A DNA stretch of 50,781 nt, from NCBI GenBank assembly GCA_017466825.1, contig JAFTTJ010000015.1, positions 1 to 50,781 on the forward strand, in the 5' to 3' direction. The DNA is from Clostridia bacterium. Its GTDB lineage: Bacteria; Bacillota; Clostridia; Christensenellales; Borkfalkiaceae. The notes under the pieces are model-generated. The model saw only the letters and a program-made list of their open reading frames with translations, was not told where the DNA came from and did no database searches. The translations under genes were made by a program, and so were the position numbers. Shown here one piece after another: positions 1-50,781 of the stretch (positions are counted from its first letter, which is position 1; each line of letters opens with the position of its first letter).

Positions 1-6
1 ACTTGG

Positions 7-261
7 TAGACCTTGTCGGTCAGCCTTTTCGAGTTGATTTAAAGGCTTAGATGCGAGCAAAAGAAGGCTCGCTTTTAGTTGACGGACACAATAGACCTTG
101 TCGGTCAGCCTTTTCGAGTTGATTTAAAGGCTTAGATGCGAGCAAAAGAAGGCTCGCTTTTAGTTGACGGACACAATAGACCTTGTCGGTCAGCCTTTTC
201 GAGTTGATTTAAAGGCTTAGATGCGAGTTAGCCAAGGCTCGTGAGCCTGAAAAGACTTGGT
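7..261. repeat. 85-bp tandem repeat array with three stem-loops per unit
   Basis: Copies start at 7, 92 and 177, so the period is exactly 85 bp. The first two copies look identical; the third diverges after about position 227 into another module. Each full unit holds three nested-free inverted repeats. In copy 1 these are GACC/GGTC (9-12 with 18-21), AGCCTTT/AAAGGCT (22-28 with 41-47) and GCGAGC/GCTCGC (53-58 with 67-72). The last is followed by TTTT on the plus strand, so it looks like a weak terminator in that direction. There is no unique spacer sequence between units and no neighbouring cas gene, so this is not a CRISPR array. Related sequence occurs at 50497-50781. The function is unknown. 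Confidence 0.9.
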
Positions 262-331
262 AGACCTTTTGGGTCACCAAGGTTTTGAAGGCGACACAGT
301 AACGAAGGCTAACGAAGTAGATAAGCCTTTA
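211..331. repeat. Second module of the intergenic repeat family
   Basis: About 110 bp here match the sequence at roughly 50669-50781 with few differences. It contains the perfect palindrome GGCTCGTGAGCC and a bulged stem formed by CTTGGTAGACC and GGTCACCAAG (256-281), with a 10-bp paired core. The module ends at ACGAAGTAGATAAGCCTTTAAA, whose TTTAAA covers the stop codon of the minus-strand gene at 329. A short plus-strand reading frame runs through it, but base differences between the two copies do not favour synonymous positions, so no gene is called. Confidence 0.8.
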
Positions 332-2623
332 AATGCGCCAAACGTAAATCATAAAATCCAAATCCTTATCCATTGGAAGGATACCGATATTGCCTTTTAC
401 GAATTCGCCGGAAGCGTTTATGGTGAAACCGCAGGATAAAAGGTAGGTTTCTACTTTGGCGAGAGATTCGTTAATAGTATAATCTACGTCGAGCGGAACG
501 TCGTAATAGAATTGAAGGGCTTCCCTTGCGCCTGCGGAAGTTATTCTTACGGTTTCCATACAAAAACCGAAAGTGTCGCCGATAGCGTTGCCGAAGAAAG
601 GCATTTTAGACTCGATATCTTGGTCGTCGAAAAATACTTTAAGATACTCTAAAGCGTTTACTTCAACGTCGTCCGCGGTAGAATCGCTACTGTCGCCGTC
701 AATAATGGTGAGTTGCGACCAAGAAGTGGGCGCGTATCTCGTTTCAAATTGAACGTTAGTGCCTGTGGGAAGAGTTGCGGTGTTGAAATCGCTATATTCA
801 ATCATAGCAACGCCGTAAATCGCGCCTAAATAGAAGCCGAAAGAAGCGCTTACGATATATCCGTCTTTAACGGTTACGGACGGAAGGTATCCGTCGCCGA
901 ATATGTAGTCGCTTGCAAATATGCCGTAAAGGTTGATATCGTTACCCACGCCGTAATAGAAGGTAGACGCTACGGGCGCCATTAAACTGTCTACGTAGTA
1001 GGTGAGTTCGCCCGTTTCGGGATCTTCGTAATAAGACGTGAAGATTTCAGCGGCGAAAGCAAAGCTTGGTTTTGCGTTTTCAAAATCGCCGTCAAAGGCT
1101 CTTGCCGAATAGTAACCGCCTGCTTCGTCTTCAAAATAAGTATTATACAAGCCGTCGTTAATCTTTTTGTAGCCGTATTCGTAGCCGTCGATAAAGGACG
1201 GAATAGGATTACCTTCGCTATCGTAACTCTTTACTTCGTATTGTCTAAAATGGCAAACGTCGCTTGTTATAGTTTCAACGAAACCTTCTTCAACGTAGCC
1301 CGTGCCGTAAACGTTTGAAGTTTGATAGAAGTTAAGCGAATAACTGTCAAGGTTTTGCATGTTTTGGATAGCCTGTTTTAAAGGCGCGTGCGCTTCGTCG
1401 TAAGCGTACTTGGTTATTTGAGCAATTTCAACGTCTTCGCCAACGGTTATAAAGGTGAAGAGTTCTTGTACCGCCTTGTAGCCTTCGACTATGTCGTAAT
1501 CGTCTTCCGCTAAAGAATAAATACCTGCAACAGCGCCGTCTTCAATCATGAGCGAAAAGCCCTTGGGGATAAAGTCATAGGGGTTTGCCGACGAAATAAC
1601 CCTATCTTTAAGGTTGAAATCGCTACCTACGTAATCAAATCTCCAAGTGTCGTCGTTTAAACGGAAATCGTCTACGGAAAGACCTATAAGGCTATTATAT
1701 AAACCTGCATCTTCCCACGAAACTTTGTTACCGCCTTCGGTCATGGGGAAATATTCTTCTTCGTTTAAGAAGTTTACGCCTATTTGACAAGCGTAGCCGT
1801 CGTGTTTTTTGTAATAAATGGTGGTGGGAACTCCCGTGCTACCATTGGTGTACTCGGAATTCCAATAAGTGCCGTCCATAGCCGTCAAAACGGTCGTGTC
1901 GTAGGTTTGTTCAAGTTTGGGGAAAAGACCGATAGTATAAAGGCTGATGGTGATATAACCTTCAAAAGAAATGCGTTCGTTTGCGATTGCGTCGAGCATA
2001 TCTTGGGTTAAAACGGGCTTGGTGATTATGGTAATCTTCTTTTCGGCGTATTTTGCGCCGTTTTCAAGGCTAGTCGCGCGGACGGTAACGGAAACTTCTT
2101 CGCTCACGTCGTTTGCGGTAACCGTTCCGTTTTGGTCAACGGAAGCGTACTCTGCGCCTTCGACGATTTCCCACGATACCGAAGAGTTAGCGTCAAATCC
2201 CGTAACCTGAGCCTTTAAAGTTGCCGACTTACCGCTTTTAATTTGGGTTGCGCCCGTAATTTTTACTTGGACGTTTTCGCCAACGGTGGGGGTTTGAGTT
2301 CCCCTACCCGTAAAGACGTAAGTTTGAGTGGGGTTTGAATCTTCGTAGTTGCTTGCCTTTGCTATTATGCTGTAAGTAAAGTCGTTTACTACGGACGAAA
2401 CTTGATACTGAGTAGCCGTAACGGTATGTTTTTGGTCGTTTACGGTAACTTCGTATTCGGTAGCGTTAGCGACGGCGTTCCAAGTTATAAGTCCGCTATC
2501 GCTACAAACGACTGCCGTAGGAGTGTCGAGCTTACCTTTAAGCGACGGCGGATCTTGGGGAAGGCACGCCGTAAGCGAAAAAAGACAGGCTACTGCTAAT
2601 AATACACTTAAAATTCTCTTCAT
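329..2623 (-). CDS. Large surface lipoprotein with Fn3-like and Big2-like domains
   Basis: 764 aa. The N-terminus is a lipoprotein signal with a clear lipobox (LTAC, lipidated Cys about residue 20), so the protein should be anchored on the outside of the membrane. Residues about 30-105 resemble a fibronectin type III fold, and about 115-205 match a bacterial Ig-like group 2 domain (SGKSATLKAQV, SVSWEI, NGTVTA). The remaining 550 residues are acidic, rich in Tyr and Phe, and not recognised. The start is supported by AAGGAG just upstream, which overlaps the stop codon of the preceding gene 11 nt away. It is the last gene of the opp-protease unit, so a role in binding substrates at the cell surface is a reasonable inference. 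Its stop codon lies inside the flanking repeat module. Confidence 0.85.
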   Translation of the reverse strand: MKRILSVLLAVACLFSLTACLPQDPPSLKGKLDTPTAVVCSDSGLITWNAVANATEYEVTVNDQKHTVTATQYQVSSVVNDFTYSIIAKASNYEDSNPTQTYVFTGRGTQTPTVGENVQVKITGATQIKSGKSATLKAQVTGFDANSSVSWEIVEGAEYASVDQNGTVTANDVSEEVSVTVRATSLENGAKYAEKKITIITKPVLTQDMLDAIANERISFEGYITISLYTIGLFPKLEQTYDTTVLTAMDGTYWNSEYTNGSTGVPTTIYYKKHDGYACQIGVNFLNEEEYFPMTEGGNKVSWEDAGLYNSLIGLSVDDFRLNDDTWRFDYVGSDFNLKDRVISSANPYDFIPKGFSLMIEDGAVAGIYSLAEDDYDIVEGYKAVQELFTFITVGEDVEIAQITKYAYDEAHAPLKQAIQNMQNLDSYSLNFYQTSNVYGTGYVEEGFVETITSDVCHFRQYEVKSYDSEGNPIPSFIDGYEYGYKKINDGLYNTYFEDEAGGYYSARAFDGDFENAKPSFAFAAEIFTSYYEDPETGELTYYVDSLMAPVASTFYYGVGNDINLYGIFASDYIFGDGYLPSVTVKDGYIVSASFGFYLGAIYGVAMIEYSDFNTATLPTGTNVQFETRYAPTSWSQLTIIDGDSSDSTADDVEVNALEYLKVFFDDQDIESKMPFFGNAIGDTFGFCMETVRITSAGAREALQFYYDVPLDVDYTINESLAKVETYLLSCGFTINASGEFVKGNIGILPMDKDLDFMIYVWRI

Positions 2624-2634
2624 TGCAGGTCTCC

Positions 2635-3219
2635 TTAATAAGTATAAGTTGCGGTAAGGGTAAAGAGTTTACCCGATTCCAAAGTAAATTCTGCGGTTAA
2701 GCCCGTGAGTTTGCCACCGTCGTCAAAGGTCATAGTAACCACGGCGTCGGTTTGGGCTTTTAAGTCGCTTGCGCCAAAGAATTTACCAACGTTTCTCGCG
2801 TTGATCTTGCCCGTCAAAACTCCGTTTTCGAGTTTATAATCGGCAAAAATACCGCCGAGAAGTTGAAGTTTAAAAACGTCCTTTGCGTTTACGCCTTCTG
2901 CAAATTGATAGTCTACCGTTTCTTGATAGTCTAAACTGTTGGGCGTCAATTTGCCGATAACCGTTTGAATTTCGGCGTTAGAACCGTTTATAGTAACGTT
3001 TTTGGCGTAGCCGTAAACCTTTACGCCCGAATCGGTAACGGTTACGTCGGATACGGCGGTTTTGACTTGCGCCATACCGTTTGAAATATCCGACGAAATT
3101 TGTACCATACCCGAATTGAGCCAGTATATAATGCCTACGCCAGACGCTATAATATAGAGTAAAACGACTATAACCGTAGTCCAAACACGGTATTTTATTG
3201 ATTTTTTATTGTCAACCAT
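2635..3219 (-). CDS. Single-pass membrane protein of unknown function
   Basis: 194 aa. A short basic cytoplasmic N-terminus (MVDNKKSIKYR) is followed by one hydrophobic segment at about residues 12-34, then roughly 160 residues that should lie outside the cell. The outer part is rich in Val, Thr and Ser with a beta-like pattern. I recognise no family. It sits 15 nt after the giant protease gene and 11 nt before the 764-aa lipoprotein gene, so all three are almost certainly co-transcribed. It could assist folding or anchoring of the neighbouring surface proteins, but nothing in the sequence shows that. Confidence 0.8.
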   Translation of the reverse strand: MVDNKKSIKYRVWTTVIVVLLYIIASGVGIIYWLNSGMVQISSDISNGMAQVKTAVSDVTVTDSGVKVYGYAKNVTINGSNAEIQTVIGKLTPNSLDYQETVDYQFAEGVNAKDVFKLQLLGGIFADYKLENGVLTGKINARNVGKFFGASDLKAQTDAVVTMTFDDGGKLTGLTAEFTLESGKLFTLTATYTY

Positions 3220-3234
3220 TTGTTTTATCTCCTA

Positions 3235-6200
3235 TTAAATAAACCAGCGTTTTTTGATAATTGCAAAGAGTATTGCGCCAAGTCCTACGGTTGCGGTAGC
3301 AACGGGGATAGCGACGTTTGCAACCGAATCGACTACGTCTTTTACGACGGGGGCGAGTTCGGCTTCGTTTTGAGCGCAATATTCGTTATAGCGGGCTAAA
3401 AGGTCGTAGTATTCGGTTAAATCGAGAACTGCTCTATCCTTGGGAAGAAGGGCTTCGATTCTATCCTTTAAATCTACGAGAGCGCCGATATTTTCGGCTT
3501 TAACTTCTTTGTCAAACTCGTTGATTTCAACTTGGATATCCTGTACGAGTTTGCTTGCGCCTGCAAGTTTTAACGCGCTAATTTCAGCCTTTGCAGAAGT
3601 AACTTTTTGTACGTAAGACTCCCATAAATCTTGGTCTACGCCGTAGTCGGCGGAATCTTGCGTGATTGCGTTAAGGTAAGCGATAGCGTCGTTTACGAGT
3701 TTTTCGTTTTGAAGGGTAATCTCTTCAATTTTTGCAACTTGTTCGGCTTTTTCAAGGAAGTTTATCATGTTGTTTTCCATAGCGACGTAATCACTTCTCT
3801 TGCTATGCTCTACCTTGCCGAAATACGCTTCGTAAACGATTGCGTCGTAGCCTACGATATCTTCGTTGGCGGGTAAAATCATTTCGATGGGGGATTGTTT
3901 GCCCTTTTCCACTTCAACTTTACCTGCCGCGCCTTTAAAGGTGTAGTAGCAAAGTTCAAAACCGAAAAGGTCGAAGTGGGGATGCAATACGCCGTAGCCG
4001 GGATCGGTTTCTTCAACGACGAATTCAGAATCGTAGAAAGATTCGAGCGCGGGGGCGTTTACCGACTTAAATTCTACCATTTTAAGGTTTTTGTAGCCGT
4101 AGAAAGCGTAGTTGCCGATAAGTTTTAAAGAGTCGGGAAGAACGATTTTAGTTACGTTGGGGTTTTCGTTACCTGCGTAAACTTCAATTCTGTACGTGCC
4201 TTCTTTTACGACGAGTTCACCTATTTGCTTTGCGGACGGAACTGCCGATAAAAGCAAGTTGCCCGACTTCATAGTCGTGTAAATAACGCCGTCTACAAGT
4301 TGAACGTAATCGTTTACAACAACGTCGTTATTGCCGTCTTCGTCAACGAAATCTTTTAAAGATACGCATCCTACGAAAGCCATTGCGTCAAGGTGAGTAA
4401 GGGTTTTAGGAATAGTAAACCCTGTAAGTTTTCTGTTACCGTCGAACGCGCCTTCGTAAATTCTTTCAACGACGGGGGCGTCAAAAGTATAAATATAAGT
4501 TGATTGGAAGGCGTAAGAGCCTATTTCAACGAGATTGGGGGCTTTGAAATCGCCTTCAAGGTAAGTGCCTGCAAACGCTCCGCTACCTATTGCGATAGCC
4601 GACGAAAAGTCTACTACTTCGATAGGCGTAGGATCTGAAGAACCTGCAACGAAACAGTTGTCGCCAAAGTACTCTACGCTTTCGGTATTTACGCTAGTTA
4701 AGGACATACAAGCCGCAAAAGCGTACTGTCCGATAGTTTTTATCGTGCTTGCAAGGGTAACCGATCTAAGATTTGAACAGTAGGTAAACGAGAAATCGGG
4801 TACTTTATCTAAAGAAGACGGAATAGTGATTTCGGTAAGTCCCATACAGCCCATAAACACACCGTCGCCGAGATAAACTAAGGTTTCGGGAAGGGTTATC
4901 GTGTTAAAGGTGGGCGCCATATATTCGGGATCGTTATTTGAGAACGCGCCTTCGTAAATCTTTTCAACTACGGGCATATCTACGTAATTCAAGGTAGAAC
5001 AGTCGGCAAAGGCGTACGCTCCGATTTCGGTTACGTTTGAAAGGGTTACCGCCTTTAACGCAGAGCAAGCGTAGAACGTTTGATCTGCAATTTTACCGCT
5101 GTATGCCGAAAGGTCGATATTTTGAAGGGCTATATCTTGGGCAAAACACAATTCTCCGAAAACTACTCCGCCGAGAGCGGGCATGTTTACGGTGGTAAGA
5201 TACGAGCATTCTCTAAACGCTCCAATACCAAATTGCGCGTTTTTGCCGATAGTAACGGTCTTTACGTTAGAGCGATAGAACGCTCCGTCGCCTACGATTG
5301 CGCCGTCTGCGATTTCAACGTTTTCAATCGACGTAGACGAAAAAGCGTATTCGCCGATTTGGGTTACTTTATTTAAGTTGTTTACTACCGCAAGGTTTGA
5401 CGAAAGGTTAAACGCGTGCGGAAGAATAACTATTTGCTTATCTTGGGGGAAGGTTACCGCGGTGAGAGTTTGGCTATCCGCAAAGGCGTATTCGCCGATA
5501 GTTAAGTCGCCTACCACCGTGAGCGAATTTATCTTTGCGCCTGCAAACGCGCTACTTGAAATAGTAGTTACCGTTTCGGGTACGACGTAATCACCGAAGT
5601 CTACCCCACTTGCCGCGTACACGATAGTATCGCCCGCTTTATTTAAAAGCAAGTTGCCTTCTACTTTATAGTAGGGGTTTTCGCCGTCGACTTCAAAAGT
5701 CGTGAGCGACGTGTTTTTAAAGATAGGTCCAAACGCAGATAAGAGTTTGGTTTCCTTGCCTAAAACTATTTTTTCAAGAGAATCACACTCGAAAAAGGCG
5801 TATTCGCCAAGCGTAAATTCGCTGTTTGGAAGAGCGACTTGTTTAAGCGACGGACAGTCGTAAAAGGCTTGGTTTTCAATCCTTTCAACCTTGGCAAACG
5901 AAACGTTTTCAAGTACGGGGCATTCGCAGAACGCGCCGTAGCCTACGCTTACTAAATCATTTAAGATATTTACGGTTTTAAGGTTTGCGCATTCTGCAAA
6001 ACAAAACTCGGGGATGGTATCCCTTTCGTAAATATCCACGCTCTCTATTCCACATTGAACGAACATTGCTTCGGCAAGTTTTGTATGCTCGCCTAAAACT
6101 ACCGCTTTAAGTGAAGTACAACCGCTAAAAGTCGTCTTGCCCGTATTGCGAAGGGCGGTAAGGTCGACGCTTTCAAGCGAAGTACAGTTTTTGAACGCGT

Positions 6201-9200
6201 TCATACCTAACGAATAGGTCTTTACGAGATTTGCGCTCTTTAAACTTTCACAGCCTTCAAACGCTCTCGCGCCGATTGCTTCTACGTTAGAAAGGTCGAT
6301 ATTTTCGAGTTTTGCGTCGTTATAGAAAGCAAATTCTCTAATAAACTTAATAGAATCGGGAAGGGTTATCGATTTAAGCCCCGTACAGTTGTAGAAAGCG
6401 TATTTTTCAATATATTCTACGCCGTCGGGCACTATTACTTCGGTAACCGTGGTGTTGGTTGCAGGGATTTTGTTTGCGTCGTAATCGTCTTCGGGGAGTT
6501 CCATCGTCGTGTCAGTATCGTATAGACAGAAGGCGTAAGCCGCTATATATAAAATACCTTCGTCGTCGGGAATAACTACCTTTCCGCCAAGACCTTTATA
6601 GGCTATGAGTTGACGGTTTTCAATTACGAATTCGCTCTTAACTATTACCCTTAAACTAGTTTCGATATTAGAGCCGTCTACCGAAAGGGTTATGGTTGCT
6701 CTACCTTCCTTTTTAGCGATAACCTTGCCGTTTGCGTCTACTTCGGCAATGAGCGGGTTACTGCTTTTGTAGGTAAGCGTATAATTGTCTTCCGCATACC
6801 AAGGATAAACTTGGTGGAAAAGTTTAATTTGTTCACCGGGGTAAAAACTTACGGTGGGTTGAGCGTTTAAGTAAATTCTACTGCCCGTTTCGCCTATTTC
6901 GCTAGTTTGAGCCGCGCGAGAATATGCAAACAAGGTTTCAAAATAACTAAACCTTAACCTTTTCATTTCGGCGTCGTCCGCGCCCGAAACGAAGGAGTCG
7001 GACTCTTGTTCCGCCGTCCTGCGCTTTACGTTTACGGTAACTATCGCCTTTTTGCCGTCCATGCCTTCGGTAACGGTTATGAGCGTTCTGCCCGTGTCAA
7101 GGCACTTTGCGTAGCCTTGATTTACTTCTACCTTCTTTTCGTTTGAAGAAGTCCAAGTCAAAGTTCTAAAATACTCTCTGTCTTCGTTGAAGGTAGGGTC
7201 GGAAGTAGCAAGATAGGGGGTAAGGTCGATTACGTCGCCTACGTACGCGTTTACCGTTTGAATTTCAGTACTTTCAAAGTTGCCGTCGGTAGTAAACTTA
7301 AAGTCGCCTTTAGTACCGGGAAGTTGGCAAAGATAAATGTTTGAGTTGAGCGCGTAGTCTTCGATTGAAAAGGCGAGCGCGTTGGTGATGAGTTCGTCTT
7401 CACCGATATCGTCTAACATATCCGTAATTTCAAACTTAAAGGTGGTGTTTGCGCCCTTTTCGCCGTATACGGGGATTGGGTTATCGGTAAGGAAGGTGTA
7501 CGAAGACGACGAAGAAAAGGCTATCGGGTATACGCTTTGTACGTAGTGATTGTCGTAAACCGTCATAGTTAAGTAATAACGGTCTTTTTTAAGCATTCTG
7601 TCGTATTCTTTTTCGTAGGTTACGTCTTTTATGATAGGCGCTTCGTTGTCGAGAGTGAAATCAAACGAGAACGAATTTCTCTTATTGGTAACGCTACCGT
7701 CGTTTTCGTAGTCGAGTTTACCCGTCATAGTAAACTGGTATTCTCTATTGTTGGTAAGTCCAAGCTTTGCCGACTTAAACTTTAAGTCGTCGATATAGGG
7801 GTATTGAGTGCCGTGGAAATAAGCCTTTCTCGCATTGTAGTCGGTGTGCGACCAAACTACTTCACCCGTAACTTTATCCGTAACTACGTACTCCATAGTC
7901 TTTGCGCTACGCAAAAGTCCCGTATAGATAGAGTAAATACCGTCGATAGTGCCGAGATAGTCGGAAAGGGCTATCTTATCTTCGCTAGCGGGGATTGCGT
8001 CGTACTTGCTCGTATCGATATCGTAAAGGTACGAGCCGAGCGGAATTATGTAGTTATAGTAGTACGAACCGTAGGGGGTTGTTGCAACGTAGTCGGCTTT
8101 AATCTTGTCTTCGTCGTCGATAGACGCGTCGTGCGCTTCGGACTCTACTTCGTAGAAAGTCTTATCGAACATAGGCGCTTCCGACCAGTCGCCGTAAAAG
8201 GCAAGGAAGGGGATATTGAGCGAAACGTCTTGCTCGTCAACGGCGTTGAGTTTTACGAATCCTTCTACGTACATACCGTAGGGGAAACTCTTTTCGATAT
8301 ACGCCCTATCTTCTGCGGAAAGGGTGTAAGTTACCGTAACGGACGCAGTTGCGTTTGCTAAAACGGTGATTTGCTTTCCGCTCAAAGTACCGCCGTCGCC
8401 TACTTTATAGGTTGCGTCGCTGTTTAAAACGTACGACCTTTCGGCTACGAAATCTTCATCCGACGTAGAAACGCTTTCGGTAAGGCCTAAAACTTCAAGG
8501 TCGTAACTGATAGGCGAGGAAGAAAGGTTTTTAACGTTGAACGTCATTTGGTATACGCCCGTTCTTTGCGGATCGTCGCCGAGTTCGAGTTTGGTTTTAT
8601 CAATTCCGTCTACGGTGAGATACGCTCTCGTCGTAACCGAATTTTTTAAACTTGCCAAACCTGCGCCCTGCTTTCTGGGCGAATACGCGTTACCCTGTTG
8701 GTTAAGCACTATGGTAGCCGTAGACATCATGAGTTGGTTGGTCATAGCCGTCATTTGCTTGGGGGTAAGGTCGTAGTTATCTTTAAGATATTGTCTAATT
8801 AAAATTACTAAACCGCAAAGGTTGGGGGTTGCCATCGAAGTACCGCTTACTTCGTCGTAACCGCCACCGGGAACGGACGATTTAATGTTACCGCCGTGAG
8901 CGGTGATTTCGGGCTTTAAGCCGAGCGACGGGGTGGGGCCCCAACTCGAGAAGTCGGACATAAACGGACCTGCCTTTTGGCTCAAGGTAATCTTTATAGT
9001 ACCTTCTTCCTTTTCGGCGAGAATTTCACCGTCCGTTTTAGAAATAGAAACGGTGGGGATATGGTCGGTTTTACCCATTGACATCAAGATATCGCCTTCA
9101 ATATTATTATAAATAATACATGCGACTGCGCCCGCGCGCTTTGCTTGAAGCGCCTTGTCTTCAAAGGTGTTGTCGCCACGCCTTACGAGAGCGATTTTAC

Positions 9201-10701
9201 CTTCAAAATAACCCGTGGGATAGGAATTGTAGTTACCTTCCTTGCCAACGCCGGGCACCGTTACGTATTCGAGTTCGAGTTCGGCGTCTTTGGCTAAGTC
9301 AAGGTCTTCGTAAATTTCGGCGAAAAAGTCGTTGGGTTCGCCGGTGATGTCGTTAGATTCGTTAAAGAATACTATTTGCGAGCCGTTTGCAACGAGATAA
9401 TTGCTCTTAGTACCGCTGATTGACGCTACCGAGAGAGCGGCTTCGTACGAAGACGGCGAGCCTACCGTTCCCGAGTCGGGGTTGGTAACCTTGTTTGTAT
9501 TGCCTTCCGCTCCGCCGTACGCCGAACTGTAATCGTTACTTGCGGCGGTGATAAGGCTTATGCCCGCTTCGTAAATAGAATCGTAAACGTCGTTTAAATA
9601 GTCGTTGTCGGCTTCTCTTGCAAAACCGCAGGAAGCGCCTAACGACATGTTGATTGCGTCTACGCCGAGTTTTACGGCGTCTTCCAACGCGCATAATATA
9701 TCTTCGGTTTTACCGCCCGTATCAATATCGGGGAAAACCTTCATTAAAACTAATTGAGTATCGGGAGCAATACCTTGAATAACCGTGTCTTCACCGCCGA
9801 TAATACCCGCTACGTGAGTTCCGTGTTCGCTATCGTAGGGGAAAACGTCGGTATCCTTGCCTGCGTAGTCGTAGGTAAAGGGAATTTTATTGCTATACCA
9901 TACGTCCGAAAGTTCTATGTTTTTCGTAGTTTGAGCGGCGATAGTCGTGGGGAGTTTACTAGCGATAGTCTGCTGGTTAAACATCATAGTTGCGCCGCTA
10001 ATCGGGTGGTCGTTGAATACCGAGTGGCTACAATCAAATCCCGAGTCAAGTACGGCAACCGAAGTGCCAACGCCCGTGTAGTCTACGCCCGTGGGCTTGA
10101 AAATACCCGTGTCGTAGATATCGACTACGTTTTCAATAGCCGAGCCTTCTACCGACTTGGGGCGAGCGAAGGTATCCGAAAGTATTACCGACTTTATATC
10201 CGCTCTCTTTTCAAGCGCGGATATATTTCCGTAAGTGGTATTTACCGCAACGCCGTTTAAAATCGTGGTATAATTTGCTTCAACGCTATCAATAAGTCCG
10301 TCTATAAGTAGATTTCTGACTAATCTGTTCTGTTTAACGGTCAACTGACTAGCCATGTTTTTACCAACGGGGGAGTTGGCGAAATCGCCTACCTTTCCGC
10401 CTGCTACGGACGAAACGTACGCGTCTACTATAGAGTCGTCTTGCAAGGTTAAAATAGCAACGACGGGGTCGTCGGATTTATATCCGCCGTTTTCTTTAAG
10501 GTATTCCGCCTTAATTTTATCCAACCTGTCTTCAACCGCAATTTTTGCGTCCGTCTTTACGATTTCAAGGCGGTTGGCGTCGGCTACCGAGCCACCGCTC
10601 GTTCCGTTTTGATTATTAGCGCCCGTATTAGCGTTTGCGCAAGCAAAACACGAAAACGCCATCGTAAGCACCAAAAGTAATGAAAGAATTTTCGTCTTCA
10701 T
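3235..10701 (-). CDS. Giant cell-surface subtilase (S8) with PA domain and BspA-type LRR_5 repeats
   Basis: 2488 aa. The hydrophobic signal peptide has a weak lipobox-like CFAC. Residues about 80-180 resemble an I9-type propeptide. The S8 catalytic residues are all present: Asp219 (VLDSG), His293 (HGTHVAG), the oxyanion Asn389 and Ser622 (GTSMATP). A PA-like insert lies at about 465-570. A lactocepin/C5a-peptidase-like region follows (PFLAFYGDWS), then two Big2-like domains (about 1160-1360). About thirty LRR_5 repeats of the type IGxYAFxxCxxL run to about residue 2200, then a helical segment, one membrane helix and a basic tail (KKRWFI). There is no LPXTG motif. The start has AAAGGAG upstream. 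Its place directly after the opp genes suggests it supplies peptides for import. The LRR region could bind host or dietary glycoproteins (inference). Confidence 0.93.
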   Translation of the reverse strand: MKTKILSLLLVLTMAFSCFACANANTGANNQNGTSGGSVADANRLEIVKTDAKIAVEDRLDKIKAEYLKENGGYKSDDPVVAILTLQDDSIVDAYVSSVAGGKVGDFANSPVGKNMASQLTVKQNRLVRNLLIDGLIDSVEANYTTILNGVAVNTTYGNISALEKRADIKSVILSDTFARPKSVEGSAIENVVDIYDTGIFKPTGVDYTGVGTSVAVLDSGFDCSHSVFNDHPISGATMMFNQQTIASKLPTTIAAQTTKNIELSDVWYSNKIPFTYDYAGKDTDVFPYDSEHGTHVAGIIGGEDTVIQGIAPDTQLVLMKVFPDIDTGGKTEDILCALEDAVKLGVDAINMSLGASCGFAREADNDYLNDVYDSIYEAGISLITAASNDYSSAYGGAEGNTNKVTNPDSGTVGSPSSYEAALSVASISGTKSNYLVANGSQIVFFNESNDITGEPNDFFAEIYEDLDLAKDAELELEYVTVPGVGKEGNYNSYPTGYFEGKIALVRRGDNTFEDKALQAKRAGAVACIIYNNIEGDILMSMGKTDHIPTVSISKTDGEILAEKEEGTIKITLSQKAGPFMSDFSSWGPTPSLGLKPEITAHGGNIKSSVPGGGYDEVSGTSMATPNLCGLVILIRQYLKDNYDLTPKQMTAMTNQLMMSTATIVLNQQGNAYSPRKQGAGLASLKNSVTTRAYLTVDGIDKTKLELGDDPQRTGVYQMTFNVKNLSSSPISYDLEVLGLTESVSTSDEDFVAERSYVLNSDATYKVGDGGTLSGKQITVLANATASVTVTYTLSAEDRAYIEKSFPYGMYVEGFVKLNAVDEQDVSLNIPFLAFYGDWSEAPMFDKTFYEVESEAHDASIDDEDKIKADYVATTPYGSYYYNYIIPLGSYLYDIDTSKYDAIPASEDKIALSDYLGTIDGIYSIYTGLLRSAKTMEYVVTDKVTGEVVWSHTDYNARKAYFHGTQYPYIDDLKFKSAKLGLTNNREYQFTMTGKLDYENDGSVTNKRNSFSFDFTLDNEAPIIKDVTYEKEYDRMLKKDRYYLTMTVYDNHYVQSVYPIAFSSSSSYTFLTDNPIPVYGEKGANTTFKFEITDMLDDIGEDELITNALAFSIEDYALNSNIYLCQLPGTKGDFKFTTDGNFESTEIQTVNAYVGDVIDLTPYLATSDPTFNEDREYFRTLTWTSSNEKKVEVNQGYAKCLDTGRTLITVTEGMDGKKAIVTVNVKRRTAEQESDSFVSGADDAEMKRLRFSYFETLFAYSRAAQTSEIGETGSRIYLNAQPTVSFYPGEQIKLFHQVYPWYAEDNYTLTYKSSNPLIAEVDANGKVIAKKEGRATITLSVDGSNIETSLRVIVKSEFVIENRQLIAYKGLGGKVVIPDDEGILYIAAYAFCLYDTDTTMELPEDDYDANKIPATNTTVTEVIVPDGVEYIEKYAFYNCTGLKSITLPDSIKFIREFAFYNDAKLENIDLSNVEAIGARAFEGCESLKSANLVKTYSLGMNAFKNCTSLESVDLTALRNTGKTTFSGCTSLKAVVLGEHTKLAEAMFVQCGIESVDIYERDTIPEFCFAECANLKTVNILNDLVSVGYGAFCECPVLENVSFAKVERIENQAFYDCPSLKQVALPNSEFTLGEYAFFECDSLEKIVLGKETKLLSAFGPIFKNTSLTTFEVDGENPYYKVEGNLLLNKAGDTIVYAASGVDFGDYVVPETVTTISSSAFAGAKINSLTVVGDLTIGEYAFADSQTLTAVTFPQDKQIVILPHAFNLSSNLAVVNNLNKVTQIGEYAFSSTSIENVEIADGAIVGDGAFYRSNVKTVTIGKNAQFGIGAFRECSYLTTVNMPALGGVVFGELCFAQDIALQNIDLSAYSGKIADQTFYACSALKAVTLSNVTEIGAYAFADCSTLNYVDMPVVEKIYEGAFSNNDPEYMAPTFNTITLPETLVYLGDGVFMGCMGLTEITIPSSLDKVPDFSFTYCSNLRSVTLASTIKTIGQYAFAACMSLTSVNTESVEYFGDNCFVAGSSDPTPIEVVDFSSAIAIGSGAFAGTYLEGDFKAPNLVEIGSYAFQSTYIYTFDAPVVERIYEGAFDGNRKLTGFTIPKTLTHLDAMAFVGCVSLKDFVDEDGNNDVVVNDYVQLVDGVIYTTMKSGNLLLSAVPSAKQIGELVVKEGTYRIEVYAGNENPNVTKIVLPDSLKLIGNYAFYGYKNLKMVEFKSVNAPALESFYDSEFVVEETDPGYGVLHPHFDLFGFELCYYTFKGAAGKVEVEKGKQSPIEMILPANEDIVGYDAIVYEAYFGKVEHSKRSDYVAMENNMINFLEKAEQVAKIEEITLQNEKLVNDAIAYLNAITQDSADYGVDQDLWESYVQKVTSAKAEISALKLAGASKLVQDIQVEINEFDKEVKAENIGALVDLKDRIEALLPKDRAVLDLTEYYDLLARYNEYCAQNEAELAPVVKDVVDSVANVAIPVATATVGLGAILFAIIKKRWFI

Positions 10702-10726
10702 TAAAATCTCCTTTTTTTACGGGCGA

Positions 10727-11023
10727 TTAGCCCCAAATAAGCATAAAAAGTCCTACGGCTACTGCAAGTCCTAAAAGCCCTATGAACAGTATAGGAAGAT
10801 AGGTTGCGTACGCCGCTTTTATAAGAGCCCATCTCTCGCCTTTGGTAAGTTCTATCCCGCTACTTTTATTGCTTTTGTTTTTATCTTCTTTCTTTGGTTT
10901 GTCTTTGCCGTTTTGTTTTTCGGGCAAAACGACTTCGCCCGGACGGGTAACTAAACTCATATCGTATATCGTGCGCCCGTCGTCTACGTATACGATTTTT
11001 TCCTTTTTATCTTTTTTAGCCAT
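10727..11023 (-). CDS. Small membrane protein with a charged cytoplasmic domain
   Basis: 98 aa. The first 65 residues are highly charged, rich in Lys, Asp and Glu (KKDKKEKI, KDKPKKEDKNKSNK). One hydrophobic segment follows at about 72-97, ending close to the C-terminus, so the bulk should be cytoplasmic. The gene overlaps the end of oppF by 8 nt and is followed 25 nt later by the protease gene, which argues for translational coupling and a real gene. I recognise no family. A role tied to the Opp permease or to secretion of the protease is possible but only inferred from position. Confidence 0.75.
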   Translation of the reverse strand: MAKKDKKEKIVYVDDGRTIYDMSLVTRPGEVVLPEKQNGKDKPKKEDKNKSNKSSGIELTKGERWALIKAAYATYLPILFIGLLGLAVAVGLFMLIWG

Positions 11024-12065
11024 TTTCTTTATTTTCGCCCTGCGACTTATCGTAAAGGTGGCACGCTACGAAGTGATTTGGCTCGGCTTCGACGTACCTA
11101 GGCTGTACGGATTTACAAATTTCCATACACTTTGAGCAACGGGTATGGAATTTACAACCCGACGGCGGATTTGCAGGCGAAGGAATATCGCCGGTGAGCA
11201 TAATTCTGTTCATCTTTACGTCGGGATCGGGGGCGGGAACTGCCGAGAAAAGCGCCTGCGTGTAAGGGTGCAAGGGCTTTGCGAAAATATCCGCCGTTTT
11301 GCCGAGTTCCATAGTGTTGCCGAGATACATTACGAGTATGTCGTCGGTTATGTACTTAACTACTGAAAGGTCGTGCGAAATAAATAGGTAAGTAAGTCCC
11401 ATTTTGTTTTGCAAGTCCTTCAATAAGTTGATTATTTGCGCTTGTATAGACACGTCGAGCGCCGAAACGGGCTCGTCGCAAATGACGAGTTTGGGGTTTA
11501 CGGCAAGCGCTCTCGCTATGCAAATTCTCTGGCGTTGTCCGCCCGAAAATTCGTGGGGGTAACGGTCGTAATAATGGGGTTGAAGCCCGCATTGTTTCAT
11601 TACTTTTCTAACGTGCTCTGAAACCTTTTCTTTTGGCACGATATTATGTACCTTTACGGCTTCGGCAATGATGTTGCCGACCGTCATTCTCGGCGGAAGC
11701 GACGAATAGGGATCTTGGAAAACGAGTTGCATTTGCGTGCGGTATTTTCTCATTTCCGACTTGGAAATATCCGTTATATCGTTGCCGTCGAAAACGACTT
11801 TACCGCCCGTTATATCGTGCAGTTTTAAAATCGTCCTGCCAAGCGTGGTTTTACCGCAACCCGACTCGCCTACTATACCCAAGGTAGTGCCTGCTTTCAC
11901 CTTAAAACTAACGTCGTCAACCGCCCTTAAAAACTTGGTCGGTCTACCGAAAAGCGTAGTTTCGATTGCGAAGTATTTTTTAAGGTTTTCAACTTCTAAA
12001 ATATACTCTGAAGACGGCTTTTTTTCGGTTTCTTGCTCAATAACTTCAGTTTTGATTTCTTCCAT
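11016..12065 (-). CDS. oppF: Oligopeptide ABC transporter ATP-binding protein OppF
   Basis: 349 aa, normal length for the family. Walker A is GESGCGKT with Lys72, the ABC signature SGGQRQR is at about 174-180, and Walker B is VICDE at about 194-198. The C-terminal Cys-rich oligopeptide transporter tail is present (CKFHTRCSKCMEICKS), as in OppD/DppF proteins, where such cysteines can hold an iron-sulfur cluster. It should pair with OppD on the cytoplasmic side of OppB and OppC and hydrolyse ATP for peptide uptake. Its ATG overlaps the oppD stop by one base, and its own end overlaps the next gene by 8 nt. Confidence 0.95.
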   Translation of the reverse strand: MEEIKTEVIEQETEKKPSSEYILEVENLKKYFAIETTLFGRPTKFLRAVDDVSFKVKAGTTLGIVGESGCGKTTLGRTILKLHDITGGKVVFDGNDITDISKSEMRKYRTQMQLVFQDPYSSLPPRMTVGNIIAEAVKVHNIVPKEKVSEHVRKVMKQCGLQPHYYDRYPHEFSGGQRQRICIARALAVNPKLVICDEPVSALDVSIQAQIINLLKDLQNKMGLTYLFISHDLSVVKYITDDILVMYLGNTMELGKTADIFAKPLHPYTQALFSAVPAPDPDVKMNRIMLTGDIPSPANPPSGCKFHTRCSKCMEICKSVQPRYVEAEPNHFVACHLYDKSQGENKENG

Positions 12066-13228
12066 TATTTACCCCCTTCTTCGTATAAGTAACAAGATAC
12101 GTAATGAGTATCGGTAATTTTAATCATATCGGGATATTTGCCCTTGCATTTTTCAACGCAACGATTACACCTGTTTCTAAAATAACAGTTATCGGGCAAG
12201 TTTATGGGATTTGGAACGTTGCCCGGTATTGAATATAAAGGCTCGTTTACGTCCGACGTGATAAGGGGTTTGCTCTTTTGAAGGCCTATCGTATAAGGAT
12301 GTCTTGGATCGTGGAAAATTTCTCTTACCGTACCCCTTTCGATAACCTTACCAGCATACATAACGACTACTTCGTCCGCCATTTCGGCAATTACGCCAAG
12401 GTCGTGAGTTATGAGCATTATCGAGCAACCTTGCTCGCGTTGAAGGTCTTTTAAAAGTTCAAGGATTTGCGCTTGAATTGTTACGTCGAGCGCCGTAGTC
12501 GGCTCGTCCGCAATGATTAGTTTGGGATTGCCGGCAAGCGCCATTGCTATCATTACCCTTTGGCGCATTCCGCCCGAAAGTTCGTGCGGGTAACTGTCGT
12601 AAACGTGCTCGGGCATAGAGATACCGACTTTTTTTAAGAGTTCTACGCTCTTTGCTTTAGCGTCCGCCTTGGGGATATCGGGTTGAAGTAAAAAAGACAC
12701 TTCGTCGAGTTGGTAGCCTATGGTAAACACGGGGTTTAAACTCGTCATAGGTTCTTGGAATATCATAGTGATATCCCTACCCCTAATTTTATACATTTCG
12801 CTAGTCGGCATAACGGCTACGTTATAGGCGCGTTTTCTTCCCTGCTCGTCGTAGCCTAAATCGTCGCTATTAAAGCGGATTTCACCACCCGTAACCTGAC
12901 CTTGGGGGGCTTGGACAAGTTGCATTATCGAAAGGGACGTAACGCTCTTTCCACAACCCGACTCGCCTACTACGCCTACTATCTTGTTTTTTGGTATACT
13001 AAACGTTACGCCGTTTACGGCTTTGACAGTTCCGTTATCCGAAAAGAAACAAGTTTCTAAGTTTTCGAGTTCAATAACGTTGTTTTCGTCTTTCATAACC
13101 GAAGTATATTCGCTCTCGGCGAGTTTACGCCTTTTTAAGGCTTCGTAATACTTCATTTGTTTGACGTTATATTTTTGAATTTCGCGACTTTCTTTTATAG
13201 AAATATAACCGCTCTTTTTCTTTTCCAT
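12065..13228 (-). CDS. oppD: Oligopeptide ABC transporter ATP-binding protein OppD
   Basis: 387 aa, longer than usual because of a charged N-terminal extension of about 45 residues before the ABC domain. Walker A is GESGCGKS (Lys94), the signature is LSGGMRQR (about 217-224) and Walker B is LIIADE (about 237-242). The C-terminal domain carries the family pattern [16 protein letters not shown]. It forms the ATPase heterodimer with OppF. The ATG lies 11 nt after oppC with AGGTG upstream. The N-terminal extension is helical and basic, and its role is unknown. Confidence 0.95.
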
Positions 13229-13239
13229 TTTTACACCTG

Positions 13240-14364
13240 TTATTTTCTTGCTTTGGGGTCCATGGCGTCGCGCAAGCCGTCTCCGATAAAGTTAAAGCCG
13301 AGTACGGCAACAACTATCAAAAGACCTGCGGGCAACCACATATTAAGGTGATATTTAAGTATCGTATCGTCGTTGGTTGAAGCAATCATAGTTCCCCACG
13401 CCGCCTTGGGATATTGTACGCCGAGTCCTAAGTAACTCAAAGTAGACTCGTACAAAATTACGCTACCAAGCCCCAGCGTCATTGAAACGATAAGTTGTGG
13501 CATAACGTTGGGTATTAGGTGCTTAAATATCTTTCGCCAAGTGGGAAGCCCCATAACTTCGGTCGCCGTGATGTATTCCTGCTCGCGAAGTGAAAGTATT
13601 TGTCCCCTAACTATTCTCGCCGTTCCGCTCCAACCGAAAATGGTTATGATTACCATCAAAACGTAAATGTTTTGGTCGGGGGATAAGTTCCACGAGTCGA
13701 TAACCGCCGACGCAATCAAAAGTATCGGCAAGGTGGGTATACAGTTGAATATATCGACTATTCTCATTATGATTTGGTCAACAAGTCCGCCAAAGTAACC
13801 CGAAATACCGCCTAAAACGACGCCTATAATAGTTTCAAGGAAAACTACTATAAAGCCGATAAACAACGATATTCTACCGCCGTACATAAGCCTTACGAAA
13901 ATGTCCATACCGTTTTCGTCCGTGCCTAAAATATGCACTAAACTCGGCGGCGCTTTCGCGTTTAAGGGAACGGGACTGTAAACTATTTCAATAAGTTGCT
14001 TTTCTTCGCCCGTTATAGGGTCTACGTAGGTTATGTACTTTTCGGTTTCGTAAATAACTTCGGTTCGGTCTACGTGTTCGTCCATATTTTCGCCGACTTC
14101 AAAGTCCGTACCCGCAAAGTGGGACGAATAAATTCCCCTGTAAATTTCAGGGCCTAAAAAGGCGAAAATGAACAAAAACGCTATCATTATAAGTCCGATA
14201 ATTGAGAGTTTCGAGCGGAAAAACCTTCTCAAAACCATTTGCAAAGGACTCATTTCCTTATAAGTTACAACTTCTTCCGCTTCTTCTTCAGGGGTTTCGG
14301 GATCAGGCGTATTTTCTACGACTTCGTCGCAAGGAGCGACGGTTAAATCTTTAATTTCTTCCAT
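13240..14364 (-). CDS. oppC: Oligopeptide ABC transporter permease OppC
   Basis: 374 aa. An acidic N-terminal tail of about 40 residues precedes the first membrane helix (about 52-72). A hydrophilic outer stretch of about 70 residues follows, then five more membrane segments typical of BPD_transp_1 permeases. The EAA-type loop that contacts the ATPases is recognisable around EYITATEVMGLPTWRK. It forms the channel with OppB. The start has AAGGAGA upstream and lies 9 nt after oppB. The C-terminus (GLRDAMDPKARK) is typical for OppC/DppC. Confidence 0.95.
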   Translation of the reverse strand: MEEIKDLTVAPCDEVVENTPDPETPEEEAEEVVTYKEMSPLQMVLRRFFRSKLSIIGLIMIAFLFIFAFLGPEIYRGIYSSHFAGTDFEVGENMDEHVDRTEVIYETEKYITYVDPITGEEKQLIEIVYSPVPLNAKAPPSLVHILGTDENGMDIFVRLMYGGRISLFIGFIVVFLETIIGVVLGGISGYFGGLVDQIIMRIVDIFNCIPTLPILLIASAVIDSWNLSPDQNIYVLMVIITIFGWSGTARIVRGQILSLREQEYITATEVMGLPTWRKIFKHLIPNVMPQLIVSMTLGLGSVILYESTLSYLGLGVQYPKAAWGTMIASTNDDTILKYHLNMWLPAGLLIVVAVLGFNFIGDGLRDAMDPKARK

Positions 14365-14373
14365 AATCTCTCC

Positions 14374-15369
14374 TTACTTACCGAGTTTAACTCTCGGGTC
14401 TACTATCGAATACATTATATCCGAGAAAAGCGTGCCTATTATCGTAAGTATCGCCAAGAAAAGGTTGTAACCCATTACGAAAGGCACGTCGCCTTGTCTG
14501 AGCGCGTTGTAGGCAAGTCTACCTATGCCGTCGATTGCAAAAACCTGTTCGGTTATCATCATACCGCCGAAAAGTGACGGCAAAATACCTGCGAGCAAGG
14601 TTGCAAGGGGAATGAGAGTATTTCTAAAAGCGTGTTTATAAATAACCGTTTTCTCAGACAAGCCTTTTGCTCTCGCCGTGCGGATATAGTCGGCGTTTAA
14701 AACTTCCAAGGTGTTAGTTCTCGTATATCTCATAAGTCCGCCGAGCGAGAGAATAACGCTGACGAAAATGGGCAGTACGAGATGGTGGACTATATCGAAA
14801 AACTGCGTGAGTCCGCCCCAGAAAGTTTCGGGATAACTTGCCGACGGGTCTATTAAACCGCCTATTGGGAACAGGTCTAAGTCAACGGATAAAATCTTTA
14901 TGACGATAGCCGCAAAGAAATAGGTGGGCAAGGATAGCCCCATCATAGTAAATATAGTTACGGCGTAATCCCTTGCCGTGTATTGATGCGTCGCGCTTGA
15001 AATGCCGAGCGGAATTGCAATTAAAAATTGCAAAATAGTAGCGATAACGGCTATTGCGAAAGAAATCCACATATTTTTGCCGATAACGTCAACTACGGGG
15101 TCTTCGTAAAGGAAGGAATTGCCCAAGCCTTTGGTAAACAAATTGCCTACCCAACTGCAATAACCTTCAAATATACCGCCCGATAAACCGTATAATTCCT
15201 TGTATTTATCGACGTCGTCTTGGGTGATAAAGCCTTGTTGCAACTGCGACGAAAACTTGTTGTCGATATAGTCGTTAGGCATCATGCGGACGAGCGAATA
15301 CAAAATTACGGATACGCCGAACAGTATCAATACGGATATTAAAATTCTTTTAATTATGTATTTAAGCAT
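14374..15369 (-). CDS. oppB: Oligopeptide ABC transporter permease OppB
   Basis: About 331 aa from the ATG at 15369, giving MLKYIIKRILISV, which is the classic OppB/DppB N-terminus. A longer frame from a TTG at 15405 would begin inside the intergenic hairpin and is rejected as the start. AAGAAGTGA lies upstream of the ATG as a weak ribosome binding site. Six membrane segments are visible, with an EAA-type loop near DYIRTARAKGLSEKT and the family C-terminus DIMYSIVDPRVKLG. It pairs with OppC as the peptide channel. Confidence 0.95.
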   Translation of the reverse strand: MLKYIIKRILISVLILFGVSVILYSLVRMMPNDYIDNKFSSQLQQGFITQDDVDKYKELYGLSGGIFEGYCSWVGNLFTKGLGNSFLYEDPVVDVIGKNMWISFAIAVIATILQFLIAIPLGISSATHQYTARDYAVTIFTMMGLSLPTYFFAAIVIKILSVDLDLFPIGGLIDPSASYPETFWGGLTQFFDIVHHLVLPIFVSVILSLGGLMRYTRTNTLEVLNADYIRTARAKGLSEKTVIYKHAFRNTLIPLATLLAGILPSLFGGMMITEQVFAIDGIGRLAYNALRQGDVPFVMGYNLFLAILTIIGTLFSDIMYSIVDPRVKLGK

Positions 15370-15398
15370 CGTATCACTTCTTTTTAAGTATTTTCTTT

Positions 15399-15420
15399 GG
15401 GGCAACGGCTCGGTTGCCCC
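15399..15420 (-). promoter_or_regulatory. Stem-loop between oppA and oppB
   Basis: An 8-bp perfect stem (GGGGCAAC with GTTGCCCC) and a 6-nt loop lie in the 68-nt gap between oppA and oppB. On the plus strand it is followed by GTTTTTAT, but on the transcribed minus strand it is followed by AAAGAAAAT, so it is not a full terminator for this operon. Such hairpins after binding-protein genes often protect the upstream mRNA and let the binding protein be made in excess (established pattern; applied here by inference). Confidence 0.75.
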
Positions 15421-15437
15421 GTTTTTATATTAGTCTA

Positions 15438-18089
15438 TTATTGGGTGATTAAAGATACGGTATGAATTCTGGTAGTAAGACCGTAGAACGCCGAAAGTCC
15501 CGACTTGGGAGTAAGCGTAGATTTGTCAATCTTGCCTGCGTTGTAAGCGAAAAGGTCGTTTCTTTGATAGGTGGGAAGTTCTACCGCAAGTTGCATTACG
15601 ATATCGAGAGCGTCTTTATAGAAGTCTGAACGAACTGCCATATCGTCGGTCTTTCTCGCGTTGTCGATAATGTCGGAAAGTTCTTCAATAAGGTCGTATT
15701 CGTACTTATACTTGCTCGGGTTTGCAAGAATTTGCTTATAACCCCAGTTTAAGGTAGAAGTAGCCTTTGATTCCATGTGGTAAACTTGGTACATATCGGG
15801 GTCGATAGTAGAGCCCCAAGCGGCTGCCCAAACGGTGAGTTCACCGTTTGAAAGTTTTGAAAGGGCGTTTGCATCCGTCTTGGTTATGATGTTAAAGCCG
15901 ATAGTGTTAAGAAATTGACCTGCTTGATACATTGCAGCCCACGCTGGGTGGTCTTTTTCTTCGCCGGCTATGGTAAAGGTATACGAAAGTTTGTGTCCGT
16001 TATTCGTATAAACACCGTCGCCACCTACGGTAAAGTCTGCGCTTTCAACGAGATATTTAATAAATTCTTTTTGCTCGTTTAAAGTCATGGTATAACCCGC
16101 TTTCCAACCCTTCTTTTGTACGTAGTTTTTATAGTCGGGGCTTACTACCGAAAGGTCTTCGGGGATAGGCGAGCCGACGTAAGGATAATATGCGGTTGCG
16201 CCCTTGGGATAAGCCCAACTTTCAAGCGACATAGGTCTAAAGATGGGTTGAGCCGAAGTTTGGTAATAACTTACGCAAAGTTGGGTGTTGATAGAGTGCA
16301 TAATCGCTTGTCTTACCTTAGTATAAGGTATTTTACCTGCGTTTACGCCGATATAACCGTAACCCATGGTACGAACCGATTCGTTTTCAATACCCTGACT
16401 CTTTTTAGAGTTGAGTTCGGCTTCGGTTTCGGGTTTAGCGTTGGGTTCGGCAAAGTCGATAACGCCTTCGTAAAGGTTGTTGAGCATTTGAGCCGAAGCA
16501 ACTACGTAATAACGGATATTTTTAATCTTAGGAGCGCCGAGTACGTAGTAGGGGTTTCTTTCAAAGTAGATAACGCCCTTGTCGTAGAAGTCGCTTTCTT
16601 TTACGTTGGTAAGACCACCGCTCGCCTTACTTGCAGCGTAAGGACCTGCGCCCATAGGAAGACCTATTTTGTTGGGGTCTTTAACTACGTCTTGCATAAA
16701 GTCTTGGCTACCTTTCTTTACGCCGAAGTGGTTTATATAGTCGAACTTAGCAATTTCTTCAGCGCTTGAATAATAACTCATTGGAGCGATACCAAACGAG
16801 AAGTTCCAAATTGCCTTGGGGTCGATATTGTTAATGGTAATCGAAAGGACTTCGTTACCGCTCTTTACAGAGCCGTCTTTATTGTATTCAGGTTTGTCGT
16901 ATTTATCGCCGTTGGGAAGGGTTATAGACTTGTCTTTGTTTTCAAATTTAATACCCGAAATATTATTGATGCCACCGCTGGTAGAATCGAAATATTTACT
17001 CATTTCGGCATTTACGATATATTCTTGTAAAGAAGTTGCGGTTGCCCAGTAAGAAACGATTTCGTCTAAAGCGTTGGGATATTTATCCTTGTAAACGAAG
17101 TCAATCGCTTGTTCTTCGGTCATATTTCTAGCCTGAGTGTAATCGTTGTGAACAGAACTTACCATCTTGGCTTCTTTTTTGTTCCAAGTAATATAGCCTT
17201 CGTTATAAAGGAACATTTCTACGTCGCTAGCGAACATATTTTCATACGCCTTGCCCTTTTCGTCGAAAACTTTAAATTCGGCAAAAGAATCGCGAGAGTT
17301 AGAAAGGTCGGTTCTAAGTTCTTCTTTGAAAAGTTCGCCCGCTTTTGCGTAGTCTTGCAAAACGTTTGCGTAAGCGTCGATACCCGCTCTTTCTTCAGCG
17401 AGTTGTCTAATGCCTGCGTCAACGCTAGATACTTCTTCGTATTTAGCCATATCCTTTGCTTCGACTACGATTTCGATAAGAGATTCTATTCTCGTCCTTG
17501 CAGCCGTTTGGAATCTACTCATAAAGTTGTCTTGCTCGGTTTCGTTGTTGGTGTTGTAACGGTAAGCGTCAAGACCTACTATATCGGTAGAATAAATGGT
17601 GCTAGAACCCGTGTAAACGGGGTCGAGATATACGTAAAGGTTAAACAAAACGTCCTTTATCGTAAGGTAAGATCCGTCTGAAAATCTTACGTTGTTTTTC
17701 AAAACGAAGTAATAAGTCGTTTTAAGGTCTACGTCTTCTTCACCGCCGTTGTCTACGATCAATAAATCTTGAGTAACGGTGGGTTGATTTTCGCCGTATA
17801 CGGGCTTGCCGTCTTTGTCGTTTGAGAGCATGCCGATTTGAGTCATACCTACTACGCTACTGTCAGCCGCGTTGGTCGAGAAGAAGGGGTTGAAAACCCT
17901 GTCTACTTCGGCGCTTGAAAATACGAGCGGATCGGATTCGTTGTCGTAAATCTTTCCTACTACGCTTTCACCTACGGATTCAGAAGTAGATTCTTCACCG
18001 CAAGAAGCAAAAGCAAAGGTAGAAAATACCATCATAATTACTAAAACGATTGAAAGTAATTTGCTTGAAAATCTCTTTTTTGCGTTCAT
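15438..18089 (-). CDS. oppA: Oligopeptide-binding lipoprotein OppA (SBP_bac_5), oversized
   Basis: 883 aa, against 500-600 for most family members. A signal peptide with a lipobox-like FASC places the lipidated Cys at residue 30. Residues about 50-160 and 380-880 follow the SBP_bac_5 pattern (FSDGSYLTIKDVLFNLY; IYFERNPYY; TKVRQAIMHSIN). Between about 162 and 376 there is a mostly helical insert that I cannot assign. The protein should capture peptides outside the cell and hand them to OppBC. AGGAG lies upstream of the ATG. It follows the InlB-repeat lipoprotein by 33 nt and precedes oppB, so its gene order is the normal A-B-C-D-F. Confidence 0.93.
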   Translation of the reverse strand: MNAKKRFSSKLLSIVLVIMMVFSTFAFASCGEESTSESVGESVVGKIYDNESDPLVFSSAEVDRVFNPFFSTNAADSSVVGMTQIGMLSNDKDGKPVYGENQPTVTQDLLIVDNGGEEDVDLKTTYYFVLKNNVRFSDGSYLTIKDVLFNLYVYLDPVYTGSSTIYSTDIVGLDAYRYNTNNETEQDNFMSRFQTAARTRIESLIEIVVEAKDMAKYEEVSSVDAGIRQLAEERAGIDAYANVLQDYAKAGELFKEELRTDLSNSRDSFAEFKVFDEKGKAYENMFASDVEMFLYNEGYITWNKKEAKMVSSVHNDYTQARNMTEEQAIDFVYKDKYPNALDEIVSYWATATSLQEYIVNAEMSKYFDSTSGGINNISGIKFENKDKSITLPNGDKYDKPEYNKDGSVKSGNEVLSITINNIDPKAIWNFSFGIAPMSYYSSAEEIAKFDYINHFGVKKGSQDFMQDVVKDPNKIGLPMGAGPYAASKASGGLTNVKESDFYDKGVIYFERNPYYVLGAPKIKNIRYYVVASAQMLNNLYEGVIDFAEPNAKPETEAELNSKKSQGIENESVRTMGYGYIGVNAGKIPYTKVRQAIMHSINTQLCVSYYQTSAQPIFRPMSLESWAYPKGATAYYPYVGSPIPEDLSVVSPDYKNYVQKKGWKAGYTMTLNEQKEFIKYLVESADFTVGGDGVYTNNGHKLSYTFTIAGEEKDHPAWAAMYQAGQFLNTIGFNIITKTDANALSKLSNGELTVWAAAWGSTIDPDMYQVYHMESKATSTLNWGYKQILANPSKYKYEYDLIEELSDIIDNARKTDDMAVRSDFYKDALDIVMQLAVELPTYQRNDLFAYNAGKIDKSTLTPKSGLSAFYGLTTRIHTVSLITQ

Positions 18090-18122
18090 TTCTTTTCTCC
18101 TATTTTTATATTCGTCAAGTTT

Positions 18123-19307
18123 TTATTCGTTTATTACCGTTATTTGAACGGTGTTGTCCGAGATTTGGTTTTCGCCGTTTTCCTTATAGCAAACGCCGTC
18201 TTCTACAATCGTGAGATTATCTAAGTCAAAGCCTACGGGCAAGTTGCTTATCTTGTAACTTACCGAGCCCGAAATTGTTACGCCTTTAATAGTAGAATCC
18301 TTTGCGATTACGGCTACGGGGGCGAAGATTATTCTCTTTACGCCGGGATAGGTGTTTTTAATTTCTACCGTAAAGTCGCTAAACGTTGCGCCGTCTATAA
18401 TTGCGTTTTCGATATTGCCGAACAAACTTATGCAAAGGGTGTCGTTTTCGGTTGCGTTTTCAAGGTCGGGGTTTTTAACGAGCGCCGTAGTAGTAGCGTT
18501 GTATACCACCTTGAAATTACTCAATTTATAGCCGTTTCCGTAAAACTTCCTTTCGTTAAAATATTCAAAAGTGAGTTCTGTTCCGCCCATGTCGATATCG
18601 TTCATTAAATAAACGTCTTTCGCCTTGTTGTTTGCCGTCGTTATATCGTTTGCAGTATAGGCTATCACGAAGTCGCCCTTAACGGGTAAGTAGGACGCTA
18701 TTACGTTTACGTTAGAGTCGCCTTCTGCATCCTTGCCGGGGTGAACGAAACTCGTATCCCACGGTTCGCCGTCTTCGGTAAGAAATTCAAAGAAGGTATA
18801 TCCGTCTCTCTTTTCGGCGTAATCGTATCTATCTTTAAACTTGTCGCCCTTTTTGACGGTGTATACCGACTTTTCGGTAACGGGTACTATCTTTCCGTCT
18901 TCGTCAACGTAGCAAACGGTGTACGTACACTTTACGTCTTCTTCCCACTTGGCGTAAAGGGTTAGGTTTTCGGTAGTGGTAGAATTAAAATTCCACTCTC
19001 CCGAATAGGTAACTTCTTCGCCGTTTTGAGTCTTTTCGGTGTACCAACCGACGAGTTCGTAACCAGACCTTAGCACGGGGGCAAGTTTATCGTCGATTTC
19101 GTCAAGCCTTAAAATGGCTACGCCGTCTTCGTCGTAATCGTAATAATGAACTACGCTTTTAGGTGAATTTTTGTAATTACCGCCTTCAAGTTCAAACACG
19201 ATTTTAATTTTTCCGTCGTAAGGACTACTCTCTTCTTCCCCACAGGAAGAAAATGCGAATAAGGCGCACAGCGCCAAAATTAGAGCAATCAGTCTTTTAA
19301 TTTTCAT
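18123..19307 (-). CDS. Lipoprotein with an InlB B-repeat-like (Flg_new) domain
   Basis: 394 aa from the ATG at 19307, which has GGAG 8 nt upstream; a frame from 19337 adds ten residues without a good site. The signal peptide ends in a lipobox-like FSSC (Cys22). Residues about 30-120 match the Listeria-Bacteroides repeat (VFELEGGNY, GYELVGWYTE, LTLYAKWEE), and a second diverged copy follows (GYTFFEFLTEDGEPW). The last 180 residues look like a short right-handed beta-helix with a GLUG-like flavour (DVYLMNDIDMGG, FYGNGYKLSNF). It is the first gene of the opp-protease unit. A role in surface adhesion or substrate binding is inferred. Confidence 0.87.
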   Translation of the reverse strand: MKIKRLIALILALCALFAFSSCGEEESSPYDGKIKIVFELEGGNYKNSPKSVVHYYDYDEDGVAILRLDEIDDKLAPVLRSGYELVGWYTEKTQNGEEVTYSGEWNFNSTTTENLTLYAKWEEDVKCTYTVCYVDEDGKIVPVTEKSVYTVKKGDKFKDRYDYAEKRDGYTFFEFLTEDGEPWDTSFVHPGKDAEGDSNVNVIASYLPVKGDFVIAYTANDITTANNKAKDVYLMNDIDMGGTELTFEYFNERKFYGNGYKLSNFKVVYNATTTALVKNPDLENATENDTLCISLFGNIENAIIDGATFSDFTVEIKNTYPGVKRIIFAPVAVIAKDSTIKGVTISGSVSYKISNLPVGFDLDNLTIVEDGVCYKENGENQISDNTVQITVINE

Positions 19308-19465
19308 GTCTAAATCTCCGTATTTTTTCGACTGCATATTTTTTTGTAAAAAATTTTTTGAAAAATTTTGTTTTTGAGTGTAATTTTTCGCAATTATATA
19401 ATGTAATGTCGCGCGTGTTATAACGGGCGTTTATAACTCGTATAATTAAAGATTAACCCGCGCTC

Positions 19466-19491
19466 CCAACTTTAAAAAATTTTAAGGTTGG
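19466..19491. promoter_or_regulatory. 12-bp inverted repeat with 2-nt centre
   Basis: CCAACTTTAAAA and TTTTAAGGTTGG pair over 12 positions with one G-T wobble. It includes one of the AAGGT motifs. It lies about 160 bp upstream of the first opp-unit gene and could be an operator or a cruciform-prone site. Confidence 0.5.
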
Positions 19492-19730
19492 CTCTTTAAG
19501 TAAAATTTAAGGTTTTTACTCATTTTTGCTTGATTTTCCTAAGTTTTTTAATCGCTTTACCTTAAAATTTTACTATTTTTTTTGAAAAATGGTTATAAAA
19601 GGGCTTTTTTTTCCATTATAGTTAGTTTATTATATCATTTATCTCGCTTTTTGTCAAAAAATTTTAAGGTTCATTTTAAGTTTAAATGAAAAATTTTAAG
19701 GTTTGCCTTTCTTTTGATTGCATAAACCGC

Positions 19731-19752
19731 GCATATAAATATGTTTATATGC
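19731..19752. promoter_or_regulatory. Perfect 9-bp inverted repeat GCATATAAA
   Basis: GCATATAAA and TTTATATGC flank a TATG centre. TGCATAA-like half sites occur nearby at about 19718-19725 and 19780-19787. The site is about 120 bp upstream of the diiron-protein promoter and may bind a dimeric regulator (inference). Confidence 0.5.
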
Positions 19753-19869
19753 AATTTTTATTTATATTTTTAAGGTGTTTTGCATAATTATACGGCCGAT
19801 TTTTTGCTACCTTAAAATCGCCGTTGGGCGCGCAATGGGGAATTAAGGGGGACATGAAAAAATTTTTTC

Positions 19870-19899
19870 TTAACTTTTATACGGCTAAAAGAATATAAT
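19870..19899 (+). promoter_or_regulatory. Sigma-A promoter of the diiron protein gene
   Basis: TTAACT at 19870-19875, an 18-nt spacer and TATAAT at 19894-19899. The expected start of transcription is near 19906, which leaves a leader of about 20 nt with AAGGAG 7 nt before the ATG. The -35 is weak and the -10 is perfect. Confidence 0.7.
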
Positions 19900-19925
19900 G
19901 CAGTACGGAAAAAAGGAGATTTTAA

Positions 19926-21203
19926 ATGAATCCGTTTAACGAAAAACCAAGACCGCTTATAAAACTGATTGAAAACTGGCAAAGGCTTTACCCCCGCCCC
20001 TACGACCGTCGCGAAGTAGACCCGTATACGAAAACGCGTATTATTTTAATGAACGGCACGGAGTTTGAAGCCAACTGGTTTTCGCACGGGTTTGCTAGGC
20101 TAACCGACGACAACGACTTGCGCCGAGAGCTAGCGCTTACCCGCTATATTGAAAAGCAACAACAACTTAAAATTTCGCTTTTAAAACCCAAGGACGAAAG
20201 CATTTTAGAGCATACAATCGGCTACGAGCAACTCGCCGTAGACCTTACCGCAGAACTTGCCCAAAGGGAACTCGATTGCTACGTTAAAACGGCGCTCGAC
20301 TTCGCCCTTTTGGAAGATTTCGACCATCTTTATAGGTACGCTAACCTACTCGAAGGCGAGCAAGGGGTATTTGCCGAGTGGCTAGTGGGTAGATATACCG
20401 AAATCATGCCTGCCCGTCCGACTATTTCTCACCACAGACACCCCTTTGACAACGTAAAAAAGGGGCTAAACTCAAAGACGGCGGACGTACAAACCGTTCT
20501 TTCAACGATGATAATTACCGCTGCCGAACAGCAAACTATGAATTATTATATGAACGTTACCAATTTTGCAAAATCGGACGCAGGCAGACGGCTTTACCAA
20601 GAAATCGCTATGGTTGAAGAAGAACACGTAAGCCATTACGAGTCGCTGATGGACGCAGGTGCTAGCCAATTTGAAAAACTGCTTTGGCACGAGTACGCCG
20701 AGTGTTATCTATATTGGTCGTGTTATTCGACGGAAACCGACCCGTATATTAAAAATTTGTGGGAAGAAAACCTTTCTATCGAAATTTCTCATTTACATAA
20801 AGCGGTTGAACTACTGCGCAAATACGAAGGCAAAGAGTGGCAAGAAGTCATACCTTGCGGTGATTTCCCCGCGCCTATTTCCCTGCACGAAAACGTCGAC
20901 TACGTCCGCCGTATTTTAACTGATACCGTACAGTACACTTCGCTTAAAGACGACTACGCGCGCATTAAAAACTTGCCCGACGACGCCGACTTTTTCACCC
21001 TTCAAAATATCGTAAACCCCACGGTGGATATCGTTCCTTCGCATAACGTAATAGAGCAAACCATCCGTCGCCGTGGCGCGGACTACCGCTTTCAACTAGC
21101 GCCAAACCCCGTGCCCGAACTACGGGATAGGCGCAAGGATAACACTTCGGTCGGCAGAAAGCCCAATTCCGCCCCGTCAACCGACTTTTTCTGTAACGAT
21201 TAG
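19926..21203 (+). CDS. Ferritin-like diiron protein with two helical-bundle domains
   Basis: 425 aa, the only plus-strand gene in the window. Residues about 195-300 carry a complete ferritin/rubrerythrin-type metal set in order: Glu201, Glu231-x-x-His234, Glu256 and Glu286-x-x-His289. An earlier helical segment (about 95-145, ALLEDFDHLYRYANLLE) looks like a second, diverged ferritin-like bundle with an incomplete ligand set. The C-terminal 100 residues are basic and probably disordered. There is no rubredoxin-type Cys domain. It is probably cytoplasmic and may act in peroxide reduction or iron handling; the substrate is unknown. It has its own promoter and terminator, and several motif repeats lie upstream, so it is likely regulated. 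Confidence 0.85.
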   Translation: MNPFNEKPRPLIKLIENWQRLYPRPYDRREVDPYTKTRIILMNGTEFEANWFSHGFARLTDDNDLRRELALTRYIEKQQQLKISLLKPKDESILEHTIGYEQLAVDLTAELAQRELDCYVKTALDFALLEDFDHLYRYANLLEGEQGVFAEWLVGRYTEIMPARPTISHHRHPFDNVKKGLNSKTADVQTVLSTMIITAAEQQTMNYYMNVTNFAKSDAGRRLYQEIAMVEEEHVSHYESLMDAGASQFEKLLWHEYAECYLYWSCYSTETDPYIKNLWEENLSIEISHLHKAVELLRKYEGKEWQEVIPCGDFPAPISLHENVDYVRRILTDTVQYTSLKDDYARIKNLPDDADFFTLQNIVNPTVDIVPSHNVIEQTIRRRGADYRFQLAPNPVPELRDRRKDNTSVGRKPNSAPSTDFFCND

Positions 21204-21322
21204 TATGTTTTAAAGCAACGCAAAAAGCCTAACTATGCAAGCGTAAAATTTTTAGCATAGCGCTATAATAAACCTCTAACTTTCAACCGCAAGTTGGGTT
21301 GCTATTTAATTTTCAAACGAAA

Positions 21323-21354
21323 AGCGCGCGGGCTACTGCCCGCGCGCTATTTTT
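21323..21354 (+). terminator. Strong intrinsic terminator
   Basis: An 11-bp GC-rich stem (AGCGCGCGGGC with GCCCGCGCGCT), loop TACT, then ATTTTT. It lies 120 nt after the diiron protein stop. A-rich sequence on the other side (ACGAAA) gives only weak support for a bidirectional role. Confidence 0.9.
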
Positions 21355-21402
21355 GGTCTATTTAACTATATTTTTGCCAATAATCGACTTATAGGCGGCT
21401 AT

Positions 21403-21435
21403 TTACTGCTTTCTCCACACCATTTTGTCAATAAT
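21403..21435 (-). pseudogene. Displaced 3' end of a capG/wecB-type epimerase gene
   Basis: Read on the minus strand this gives IIDKMVWRKQ and a stop. The intact epimerase gene at 23967 ends VVDKMVWRKS and a stop. The DNA shares the 13-mer ACCATTTTGTCAA (21419-21431 and 23983-23995), and most of the differences around it are at third codon positions. No further epimerase sequence is seen upstream of it. It is therefore a remnant of only about ten codons, lying just beyond the end of the nuclease gene. Confidence 0.7.
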
Positions 21436-21479
21436 CCAAATCCGCTTAGCACCTAGCAAAATTCGTGTTTTCAACACGT

Positions 21480-23846
21480 TTAATCCTTGTTTTTATTTCT
21501 TTTTATCGCCCTTCTTCTTTCTTCCCAGCATTTCGGACAACCTGCTCCCTTGCTTCTACTATTTATTATCGCTTCCCATTCGTGCCCAAACTCGCATTGC
21601 CACCATACTTTTTTATTTGTACCACGCATTACATCTCTAGGAGTTAAATCGCCATTTTTTGTAGGATGCCATTCTTTCGCTAATATTGGGCTAGTAGTTT
21701 CTAAATCATTCTCCCCCGCTAAAAGTTTTTGACCTGCGCAATAAGGGCACCCTCGGCCATTGCTCCTACTTGAAATAGTAGCCATCCATTCATGTCCTTT
21801 AGAACATTTCCACCATGCTTTTTTATTTGTTCCACGCATTACGTCTCTAGGAGTTAAATCGCCATTTTTTGTAGGATGCCATTCTTTCGCTAATATTGGG
21901 CTAGTAGTTTCTAAATCATTATCCCCCACCAAAAGCTTTTGACCTGTGCAATAAGGACATTCACAGCCATTGCTCCTACTTGAAATAGTAGCCATCCATT
22001 CATGTCCTTTAGAGCATTTCCACCACACTTTCTTATCAGAACCTGCGGTTAGTTCAGTTGGTGCAAATTTTATATTTTTGCCAAAATTCCATTCTTGAGT
22101 AAGTCGCGGATTTATAGTTGCCAAGTCATTATAACCCACAAAAACTTTTTTCCCAGCGCAAAACGGACAACCACCACCTTTATTCCTGGCAGCAACTGAT
22201 GCTTTCCATTCGTGCCCACATTTACCATTCCACCATACAACTTTATTAGAATTTGCCGTAACGCATGTAGCTGAAATTTTTCTATTTTTTGTAGGGTGCC
22301 ATTCTAATGCAAGTGGTAAATTGGCAGTTCTCAAATCGTTAAACCCTTCTAATACTTTTTTGCCACCACAATATGGACAGCCTGCTCTTTTTCTACTATT
22401 TATTGTTGCTTCCCATTCGTGCCCAAACTCGCATTGCCACCACACTTTTTTGTTTGAACTATACGAAACATGTTCAGGTTGTAATTTCCCGTTTTTAATA
22501 GGATGCCACTCTTTTGCAATAGACGGATATATGGCATGCAAAGATTTTTCTTTTTCGCTTTCAATATACTGCTCATAAATCTTAAACCTATCTCTTGAAA
22601 CATCAATATCTACATCTAAAAACAATTTAGTAAATTTTTTTATATGATTTATTAATTTATAAATAGTATTTGATAACTCCTTTTCGGAATCTCCCACCCT
22701 ACAATATATAACATTGTTTTCTAAATCATCCCTTATACTCTCTTTTGTCTCTTTAATCCGCAATAAAAGTATCCCGTTTTCTTTTAACGTTTTTTCTTTA
22801 TCTAATTCTCTTTTCTTCGCAGCGCTCCCATTATGAAAATACAAACCGTCGTACTCAACACCAATTTTATATTCTGGTAAATACACGTCTATTTCCGTTT
22901 TAGAATTAAGCATATAGCGATTACGCGCGGAATAAATTTTTCTTAAATAGAAAAATATTGCCTGCTCTGGAAAACTTGTTCTCATCTCGTCCGCACATTG
23001 GGGACATCCACAACCTGTACTTCTTTTATTCACGCTTGATACCCACTCGTGTTCTTTATTGCATAACCACCAAACTCTTTTATTTGAACCCACAGTTACC
23101 TGCTGGGGCGTAAAGTTTCCATTTTTTATGGGATGCCATTCTTTGGCAAGACTCGGTAAAACTGTTGCAAGATCGTTAAACCCCACAAGAACCTTCTTCC
23201 CTATGCAAATAGGACAATTATTTCCATTACCCCTATTTGATATTTTAGCTTTCCATGTGTGACCTTTTTCGCATTGCCACCAAACGCTATTTCCGTTTCC
23301 AACGGTAACGTCCGTTGATTTTAATTCCCCGTTTTTAATCGGGTGCCATTGTTTCGCTAAGTCAGGTCTTACCGTTGCCAAATCATTAACGCCAACCACA
23401 ATTTTATGACCTGAACAAACGGGGCAATTTGCTCCCGCTGTTCTACTGTTTATAGCCGCTTTCCATGTGTGACCCTTTTCGCACTGCCACCAAACTTTTC
23501 TACTTGAATTTATTGTGACATCAATGGGTGTCAAATCCCCATTTAAAGTGAGGTGCCATTGCGATGCTAATTCGGGATTATTTTCATGCAACGATCCTCT
23601 TTTTTTTATAATGTTTTTTAATCGGCTTTCTTTACGCTGTTTTTCTGCACAAATAGGACATCCTCGCCCCTTACTTCTATGATTAGGATTGGAAACCCAC
23701 GAATGTCCATTAACACATTTCCACCAAACTTTTTTAGCTGAACCATACGTAATCTTTTTAGGATCTAATCCTATCGCATTATTTTTATCCCAATCCCATT
23801 CGCTCATTAATTCTTGATTATCTATAATATATGTTTTTTGTCTCAT
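21480..23846 (-). CDS. Zinc-ribbon-array protein with an internal Vsr/DUF559-like nuclease
   Basis: 788 aa. Nine modules with a period of about 70 aa follow the pattern WHPxKNG...VWWxCxxGHxW...CPxC, like the treble-clef/zinc-ribbon DUF4379 family: four before and five after a core at about 288-405. The core has features of PD-(D/E)XK nucleases of the Vsr/DUF559 type: Glu294 (PEQA), Asp320, and EYDG at 331-334 with His338, then GILLLRIKE. Module 6 has its first Cys shifted (WWNGKCGHEW). The modules probably bind DNA (inference). The start has AGGTG close upstream. It shows no partner gene. Its DNA uses fewer ACG/GCG-type codons than the opp genes, suggesting transfer. It could be a defence or homing-type nuclease; neither is shown. 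Confidence 0.85.
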   Translation of the reverse strand: MRQKTYIIDNQELMSEWDWDKNNAIGLDPKKITYGSAKKVWWKCVNGHSWVSNPNHRSKGRGCPICAEKQRKESRLKNIIKKRGSLHENNPELASQWHLTLNGDLTPIDVTINSSRKVWWQCEKGHTWKAAINSRTAGANCPVCSGHKIVVGVNDLATVRPDLAKQWHPIKNGELKSTDVTVGNGNSVWWQCEKGHTWKAKISNRGNGNNCPICIGKKVLVGFNDLATVLPSLAKEWHPIKNGNFTPQQVTVGSNKRVWWLCNKEHEWVSSVNKRSTGCGCPQCADEMRTSFPEQAIFFYLRKIYSARNRYMLNSKTEIDVYLPEYKIGVEYDGLYFHNGSAAKKRELDKEKTLKENGILLLRIKETKESIRDDLENNVIYCRVGDSEKELSNTIYKLINHIKKFTKLFLDVDIDVSRDRFKIYEQYIESEKEKSLHAIYPSIAKEWHPIKNGKLQPEHVSYSSNKKVWWQCEFGHEWEATINSRKRAGCPYCGGKKVLEGFNDLRTANLPLALEWHPTKNRKISATCVTANSNKVVWWNGKCGHEWKASVAARNKGGGCPFCAGKKVFVGYNDLATINPRLTQEWNFGKNIKFAPTELTAGSDKKVWWKCSKGHEWMATISSRSNGCECPYCTGQKLLVGDNDLETTSPILAKEWHPTKNGDLTPRDVMRGTNKKAWWKCSKGHEWMATISSRSNGRGCPYCAGQKLLAGENDLETTSPILAKEWHPTKNGDLTPRDVMRGTNKKVWWQCEFGHEWEAIINSRSKGAGCPKCWEERRRAIKRNKNKD
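21554..21960 (-). repeat. Near-identical module DNA within the nuclease gene
   Basis: DNA of modules 8 and 9 is nearly identical over most of the front half at an offset of exactly 210 bp (for example 21611-21710 against 21821-21920). The back half of module 9 (21554-21617) instead matches module 5 (22393-22456), including an identical run of about 35 bp. Module 9 is therefore a mosaic of an 8-like front and a 5-like back. Confidence 0.85.
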
Positions 23847-23863
23847 ATTTCACCTAAAAACTA

Positions 23864-23911
23864 AAAATCTTTACTTCTAATGGTTTTATCCTACCAAAAA
23901 GTAAAGATTTT
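23864..23911 (-). terminator. 13-bp inverted repeat, possible terminator after capG
   Basis: AAAATCTTTACTT at 23864-23876 and its exact complement AAGTAAAGATTTT at 23899-23911 flank a 22-nt loop. On the minus strand the stem is followed by TTTTTAGTTTTT, so it may end transcription of the polysaccharide operon. The following gene starts only 18 nt later, so it could also act as an attenuator or operator for the nuclease. Confidence 0.6.
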
Positions 23912-23966
23912 AATAAAAACTATAAATAAGCATTTGCAATAGCAAAGTCGATAAAACTTTAAATTT

Positions 23967-25157
23967 TTAAGATTTGCGCCATACCATTTTGTCAACAACG
24001 CCGGTGTACGATTGAATAATTTTTACCACCTTGGTTGAAACGTTTTCTTCAACGTAATCGGGCACGGGGATTCCGTGGTTGCCGTCTAAGGTGAGATTTA
24101 CCGCAGTTTCAACGGCTTGCAAAAGACCTTTTTCGTCAATGCCGGCAAGCACGAAACAAGCCTTGTCAAGGGCTTCGGGGCGCTCGGTGCTAGTGCGAAT
24201 ACAAACAGCGGGGAAGGGCTTGCCTACGCTCGTAAAGAAGGAACTCTCTTCAGGCAAAGTTCCGCTATCTGAAACGACGGCAAAGGCGTTCATTTGCAAG
24301 TTGTTGTAATCGTGGAAGCCCAAAGGCTGATTTTGTATCACCCTTTTATCGAGTTTAAATCCGCTTACTTCCAAACGCTTTTTGCTTCTTGGGTGACAAC
24401 TGTATAAAATGGGCATATCGTATTTTTCCGCCAACTTGTTAATTGCCGTAAATAAGGAATTGAAGTTCTTTTCGGTGTCGATATTCTCTTCTCTATGCGC
24501 TGATAAAAGTATATATTGTTTAGGTTTAAGCCCAAGTCTTTTTAAAACGTCGCTACTTTCGATTTCGCTAAGATTAGCGCGCAAAACTTCTGCCATAGGC
24601 GAGCCCGTTACGTAAGTCCTTTCCTTAGGAAGTCCGCAATCGGCAAGATATCTTCTCGCATGCTCGGAATACGCCAAATTTACGTCCGAAATAATATCGA
24701 CTATACGGCGGTTTGTCTCTTCGGGCAGGCACTCGTCCTTGCACCTATTGCCCGCCTCCATATGGAAAATCGGTATATGCAATCTTTTTGCCGAAATAGC
24801 CGAAAGGCAACTGTTGGTATCCCCTAAAATAAGCAGGGCGTCGGGTTTGCACGCCGACATGAGCTTGTACGAACAGTTGATAATATTGCCAACCGTTGCG
24901 CCCAAGTCGTCGCCAACGGCGTCCATATACACTTCGGGGTCGGCAAGTTTTAAATCTTTAAAGAAAACGCCGTTTAAATTATAGTCGTAATTTTGCCCCG
25001 TATGCGCTAAAATACAGTCAAAATACTGACGGCATTTGTTTATTACGGCTGCCAAACGAATAATTTCAGGTCTAGTGCCGACGATTATTAAAAGTTTGAG
25101 TTTTCCGTTTTCTTTAAATCTAACGTCAGAATAGTCCAATTTGATTTTTGATTGCAT
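23967..25157 (-). CDS. capG: UDP-N-acetylglucosamine 2-epimerase family enzyme CapG/FnlC
   Basis: 396 aa, normal length. It has the WecB-family motifs GTRPEIIRLAAV (about 27-38), the active-site stretch HMEAGNRCKDECLPEE and LSAHREENID. In UDP-N-acetyl-L-fucosamine synthesis the CapG/FnlC/WbjD enzyme performs the final C2 epimerisation. That role is supported by capE and capF in the same operon. AGGTGAA lies upstream of the ATG. It is the last polysaccharide gene; 120 nt later the nuclease gene begins. Its last codons are repeated beyond the nuclease gene, as noted at 21403. A plain UDP-GlcNAc/ManNAc epimerase is the alternative. Confidence 0.9.
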   Translation of the reverse strand: MQSKIKLDYSDVRFKENGKLKLLIIVGTRPEIIRLAAVINKCRQYFDCILAHTGQNYDYNLNGVFFKDLKLADPEVYMDAVGDDLGATVGNIINCSYKLMSACKPDALLILGDTNSCLSAISAKRLHIPIFHMEAGNRCKDECLPEETNRRIVDIISDVNLAYSEHARRYLADCGLPKERTYVTGSPMAEVLRANLSEIESSDVLKRLGLKPKQYILLSAHREENIDTEKNFNSLFTAINKLAEKYDMPILYSCHPRSKKRLEVSGFKLDKRVIQNQPLGFHDYNNLQMNAFAVVSDSGTLPEESSFFTSVGKPFPAVCIRTSTERPEALDKACFVLAGIDEKGLLQAVETAVNLTLDGNHGIPVPDYVEENVSTKVVKIIQSYTGVVDKMVWRKS

Positions 25158-25237
25158 AATTCACCTGTTATTTTTGTTTATTTTTATAATTTTAGTCGAT
25201 TAATGAACTTATAGGCGGACTTTTTATAGTTTTGCCT

Positions 25238-26470
25238 TTATTTTTCACTCTCGAACACTTTGAGTTTATCGTAAACTTTTTTACGCTTTTCGGCTTCGGT
25301 AAAAACTTGTATGGGTTTACTTTTACCTGAAATTGCCCTGCCTAAATGCCAAAATATTTTGCCGATATAGGCGATTGGGTATAACAAAACGCAAAACTTA
25401 ACCATCTTTGAAGAAAGGGTTTCGTCGTGCAAAATTTTGAATAGATAATAAAGCCTACCGTGCTTCGTTCCGTCCTTTCCGTGCTCGGAAACGAGCATTC
25501 CGCCCTTTGACCGTTGCGCGTCGTTTTGCCCAAAGTTACCGCACGCTAAAACGTCTAAAATAACTTCTTGGCAAATCTCTTCATCTACGGCGTTTGCCCA
25601 ATTGGGACAAGCGGTCTTTAAGTAGATTGCGCACGTTTTCGTCATCACCGCCGTATAGGTGAAAAGCCCTATTTCTTTAAGAAACGGTATAAGTTGTGCC
25701 TGCCAAAAATCTTGCTCTGCCGTAGCGTTAACAAAGGTTGCCCAGTCGCATAAATGTCTTAGCCCAAGCCCTTCGCCAAGCATGTGGTGTTGCATATGAA
25801 GTAGAAGTATTAAAGCGTGATTTACGTCGCTAGGGGCGTTAAATTCCCCACCGTCGCAAGTCTTTTTTTGGGGCGTGAAAACGGCGTTTTTCAAAAACTC
25901 TCGTACACGCTCACCTTGCTTGCCGTACGGCACGCCTGCAACTTCAAAGTGCATTTCAAGGTGCGCCCGCGGTTTGGTAAACACAACGTGGTTGGGGTGG
26001 TCGCCGTGGCTTTTTTCATAGCCCTTTTCTATTAAAAGGTTCTCTATTTCGGCCTGTTTTTCGGGATCGATTAAAAAGTCTACGTCGCCAAACGCTCTAA
26101 TTCCCTTGTTGGGGTAATAGCCGTTTGCCGCCGCGCCCTTTAAAATAATATAAGGAAAGTCGCGAGAGTTTAAAATTTCGATTAAATCTGCTTGCGACTG
26201 CATGACGAAAAAACCCGAGTGCAGTACCGCCATAGCAATTTTTTGCCACTTGGCGTATACGTCTTGGGGCACGGCGCTAAGATATGGCGTTACCGCGTCG
26301 AAAGTAGCAAGCGGAACTGCCTGCTTATTACTCGCAATAGCCACCGTTTGCCAATCGACGCCGTCTAAATCGCCTTGATTTAAAGTCAATAAAGACGGGG
26401 CTTTAGCAATGCTTTTTGCCGTTAAAAACAATAATATTTTTTGTTCTTTCGTCAAGATGTCCTTTCGCAT
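25238..26470 (-). CDS. Nucleotidyltransferase-fold protein (NTP_transf_5 type)
   Basis: 410 aa. The centre carries the fold hallmark ILKGAAANGYYP followed by GDVDFLID (about residues 110-140), which provides the Asp-x-Asp metal site. This matches the uncharacterised nucleotidyltransferase family often seen in polysaccharide and lantibiotic loci. The reaction is not established; transfer of a nucleotide or a role in adding a substituent to the polymer is possible. It lies 40 nt after the sugar dehydrogenase and 80 nt before capG. AGGAAAA precedes the ATG. Confidence 0.75.
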   Translation of the reverse strand: MRKDILTKEQKILLFLTAKSIAKAPSLLTLNQGDLDGVDWQTVAIASNKQAVPLATFDAVTPYLSAVPQDVYAKWQKIAMAVLHSGFFVMQSQADLIEILNSRDFPYIILKGAAANGYYPNKGIRAFGDVDFLIDPEKQAEIENLLIEKGYEKSHGDHPNHVVFTKPRAHLEMHFEVAGVPYGKQGERVREFLKNAVFTPQKKTCDGGEFNAPSDVNHALILLLHMQHHMLGEGLGLRHLCDWATFVNATAEQDFWQAQLIPFLKEIGLFTYTAVMTKTCAIYLKTACPNWANAVDEEICQEVILDVLACGNFGQNDAQRSKGGMLVSEHGKDGTKHGRLYYLFKILHDETLSSKMVKFCVLLYPIAYIGKIFWHLGRAISGKSKPIQVFTEAEKRKKVYDKLKVFESEK

Positions 26471-26510
26471 AACTTTTCCTATAATTTAGCCGTAAACGTG
26501 ATTAAACTTA

Positions 26511-27830
26511 TTATAATCTCCAAAATCTCATGCCTGACTTTTTCAAATCGGCAACGGAATATATTCCCTTTACGTCAATTAAAACCTTTTCGCAATCTTC
26601 ACAAGGCTTAAACATACCTTTAATCTGCTCTAAAGTCATAGCCTTAAACTCGTTGTGTCCTACCGCAACTATTATACAGTCGGCGTTAGTTGCATCTTTT
26701 ACGGCGGTTAACGTTACTCCGTATTCATGCATAGCGTCTCTTTCGCTAGCCCAAGGATCGACTACTACGGGGGTTATTTCGTATTCGTTTAAACGCTTTA
26801 TAATGTCGTCAACTTTGCTATTTCTAGTGTCGGGACAGTTTTCCTTAAAGGTCAAGCCGAGAATAACGACTTTTGCCGTCCTAGGTGTTTTTCCTGCTAA
26901 AATCATTTGTTTTATTGCAGCGTCAGCGACAAATTTACCCATTCCGTCGTTTACGATACGTCCGTTTAAGATAATTTGGCTGTGGTAACCAAGTTTTTCA
27001 GCTTCATAAGTAAAGTAATAGGGGTCAACGCCAATACAATGTCCGCCAACGAGCCCCGGTCTAAAACCAAGAGCGTTCCACTTAGTATTCATACCGTCGA
27101 CGACTTCGTTGGTATCGATTCCCATTTTGTCAAAAACCATTGCGAGTTCGTTCATAAACGCAATGTTTATATCTCTTTGACTGTTTTCAACGACTTTAAT
27201 CGCTTCGGCCGTCTTTATAGTGGAAACAGGGTGCGTGCCAACTTCAATAACGAGATCGTACACAGCCTTAATTTCGGCAAGACTTTCTTCATCCATACCC
27301 GAAACGATTTTGTGAATGTTTTCCAAACGGTGCACTTTGTCCCCGGGATTAATACGCTCGGGTGAATAGCCAATTTTAAAGTCTACCCCACATTTTAAGC
27401 CCGATTCCTTTTCCAAAATAGGAAGACATACGTCTTCGGTAACGCCGGGATATACGGTAGACTCGTATACGACGATTGCGCCTTTTGAAAGGTTACGACC
27501 AATAATCGTGCTTGCGCCAATTACGGGCGTTAAGTCGGGAGTGTGATCAGTATTTACAGGGGTGGGAACCGCAACGATAATAAATTCGGCGTCTTTTAAG
27601 CGAGTTTCGTCACAAGTAAACTCTACAGAACAGTTTTTTATGGCCTCGTCACCAACTTCTTTCGTTGGGTCAACGCCCGATTTGTAAAGGTCGATTTTAG
27701 CCTTGTTTAAGTCAAAGCCTATTACGTTTAAACCTTTATTCGCAAAAGCAACGGCAATAGGCATGCCTACGTATCCAAGTCCAACAAGCGCGAGATTTGC
27801 TTGTTTTTTTACAAGTTTTTCAGTAATCAT
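26511..27830 (-). CDS. UDP-N-acetylhexosamine 6-dehydrogenase (WbpO/TviB type)
   Basis: 439 aa, normal length. The Rossmann motif GLGYVGMPIA is at the N-terminus, and the catalytic Cys lies in GLVGGHCIGVDPYYF. It oxidises a UDP-sugar C6 hydroxyl to the acid with two NAD+. The GLVGGHCIGVDPYY pattern resembles WbpO/TviB enzymes that make UDP-GalNAcA or UDP-GlcNAcA rather than UDP-glucose dehydrogenases. A GalE-type epimerase in the same operon would supply or convert the substrate. A UDP-ManNAc dehydrogenase (WecC) is the alternative, since capG is a WecB relative. Confidence 0.85.
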   Translation of the reverse strand: MITEKLVKKQANLALVGLGYVGMPIAVAFANKGLNVIGFDLNKAKIDLYKSGVDPTKEVGDEAIKNCSVEFTCDETRLKDAEFIIVAVPTPVNTDHTPDLTPVIGASTIIGRNLSKGAIVVYESTVYPGVTEDVCLPILEKESGLKCGVDFKIGYSPERINPGDKVHRLENIHKIVSGMDEESLAEIKAVYDLVIEVGTHPVSTIKTAEAIKVVENSQRDINIAFMNELAMVFDKMGIDTNEVVDGMNTKWNALGFRPGLVGGHCIGVDPYYFTYEAEKLGYHSQIILNGRIVNDGMGKFVADAAIKQMILAGKTPRTAKVVILGLTFKENCPDTRNSKVDDIIKRLNEYEITPVVVDPWASERDAMHEYGVTLTAVKDATNADCIIVAVGHNEFKAMTLEQIKGMFKPCEDCEKVLIDVKGIYSVADLKKSGMRFWRL

Positions 27831-27866
27831 AAATTATTCTTCCTTTTATTTTTATCGTTTTTTGGT

Positions 27867-29081
27867 TTAAGTGTTAGGATTGCCGTCGACGACTTCAAAG
27901 AAGGTGTCGGGGCGGTTGGGGTCAAAACTTTCGTTTGCCCACATTACGGTTACCAAATTTTCGGTATCCGATAGGTTGATAATATTGTGAGTGTAGCCGG
28001 GGAGCATGTGCACCGCTTGAATTTTTTCACCGCAAACTTCAAAATTTAACACTTCGTCGCTACCAATTTTGCGTTGCTGAATAAGCCCTTTGCCCGCTAC
28101 GACTATAAAAAATTCCCACTTGGTGTTGTGCCAATGCTGACCTTTGGTTATGCCCGGCTTAGATATATTTATCGAAACTTGTCCGCAATTTCTAGTTTTC
28201 AAAAGTTCGGTAAAACTACCGCGAGCGTCGACGTTCATCTTTAGATCAAAGGCGACTTTTTCCTTGGGCAAATAACTTAAATAAGTAGAATAAAGTTTTT
28301 TAGCAAAACTTCCGCAAGGGATTTCCGGCAAGATTAAAGTTTCGCTTTGACGACGAAAGTCGGTCAATAAGTCGATTATCTCGCCTAAAGTAACTTTATG
28401 AGTAATCGGCGCGTAATAATATTTACCCTTTTCGCTCGGCAAAACTTTTAACCCGTCGTAGTCGCAAGCGTTCCCCTTACCTTGCAAAAGGTCAAGCATC
28501 TCGGCGACTAAATCGTCTATATATAGAAGTTCAAGTTCTATTTTTGGATCGCTTACGGTAACGGGCAAATCGTTTGCTATATTGTTGCAAAAAGTGGCTA
28601 CGGCGCTATTATAGTTAGGTCTACACCACTTGCCGAACAGGTTGGGAAAACGATATACGCATACCTTTGCGCCCGTTTCTTCGCCGTAGGCGAAAACTAG
28701 TTCTTCTCCCGCCTTTTTGCTCCGTCCGTAGTCGCTATCGTATCTACCGATACAAGTCGCTTGAATAGACGAAGAAACCATTATCGGGCAAGTGTTTTTA
28801 TGCTTTTTCAAGCAATCCAAAAGTGTCGATGCAAAACCAAAGTTGCCTTGCATAAACTCTTCGGGATTTTGCGGACGGTTTACGCCCGCCAAATTGAATA
28901 CGAAGTCGGCTTTGGAACAATATTCGTCCAACTCTTCAAAAGTACCGTCTATATCGTACTCGAAATTCTCTTCAATTTTCAAGTCGGGGCGAGTTTTATC
29001 CTTGCCGTCTTTAATGTTTTTTAAGGTGGCGCAAAGGTTTTTACCAACGAACCCTTTCGCCCCGGTAACGAGTATCTTCAT
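27867..29081 (-). CDS. capF: Bifunctional reductase/cupin CapF/FnlB
   Basis: 404 aa. The N-terminal two thirds form an extended SDR domain (TGAKGFVGKNL at the start; YGRSKKAGE as the YxxxK site). The C-terminal 120 residues are a cupin with a metal site (QHWHNTKWE...HMLPGYTHNI). This fusion is diagnostic of CapF/FnlB/WbjC, in which the cupin epimerises C3 and the SDR part reduces C4 on the way to UDP-L-FucNAc. AAGGAC lies before the ATG. It sits between an acyltransferase and the dehydrogenase gene, away from capE by two genes. Confidence 0.93.
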   Translation of the reverse strand: MKILVTGAKGFVGKNLCATLKNIKDGKDKTRPDLKIEENFEYDIDGTFEELDEYCSKADFVFNLAGVNRPQNPEEFMQGNFGFASTLLDCLKKHKNTCPIMVSSSIQATCIGRYDSDYGRSKKAGEELVFAYGEETGAKVCVYRFPNLFGKWCRPNYNSAVATFCNNIANDLPVTVSDPKIELELLYIDDLVAEMLDLLQGKGNACDYDGLKVLPSEKGKYYYAPITHKVTLGEIIDLLTDFRRQSETLILPEIPCGSFAKKLYSTYLSYLPKEKVAFDLKMNVDARGSFTELLKTRNCGQVSINISKPGITKGQHWHNTKWEFFIVVAGKGLIQQRKIGSDEVLNFEVCGEKIQAVHMLPGYTHNIINLSDTENLVTVMWANESFDPNRPDTFFEVVDGNPNT

Positions 29082-29090
29082 AACTTGTCC

Positions 29091-29645
29091 TTATTTAATA
29101 AAACCTATTCCTTTTCCTACTAATAGTTTTTTATCTTCTTCATTTGCTAAAATTTCATCCGAAAGTTTGTCAATAATAGGACTCTCTTTCATTTGTCGTT
29201 TTATTTTTTCAGCGTATTCGTCATACGTACAAATTATTCTACACGGATTCCCTACAACAACCGAATTTGACGGAACGTCTTTTGCAACGATTGCTCCTGC
29301 TCCTATTATTACGTTATCTCCAATAACAGTATCCGGCATGATAACAGCTTGCTTTCCAACAAACACGTTGTTTCCTATCACTACTTTTCCGACTTTAGTA
29401 TATCCACATATACGATACATGCTAGCATCATGCGTTAAAATTCTTGCGCCCGTTATCGTTACGTGATCCCCAATCTCAATCATATACGGCGAAACCGTAT
29501 CTATTATGCAATCCCATAAGACAACATCTTCGCCAACCTTTCCGCCATGAAGTCGGATATAATCTATCATATTTTTTGATTTATCCTGATTAGAGGTACC
29601 CCCTCCTGATTTTTTGCGCTTAAATATCCTTTCAAATATTTTCAT
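29091..29645 (-). CDS. Left-handed beta-helix acetyltransferase
   Basis: About 184 aa from the ATG at 29645, which has AAGGAG 6 nt upstream; an in-frame GTG at 29663 would place that site inside the gene and is rejected. Hexapeptide repeats (VGKVVIGNNVFVGKQAVI, IGDNVIIGAGAIVAKDV) mark a trimeric acyltransferase, probably O-acetylating the polymer or a sugar nucleotide. It is a clear paralogue of the protein at 37216-37767. The DNA here and in the next gene looks more AT-rich than capE and capF on either side, which suggests a separate origin. Confidence 0.85.
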   Translation of the reverse strand: MKIFERIFKRKKSGGGTSNQDKSKNMIDYIRLHGGKVGEDVVLWDCIIDTVSPYMIEIGDHVTITGARILTHDASMYRICGYTKVGKVVIGNNVFVGKQAVIMPDTVIGDNVIIGAGAIVAKDVPSNSVVVGNPCRIICTYDEYAEKIKRQMKESPIIDKLSDEILANEEDKKLLVGKGIGFIK

Positions 29646-29655
29646 AAACATCTCC

Positions 29656-30597
29656 TTACACACAATTATCTCTATACCACTTCATATATTCTTCAAGCCC
29701 ACTTTCTAAAGATACTTGGGCTTCAAATCCAAGTTTTTCCTTTGCTTTATTAGCGTTCGCCTTACAATGTTTAACGTCCGCAGGGCGTTCTGGAGCATAT
29801 ATAATTTGAGTGTTCTTTCCAGCGATTTTAATCATCATATCTGCTAGTTGATTGATAGTAATACTGCTACCACTACCTAAGTTATAAACGTCAGTACCTA
29901 GCGTACTTACTGCCCCTAAATAATTTGCCCTTGCAACATCTTTTACGTTAACAAAGTCTCTCGTTTGAGAACCATCTCCAAAAATTGTTATCGGCTCTCC
30001 TGAATAAATTCTCTTGGCAAAAATAGGAATAACGTTTCCATACAAATCAAAGCGTTGATTTACCCCGTATATATTAAAGTATCTTAAACAGACGCCAGTC
30101 AACTCAGGATATATACCAGAATACGCCAATATCATTTTTTCTGCCGCCAACTTACTAACTCCATAAGGAGAATCTGCGTTTTGCGGATGATTTTCATCAA
30201 TTGTAGGCGTGACAAGTTCGCCAAAAATCGCGGCGGAAGAAGAATATACTATACGCGGAATACCGTTGTTTCTCATGCCTTCCAAAACGTTAATCGTTCC
30301 TATTAAATTCGTGGACGAGTCTAGTTGGGGGTTATCTATAGACTTTTGCCTTCCTACGCAAGCTGCAAGATGAAAAACAACGTCCGCTCCATACTGCATT
30401 GCATTATTTACAAAATCTTTATCACAAACGTCCCCTTGAGCAAACTCTACATTTGCGTTTTTTACATACTTTTCAATATTCGCATAATGGCCTGATGATA
30501 AATTATCAATTACTTTTACTTCATAATTTTTCTCTAACAACAATTTTACCACGTTTGATCCAATAAACCCTGATCCACCTGTCACGATAGCCTTCAT
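29656..30597 (-). CDS. UDP-hexose/UDP-N-acetylhexosamine 4-epimerase (GalE type)
   Basis: 313 aa. Extended SDR with GGSGFIGSNVVKLL at the N-terminus, SSSAAIFGE and the catalytic YGVSK. The stretch RYFNIYGVNQRFD and VNVKDVARAN fit the GalE/WbpP group. It likely interconverts UDP-GlcNAc and UDP-GalNAc or the glucose pair; with the WbpO-type dehydrogenase nearby, the N-acetylated substrate is more likely (inference). It starts 1 nt after capE ends. Confidence 0.85.
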   Translation of the reverse strand: MKAIVTGGSGFIGSNVVKLLLEKNYEVKVIDNLSSGHYANIEKYVKNANVEFAQGDVCDKDFVNNAMQYGADVVFHLAACVGRQKSIDNPQLDSSTNLIGTINVLEGMRNNGIPRIVYSSSAAIFGELVTPTIDENHPQNADSPYGVSKLAAEKMILAYSGIYPELTGVCLRYFNIYGVNQRFDLYGNVIPIFAKRIYSGEPITIFGDGSQTRDFVNVKDVARANYLGAVSTLGTDVYNLGSGSSITINQLADMMIKIAGKNTQIIYAPERPADVKHCKANANKAKEKLGFEAQVSLESGLEEYMKWYRDNCV

Positions 30598-30598
30598 T

Positions 30599-31642
30599 TT
30601 AATTCCCCCTTTTCAACTCTTCTTGAATATACGAAAGAGCGCCAATCTTTTGTTTAGTTTGCTCAACCGTCAAAAGATCGGTATTGTTTGAGTTAAACTC
30701 GGTAAGCGGATTACGAGCGGTATCACCGCTATTGAAATATTTATCGTAATTTAAACCGCGCTTATCGCAAGGCACGCGATAGAAATTACCAAGGTCGATT
30801 GCATTTGCGCACTCTTCGTTTGTAAGTAAGGTTTCGTACATCTTTTCGCCGTGGCGGATGCCGATAACTTTAATGTTGTTTTTATCCCCACCGAAAAGTT
30901 CGCAAACGGCTTCGGCTTGGGTTTGTATGGTGCAAGCAGGGGCTTTTTGAACGAGAATATCCCCGCTTTCGCCGTGTTCAAAGGCAAACAAAACAAGGTC
31001 TACGGCTTCTTCTAAAGACATAATAAATCTCGTCATTTTAGGATCTGTAATGGTTATTGGCTTGCCCGCGCGAATTTGGTCTATCCAAAGGGGAATAACC
31101 GACCCGCGAGAACACATTACGTTGCCGTAACGTGTACAGCAAATTTTGGTTTTTTCGGGGGAAACGGTACGCGATTTTGCAACGATAACCTTTTCCATCA
31201 TAGCCTTGCTCGTACCCATTGCGTTTACGGGGTACGCAGCCTTGTCCGTCGAAAGACAAACTATGTTTTTAACCCCCGCTTCAATTGCGGCGGTAAGCAC
31301 GTTTTCCGTGCCTAAAACGTTAGTTTTTACCGCTTCTATCGGGAAAAATTCGCACGAAGGAACTTGCTTTAAGGCTGCGGCGTGAAAGATATAATCAACG
31401 CCGTGCATAGCGTTTTTAACGCTTGCAATATCTCTTACGTCGCCTATGTAAAATTTGATTTTATCCGCAACTTCGGGCATTTTTGCTTGGAAATCGTGGC
31501 GCATATCGTCTTGTTTTTTCTCGTCGCGCGAGAAAATACGGATTTCGCCTATGTCCGTCTTTAAAAATCTATTGAGAACGGCGTTGCCAAAACTACCCGT
31601 TCCGCCCGTGATTAACAACGTTTTATTTGTAAATAATCCCAT
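30599..31642 (-). CDS. capE: UDP-GlcNAc 4,6-dehydratase/5-epimerase CapE/FnlA
   Basis: 347 aa. The Rossmann motif is TGGTGSFG, and the active-site stretch is STDKAAYPVNAMGTSKAMMEK split here as STDKAAYP then NAMGTSK. A Met replaces the usual SDR Tyr, as is characteristic of CapE/FnlA/WbjB. The enzyme starts the UDP-N-acetyl-L-fucosamine pathway from UDP-GlcNAc; capF and capG complete it. The length is normal. AAGGAT precedes the ATG. It follows wzt by 23 nt. Confidence 0.93.
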   Translation of the reverse strand: MGLFTNKTLLITGGTGSFGNAVLNRFLKTDIGEIRIFSRDEKKQDDMRHDFQAKMPEVADKIKFYIGDVRDIASVKNAMHGVDYIFHAAALKQVPSCEFFPIEAVKTNVLGTENVLTAAIEAGVKNIVCLSTDKAAYPVNAMGTSKAMMEKVIVAKSRTVSPEKTKICCTRYGNVMCSRGSVIPLWIDQIRAGKPITITDPKMTRFIMSLEEAVDLVLFAFEHGESGDILVQKAPACTIQTQAEAVCELFGGDKNNIKVIGIRHGEKMYETLLTNEECANAIDLGNFYRVPCDKRGLNYDKYFNSGDTARNPLTEFNSNNTDLLTVEQTKQKIGALSYIQEELKRGN

Positions 31643-31665
31643 TTTTTTATTATCCTTTTTAGTAT

Positions 31666-32934
31666 TTATTTAATTTTTAAATCGGGAAGTCTTATACTTC
31701 CCCAGTTTCTTTCATCCCATACGATATCATCATCTTCTTGGACGATTTCAAAACTTAAACCATTTACGTTATCTAGATTAACGGTGCTTCCCTTTGAGTC
31801 TTTTTGGAACATAGTATAAATCGTAGTATACTGCCCCGGAATTAATGTTGACACGTCTATTTCTACACAAACCGTTCCACAGTCTCCATTTTTTCCTGCA
31901 TAAAAATCATAAAGCATTGCAGTTGCCACGGGCGTTCTATCACGCTTTAAAACTTCTATTCTTAAACACAAATTAGAAACGTCAGCTTCATTTTTCCACT
32001 TTAAACGAACGACTTGCTTTTCTTTTTTGGAAAACCTTATGTTGTCTCTATCAACGTAAGCCGTTTCAAGCAAATGAACTTTAATCCCCTCATTGAGAGA
32101 AAGGCGCGGTTCATTTTCCAAATTAAGATAAGGCGCTTCGTTTGAAACGATATCTAAATACTTTTCTATAGCTTTTTCAACTTCCCCATCAAAAACAATC
32201 TTACCATGATCCATAACCACGCATCTACTGCAAAGTTGACGAATAGTGCTCATATTATGGCTTACGTAAAGAATTGTTCTGCCCTCTTCTTTTGAAACTT
32301 CGCTCATTTTATTTAAGCATTTCTGTTGGAACTTCATATCTCCGACGGCTAAAACTTCGTCCATAACCAAAATTTCGCTGTCTAAATGAGCGGCAACGGC
32401 AAAGGCGAGTTTTACGTACATACCAGACGAATATCTTTTAACAGGGGTATCGATAAACTTTGAGCATTCTGAAAACTCTATAATTTGGTCTATTTTTTTA
32501 TCGACTTCGGCTTTAGTCATGCCGAGTATCGCGCCGTTTAGGTAAATATTTTCTCTTCCGGTAAGTTCGGGGTTAAAGCCCGTGCCGACTTCAAGCATGC
32601 TTGAAATACGCCCGTTTAAACCAATTTCCCCTTCGGTAGGACCGGTAACGCGAGATAAAAGTTTTAAAAGAGTGGATTTACCCGCGCCGTTGTGGCCGAT
32701 AATGCCTAATCTTTCGCCTTTATATACCGTCAAATCAATACCGTCAAGCGCCATAAACGTTTCGTTTTTGCCGTAGGTCTTTGCGCCTATTTTTGCATTG
32801 GGGTCTTCTTTTTTACGAATACGCGCCCACCAACTTTGAATATCCGCCATTAGCGTTCCGCCACCAATTACGCCTAGTCTATAGCGTTTTTTTAGATTAG
32901 AAATTTTTAATATTACGTCTTTTTCGCTATCCAT
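31666..32934 (-). CDS. wzt: Polysaccharide ABC exporter ATPase Wzt with cargo-binding domain
   Basis: 422 aa. The N-terminal 250 residues are an ABC ATPase: Walker A GHNGAGKST, signature YSSGM and Walker B ILVMDEVLAVGD. Residues about 270-415 form a C-terminal beta-rich Wzt_C-like domain, which in O9a-type systems recognises a terminal cap on the glycan before export. Its presence predicts chain-end modification of this polymer. It pairs with the permease gene 9 nt upstream. AGGTG lies before the ATG. Confidence 0.93.
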   Translation of the reverse strand: MDSEKDVILKISNLKKRYRLGVIGGGTLMADIQSWWARIRKKEDPNAKIGAKTYGKNETFMALDGIDLTVYKGERLGIIGHNGAGKSTLLKLLSRVTGPTEGEIGLNGRISSMLEVGTGFNPELTGRENIYLNGAILGMTKAEVDKKIDQIIEFSECSKFIDTPVKRYSSGMYVKLAFAVAAHLDSEILVMDEVLAVGDMKFQQKCLNKMSEVSKEEGRTILYVSHNMSTIRQLCSRCVVMDHGKIVFDGEVEKAIEKYLDIVSNEAPYLNLENEPRLSLNEGIKVHLLETAYVDRDNIRFSKKEKQVVRLKWKNEADVSNLCLRIEVLKRDRTPVATAMLYDFYAGKNGDCGTVCVEIDVSTLIPGQYTTIYTMFQKDSKGSTVNLDNVNGLSFEIVQEDDDIVWDERNWGSIRLPDLKIK

Positions 32935-32943
32935 AAAACACCT

Positions 32944-33798
32944 TTACACCGTATCCATAAAGTTCTTTTCAACTTTGTTGAAAATGATAATGCCAAGGAA
33001 TAACACTACTAGCGTTACCGCCCAACTTATTCCCCAAAATAACCACGGAATACTTCCGCTGCCAAGCCAACCATAACGCATAATTTCTATAATAGGCGAC
33101 ATGGGGTTACACATAACGGCGTTGTAAAATAAACCGTTACCAAGCGAACTTGCCGTATAAACGACGGGGGTAAGATACATCCATAAAGAAACGCCAAACG
33201 TAACTAATACTTGCAAATCTCTATATTTAGTCGTCAACGCTGAAATAATAATACCTACTCCAAACCCTAAAAGAGCCATTTGTACGATTAAAAGTGGCAA
33301 GAGCGCCGCCGCCCACGACAAGGAAACGTTTGCTCCGCTAAAAAAGAAACATAGCCATACGACTAAAAACAGTCCAAATTGTATTAAAAAATTGATAATG
33401 CAAGTTATTACAGTTGAAATAGGACTAACTAGCCTTGGAAAATAAACTTTCCCAAACACGTTTGCGTTTGTCACGAAGGTGTTAGACGTGTTTTGCAATG
33501 CTGTAGAGAAAAACAACCACGGAACGTTCCCTGCAAGATAGAATAAAAAGGAAGGCGTACCATCCGTTGAAAGACCTGCAATCGTACCGAAAATCAACGT
33601 ATATACAATCGTTGAAAAAAGTGGTTGAATAATAAACCAAAGCGGACCTAAAATAGTCTGTTTATATTTTGTTTTAAAGTCCCTTTGCACAAAAAGCCAA
33701 ATCAAATCTTTATATTGCCATACTTCTTTTAGATTTAATTCTAGCAATCTATTTTTCGGCTTTATACAAACGCTATATTTATTTTTTTTCTCTTTCAT
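32944..33798 (-). CDS. wzm: Polysaccharide ABC exporter permease Wzm
   Basis: 284 aa with about six membrane helices and the ABC-2 family start pattern (KEVWQYKDLIWLFVQRDFK; YKQTILGPLWFIIQPLF). It forms the membrane channel through which Wzt exports the completed glycan on its lipid carrier. It overlaps the preceding glycosyltransferase gene by 20 nt and precedes wzt by 9 nt. Confidence 0.93.
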   Translation of the reverse strand: MKEKKNKYSVCIKPKNRLLELNLKEVWQYKDLIWLFVQRDFKTKYKQTILGPLWFIIQPLFSTIVYTLIFGTIAGLSTDGTPSFLFYLAGNVPWLFFSTALQNTSNTFVTNANVFGKVYFPRLVSPISTVITCIINFLIQFGLFLVVWLCFFFSGANVSLSWAAALLPLLIVQMALLGFGVGIIISALTTKYRDLQVLVTFGVSLWMYLTPVVYTASSLGNGLFYNAVMCNPMSPIIEIMRYGWLGSGSIPWLFWGISWAVTLVVLFLGIIIFNKVEKNFMDTV

Positions 33799-34870
33799 AA
33801 TTAACTCTCCCTAGCATTTTGTTAATATATGCTTTTATAAAAGTAATGATAGAAATCGACTCGTCCGCTTTTAACGGATACCATTTTATATAATACCACA
33901 AATCACGCTTTACTATAGCTTTATACAAGCCTATCCCACGATAATACTGGACTTTTGTGAGCCCGTATTTTTTTCTAAAACAGTCTTTATTTTTTAAAAA
34001 AGTTCTTGCGCAATCAACAAAAAAAGGCTCGTCTTGCAATTTGCAAAAGTCGGCAATCAACTTCTTTTCCCCTTGCTCTCCACGATATTTAACTAAAGCC
34101 ACGTTTAATACGTGTAAAACTACAATTGGGATAACTTCCTGCAAATTAAACTGCTCCAAGTTACCTTTTAAAAGTAAGCACTCGTTTGCAAAATCTTCCA
34201 AAAGCAAAAACTTTTCAGTTGATCTAGCCAAAGAATCCGATCTAAACTCATAATGATACGTCAATTTAGAAATGCACTTTATAGCGCGCATTCTTATATA
34301 TAACTCAATTAAATAAAGCGAATCCTCGCCATAAGGAACAGTTATATTTCTCGATTGAAAAGCTTCTTTTACAATATTCGATCTATAAAGTTTATTCCAC
34401 AGTTCTTGCCCGTAACAACTATGCAGAGCCACTTTCGCTATGCTGACTTCAGGTAATTTGCTAAAATTTATAATTCCCGTTGGGAAGACAACTTGTTTTA
34501 TTTCCTTCATTTCGCCAAAACGCTCGTGTTGACCTACAACACAATCAACGTCGTCAGAAAATGCTGACATTAGGCTTTCCAACGCGTCATTTTCTAAATA
34601 GTCGTCGCTGTCGATAAAAAAGATAAACTCCCCTTTCGCTTCTTTAACGCCCCTTCGTCTTGCCGCCCCTGCGCCTTGATTTTCTTGATAAACGTAACGC
34701 ACTCTTGAGTCTTTTTCAATATATCGCTTGCAAATTGTCCCGCTTCCATCTTTAGACCCGTCATCAATTAAAACCAATTCTATATTTTTATAAGTCTGGT
34801 TTAACAAGGAATTTAAACATCTCTCTAAATATCTTTCTGCGTTATATATAGGCGTAATAATACTAATCAT
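33779..34870 (-). CDS. Family 2 glycosyltransferase
   Basis: 363 aa. The N-terminal GT-A domain starts ISIITPIYNAERYLE and has the metal site FFIDSDDYLE at about residue 90; VIDDGS is represented as VLIDDGSKDGS. It adds one sugar, donor unknown. The C-terminal 150 residues are helical and variable. It is the gene directly upstream of wzm, with a 20-nt overlap. The codon use is AT-leaning. Confidence 0.9.
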   Translation of the reverse strand: MISIITPIYNAERYLERCLNSLLNQTYKNIELVLIDDGSKDGSGTICKRYIEKDSRVRYVYQENQGAGAARRRGVKEAKGEFIFFIDSDDYLENDALESLMSAFSDDVDCVVGQHERFGEMKEIKQVVFPTGIINFSKLPEVSIAKVALHSCYGQELWNKLYRSNIVKEAFQSRNITVPYGEDSLYLIELYIRMRAIKCISKLTYHYEFRSDSLARSTEKFLLLEDFANECLLLKGNLEQFNLQEVIPIVVLHVLNVALVKYRGEQGEKKLIADFCKLQDEPFFVDCARTFLKNKDCFRKKYGLTKVQYYRGIGLYKAIVKRDLWYYIKWYPLKADESISIITFIKAYINKMLGRVNYEREKK

Positions 34871-34879
34871 AAAAACTCT

Positions 34880-36073
34880 CTATCGTATAATTTCTAATAT
34901 ACGTTGAGCAACGCTACTCAACCGTTTTTCCTTTAAATTTTCTGTTGCTTGCAAATATTCTATTTTTTTGCTTGCGTTTTCATCTACCCATTTTACGAAT
35001 TCATTAACGTCTGTTTCCGTAACGTTTCGATAATCAACGTGATAGCATAAAGGGTATTTCCTCAAATGCCCTAAACTTATATCTTTTTCATTTTGATATA
35101 AGTTTAATATAGGTTTACCCGTAGCAATCAAATCGTATGCTTTGCTTGACACTTGATTTAAAACTGTGTTTCCTATGTTCACCACTAAATGCGCGTCAGA
35201 CATTTTTTTATCCAACTCTTCGGGGGATATAAAGCCGTTAACGCTAAGCCGTTCCCCTAAAATTTCCCTATAATTATCAATCGGGGCTACGTAACCGCCA
35301 CAATACAGTTCTAAAATGTAATTTTGCGGTAAACGAGCCATAAATTCCATTAAAAACTTAGGATCGCGCACGTCCTGATAAAGCATGCCTGCAAAAATCA
35401 ATTTTACGTTTTTGCTATCACTTGGCGATCCGACTTGCGTTTCGGTAGGAATAATCGGTAAATCAACCACTTCGGTTTTACCCTCAAAATCTTTACAAAA
35501 ATCCTCGTCAAAAGTGAGCGCCGGCACTATTAAAATTTTATCCGCATCTTTTAAAATTTCTCTCTCTCTTTCTACTGCAAAGTCATAACCAAGATTGTGG
35601 CGGTTTGAATCCATTAAATACGGAAACCATTTTAAAGTTTTTATTTGGCTTTTTAAATATTGCCCTACTTCTTGGGTTTCAAATGGGTTAGAAACCGTAA
35701 TTATAGTATCTATCCCGTTTTCAAGAACGTACTTCTTAGTTGCTTTTTTAAACTCTTCCAAGTGCGATTTTAAATCTTCCGCGCCCTTTTTTTGAAGATA
35801 GTTATAATATATTTTGTATCGAATTTTTGATAAAAGTCGCCCTAACCCTTTTTTTTGCAAAGCGCTTGCAACGAGCTTTTTATATTTTCCGTACCGAGTT
35901 AAAACCTTTTTTACCGTCAGCCTTTCGCAACTCGGAATTTCTTCGTTACTAGATAAACACGTCAAATGAACGGCGTTAGTCTTTGCCAATTCCTTGGCAA
36001 TCGAAAAGGCTATTCTACCCGTAGCGGAATGTTCGGGCGGTATAAAATTAGTAATGATTAAGATATTTTTCAT
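34880..36073 (-). CDS. GT4-like glycosyltransferase
   Basis: 397 aa. GT-B layout: MKNILIITNFIPPEHSATGR at the N-terminus and a donor-site half with LIFAGMLYQDVRDPKF and SSKAYDLIATGKPILNLY. It lacks the most conserved EG motif of GT4, so the family call is less certain than for its neighbours. It probably acts on the inner membrane face in building the repeat unit. It is separated from the next gene by 9 nt and begins 1 nt after the preceding gene. Confidence 0.8.
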   Translation of the reverse strand: MKNILIITNFIPPEHSATGRIAFSIAKELAKTNAVHLTCLSSNEEIPSCERLTVKKVLTRYGKYKKLVASALQKKGLGRLLSKIRYKIYYNYLQKKGAEDLKSHLEEFKKATKKYVLENGIDTIITVSNPFETQEVGQYLKSQIKTLKWFPYLMDSNRHNLGYDFAVEREREILKDADKILIVPALTFDEDFCKDFEGKTEVVDLPIIPTETQVGSPSDSKNVKLIFAGMLYQDVRDPKFLMEFMARLPQNYILELYCGGYVAPIDNYREILGERLSVNGFISPEELDKKMSDAHLVVNIGNTVLNQVSSKAYDLIATGKPILNLYQNEKDISLGHLRKYPLCYHVDYRNVTETDVNEFVKWVDENASKKIEYLQATENLKEKRLSSVAQRILEIIR

Positions 36074-36074
36074 A

Positions 36075-37232
36075 TCACAAATCCTTTATTATTTTTTCTA
36101 GCTCGCTTATAATCTTTTCTTCTTCAAAAAAAACTGCTCTTTGCTTTGCCATTTCTCGATAATGAAAAAGCAATTCGCCGTCGGATAAAAGTTTTTTCAT
36201 CCCTTTATAGATACTTTCTTCGTCGTTTGCGGTAAGCAAACCATACTTTCCACCGTCTAAAATATCGCGCGGGCCTACGCAATCCGTTGCCAAACAAGGT
36301 GTGTGTAAAATAAGGGCTTCTGCAAGAGATAAACCGTACGCCTCCGCTTTAGAAGGCAACACTAATACGTCTGCTCTTTTTATATATGGGTAAGGATTTT
36401 TTTGTTGTCCTAAAAGTCTTACGTTTGTAAGCGAATTTTCTTTAACGAAACTATCCGCAAGTTGTTTTTCCGCCCCGTCGCCCACTATCCAGCAATCAAA
36501 ATCAAAGCCGTCCGCGTTTAATTTTTTTACGCAACTTAGTAGGCGCGTAACCCCCTTTTCTTCAGATAACCGACCTACGAAAACGAAGGTAAATCTTTCT
36601 TTTTTAACATCTACTTCTTCTTCCGCTAACGCCTTTATCTTAGCCCTGTCGTTTAAATTGTATAAAACGAAGTTGTTATCTTTTCTTCCGATTTCTTTTT
36701 CAAAAGAGTCTTTTACACCTTCACTCGCGCAAATTACGGCGTCGAAAGATTTGTACGCCGTTATCGCTTCTTCCGAAGTTTTAAACGCCGACAAAAAGCC
36801 CTTGGTTTCACCGTAAGCAAAGTCCGAATGAATCCAAGCAATCTTCTTTGAGTTTTTATTAGGCGAACCGTAAACGACTTTAAGAGGCCTCCCAAAGAAC
36901 TGTGCGATTTCAATATCGTATTTTTCATTACCGATAAAATGCTTATAAAGTTTTTGGGGGGGCTGCCTAGTAGACCACATCCCCGAACCCCAAAAATGTT
37001 TAAAATAGGGTAATTTGCTAAATATTTTGCTCTGCCTTTCTTCTTTTGCAAAAAATTTGATTTCAGGCAAAAGGTCGTCGGGTTTTAGCACTTTGTTGGA
37101 CGTGACGGCAACCGTAACGTCGTAACCCCTTTTATATAAAGCGTTGGATAAATTAGTAACCGTAGTCCTTACTCCGCCTATCCCCCACGAATGAACTACC
37201 ATTAATACTTTTTTCTTACAAGACGTATCCAT
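36075..37232 (-). CDS. Family 4 glycosyltransferase
   Basis: 385 aa. GT-B enzyme with GGVRTTVTNLSNAL near the start and the donor-binding part FVGRLSEEKGVTRLL followed by EAYGLSLAEALILHTPCLATD (Glu-x7-Glu). It resembles the protein at 38773-39918 over most of its length (WIHSDFAYG against WIHSANIQG; GGKYGLL against GGKYGII), so the two are paralogues. It overlaps the upstream acyltransferase gene by 17 nt. Confidence 0.9.
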   Translation of the reverse strand: MDTSCKKKVLMVVHSWGIGGVRTTVTNLSNALYKRGYDVTVAVTSNKVLKPDDLLPEIKFFAKEERQSKIFSKLPYFKHFWGSGMWSTRQPPQKLYKHFIGNEKYDIEIAQFFGRPLKVVYGSPNKNSKKIAWIHSDFAYGETKGFLSAFKTSEEAITAYKSFDAVICASEGVKDSFEKEIGRKDNNFVLYNLNDRAKIKALAEEEVDVKKERFTFVFVGRLSEEKGVTRLLSCVKKLNADGFDFDCWIVGDGAEKQLADSFVKENSLTNVRLLGQQKNPYPYIKRADVLVLPSKAEAYGLSLAEALILHTPCLATDCVGPRDILDGGKYGLLTANDEESIYKGMKKLLSDGELLFHYREMAKQRAVFFEEEKIISELEKIIKDL

Positions 37233-37767
37233 TTCCGCTTTCCGTCAATTTCTTTATTGTTTCTTCGTCTTTGAGTATATCTTTGGGATATAAGTCTATT
37301 ACGGTGGCGGTCTTCATCTTTTCAAGATTTTTAGCCACGCAGTTTTCGTAAGTTGAAAGGATTCGCATAGGATTGCCTGCGACAACGCTGTTGTCAGGCA
37401 CGTCTTTTGCGACTACCGTTCCAGCGCCTATAATGCAGTTGTCGCCTATAGTCACGTTAGGAAGAATTATACAATTAGCGCCTATAAAGACATTGTTTCC
37501 TATGTGCACCTTTCCCACGCGCGTATAACCCGTTTTCTTTTTTAAACTTGCATCGTGCGTCAATATTCTTGAACAAGTAATAGTCACGTCGTTACCTATT
37601 TTAATCAAATACGGCTCGCCAAGGTCTATCTTGGTTTCGATAATATCGACGTTTTCGCCAACTTGTCCGCCGCCATTTCTAATTGCGGCAATAACACTAT
37701 TACTTATTTCTTCTTGAGTTATTGGCGTTTTCGTTATTTTATAATAGAGTTTTTTTATAAAGTTCAT
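37216..37767 (-). CDS. Left-handed beta-helix acetyltransferase
   Basis: 183 aa with hexapeptide repeats (VGKVHIGNNVFIGANCII, IGDNCIIGAGTVVAKDV) and the N-terminal helix MNFIKKLYYKITK. It shares RILTHDAS, GYTRVGKV and a similar C-terminal helix with the protein at 29091, so the operon carries two copies of this acyltransferase type. It probably O-acetylates the glycan or a precursor. Confidence 0.88.
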   Translation of the reverse strand: MNFIKKLYYKITKTPITQEEISNSVIAAIRNGGGQVGENVDIIETKIDLGEPYLIKIGNDVTITCSRILTHDASLKKKTGYTRVGKVHIGNNVFIGANCIILPNVTIGDNCIIGAGTVVAKDVPDNSVVAGNPMRILSTYENCVAKNLEKMKTATVIDLYPKDILKDEETIKKLTESGNGYVL

Positions 37768-37771
37768 AATT

Positions 37772-38785
37772 TTATCCTTTTTTTATTTGTCTATACGTAA
37801 TAAAAGCAAGTAGTAAGTTCCAGTTGTTTAACATTGCTTTTTCTTTAAGTCGAATTTTTCCTTTCGCTTTTTTATATTCTTTTAAAATTTGATGAACTTC
37901 TGCGTTTGAATTTATGCTTTTTAGGTGATTATATACGCTAGAAAAAGATAATCCTTCTTTAGGTATAAAAACGAACTCAAACACATGTAATAATTCTACA
38001 ATTTTTTCAAGAAAAACCCGTTTGTTTTGAGCCGTTTCAAGCCCCCATTTTTCCAATAAGCTCTGCGCTGTTTTATAATACGCTAAAGCACAATCTAAAA
38101 CATGAGGCGGTATTTTTTTTCGCTGCGTATCAATGCAATTCCATTTTCTGTTATAAAAATTTTTATTAAGTGTAATAAAATGGTGTACGTGTTCGGCATA
38201 ATACATGTTAAATACTCCATCTTGCATTCTGCGCAAAGGAGGAAAATTCAATCCGTTAGACTTTATAATAGAACTTTTAAAAATTTTATTACACACGCTA
38301 TCCATATTTACTTTTTCATAGAAGCTCGTCCATTTATTCCTAAACTCTTTTTGCTCTACAATTTGAATAATTGGTACGTCGTCTTCCTTCATTTCAACTA
38401 TGCTATCATTTTTATCAACCACGTGAGTCTTCATTCCAAACAATAAAAGATCCGCATCAGTTTTTTCCATTTCGTCAACTAGCGTTTTATAGGCGTCTAC
38501 TTCCATCCAATCGTCTGCGTCTATAAACGTAACGTATTCGCCTTGCGCAACGCTAATACCTGCATTACGAGCAGGTCCTGCCCCTTCGTTTTGCTTATCA
38601 ATTATTTTTATTCTAGATTCTTTCTCTGCATATTCTTGACATTTTTTCAAAGACTCATCTCTTGAGCCATCGTTTACCAAAATCAACTCCCAATCTTGAA
38701 AAGTTTGGTTTATAACCGCATCCACGCTTTTATATAAAAAGTCTTCCGCATTGTATACGGGTATTATTATACTTAATTTTGGCAT
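37772..38785 (-). CDS. Family 2 glycosyltransferase
   Basis: 337 aa. GT-A domain with LSIIIPVYNAEDFLYKS, LVNDGSRDES and the metal site TFIDADDWME near residue 95. The C-terminal half is helical and probably lies on the membrane surface. Its start overlaps the preceding GT4 gene by 13 nt, and the next gene follows after 4 nt. Confidence 0.9.
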   Translation of the reverse strand: MPKLSIIIPVYNAEDFLYKSVDAVINQTFQDWELILVNDGSRDESLKKCQEYAEKESRIKIIDKQNEGAGPARNAGISVAQGEYVTFIDADDWMEVDAYKTLVDEMEKTDADLLLFGMKTHVVDKNDSIVEMKEDDVPIIQIVEQKEFRNKWTSFYEKVNMDSVCNKIFKSSIIKSNGLNFPPLRRMQDGVFNMYYAEHVHHFITLNKNFYNRKWNCIDTQRKKIPPHVLDCALAYYKTAQSLLEKWGLETAQNKRVFLEKIVELLHVFEFVFIPKEGLSFSSVYNHLKSINSNAEVHQILKEYKKAKGKIRLKEKAMLNNWNLLLAFITYRQIKKG

Positions 38786-39918
38786 AACAATTTCTCCAAA
38801 TTTGCCTTCGCTTTTTTAGAATCAAAAAAATTTTTTCTCTCTTCTGCTTTGTTTTGATAAAATTCATAAAGCATATTATCTTTTAAAAGACTTTTAATTC
38901 CTTGATATATTCCGTCTTCGCTGTTTTCCACTATAATTCCGTACTTTCCGCCGTCTAACATTTCATCCGCGCCCGAAACGTCCGTCGTTAAAATAGGCTT
39001 TGCCAAAATTATCGCTTCCATCATAGTCATGCTAAACCCTTCGTAATAAGACGAGCAGACGTAAACGTCGGCTGCCGAAACGTATTTGTAAGGGTTGCTT
39101 TGCTTACCTAAAAATTTTACGTTATCCAACTTCAATTCTTTTGCGTAAGCCTTAATTTTTTCAGCGTCCGGTCCGTCGCCAACCACCCATAAATTATAAT
39201 TAAACCCGTCGGCATTTAAGCGGTTACAAACGTCTAATAGGCGTATAAACCCTTTAGATTTATCGTCTAACCTTGAAACGTTTATTAAATTTAACCTATC
39301 TTTAGGCATTTCTACCCTTTCGCTTGCCAACTCGCGGACTTTTTCTACGTCGTGCGGATTATGCACGACGGTTAAACGATCTTCACTTATTAGCTGTGAC
39401 ACTCTTTTTTTTACTTCGTTTGAAACGCAAACGACGTTTTCAATAGAATTATAAACCTTGCGGAAATCTTCTTCGCTTCCTATATCGTCTATAAGCCCTT
39501 GAATATTAGCGCTATGAATCCAAACTAAACCCTTCGCTTTAAGGTTGGTCGATCCGCTAACTATTTTAGCGGTTATACCGCCGAAAAAAGCAATTTCAAC
39601 GTCGAAATCGTCTCGAATCAACTTTTTATACAAATATTGCGCATTGTGCTTTTTTACCCATTTGGTAAAACTGCAAAGACGGAAATCCCCTTTTAAAATA
39701 GACTTTAACGAAGATTTAAACAAGTGTTTTACAGGCGAATAGTAGGATTGATAACGCACTCTTTCGTCAAAACTCTTTATTAGTTCTTCATCGTGATAAG
39801 TAAAATTTAACACTGTTACATCGTAATCCATACTAACCAATAAGTTCGCATAGTTTACTAAAACTCTCTCCATTCCGCCCATCCCTAAAGACGGCGTTAA
39901 AATAACAACTTTTTTCAT
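38773..39918 (-). CDS. Family 4 glycosyltransferase
   Basis: 381 aa. GT-B enzyme with LGMGGMERVLVNYANLL at the N-terminus and the donor site NVSRLDDKSKGF, then YEGFSMTMMEAIILAKPIL (Glu-x7-Glu). It belongs to the retaining GT4 group often acting on GalNAc or related donors, but the donor cannot be read from the sequence. It overlaps its upstream neighbour by 4 nt and is paralogous to the GT at 36075. Confidence 0.92.
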   Translation of the reverse strand: MKKVVILTPSLGMGGMERVLVNYANLLVSMDYDVTVLNFTYHDEELIKSFDERVRYQSYYSPVKHLFKSSLKSILKGDFRLCSFTKWVKKHNAQYLYKKLIRDDFDVEIAFFGGITAKIVSGSTNLKAKGLVWIHSANIQGLIDDIGSEEDFRKVYNSIENVVCVSNEVKKRVSQLISEDRLTVVHNPHDVEKVRELASERVEMPKDRLNLINVSRLDDKSKGFIRLLDVCNRLNADGFNYNLWVVGDGPDAEKIKAYAKELKLDNVKFLGKQSNPYKYVSAADVYVCSSYYEGFSMTMMEAIILAKPILTTDVSGADEMLDGGKYGIIVENSEDGIYQGIKSLLKDNMLYEFYQNKAEERKNFFDSKKAKANLEKLLCQN

Positions 39919-40826
39919 TTTCTCTTCTTATAAAACAGATTGCCTATAAAACGTTTCGTCCTATCAAAAAAACTTACGTGGAAAGGTTTGCAAAATTCTT
40001 TTCTTATATCTTCTATAAGCGAAACTTCTTCCATTACCCAAGCTTCCATTTTTGAAAGATTAGATTTGTACTTTGAATCCGATTCTTCACTTGAGTGAGT
40101 TCCGCTACCGTCCATACCTATATTTTTAATAAGCGTTTCTCGTGGAATAATATTTACCGCGTTATTCGTAAACATCGCATAGTCAAAACGAATCGCCCAA
40201 GAATTTATTCTGCCGTTCATTTGATCGTCGTACATCCCTGCGCGATCATTTCCCCACGCGTTGAACTTACTGCGTTTTCCTATTGAAAACCTAAAACCCT
40301 TATACGGCTCGTCCGACCAGTCTATCTTGTCCCAACGGTCTTTCCACGTTGCCCATGCGCAACTGCTTACCCTTTGCGTTGCAACAACGTCTTTTTTATA
40401 TTCTTCAGGCAATTTCATAGGAACGGTAAACCCGCCTATCGACCAAACGTACGACTTGTCCTTATAAAAGTCTAACGCTTGATTCATAAAATCCAAATAA
40501 TAGGGGGAAGAAACAGCGTCGTCTTCTAAAACGATTACCTTGCCGTGCGTAGTAATTATATTTGTTACTCCACCGATAACTGATGTTGCCAAACCTTTAT
40601 TTTTTTCAGAAACGATTTTTGATATACTCAAAAACGAGTCTTTTTCAAATGGTTTTATACATTCAATAACACGTTTCGTCGCTTCTGCGCCCTTTTCCGT
40701 TTTCGGCCCGTCGATAAAAACATAGACTTCCGTTTCCTTTGCCAACGTATTGTTTCTCAGTGCAGTAAGTGTTTTTTCCAAATGGTCTGCCCTATTATAG
40801 GCAAAAACTACGACCGGAGCGTACAT
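39915..40826 (-). CDS. GT-A type glycosyltransferase with an EDD motif
   Basis: 303 aa. Starts APVVVFAYNRADHLEKTL and has the acidic metal site VLEDDAVSS (about residues 103-111). The pattern resembles GT2/GNT-I-like sugar transferases in capsule loci (SWAIRFDYAM, WATWKDRWDKIDW). The donor and acceptor are not known. Its start overlaps the epimerase stop by one base. Confidence 0.82.
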   Translation of the reverse strand: MYAPVVVFAYNRADHLEKTLTALRNNTLAKETEVYVFIDGPKTEKGAEATKRVIECIKPFEKDSFLSISKIVSEKNKGLATSVIGGVTNIITTHGKVIVLEDDAVSSPYYLDFMNQALDFYKDKSYVWSIGGFTVPMKLPEEYKKDVVATQRVSSCAWATWKDRWDKIDWSDEPYKGFRFSIGKRSKFNAWGNDRAGMYDDQMNGRINSWAIRFDYAMFTNNAVNIIPRETLIKNIGMDGSGTHSSEESDSKYKSNLSKMEAWVMEEVSLIEDIRKEFCKPFHVSFFDRTKRFIGNLFYKKRK

Positions 40827-41683
40827 TATCTCTCCTTTGCGATAATTTCGCTTATTGCTTTTTCTAAAGTTTGTATTCTGTATTTACCTTCATATATTTC
40901 GGTAAGATTTTTATCGTAAAAAATAGCACCGTAATAATTTTTTATCGAAATATTCTTCTTGAGTAATATTTCAAGCCCTAGCCCCATAAGGCGAGACGTC
41001 TTTTTTTGGGGCGAAAGCGCCCTACATATATCGTAAGCCGAATACTGCCCGTCGTCGGGACAAATAACTCCCTTAGCTTTTTCAGTAACCGTCAAATATA
41101 TCAAAGCGCACAAGTTGTCGATATATATAACGCTTTTATATCTATCTTTAAAGGCTTCGGGTATTTTTTTAAACTTTTCGTTTAAATGCTTATACTGCTC
41201 TAAATACTCGGTTTTCCCTTTGCCGTAAATGCTTGGAACTCTAATTCTTGCCACGGCAAAATTTTCGTCTTCAATATCTTGCAAATATTTTTCTGCTAGA
41301 AGTTTACTCTTACCGTAGTCACTCGTTGGCTCGCAAGGGGTATCCGCCGTAACGAGCCCTTTTTTTACGTCGATAGACGGCTCTTTCCCATACACCGCCA
41401 TCGAACTGATATATACGAAATGCTTTACGCCGTCCGCTTTTACCTTTGCGCTAAATGCTCTCGTTAAGTCAGAGTTGATTTTATAAAAATCTTCAGTAGT
41501 AGCGCCGCTTTTAGGTACGATACCCGCTATATGAACAACGCTATCGTAAGATGAATAGTCACCGTTTTTCCACTCTTCGCCACGCAGACTGACCGTTTCG
41601 GCGCAGTAACCTTGACTATTTAAATACGACGCTACCGCCCTTGATAAATCTCCGTTTTTTCCTGTAACGAGTATTTTTTTCAA
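40826..41683 (-). CDS. NAD-dependent sugar epimerase/reductase
   Basis: 285 aa. SDR fold with VTGKNGDLSRAVASYL at the start and the YGKSK active site after SSMAVYGKE. The start is TTG at 41681-41683 with GGGGAG 8 nt upstream, overlapping the previous stop codon by 4 nt. The family includes enzymes that reduce 4-keto sugars bound to UDP or undecaprenyl carriers (WbpV/WbgZ-like). The exact product is uncertain. Confidence 0.82.
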   Translation of the reverse strand: MKKILVTGKNGDLSRAVASYLNSQGYCAETVSLRGEEWKNGDYSSYDSVVHIAGIVPKSGATTEDFYKINSDLTRAFSAKVKADGVKHFVYISSMAVYGKEPSIDVKKGLVTADTPCEPTSDYGKSKLLAEKYLQDIEDENFAVARIRVPSIYGKGKTEYLEQYKHLNEKFKKIPEAFKDRYKSVIYIDNLCALIYLTVTEKAKGVICPDDGQYSAYDICRALSPQKKTSRLMGLGLEILLKKNISIKNYYGAIFYDKNLTEIYEGKYRIQTLEKAISEIIAKER

Positions 41684-42951
41684 CCCTTATTCTCCCCTAA
41701 AACGTCCTTGTAAATTTGGACGATTTTTTGATATAAATCGTTGCCTTCGTGCAAGGCAATAGAACTCTCTCTTGCTTTTTTAGAAAGCGCCGTCGCCAAG
41801 TCGTCGTTTTCAAAAATATCTTCTATATATTTTACGGCCAAGGGATATTCCTCAAAACGGTACAAAAATCCGTTTTCGCCGTGTTTGACGTATTCGGGAA
41901 TTCCGCCAACCGCCGTAGATACGCAAGGCACGCCGACCATCATCCCCTCTTTAAGCGAACTGGAATGATTTTCTATTGCCGAACTCATTATAAATACGTG
42001 CGTTTTTTCATACCTTTCGGCAAGTTCTTCTTGGCTAAGTCTTCCGAGCCAAACTACGTTTTGCTCAACCCCTAATTCTTTAATCAAATTCTCGATATAT
42101 TTCGTATATCCGTTCTTTTTTAGTTTTTCTTTTAGCGAACTTCCGCCGACCATTTTAGTCCCCGGAACGTACACTTTTAAGTCGGGATATTTTTCCTTTA
42201 AAATAGCCGCCGCCCTAAGCGCCATATGTAGGCCTTTTATCGTATAGCCCGACGCCGTGCAAGTTAAAGAATGCCTTTCAATTTTGCTTATATCCCATTG
42301 TTTTTGGGCAAAGACCTTATTTATGCTAAGCGCTAAAGCGTAAGTTTTTATATTTGGAACGATAGCCCTTATATTACTGTTACACCACTCGTTTTCGCTT
42401 ATAATACTAGCCGCAAGAGAAAGCATCTCTTTCTCTTTTAAAGCAGATTTTTGGTATTTTTTCTGCTGGTCAAGTATGCTATCGCCTTTTAAAAAATCTC
42501 GCAACGTAACCGTCTTTTTTAAGTCTTCGTAAGGTATACCCGCCTGGTAGTAGCGCGCGATTGAACCGAGATACCCCTGCATATAAATAACCGACGGTAT
42601 ACCCTTTGCCTGCCTTAAAGCGCATAGCCCGTGAGTAAATTCCGTACCCCAAACTTGAATTAAGTCGGGTTTTTCTTGAGACAGTAAATTTTGCCAAGCC
42701 AAAATATTGCCCTTTTTATTTTCGTTATATAAAGGGGGATAATCGTCTGGCAAAGCGTAATAGGTTACCCCGTCGTGAGAATATTTAACCCTCTCTTTAG
42801 TAGGCAATACGGTTGCAACGACTATTTCGTGCTCTTTTTTTTGCTTAAAGTCGCCTAAAAGGGCGTCCATCCAAACGCCGTTGCCATCCTTTTTATACAA
42901 GTGGCGACTAAAATCGTTTAAAACTACGTTAACTATCCACAGTATTTTCAC
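41680..42951 (-). CDS. Family 4 glycosyltransferase
   Basis: 423 aa. GT-B layout; the donor half has VWLGRLSQEELAERYEK and SSAIENHSSSLKEGMMVGVP (the Glu pair is Glu-x-x-x-x-x-x-Glu like). The start codon is GTG (42949-42951) with AAGGGGG about 10 nt upstream. It overlaps the end of the Wzy-like gene by 23 nt and the next gene by 4 nt. Confidence 0.88.
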   Translation of the reverse strand: MKILWIVNVVLNDFSRHLYKKDGNGVWMDALLGDFKQKKEHEIVVATVLPTKERVKYSHDGVTYYALPDDYPPLYNENKKGNILAWQNLLSQEKPDLIQVWGTEFTHGLCALRQAKGIPSVIYMQGYLGSIARYYQAGIPYEDLKKTVTLRDFLKGDSILDQQKKYQKSALKEKEMLSLAASIISENEWCNSNIRAIVPNIKTYALALSINKVFAQKQWDISKIERHSLTCTASGYTIKGLHMALRAAAILKEKYPDLKVYVPGTKMVGGSSLKEKLKKNGYTKYIENLIKELGVEQNVVWLGRLSQEELAERYEKTHVFIMSSAIENHSSSLKEGMMVGVPCVSTAVGGIPEYVKHGENGFLYRFEEYPLAVKYIEDIFENDDLATALSKKARESSIALHEGNDLYQKIVQIYKDVLGENKG

Positions 42952-44161
42952 TATTTTCGTCCCCCTTGTAAATTACTTTTAAAAATATGGGAATTATGAC
43001 CGTAAGTACGATAAGCCACATGCCCGTGTTGACGAGAGAAAGAAGTATCGTTTGAACGAATAGCCAAACGACAAATCCAAACCCTTCTTTATTTTTATAC
43101 GGCGCTAAAAAGTATCTATAAATAACGTAGTAAGCAAAGATTAAAACGCTTAGTCCAATTATCCCAAATTGCGCCGTAAAGTCGAGTATAAACGAGTGTC
43201 CGCTATTATGTCCACCACCCCAGTAAGAGCCCAATATAGGGCTATTTATAAAAGTGTTTATTGCTCTTTCATACAAAGCGATTCTATTGTCGTCACTACC
43301 TTCAATACCTTCTCTACCTCCCGCTAAGGATCTTAAACGCTCGGAAATAAACTTATTGTCTATAACGTCCGCAAACCACATTAAAAGGTCAGAAAAAAGG
43401 GTGAAAAAGGTTACGGTTATGACTATTACGCACACAACCCATACTATAAGTTGTTTTGGCGTTAGCTTTTTATTTAAGAAATAGGTAAACGTGGTTAAAA
43501 GAGTTAAAAGTAAAGCCGTCGTATAACCCGAAAAAATTGAAAGGGCAAAGACTAACGCCGTACATAAAAAAGCGTAAATCTTTTTTAGTTTGCCCGTCTT
43601 TTGGGCTAAAACGACTAACGGATGAATTAAAACCACCATGTAAACGAATTCATATCCGCCGATATTTCGCCAGTTATATAAAACGGCTTTCGCGGCGTCT
43701 GGGTTATCGACGGTAGCCAAATATCTAGACGCATCGGGGAATTCCATACACCCTATAATCGTCGTAACACAGGTAATTAAACAAAGCCAAAAAATTATCT
43801 TTGCAAAAAACTCGAACTTTTCGCTTTTTGCGTGATTTAAAAAATAATATCCGAGCACTACGGGCATAAGATCAAGCACCGCTTGGTATCCCCATAGAAT
43901 AATGTTTCCCCTAGGCAAAAGAAACGTAAGCAACTTCCAAAGCAAAAAAGGAACGAGTAAAACGATACAGTCGTTGAGCGAGCGAGCGCCCTTTATAAGC
44001 ATTACGAGCGCGACGAGCGCGACGACTACTAGCATATAAAAATATGTCGTCAAATAACTGCTTATAAACCTTGAAACGATAGGCGCGATAGAATAGGCAA
44101 ACGCCACTATTATAAGCAATTCTATTAAGTTGAGTTTTAAAGGCTCTCTCTTTGCTAACAT
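42929..44161 (-). CDS. Wzy/O-antigen-ligase-type polytopic membrane protein
   Basis: 410 aa with ten to twelve hydrophobic segments. The large outer loop before the last helices contains GSYWGGGHNSGHSFILDF, matching the Wzy_C / O-antigen ligase pattern with the conserved His. It would polymerise repeat units or transfer the glycan to an acceptor outside the membrane. An ABC exporter without a flippase in the same locus makes the ligase role at least as likely as a polymerase role (inference). Confidence 0.88.
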   Translation of the reverse strand: MLAKREPLKLNLIELLIIVAFAYSIAPIVSRFISSYLTTYFYMLVVVALVALVMLIKGARSLNDCIVLLVPFLLWKLLTFLLPRGNIILWGYQAVLDLMPVVLGYYFLNHAKSEKFEFFAKIIFWLCLITCVTTIIGCMEFPDASRYLATVDNPDAAKAVLYNWRNIGGYEFVYMVVLIHPLVVLAQKTGKLKKIYAFLCTALVFALSIFSGYTTALLLTLLTTFTYFLNKKLTPKQLIVWVVCVIVITVTFFTLFSDLLMWFADVIDNKFISERLRSLAGGREGIEGSDDNRIALYERAINTFINSPILGSYWGGGHNSGHSFILDFTAQFGIIGLSVLIFAYYVIYRYFLAPYKNKEGFGFVVWLFVQTILLSLVNTGMWLIVLTVIIPIFLKVIYKGDENSENTVDS

Positions 44162-45319
44162 TTAAAAATTCTCTTCTAAAAACTTAATTATTTTCTTTGC
44201 CTGTACGGTATTGGACTTTTCGTTTAAAACGAATTCTCTTGCCTCTTTTCCCTTTTGCAAACGCATTGCCAAATCGCTTTTAAAAACGTCGTTTAACGCT
44301 CTAGCAATCCCGTCTGCACTCTCGTCTTCAACGGCGTAGACGTGTGGGTAATACTCGGGTGGCATGCCCGGAAGTTTTGTTGTTAAAATAGGCGTTCCCG
44401 AAACCATATATTCCATATTTTTGGACGGGAAGGAATACTTAGTGTAGTCGGGCGCGGTGGGGCGTGGATTTACGAGTAGCGCTGAGCGCTGTTCGACTTC
44501 TACCACTTCGCTATTTAGGCGAATGCCCATATATTTAACCGAAGGATTGGTCTTACAAATTTCTTCGAGTTCTTCTCTATAATCGCCGTCGCCGAAAATT
44601 TGAAGTTCAGCGTCTGGCAAGTTGGCTTTTAAAAAACCTTCGACGAGCGTCTGTATGCCGTACAGTTTTTTAATACTGCCTGCGTACACTATCACCTTTT
44701 TGCCCGTTTTAACTTCGTAGCGTTCACTATCGGCTATTTCGCCGAGAGTGTCGTCGGAATGCCCTTCTAAAACGATATACGGCTTGCCGTCTTTATTCAC
44801 CCTTTCGTTCATCTGCTCGGTTAAAAAAATATATCCGTCGGCTTTTGAAAGCAGTTTATTGTACTTTTTTGCCGTCTTTTGGTCAAATTGGTAATCGGGT
44901 AGGTCGGTCACTATCATAACGACGGGAATTTTGCTCTTGTTTGCAACGCTCGCCATACCCGTTGCGTTAGCCCTGTTTAAACAGTCGCAAATGACGATAG
45001 CGTCCTTTTCCTTTTTGTACCTTTTGACTGCGCGCCTTGCGCCAAAATAAATCATTGCTTGGCGGAAAAGTGGTAAATTTATCGTTTTGTAATAATGGTA
45101 ATTTACGCCGTCTTCTACTTCGTCTTTTTCGCAGATAAAGAGTTTTTTCGTGACGTTTCTGTTAATGGGTAGCCCCGAATAACAATAGACGTCCGCCCCG
45201 CTCTTTTTAAGACCAATCATTAAAAGCCTATGATACTTTTGCGCAGGTTGCACCGACGAAGTATTTAGTTGTCGATATTTTTCTTCGGAGCAATTTGCGC
45301 AACCGTAAATAATTTTCAT
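44162..45319 (-). CDS. Family 4 glycosyltransferase
   Basis: 385 aa. GT-B with VYAGSIKKLYGIQTLVEGF at the donor domain and FPSKNMEYMVSGTPILTTK near the C-terminus. The N-terminus (MKIIYGCANCSEEKYRQL) is unusual for GT4. It overlaps its upstream neighbour by 4 nt and ends directly before the Wzy-like gene. Confidence 0.87.
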   Translation of the reverse strand: MKIIYGCANCSEEKYRQLNTSSVQPAQKYHRLLMIGLKKSGADVYCYSGLPINRNVTKKLFICEKDEVEDGVNYHYYKTINLPLFRQAMIYFGARRAVKRYKKEKDAIVICDCLNRANATGMASVANKSKIPVVMIVTDLPDYQFDQKTAKKYNKLLSKADGYIFLTEQMNERVNKDGKPYIVLEGHSDDTLGEIADSERYEVKTGKKVIVYAGSIKKLYGIQTLVEGFLKANLPDAELQIFGDGDYREELEEICKTNPSVKYMGIRLNSEVVEVEQRSALLVNPRPTAPDYTKYSFPSKNMEYMVSGTPILTTKLPGMPPEYYPHVYAVEDESADGIARALNDVFKSDLAMRLQKGKEAREFVLNEKSNTVQAKKIIKFLEENF

Positions 45320-46404
45320 TGTAAAACCTTTTTAAAAATTTCTATATGCGTTTTAGCCATGTTTTCTATGGTGTAATCACGAATAGTTTTTAGACTTTCT
45401 TCCGCCATTTTTTGCAAAGACGTTTCGTCACTAATAATTTTCAACAATTTTTCTAATGCAATGTCTTCTTTTCCCATAGGGAACAAATAACCGTTTTCCC
45501 CGTCTTGGATGAGTTCTAGTCCCGCAACGCACGTATCGGAAACGACTACGGGCAAGCCCTTTGCCATACCCTCGTTTATGACGAGTCCCCAAACGTCGTA
45601 ACTGGTAGGGTGTATGAGAGCGTCCGCCGCCTTGTAATACTCGTACAACTCAACAGGGGGATGAAAAGGCTCTAAAATCACGTTATTTAAGCCGTTTTCT
45701 CTAATAATTTCTTTGTATTTTTCTAATTCTTCCCCACCGCCGATAAGTAGTAAACAGCAGTTATCGTCTATCTTTTTCCACTCTTTTAAAAGATAATCGT
45801 AACGTTTGAGCGGAATAAACCTACCTACCGCTATCGCTATTTTTTTATCCGTTGGCAATCCTAGTTTTTGTCTTAATCCAAACTTTTCTTGACTATCTAA
45901 CGGCTTTTGCAAAATATCCGTAGCGCGTAAAGTAGAAAAAGTATGAATAAAAATTTTATTTTCGTCTGCGCCGTATCTTAAAAAATACTCTTTTGCATGC
46001 TTTCCGCTAGCCATATACGCCGTTGCGCTGGAAAGCAACCAACGCTTTACAATATCCTTTAAAAAATTCTTTTTATGCGGTAAAATGACGCCGTCGCAAT
46101 TTATTGCGTAAGGAACTTTTTCTCGCTTGCATTTGGCAATTAGTTTTCGACTTTCTTTGGTTGAATATTCATAAAAAGCCACTAAAGAATACGACTGTAA
46201 GTTTTTACACGCTTCTAAAAACTTTTTTCGTCCGCTTTCTTCTTCTAAAAGATAATATTTACCTTGCAAAAACCACCGCTCGTCGCGTTTATCGCCTACG
46301 CTCGTTTCAAAAAACACGTCCACTTGAAAATCTTTTGTAAAACTCTCAAAAAGTTCAAACCTATAAGGCGCAGGATAAGTTGATAAAATTAGGATTTTTT
46401 GCAT
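45316..46404 (-). CDS. Family 4 glycosyltransferase
   Basis: 362 aa. GT-B with ILSTYPAPYRFELFESF at the start and donor motifs AIAVGRFIPLKRYDYLL and TSYDVWGLVINEGMAKGLPVV, which include the Glu near the nucleotide. The DVWGLVINE signature fits the retaining GT4 group. A 36-nt gap precedes it. Confidence 0.92.
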   Translation of the reverse strand: MQKILILSTYPAPYRFELFESFTKDFQVDVFFETSVGDKRDERWFLQGKYYLLEEESGRKKFLEACKNLQSYSLVAFYEYSTKESRKLIAKCKREKVPYAINCDGVILPHKKNFLKDIVKRWLLSSATAYMASGKHAKEYFLRYGADENKIFIHTFSTLRATDILQKPLDSQEKFGLRQKLGLPTDKKIAIAVGRFIPLKRYDYLLKEWKKIDDNCCLLLIGGGEELEKYKEIIRENGLNNVILEPFHPPVELYEYYKAADALIHPTSYDVWGLVINEGMAKGLPVVVSDTCVAGLELIQDGENGYLFPMGKEDIALEKLLKIISDETSLQKMAEESLKTIRDYTIENMAKTHIEIFKKVLQ

Positions 46405-46440
46405 AATATTTCTTCCTTAATGTCTCTCTTTTTTAGCGAT

Positions 46441-47643
46441 TTACTCTTCCGCCTTGAATAATTCTAAATATTTTTTTATAAGGGTTTCCTTTGATAAATT
46501 TTCCTGTAAATACTGCCTAGAACAAACGCTTATAGGCTTGTCCTTTAAATCTAAAACGGCTTTTACAAGCCCGTCAACGTCACCTGCGGGCGCGCATACG
46601 CCTGCGCTTGCCCTTTTAATTGTTTCCGCTAGCTCGCTATCTAAGTCAAAGGACGCTATAATTGGCGTATTGCAAGCCATTATGCTCCACGTTTTGCTAG
46701 GAAGCGCCGTTTTGCCAACGCCTTTTTTACAAATGATGAGCGACGCGTCGCCTAGGCTGTAAACTTCGGATATTCTTTCTTTTGGCAGTAACGGATTTAC
46801 GGTTACGTTTGTTAAATTCCTTTCCTTTACGGCGGTTTCAAAGTCCCCGTACTCAGCGCCGCCGCCGAACACGACGAAATGCACTTTTTGATCGCCTTTT
46901 AACTTTTCAGCGACGTCTAAAATAATATCCGCGCCTTGCGCATAGCCCATATTGCCTGCGTAAACCACGTTAAATTTAGCCCTATCAATGCCAAATTCTT
47001 CAAAAAGCACGTTATCGTTTTTTGCAATCGGCGAAATTTGCCCTAAGTCGATAAAGTTAGGTATTAACGCAAGTTTAGCCTTGTCTACGCCCTTTTGCGT
47101 TAAATTGTCGTAAAAATTTTGCGAAATAACGGCAATTTTATCGGCTAAAGCGTAAGTCTTTTTTTCTATTTTAGTCCCAAGCCACCAGATAGGGCCGCTC
47201 GGCTTTTTTAATATACCCGTAGAAACTAAACTGTCGGGGAAAAGGTCTTGTAGGCTATATATAAATTTAGTCCCTAGTTTTTTAGCAAGTTTACCTGCAA
47301 AAACGCCCATGGTTGGCGGTGTGCTTGCCACGAAAACAAAGTCAACTTTGCCTATTTTTTTTACAATCTTTTTATAACCGCTTTCACACTTTTTATAGCG
47401 AAGAAAACGCCCAAGCGTTGACGAACTTTCCTTTTTCATCTTAAAGCGGTGAATAATAATCCCGTTTTTTTCTTCATACTCGGCAAAGTTTTGGTACTCT
47501 TCGTCAGAAACTCCCCTACAAGGCTGGGGGGTTATTACGTGTACTTCGTTTTGCTTAGCGAGTTCTTCTAAAACGGAAGTATAAATAAAATCGCTCGCAT
47601 ATTTTTCGGGATAAAAATAAGCGGCTAAATATATTATTCTCAT
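46441..47643 (-). CDS. Family 4 glycosyltransferase (WbuB-like)
   Basis: 400 aa. N-terminus IYLAAYFYPEKYASDF and YSLQDLFPDSLVSTG are typical of WbuB-like GT4 enzymes that act on 2-acetamido-6-deoxy sugars such as L-FucNAc. NVVYAGNMGYAQGADIIL forms the donor site. Given capE-F-G in the operon, use of UDP-FucNAc is plausible but inferred. It overlaps the GNAT gene by 4 nt. Confidence 0.88.
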   Translation of the reverse strand: MRIIYLAAYFYPEKYASDFIYTSVLEELAKQNEVHVITPQPCRGVSDEEYQNFAEYEEKNGIIIHRFKMKKESSSTLGRFLRYKKCESGYKKIVKKIGKVDFVFVASTPPTMGVFAGKLAKKLGTKFIYSLQDLFPDSLVSTGILKKPSGPIWWLGTKIEKKTYALADKIAVISQNFYDNLTQKGVDKAKLALIPNFIDLGQISPIAKNDNVLFEEFGIDRAKFNVVYAGNMGYAQGADIILDVAEKLKGDQKVHFVVFGGGAEYGDFETAVKERNLTNVTVNPLLPKERISEVYSLGDASLIICKKGVGKTALPSKTWSIMACNTPIIASFDLDSELAETIKRASAGVCAPAGDVDGLVKAVLDLKDKPISVCSRQYLQENLSKETLIKKYLELFKAEE

Positions 47644-48266
47644 TCCGTTTTCTCCAAATAATATCTATATTCGTTCATTTTTCGATTTTCTTTCGTAGTA
47701 TATTCTCGCTCTAATTTAAACCCGTTTTTTAGGTAAAACGCATTTGCGCCTTCGTTATTTTCGGCATCCGTTTCCAAGCAAATATATTCGCAATCAGAAC
47801 TCTTTTCTATTTCTTTTAAGTGGTTGATAAGTTTTGTACCGACGCCTTTAGACTTTGCCGTAGGCTCAACGCCGATTGACGAAAGTTCGATATACTTTTC
47901 TTCTCTCTTTGCTTCAGACGGCTTTAAAAAGGCGCGAATAAGACGCATAAACACGGTTGGTTTACGCAAAAAAGCGCAAAAACTGTACCAAGCGAAAGGA
48001 ATTAAACTGCCCTTTATCATAAATTTGTAAAGCCCGCTCATATCCGTCGAATAGGCTAAAAACCCAAGTATTTTACCGTCTTGGTCGAACGCGCCGAGAA
48101 GAGTCGACGGCTCGTGATTACAATAGGCGCGGTACATGGTGTTTAAAAAACCCTTGCCCATAAACGTCAAGAAAAACCCTTGAAAGGTTTCAACGTGAAT
48201 TTTGGCAATCTCTTTTATTATCGCCTTTTCATTTTGTTCGATTTTTCTAACAGTTATTTCTTGCAT
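47640..48266 (-). CDS. GNAT-family N-acetyltransferase
   Basis: 208 aa. The C-terminal half has the GNAT acetyl-CoA site (IELSSIGVEPTAKSKGVGTKL, close to R/Q-x-x-G-x-G/A) and the helix ANAFYLKNGFKL. It may acetylate an amino sugar made by the upstream aminotransferase, or a different amine. It lies 12 nt after the initiating transferase gene. Confidence 0.85.
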   Translation of the reverse strand: MQEITVRKIEQNEKAIIKEIAKIHVETFQGFFLTFMGKGFLNTMYRAYCNHEPSTLLGAFDQDGKILGFLAYSTDMSGLYKFMIKGSLIPFAWYSFCAFLRKPTVFMRLIRAFLKPSEAKREEKYIELSSIGVEPTAKSKGVGTKLINHLKEIEKSSDCEYICLETDAENNEGANAFYLKNGFKLEREYTTKENRKMNEYRYYLEKTE

Positions 48267-48278
48267 TTACGCTCCCGT

Positions 48279-48989
48279 TTAGTCCTTGGGCGGTGTGTAC
48301 TTTACCCCCAAAACGGCAAAAACCGTCATAAACATAATTTTTATATCGTTCCAAAAGCCAAATTCTTTTATTGCCGATAAATTATACTTCATTTTGTCGG
48401 GCAAAATTTGCTCTACGTAAGTTTTATCGACGTCTTCCGCGTTAGACAAGAGTTCGTCTTCGTCTTTGTAATAAATGCTCGTAATACTCGTTACCCCTGC
48501 GGGAAGTAGTAAAGTCGCCATCATTTCGGGGGTGTAACTCGCTACGTATTTAGGGACTTCGGGGCGAGTGCCGACAAAGGTCATAGTTCCACGAAAAACG
48601 TCTATGAGTTGACATATTTCATCAAGGCGAAGTTTGCGGATAAACTTGCCCACTCTCGTAATGCGCTTATCGTCGCCGACGGTTACCTGCGCGCCTATTT
48701 TATCGGCGTCTTGCACCATCGTGCGGAATTTAAAGATTTTAAAGGTTTTGCCAAACTGCGTAACCCTTTCTTGTCTGTAAAACACAGGCCCTTTAGAGTC
48801 TATTTTTATGGCGATTGCCAAGATTAAAAAGACCGGCGATAAAATTATTAACATAATCGCCGAAACGAAAATATCAAAACATCTTTTCAAAAATAGGCTA
48901 AACCCCTTCTTTTTTAAAACGTCGTAATACTCTTTTACTTCGGCAGTTTGAAACTCTTTAGGCAATTCTTCCCATTTTTTTAAAAGCAT
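48279..48989 (-). CDS. Initiating phosphoglycosyltransferase (bacterial sugar transferase)
   Basis: About 236 aa from the ATG at 48989; a TTG one codon earlier is rejected. It is a short PF02397 enzyme with one hydrophobic segment (FVSAIMLIILSPVFLILAIAI), then KGPVFYRQERV, FKIFKFRTM and the conserved VGTRPEVP. It is like the PglC/WcaJ catalytic core without the extra WcaJ N-terminal helices. It should place the first sugar-phosphate on undecaprenyl phosphate. Its ATG overlaps the upstream stop codon by one base. Confidence 0.92.
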   Translation of the reverse strand: MLLKKWEELPKEFQTAEVKEYYDVLKKKGFSLFLKRCFDIFVSAIMLIILSPVFLILAIAIKIDSKGPVFYRQERVTQFGKTFKIFKFRTMVQDADKIGAQVTVGDDKRITRVGKFIRKLRLDEICQLIDVFRGTMTFVGTRPEVPKYVASYTPEMMATLLLPAGVTSITSIYYKDEDELLSNAEDVDKTYVEQILPDKMKYNLSAIKEFGFWNDIKIMFMTVFAVLGVKYTPPKD

Positions 48990-50191
48990 CAAACGTACTC
49001 CTTTATTATCCTAACGAAATTTGTTATGACGTAGTCTACTTCTTCATCCGTCAAACGAGTGTGAAGGGGTAAGGTTATTTCGTTTTCAAAAAAGGCGTAA
49101 GCGTTTGGGAAATCTTTTATATCAAACCCCAAATTTTTATACGCCGTGTGCATAGGCAACGGCTTATAGTGTACGTTACACGCAATGCCCGCCTGCGCCA
49201 TTTTAATAATAATCTCATTGCGTTGGGTTAAGTTTACGTTAGGCACTCTCGCAATATACAAGTGCCCCGAAGACGAATGCCCGTCCGTATAATGGGGTAA
49301 AGTTTTAACTCCGTAAGGAGTAAACGCCTCGTCGTATTTGCCTATAATTTCCTTTCTTCTTTCAAGCATTTTGGGGTATCTTGCAAATTGCGCAAGCCCA
49401 ATGCCCGCCATGACGTCGGTCATATTGCACTTATAATAAGTGCCGACTATATCGTATTCCCAAGCGCCGAGTTGGGTTTTTGCCAAAGCGTCTTTAGACT
49501 GTCCGTGCAATGATAACAGTTGAAGTTTTTTGTAAATTTCTTCGTCGTCAACGCCGTCAATAGTCTTCCACGTGAGCGCTCCGCCTTCCGCCGTGGTTAA
49601 ATTCTTTACGGCGTGGAAGGAAAAAGACGAAAAATCGGCAACGCTACCGAGCGGTCTGCCACGCCAAGTCGCACCAAAAGAGTGCGCGGTGTCAGCCATA
49701 ACGGCAACCCTGCCTATGCTTTGTTGAATTTTGTTTTTGGGGCGAAATAACCCCTTCTTTTCATTTACGATTTTAAAAAGCCTATCGTAATCGCAAGGCA
49801 CACCGCCTACGTCAACGGGAATAATAGCCTTCGTGTTTTCGTTAATGGCGGCGGAAACTGCGTCGTAATCCATCTCGGGCGAGTCTTTTTGACTGTCGAT
49901 AAGCACGAGTTTAGCCCCCACGTGACAAACGATTGAAGCCGAAGCCGTGTAAGTGTACGCAGGCACGATAACTTCATCCCCTTCGCCAATTTCAAGCACG
50001 CGAAGGGCAAGTTCGGCGCAAGCTGTTTGCGAATTTAAGCAAACCGCCTTATTTACACCGCAATAATTTGCTATTTGTCTTTCAAATTCTTTTACTTTGG
50101 GCCCCGTAGTAATCCAACCCGACTTTAACGCGTCGGTAACTTCTTTAATTTCAAGTTCGCTCATATCGGGTGGTGAAAAAGGTATGTTCAT
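48989..50191 (-). CDS. DegT/DnrJ/EryC1/StrS-family sugar aminotransferase
   Basis: 400 aa. The PLP lysine is Lys196 in SFSFHAVKNLTTAEGG, with Asp167 in ADTAH for the pyridine nitrogen. The C-terminal HYKPLPMHTAY is typical for the family. It should aminate a UDP-4-keto-6-deoxy sugar, giving a 4-amino sugar. No PglF-type dehydratase is seen nearby, so its substrate must come from elsewhere or from the CapE product. AGGGGC precedes the ATG. It is the first gene of the operon, behind a consensus promoter. Confidence 0.92.
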   Translation of the reverse strand: MNIPFSPPDMSELEIKEVTDALKSGWITTGPKVKEFERQIANYCGVNKAVCLNSQTACAELALRVLEIGEGDEVIVPAYTYTASASIVCHVGAKLVLIDSQKDSPEMDYDAVSAAINENTKAIIPVDVGGVPCDYDRLFKIVNEKKGLFRPKNKIQQSIGRVAVMADTAHSFGATWRGRPLGSVADFSSFSFHAVKNLTTAEGGALTWKTIDGVDDEEIYKKLQLLSLHGQSKDALAKTQLGAWEYDIVGTYYKCNMTDVMAGIGLAQFARYPKMLERRKEIIGKYDEAFTPYGVKTLPHYTDGHSSSGHLYIARVPNVNLTQRNEIIIKMAQAGIACNVHYKPLPMHTAYKNLGFDIKDFPNAYAFFENEITLPLHTRLTDEEVDYVITNFVRIIKEYV

Positions 50192-50257
50192 AATTGCGCC
50201 CCTATCGTGTAAATTTTTGCCTAATTCGGCTATTATAATATATACTATATCATTAGT

Positions 50258-50286
50258 ATTATAGCACTTGTTTTACACCTTGTCAA
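50258..50286 (-). promoter_or_regulatory. Consensus sigma-A promoter of the polysaccharide operon
   Basis: On the minus strand TTGACA (50281-50286), a 17-nt spacer and TATAAT (50258-50263) form a perfect match. The start is expected near 50250, about 60 nt before the first gene. The leader holds a small GCC/GGC stem and ends in AGGGGC before the ATG. Confidence 0.9.
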
Positions 50287-50321
50287 CTCTTGCCCAAAAT
50301 TATTATTATAAATATAATAAT

Positions 50322-50350
50322 AGCCCCGTTAAACGGGGCTTGTTTTTTGA
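50322..50350 (+). terminator. Intrinsic terminator
   Basis: AGCCCCGT and ACGGGGCT form an 8-bp stem with a TAA loop, followed by TGTTTTTT on the plus strand. On the minus strand the stem is followed by ATTATTATATTT, a weaker tail. As no plus-strand gene is close, it may also serve leftward transcripts from outside the window. Confidence 0.8.
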
Positions 50351-50372
50351 GTTTTTAAAACGTTGCAACAAT

Positions 50373-50408
50373 AAACCCGACGGGCTTTCCGTCGGGTTTT
50401 ATTGTTTG
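50373..50408. terminator. Second, bidirectional-type terminator
   Basis: AAACCCGACGG and CCGTCGGGTTT form an 11-bp stem with a GCTTT loop. T-rich sequence follows on the plus strand (TTATTGTTTG) and on the minus strand (TTTATTGTT). Together with the neighbouring hairpin it insulates the polysaccharide promoter. Confidence 0.85.
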
Positions 50409-50422
50409 TTCTTAGATTTTTA

Positions 50423-50461
50423 GATTGCCACGCCTACGATTGTAGGCTCGCAATGACAATC
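50423..50461. repeat. REP-like palindrome of the TTGCCACG...CGCAATGACA type
   Basis: TTGC-CAC-GCCTAC / GTAGGC-TC-GCAA with a GATT loop, flanked by GAT and GACAATC. This is the widespread dispersed palindrome whose complement reads CATTGCGAG...GTGGCAATC in many bacterial genomes (from memory of the motif). The following stretch 50461-50495 (CCCCCAGTCACCTTTGCACA and GGGCC) looks like a decayed piece of another common dispersed repeat. Confidence 0.65.
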
Positions 50462-50496
50462 CCCCAGTCACCTTTGCACAAATGGGCCTTTTATAA

Positions 50497-50781
50497 GATT
50501 TCGTAGACCTTATTGGTTACTCTTTTCGAGTTGTTTTAAAGGTTTAGATACGAGCAAAAGAAGGCTCGCTTTTAATTGACGGACACAATAGACCTTGTTG
50601 GTCATTGGGGTCGAAAACTAAAAGCAGTAACGCTCTTTTGCGAAGTAGATAAGACTTTAAACCCGTTTAAAGGCTTAGATGCGAGTTAGCCAAGGCTCGT
50701 GAGCCTGAAAAGACTTGGTTGACCTTGTCGGTCACCAAGGTTTTGAAGGCGATACAGTAACGCAGGCTAACGAAGTATATA
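50497..50781. repeat. Structured repeat family at the right end
   Basis: A diverged 85-bp-type unit lies at about 50500-50590 with the GCGAGC-like/GCTCGC stem (here CGAGC/GCTCG), followed by a variant with AGTAACG and GCGAAGTAGATAA, then the GGCTCGTGAGCC module and the CTTGGTTGACC/GGTCACCAAG stem. It matches 211-331 closely. The window ends inside it. Confidence 0.85.

Follow-up and report, generated by a model that had tools for sequence, protein, structure and literature searches.

A 788-residue open reading frame (ORF) in a clostridial chromosome is probably a free-standing homing endonuclease gene of the EDxHD/Hef kind whose nuclease sits inside an array of repeated modules. The sequences examined support this assignment in five respects, namely the domain make-up of the protein, its conserved active-site residues, the split end of a neighbouring gene, a relative that is free of the insertion, and the tight edges of related genes in otherwise unrelated surroundings. 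From these same sequences we infer that the protein cleaves DNA, which site it targets, that its modules recognise bases and by which route the break is repaired. The DNA analysed, hereafter the window, is 50,781 nucleotides long and represents a whole contig of a 1.65-Mb genome that is 84% complete. The ORF has an ATG start and fills exactly the interval given in Table 1.

Table 1. Features of the ORF and its flanks, with positions in the window.
Feature	Positions	Strand	Basis
ORF, 788 aa: module array, nuclease core, module array	21480..23846	-	ORF call, Pfam and genome profile search
N-terminal array of four DUF4379 modules (Pfam stretches 23640-23810, 23406-23570, 23199-23360, 22989-23150)	22989..23810	-	family search
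Predicted PD-(D/E)XK / EDxHD-type nuclease core, about residues 285-420 (E294, D320, E331, D333, H338, D/E347, K350)	22587..22994	-	alignment and profile matches
C-terminal array of five DUF4379 modules (22359-22520, 22149-22313, 21939-22103, 21729-21893, 21525-21683)	21525..22520	-	family search
Tandem duplication of a 210-bp module unit, copies 93% identical (21595-21804 and 21805-22014)	21595..22014	-	sequence comparison
Short leader from epimerase stop codon to ORF start; long hairpin, fold z-score -2.6	23847..23966	-	fold calculation
Terminator-like hairpin directly 3' of the ORF stop codon; fold z-score -0.4	21464..21478	-	consensus match only
Intact 3' end of the UDP-GlcNAc 2-epimerase gene (..GVVDKMVWRKS-stop), upstream side of insertion	23967..24005	-	sequence comparison
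Stranded second copy of the epimerase 3' end (..IIDKMVWRKQ-stop), downstream side of insertion	21403..21439	-	sequence comparison
Non-coding sequence found immediately after the epimerase gene in insertion-free genome G001, here joined to the stranded end	21356..21402	-	comparison with G001

Nine DUF4379 modules flank a central core

Pfam assigned nine stretches of the ORF to DUF4379 (PF14311) above the model cut-off (total E 2.2e-173), and a family search of the whole genome returned the same nine stretches, at 66-87 bits each, and no other DUF4379 gene. An earlier interpretation made from the DNA letters alone, which we call the sequence-only reading, had described four modules before and five after a nuclease core, with a repeat length of about 70 aa, and both searches agree with this layout. 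The WWxC-GH-CPxC pattern that it proposed fits most of the modules; the exceptions are module 6, which reads WWNGKCGHEW and therefore lacks the first Cys, and module 4, which has EH in place of GH. All four presumed zinc ligands of the DUF4379 treble clef are kept in 579 of 618 modules from 90 proteins, module 6 of the window being short of one. The module scores together with this ligand conservation place the array far from chance. TALE and C2H2 zinc-finger nucleases likewise combine a variable number of like modules with a nuclease, and the treble clef of DUF4379 is consistent with the earlier suggestion that the fold class differs from both.

The core resembles that of EDxHD homing endonucleases

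The central part of the ORF had been read as a Vsr/DUF559-like nuclease built on Glu294, Asp320, Glu331, Asp333 and His338, all of which are present. The window ORF itself gave a weak Pfam match in this region, to the REase family MTES_1575 (20 bits, cut-off 38). When a core profile of 11 sequences was searched against the PDB up to E 10, the sole match was 3r3p (E 1e-4), with the ..IE.(D/N)G.. and ..KD..K.. motifs matching in the alignment, and a profile of 87 sequences found 3r3p again (E 9e-5) with the module relatives mt-SAF33 and mS66 beside it. The title of the 3r3p deposit names a mobile intron protein, which we take to be the EDxHD homing endonuclease I-Bth0305I; on this assumption, the profile match indicates that the core is homologous to the I-Bth0305I catalytic domain. 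In the column of window His338, 3r3p has Ala, a point against the assignment, although the change may be an engineered one.

The 87 aligned sequences comprise fragments of 86 relatives plus the window, each with the order module-core-module. Glu294, Asp320, Glu331, His338 and Lys350 are found in all 87, as are S291, G334 and D419, while position 333 is Asp in 82 and Asn in 5 and position 347 is E in 54, D in 32 and G in 1; these counts come from a biased set, most of whose members were fetched by a scan with three short patterns containing some of these residues, of which the best 80 of at least 351 matching stretches were kept. We presume that E294, D320, H338 and the acidic position 347 correspond to the name EDxHD, in which case the first three are present in 87 of 87 sequences and D or E stands at 347 in 86. 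The sequence-only reading had named a lack of conservation of its core residues among homologues as evidence against it, and in this set the residues proved to be conserved. At E <= 0.01 the 87 fragments match MTES_1575 (65), DUF2726 (27), DUF559 (6) and Vsr (1), families that presumably belong to the PD-(D/E)XK clan. Each of the 87 also matches PHROG 3339 'homing endonuclease' and PHROG 559 'HNH endonuclease', with scores to which the modules within the fragments may contribute. Along with the profile match to 3r3p, these data support a predicted PD-(D/E)XK-type core of the Vsr/DUF559-like kind, as had been proposed.

The family is large and variable in module number

Matches were found in 15 of the 101 genomes searched, the genome of the window included. 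The bacterial branch is large, to judge by the number of stretches that the pattern scan returned, and its loci are labelled with several phyla. Open frames were searched in 17 loci from this genome and its relatives (the window and L039-L054), in 80 GTDB loci and in 80 viral loci. Ninety bacterial frames contained a core and at least two modules, and 87 of them, the window included, had modules on both sides of the core and passed the length filter. Homologues with different module numbers, which the sequence-only reading had advised looking for, were found, as an iterated model recognized between 2 and 11 modules in each of the 90 proteins. Among viral loci, 97 of 103 core frames had no module under the strict model, and the iterated model (E < 0.1) detected one to five modules in 25 viral frames. 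On these frame counts, the bacterial form carries its nuclease inside the array, whereas the published phage form carries it at the C-terminus. Members from one genus (the window, G006, G010 and G012) fell in four separate parts of the family tree, which is a quick tree with SH-aLRT support only.

The ORF splits the end of an epimerase gene

The gene upstream of the ORF, on the same strand and ending at 23967, encodes a UDP-GlcNAc 2-epimerase (Pfam Epimerase_2), and a 37-bp remnant downstream of the ORF reads as a second epimerase C-terminus. In G001, a 92% complete genome with no match to the ORF, the epimerase end and the sequence downstream of it are continuous, whereas in the window the same parts are split around the ORF (83% identity over 87 bp, E 4e-15). 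This insertion-free version of the site is known from one genome, and the sequence common to the window and G001 extends about 47 bp beyond the epimerase stop codon, after which the next genes differ, so that a broader rearrangement is possible. No module or core was detected at E <= 0.01 in 18 loci, comprising ten with flank orthologs from the genus and eight from other comparisons.

We also compared gene ends with flanks at the protein level. The window scored 47 and ranked second of 157 gene-end and flank pairs, and among 747 mismatched control pairs one scored 45 and none higher. First in rank was the relative L165 (score 91); in its flanks the 3' end of its upstream gene, a gene unrelated to the epimerase, recurs as a 64-bp copy (98%). 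The third, L149 (score 46), has a doubtful downstream ORF. A clear duplicated gene end was found in only two of the 157 tests, those of the window and L165. At the DNA level the two ends in the window reach a repeat score of 30 and are absent from the bracketing direct repeats described below, as they are too diverged for DNA repeat tests. Classical homing leaves no duplicated gene end; the epimerase 3' end occurs twice around the ORF, and the insertion is in this respect not a clean one.

Related genes have tight edges in unrelated surroundings

A second polymorphic site lies between gpsA and a PHP gene. Genome G010 carries a relative there, whereas G008 and G006 keep gpsA and the PHP gene with no relative between them; other inserts and short repeats are also present in this stretch. 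G012 likewise has a relative near gpsA. The absence of the gene from the matching site in relatives, expected of a homing endonuclease gene, was thus observed both at the epimerase end (G001) and between gpsA and the PHP gene (G008 and G006). Two further candidate empty sites were set aside, one for the relative on C81 of G042, where synteny is too weak, and one for the G006 relative, because its neighbouring gene family is multi-copy.

Edges were compared in 48 chosen pairs, with at most seven aligned pieces shown for each. In L144/L153 (88% DNA identity) homology spans -59 to +35 only, in L107/L109 (88%) it runs from the start codon to +25, and in L105/L100 (82%) from the start to +13. These three pairs, with ends within about 60 bp upstream and 35 bp downstream, indicate movement as a gene of its own for the relatives concerned rather than for the window gene itself. 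Homology in L042/L039 (78%) extends from about -106 to the gene end or +13, L155/L145 have about 60-100 bp upstream in common, and L108/L109 have one more common piece 3 kb upstream. The near-identical L115 and L116 (99.9%) share -981 to +127 and probably represent one insertion. Most of the close pairs compared have no common flanking sequence.

Direct repeats bracketing the gene (E <= 1e-4) were found for 13 of 76 members versus 5 of 319 other long genes at the same loci (odds ratio 13, p 8e-7). A simpler repeat score gave 10/82 members against 9/356 controls at a threshold of >=35 (p 7e-4) and 6/82 against 7/356 at >=40 (p 0.02). The bracketing repeats are of mixed kinds, including gene ends, terminators, tRNA 3' parts and older repeat arrays. 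Those of L042, L044 and L048 lie in repeat-rich spots, the first two with a tRNA gene nearby, and were rejected as insertion scars; they look like older repeats that probably predate insertion. Terminal inverted repeats of the transposon type were not enriched relative to 660 and 643 control genes (p 0.12 and 0.16). L144 and L153 do have matching ends. An intron-borne gene was also rejected, since Rfam gave no match in the window and the scanned loci of eight relatives contained no intron family.

Comparison with phage homing endonucleases

Searches with tblastn found matches in 212 phage records, and the core alone matched 128, of which 41 are from Campylobacter phages. Among the matches listed, Campylobacter phages have up to 11 places each, often annotated as a homing endonuclease or Hef-like homing endonuclease. 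In Campylobacter phage CP30A, three 'Hef-like homing endonuclease' genes are situated around the ribonucleotide reductase alpha gene; the core is present in each of them, preceded in one by seven weak matches to the module (E 8e-6 to 0.016). Published accounts credit Hef with endonuclease activity and place its cleavage sites near the Hef gene itself (PMC3322345); it is also reported to cut nrdB (PMC2988022). We liken the ORF to Hef of phage U5 by description, its core and modules having been compared in the CP30A relatives. Like these genes it is free-standing, and it shares with them the core and, with one, weakly matching modules; however, theirs are phage genes, and the modules found in CP30A lie before the core only, whereas the window gene belongs to a chromosome and has modules to either side of its core.

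The ORF also resembles I-Bth0305I, whose catalytic domain has been solved, in joining a Vsr-like core to a long multi-domain build (PMC3943268), but differs in that its core is central among nine DUF4379 modules and that Rfam detects no intron around it. Closer in composition are phage homing endonucleases described in 2025, which combine an EDxHD/Vsr domain with three to five CapR/DUF4379/DUF723-like modules proposed to bind DNA (PMC12350094). Both ingredients recur in the ORF, although the enzymes of that account have a C-terminal nuclease following the module array and reside in group II introns, with homologs mostly in group I introns, whereas the window core lies between four and five modules. 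Repeated zinc fingers of the related CapR/DUF723/DUF4379 type were described on homing nucleases in 2023, where module exchange was proposed to change targets; those enzymes differ from the ORF in having a T5orf172 nuclease domain (PMC10448857). The latter text mostly prints the DUF number as DUF4397. The sequence-only reading had called such an enzyme not well described, which, as far as these two accounts go, does not apply to module-array homing nucleases of phages (PMC12350094, PMC10448857) and does apply to the bacterial form with a central nuclease, of which we found no description in the open-access literature searched.

Neighbouring genes and the question of defence

The surroundings of these genes suggest selfish copying into new sites and not phage defence. 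The sequence-only reading had offered two options, a homing-type enzyme and a stand-alone defence nuclease. We regard the second, in which the arrays would recognise foreign DNA for the core to cut, as rather unlikely. The ORF is accessory and foreign-looking, as a defence gene might be, with a GC3 of 0.29 compared with 0.48 and 0.52 in two neighbour genes; tRNA or tmRNA genes are found close to several relatives (tRNA scan of 60 loci), and the neighbours of some encode Abi_alpha, Schlafen AlbA_2, NERD, Fic or PIN proteins. However, the sole PADLOC match of the ORF, to PDC-M01B, covers 34 residues, and nine of ten genes around it have no PADLOC match, the tenth being a 422-aa gene 8 kb away that matches mad3. 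No family among 734 neighbour proteins, taken from up to five genes on either side, occurs at more than 5 loci, and the one that reaches this number consists of serine recombinases. With neither a recurrent partner nor a PADLOC model over most of the length, a defence system was set aside as first choice. The absence of a partner methylase or toxin, stated in the sequence-only reading, is supported, and the census of homologues' neighbours that it had called for brought no recurrent partner to light. The annotation of phage relatives as homing endonucleases beside ribonucleotide reductase and the tight edges common to close relatives likewise argue against defence. The homing-type option, for its part, draws support from the split epimerase end, the G001 site that lacks the gene, those same edges and the enrichment of bracketing repeats.

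Some relatives have defence-like or accessory neighbours, which we counted against the homing reading. Of 81 loci for which a downstream gene is listed, 23 have one on the same strand within 60 bp, but two of these 23 genes are themselves members of the family and the ORFs of some others are doubtful. Among 20 downstream genes selected for closer study, not all of them within 60 bp, four exceeded the Pfam cut-off (NERD, Schlafen AlbA_2, Abi_alpha and Trypsin_2), a second Trypsin_2, RES, AAA and Apea fell below it, and 12 had no match at E 0.01; ten of the relatives' downstream genes without a Pfam family had no PADLOC match (0/10). As a control, five of ten chosen upstream genes had a Pfam family, and this group included Fic, DUF2513, NERD, GMP synthase and PIN7. 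The trypsin-like neighbour of the G006 relative is found in one of 15 genus genomes. A fixed cargo gene downstream is not supported, because the downstream gene is not the same one in the near relatives L039, L041 and L042. As six bracketing repeats enclose the downstream gene (L042, L044, L118, L121, L160 and L162), it may on occasion be co-transferred with the nuclease gene.

We consider it improbable that the ORF encodes a domesticated or regulatory DNA- or RNA-binding protein whose nuclease now serves a host function. The module relatives with solved structures are the mitoribosome-associated mt-SAF33 and mS66, which presumably sit on RNA, and genes can stay intact long after mobility is lost; against this, the six active-site positions are kept in 87 of 87 sequences, with Asn allowed at 333, and the match in so few of the 101 genomes argues that this is not a fixed host gene. 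Least probable is that recombination in a variable polysaccharide locus split the epimerase end with the nuclease gene as a passenger, since although the ORF stands at the end of a polysaccharide-type operon, several of whose genes are nearly as low in GC3, and the window and G001 have different genes beyond the site, a near-perfect 64-bp duplicated end of an unrelated gene also surrounds L165 and most close pairs share no flanking sequence.

A putative homing mechanism

If the ORF is a free-standing homing endonuclease gene, its two treble-clef arrays would each lie along the DNA to one side of a long target, and the Vsr-like domain in the centre would cut there. The cut chromosome would then be repaired from a gene-carrying copy, so that the gene would be copied in. 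Here the enzyme would target the UDP-GlcNAc 2-epimerase gene at its 3' end, with the intact end staying with the gene and the old end left as the 37-bp remnant. Because the epimerase end is duplicated, repair may have been one-sided, the epimerase side being copied from the donor together with the gene and the other side being joined end to end.

Module-array homing endonucleases are known from phages; the bacterial branch places the nuclease in the middle of an array whose length is variable. Its many natural combinations of an array with an insertion site could allow a recognition rule to be deduced. Annotators should note that the label 'zinc-ribbon domain-containing protein' in bacterial records may in some cases stand for a selfish mobile gene and not for one involved in defence.

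DNA binding by the DUF4379 modules would be the basis of any such rule. More speculatively, and we think this doubtful, the arrays could form a natural modular DNA-reading system in which each 70-aa module would read a short step of DNA, the two arrays would clamp half-targets around the nuclease, and targets would change through duplication or swapping of modules. Such a system would fit the 2-11 modules per protein, the fresh 210-bp duplication and the module positions that vary, and, if real, would make the family a new source of re-targetable nucleases. We know of no rule for DUF4379 that relates one module to particular bases. Modules within one protein differ at 59% of positions, and matching modules of close relatives at 22% (53 module pairs, drawn from 8 protein pairs that overlap). 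The gap between the two measures is largest at 22 positions, among them 25-33 and 48-51, which we propose as candidate DNA contacts, as a lead only because the measures correlate at 0.75; the 22 also take in 1, 2, 5-7, 11, 23, 44 and 60.

Elsewhere in the same genome, the core profile found one further weak partial match (E 3e-4), which lies on another contig and contains one internal stop.

Sequence elements flanking the ORF and its relatives

Two elements lie near the ORF (Table). Downstream lies the motif CAATAATCGACTTATA, which matches the window a second time, at 15428 with two mismatches, and for which sequence comparison identified copies carrying few changes in four of the genomes compared (G001, G002, G006 and G008); it is possibly a regulatory or repeat sequence specific to the genus. 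The leader of the ORF contains a long hairpin of approximately 15 pairs or more, which may serve in termination or control.

Repeats were also found at other loci. Several genomes from the genus carry short repeats beside gpsA, spaced approximately 200 bp apart. At L126, from a Paludibacter MAG, the gene is flanked on both sides by a direct repeat for which a search of Rfam returned no match. In L144 and L153, a pair of relatives, inverted sequences match by eye between the two gene ends (scores 32 and 24), and these end sequences seem, on visual comparison, to covary from one copy to the other; the family in general does not show this pattern.

Features of the window, the compared loci (L-numbers) and a plasmid
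Feature	Location	Strand	Detail
Motif CAATAATCGACTTATA	window 21378-21393
Leader hairpin	window 23862-23912		fold z-score -2.6
mad3-matching gene	window 31666-32934	-	422 aa; PADLOC, E 6e-20
Short repeats beside gpsA	L283 near 3986-4431; L281 near 4040-4284; L286 near 92-292
Direct repeat bracketing gene	L126, flanks of 9158-10648		220 bp, 92% identical
Tandem relatives	L154 8453-13552		two or more
Tandem relatives	L112 8268-12762		two or more
Rhodococcus plasmid module array	NZ_CP054209.1 256331-257728		example

Tandem and plasmid-borne relatives

Relatives occur in tandem at two loci, and those of L112 adjoin a serine recombinase gene. When plasmids were searched with the core alone, matches were confined to one Lactobacillus and one Pontibacillus plasmid. 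Rhodococcus plasmids carry related module arrays, at several places per plasmid, together with a protein annotated as DUF559.

Separately, the polysaccharide-type operon of the window includes the mad3-matching gene.
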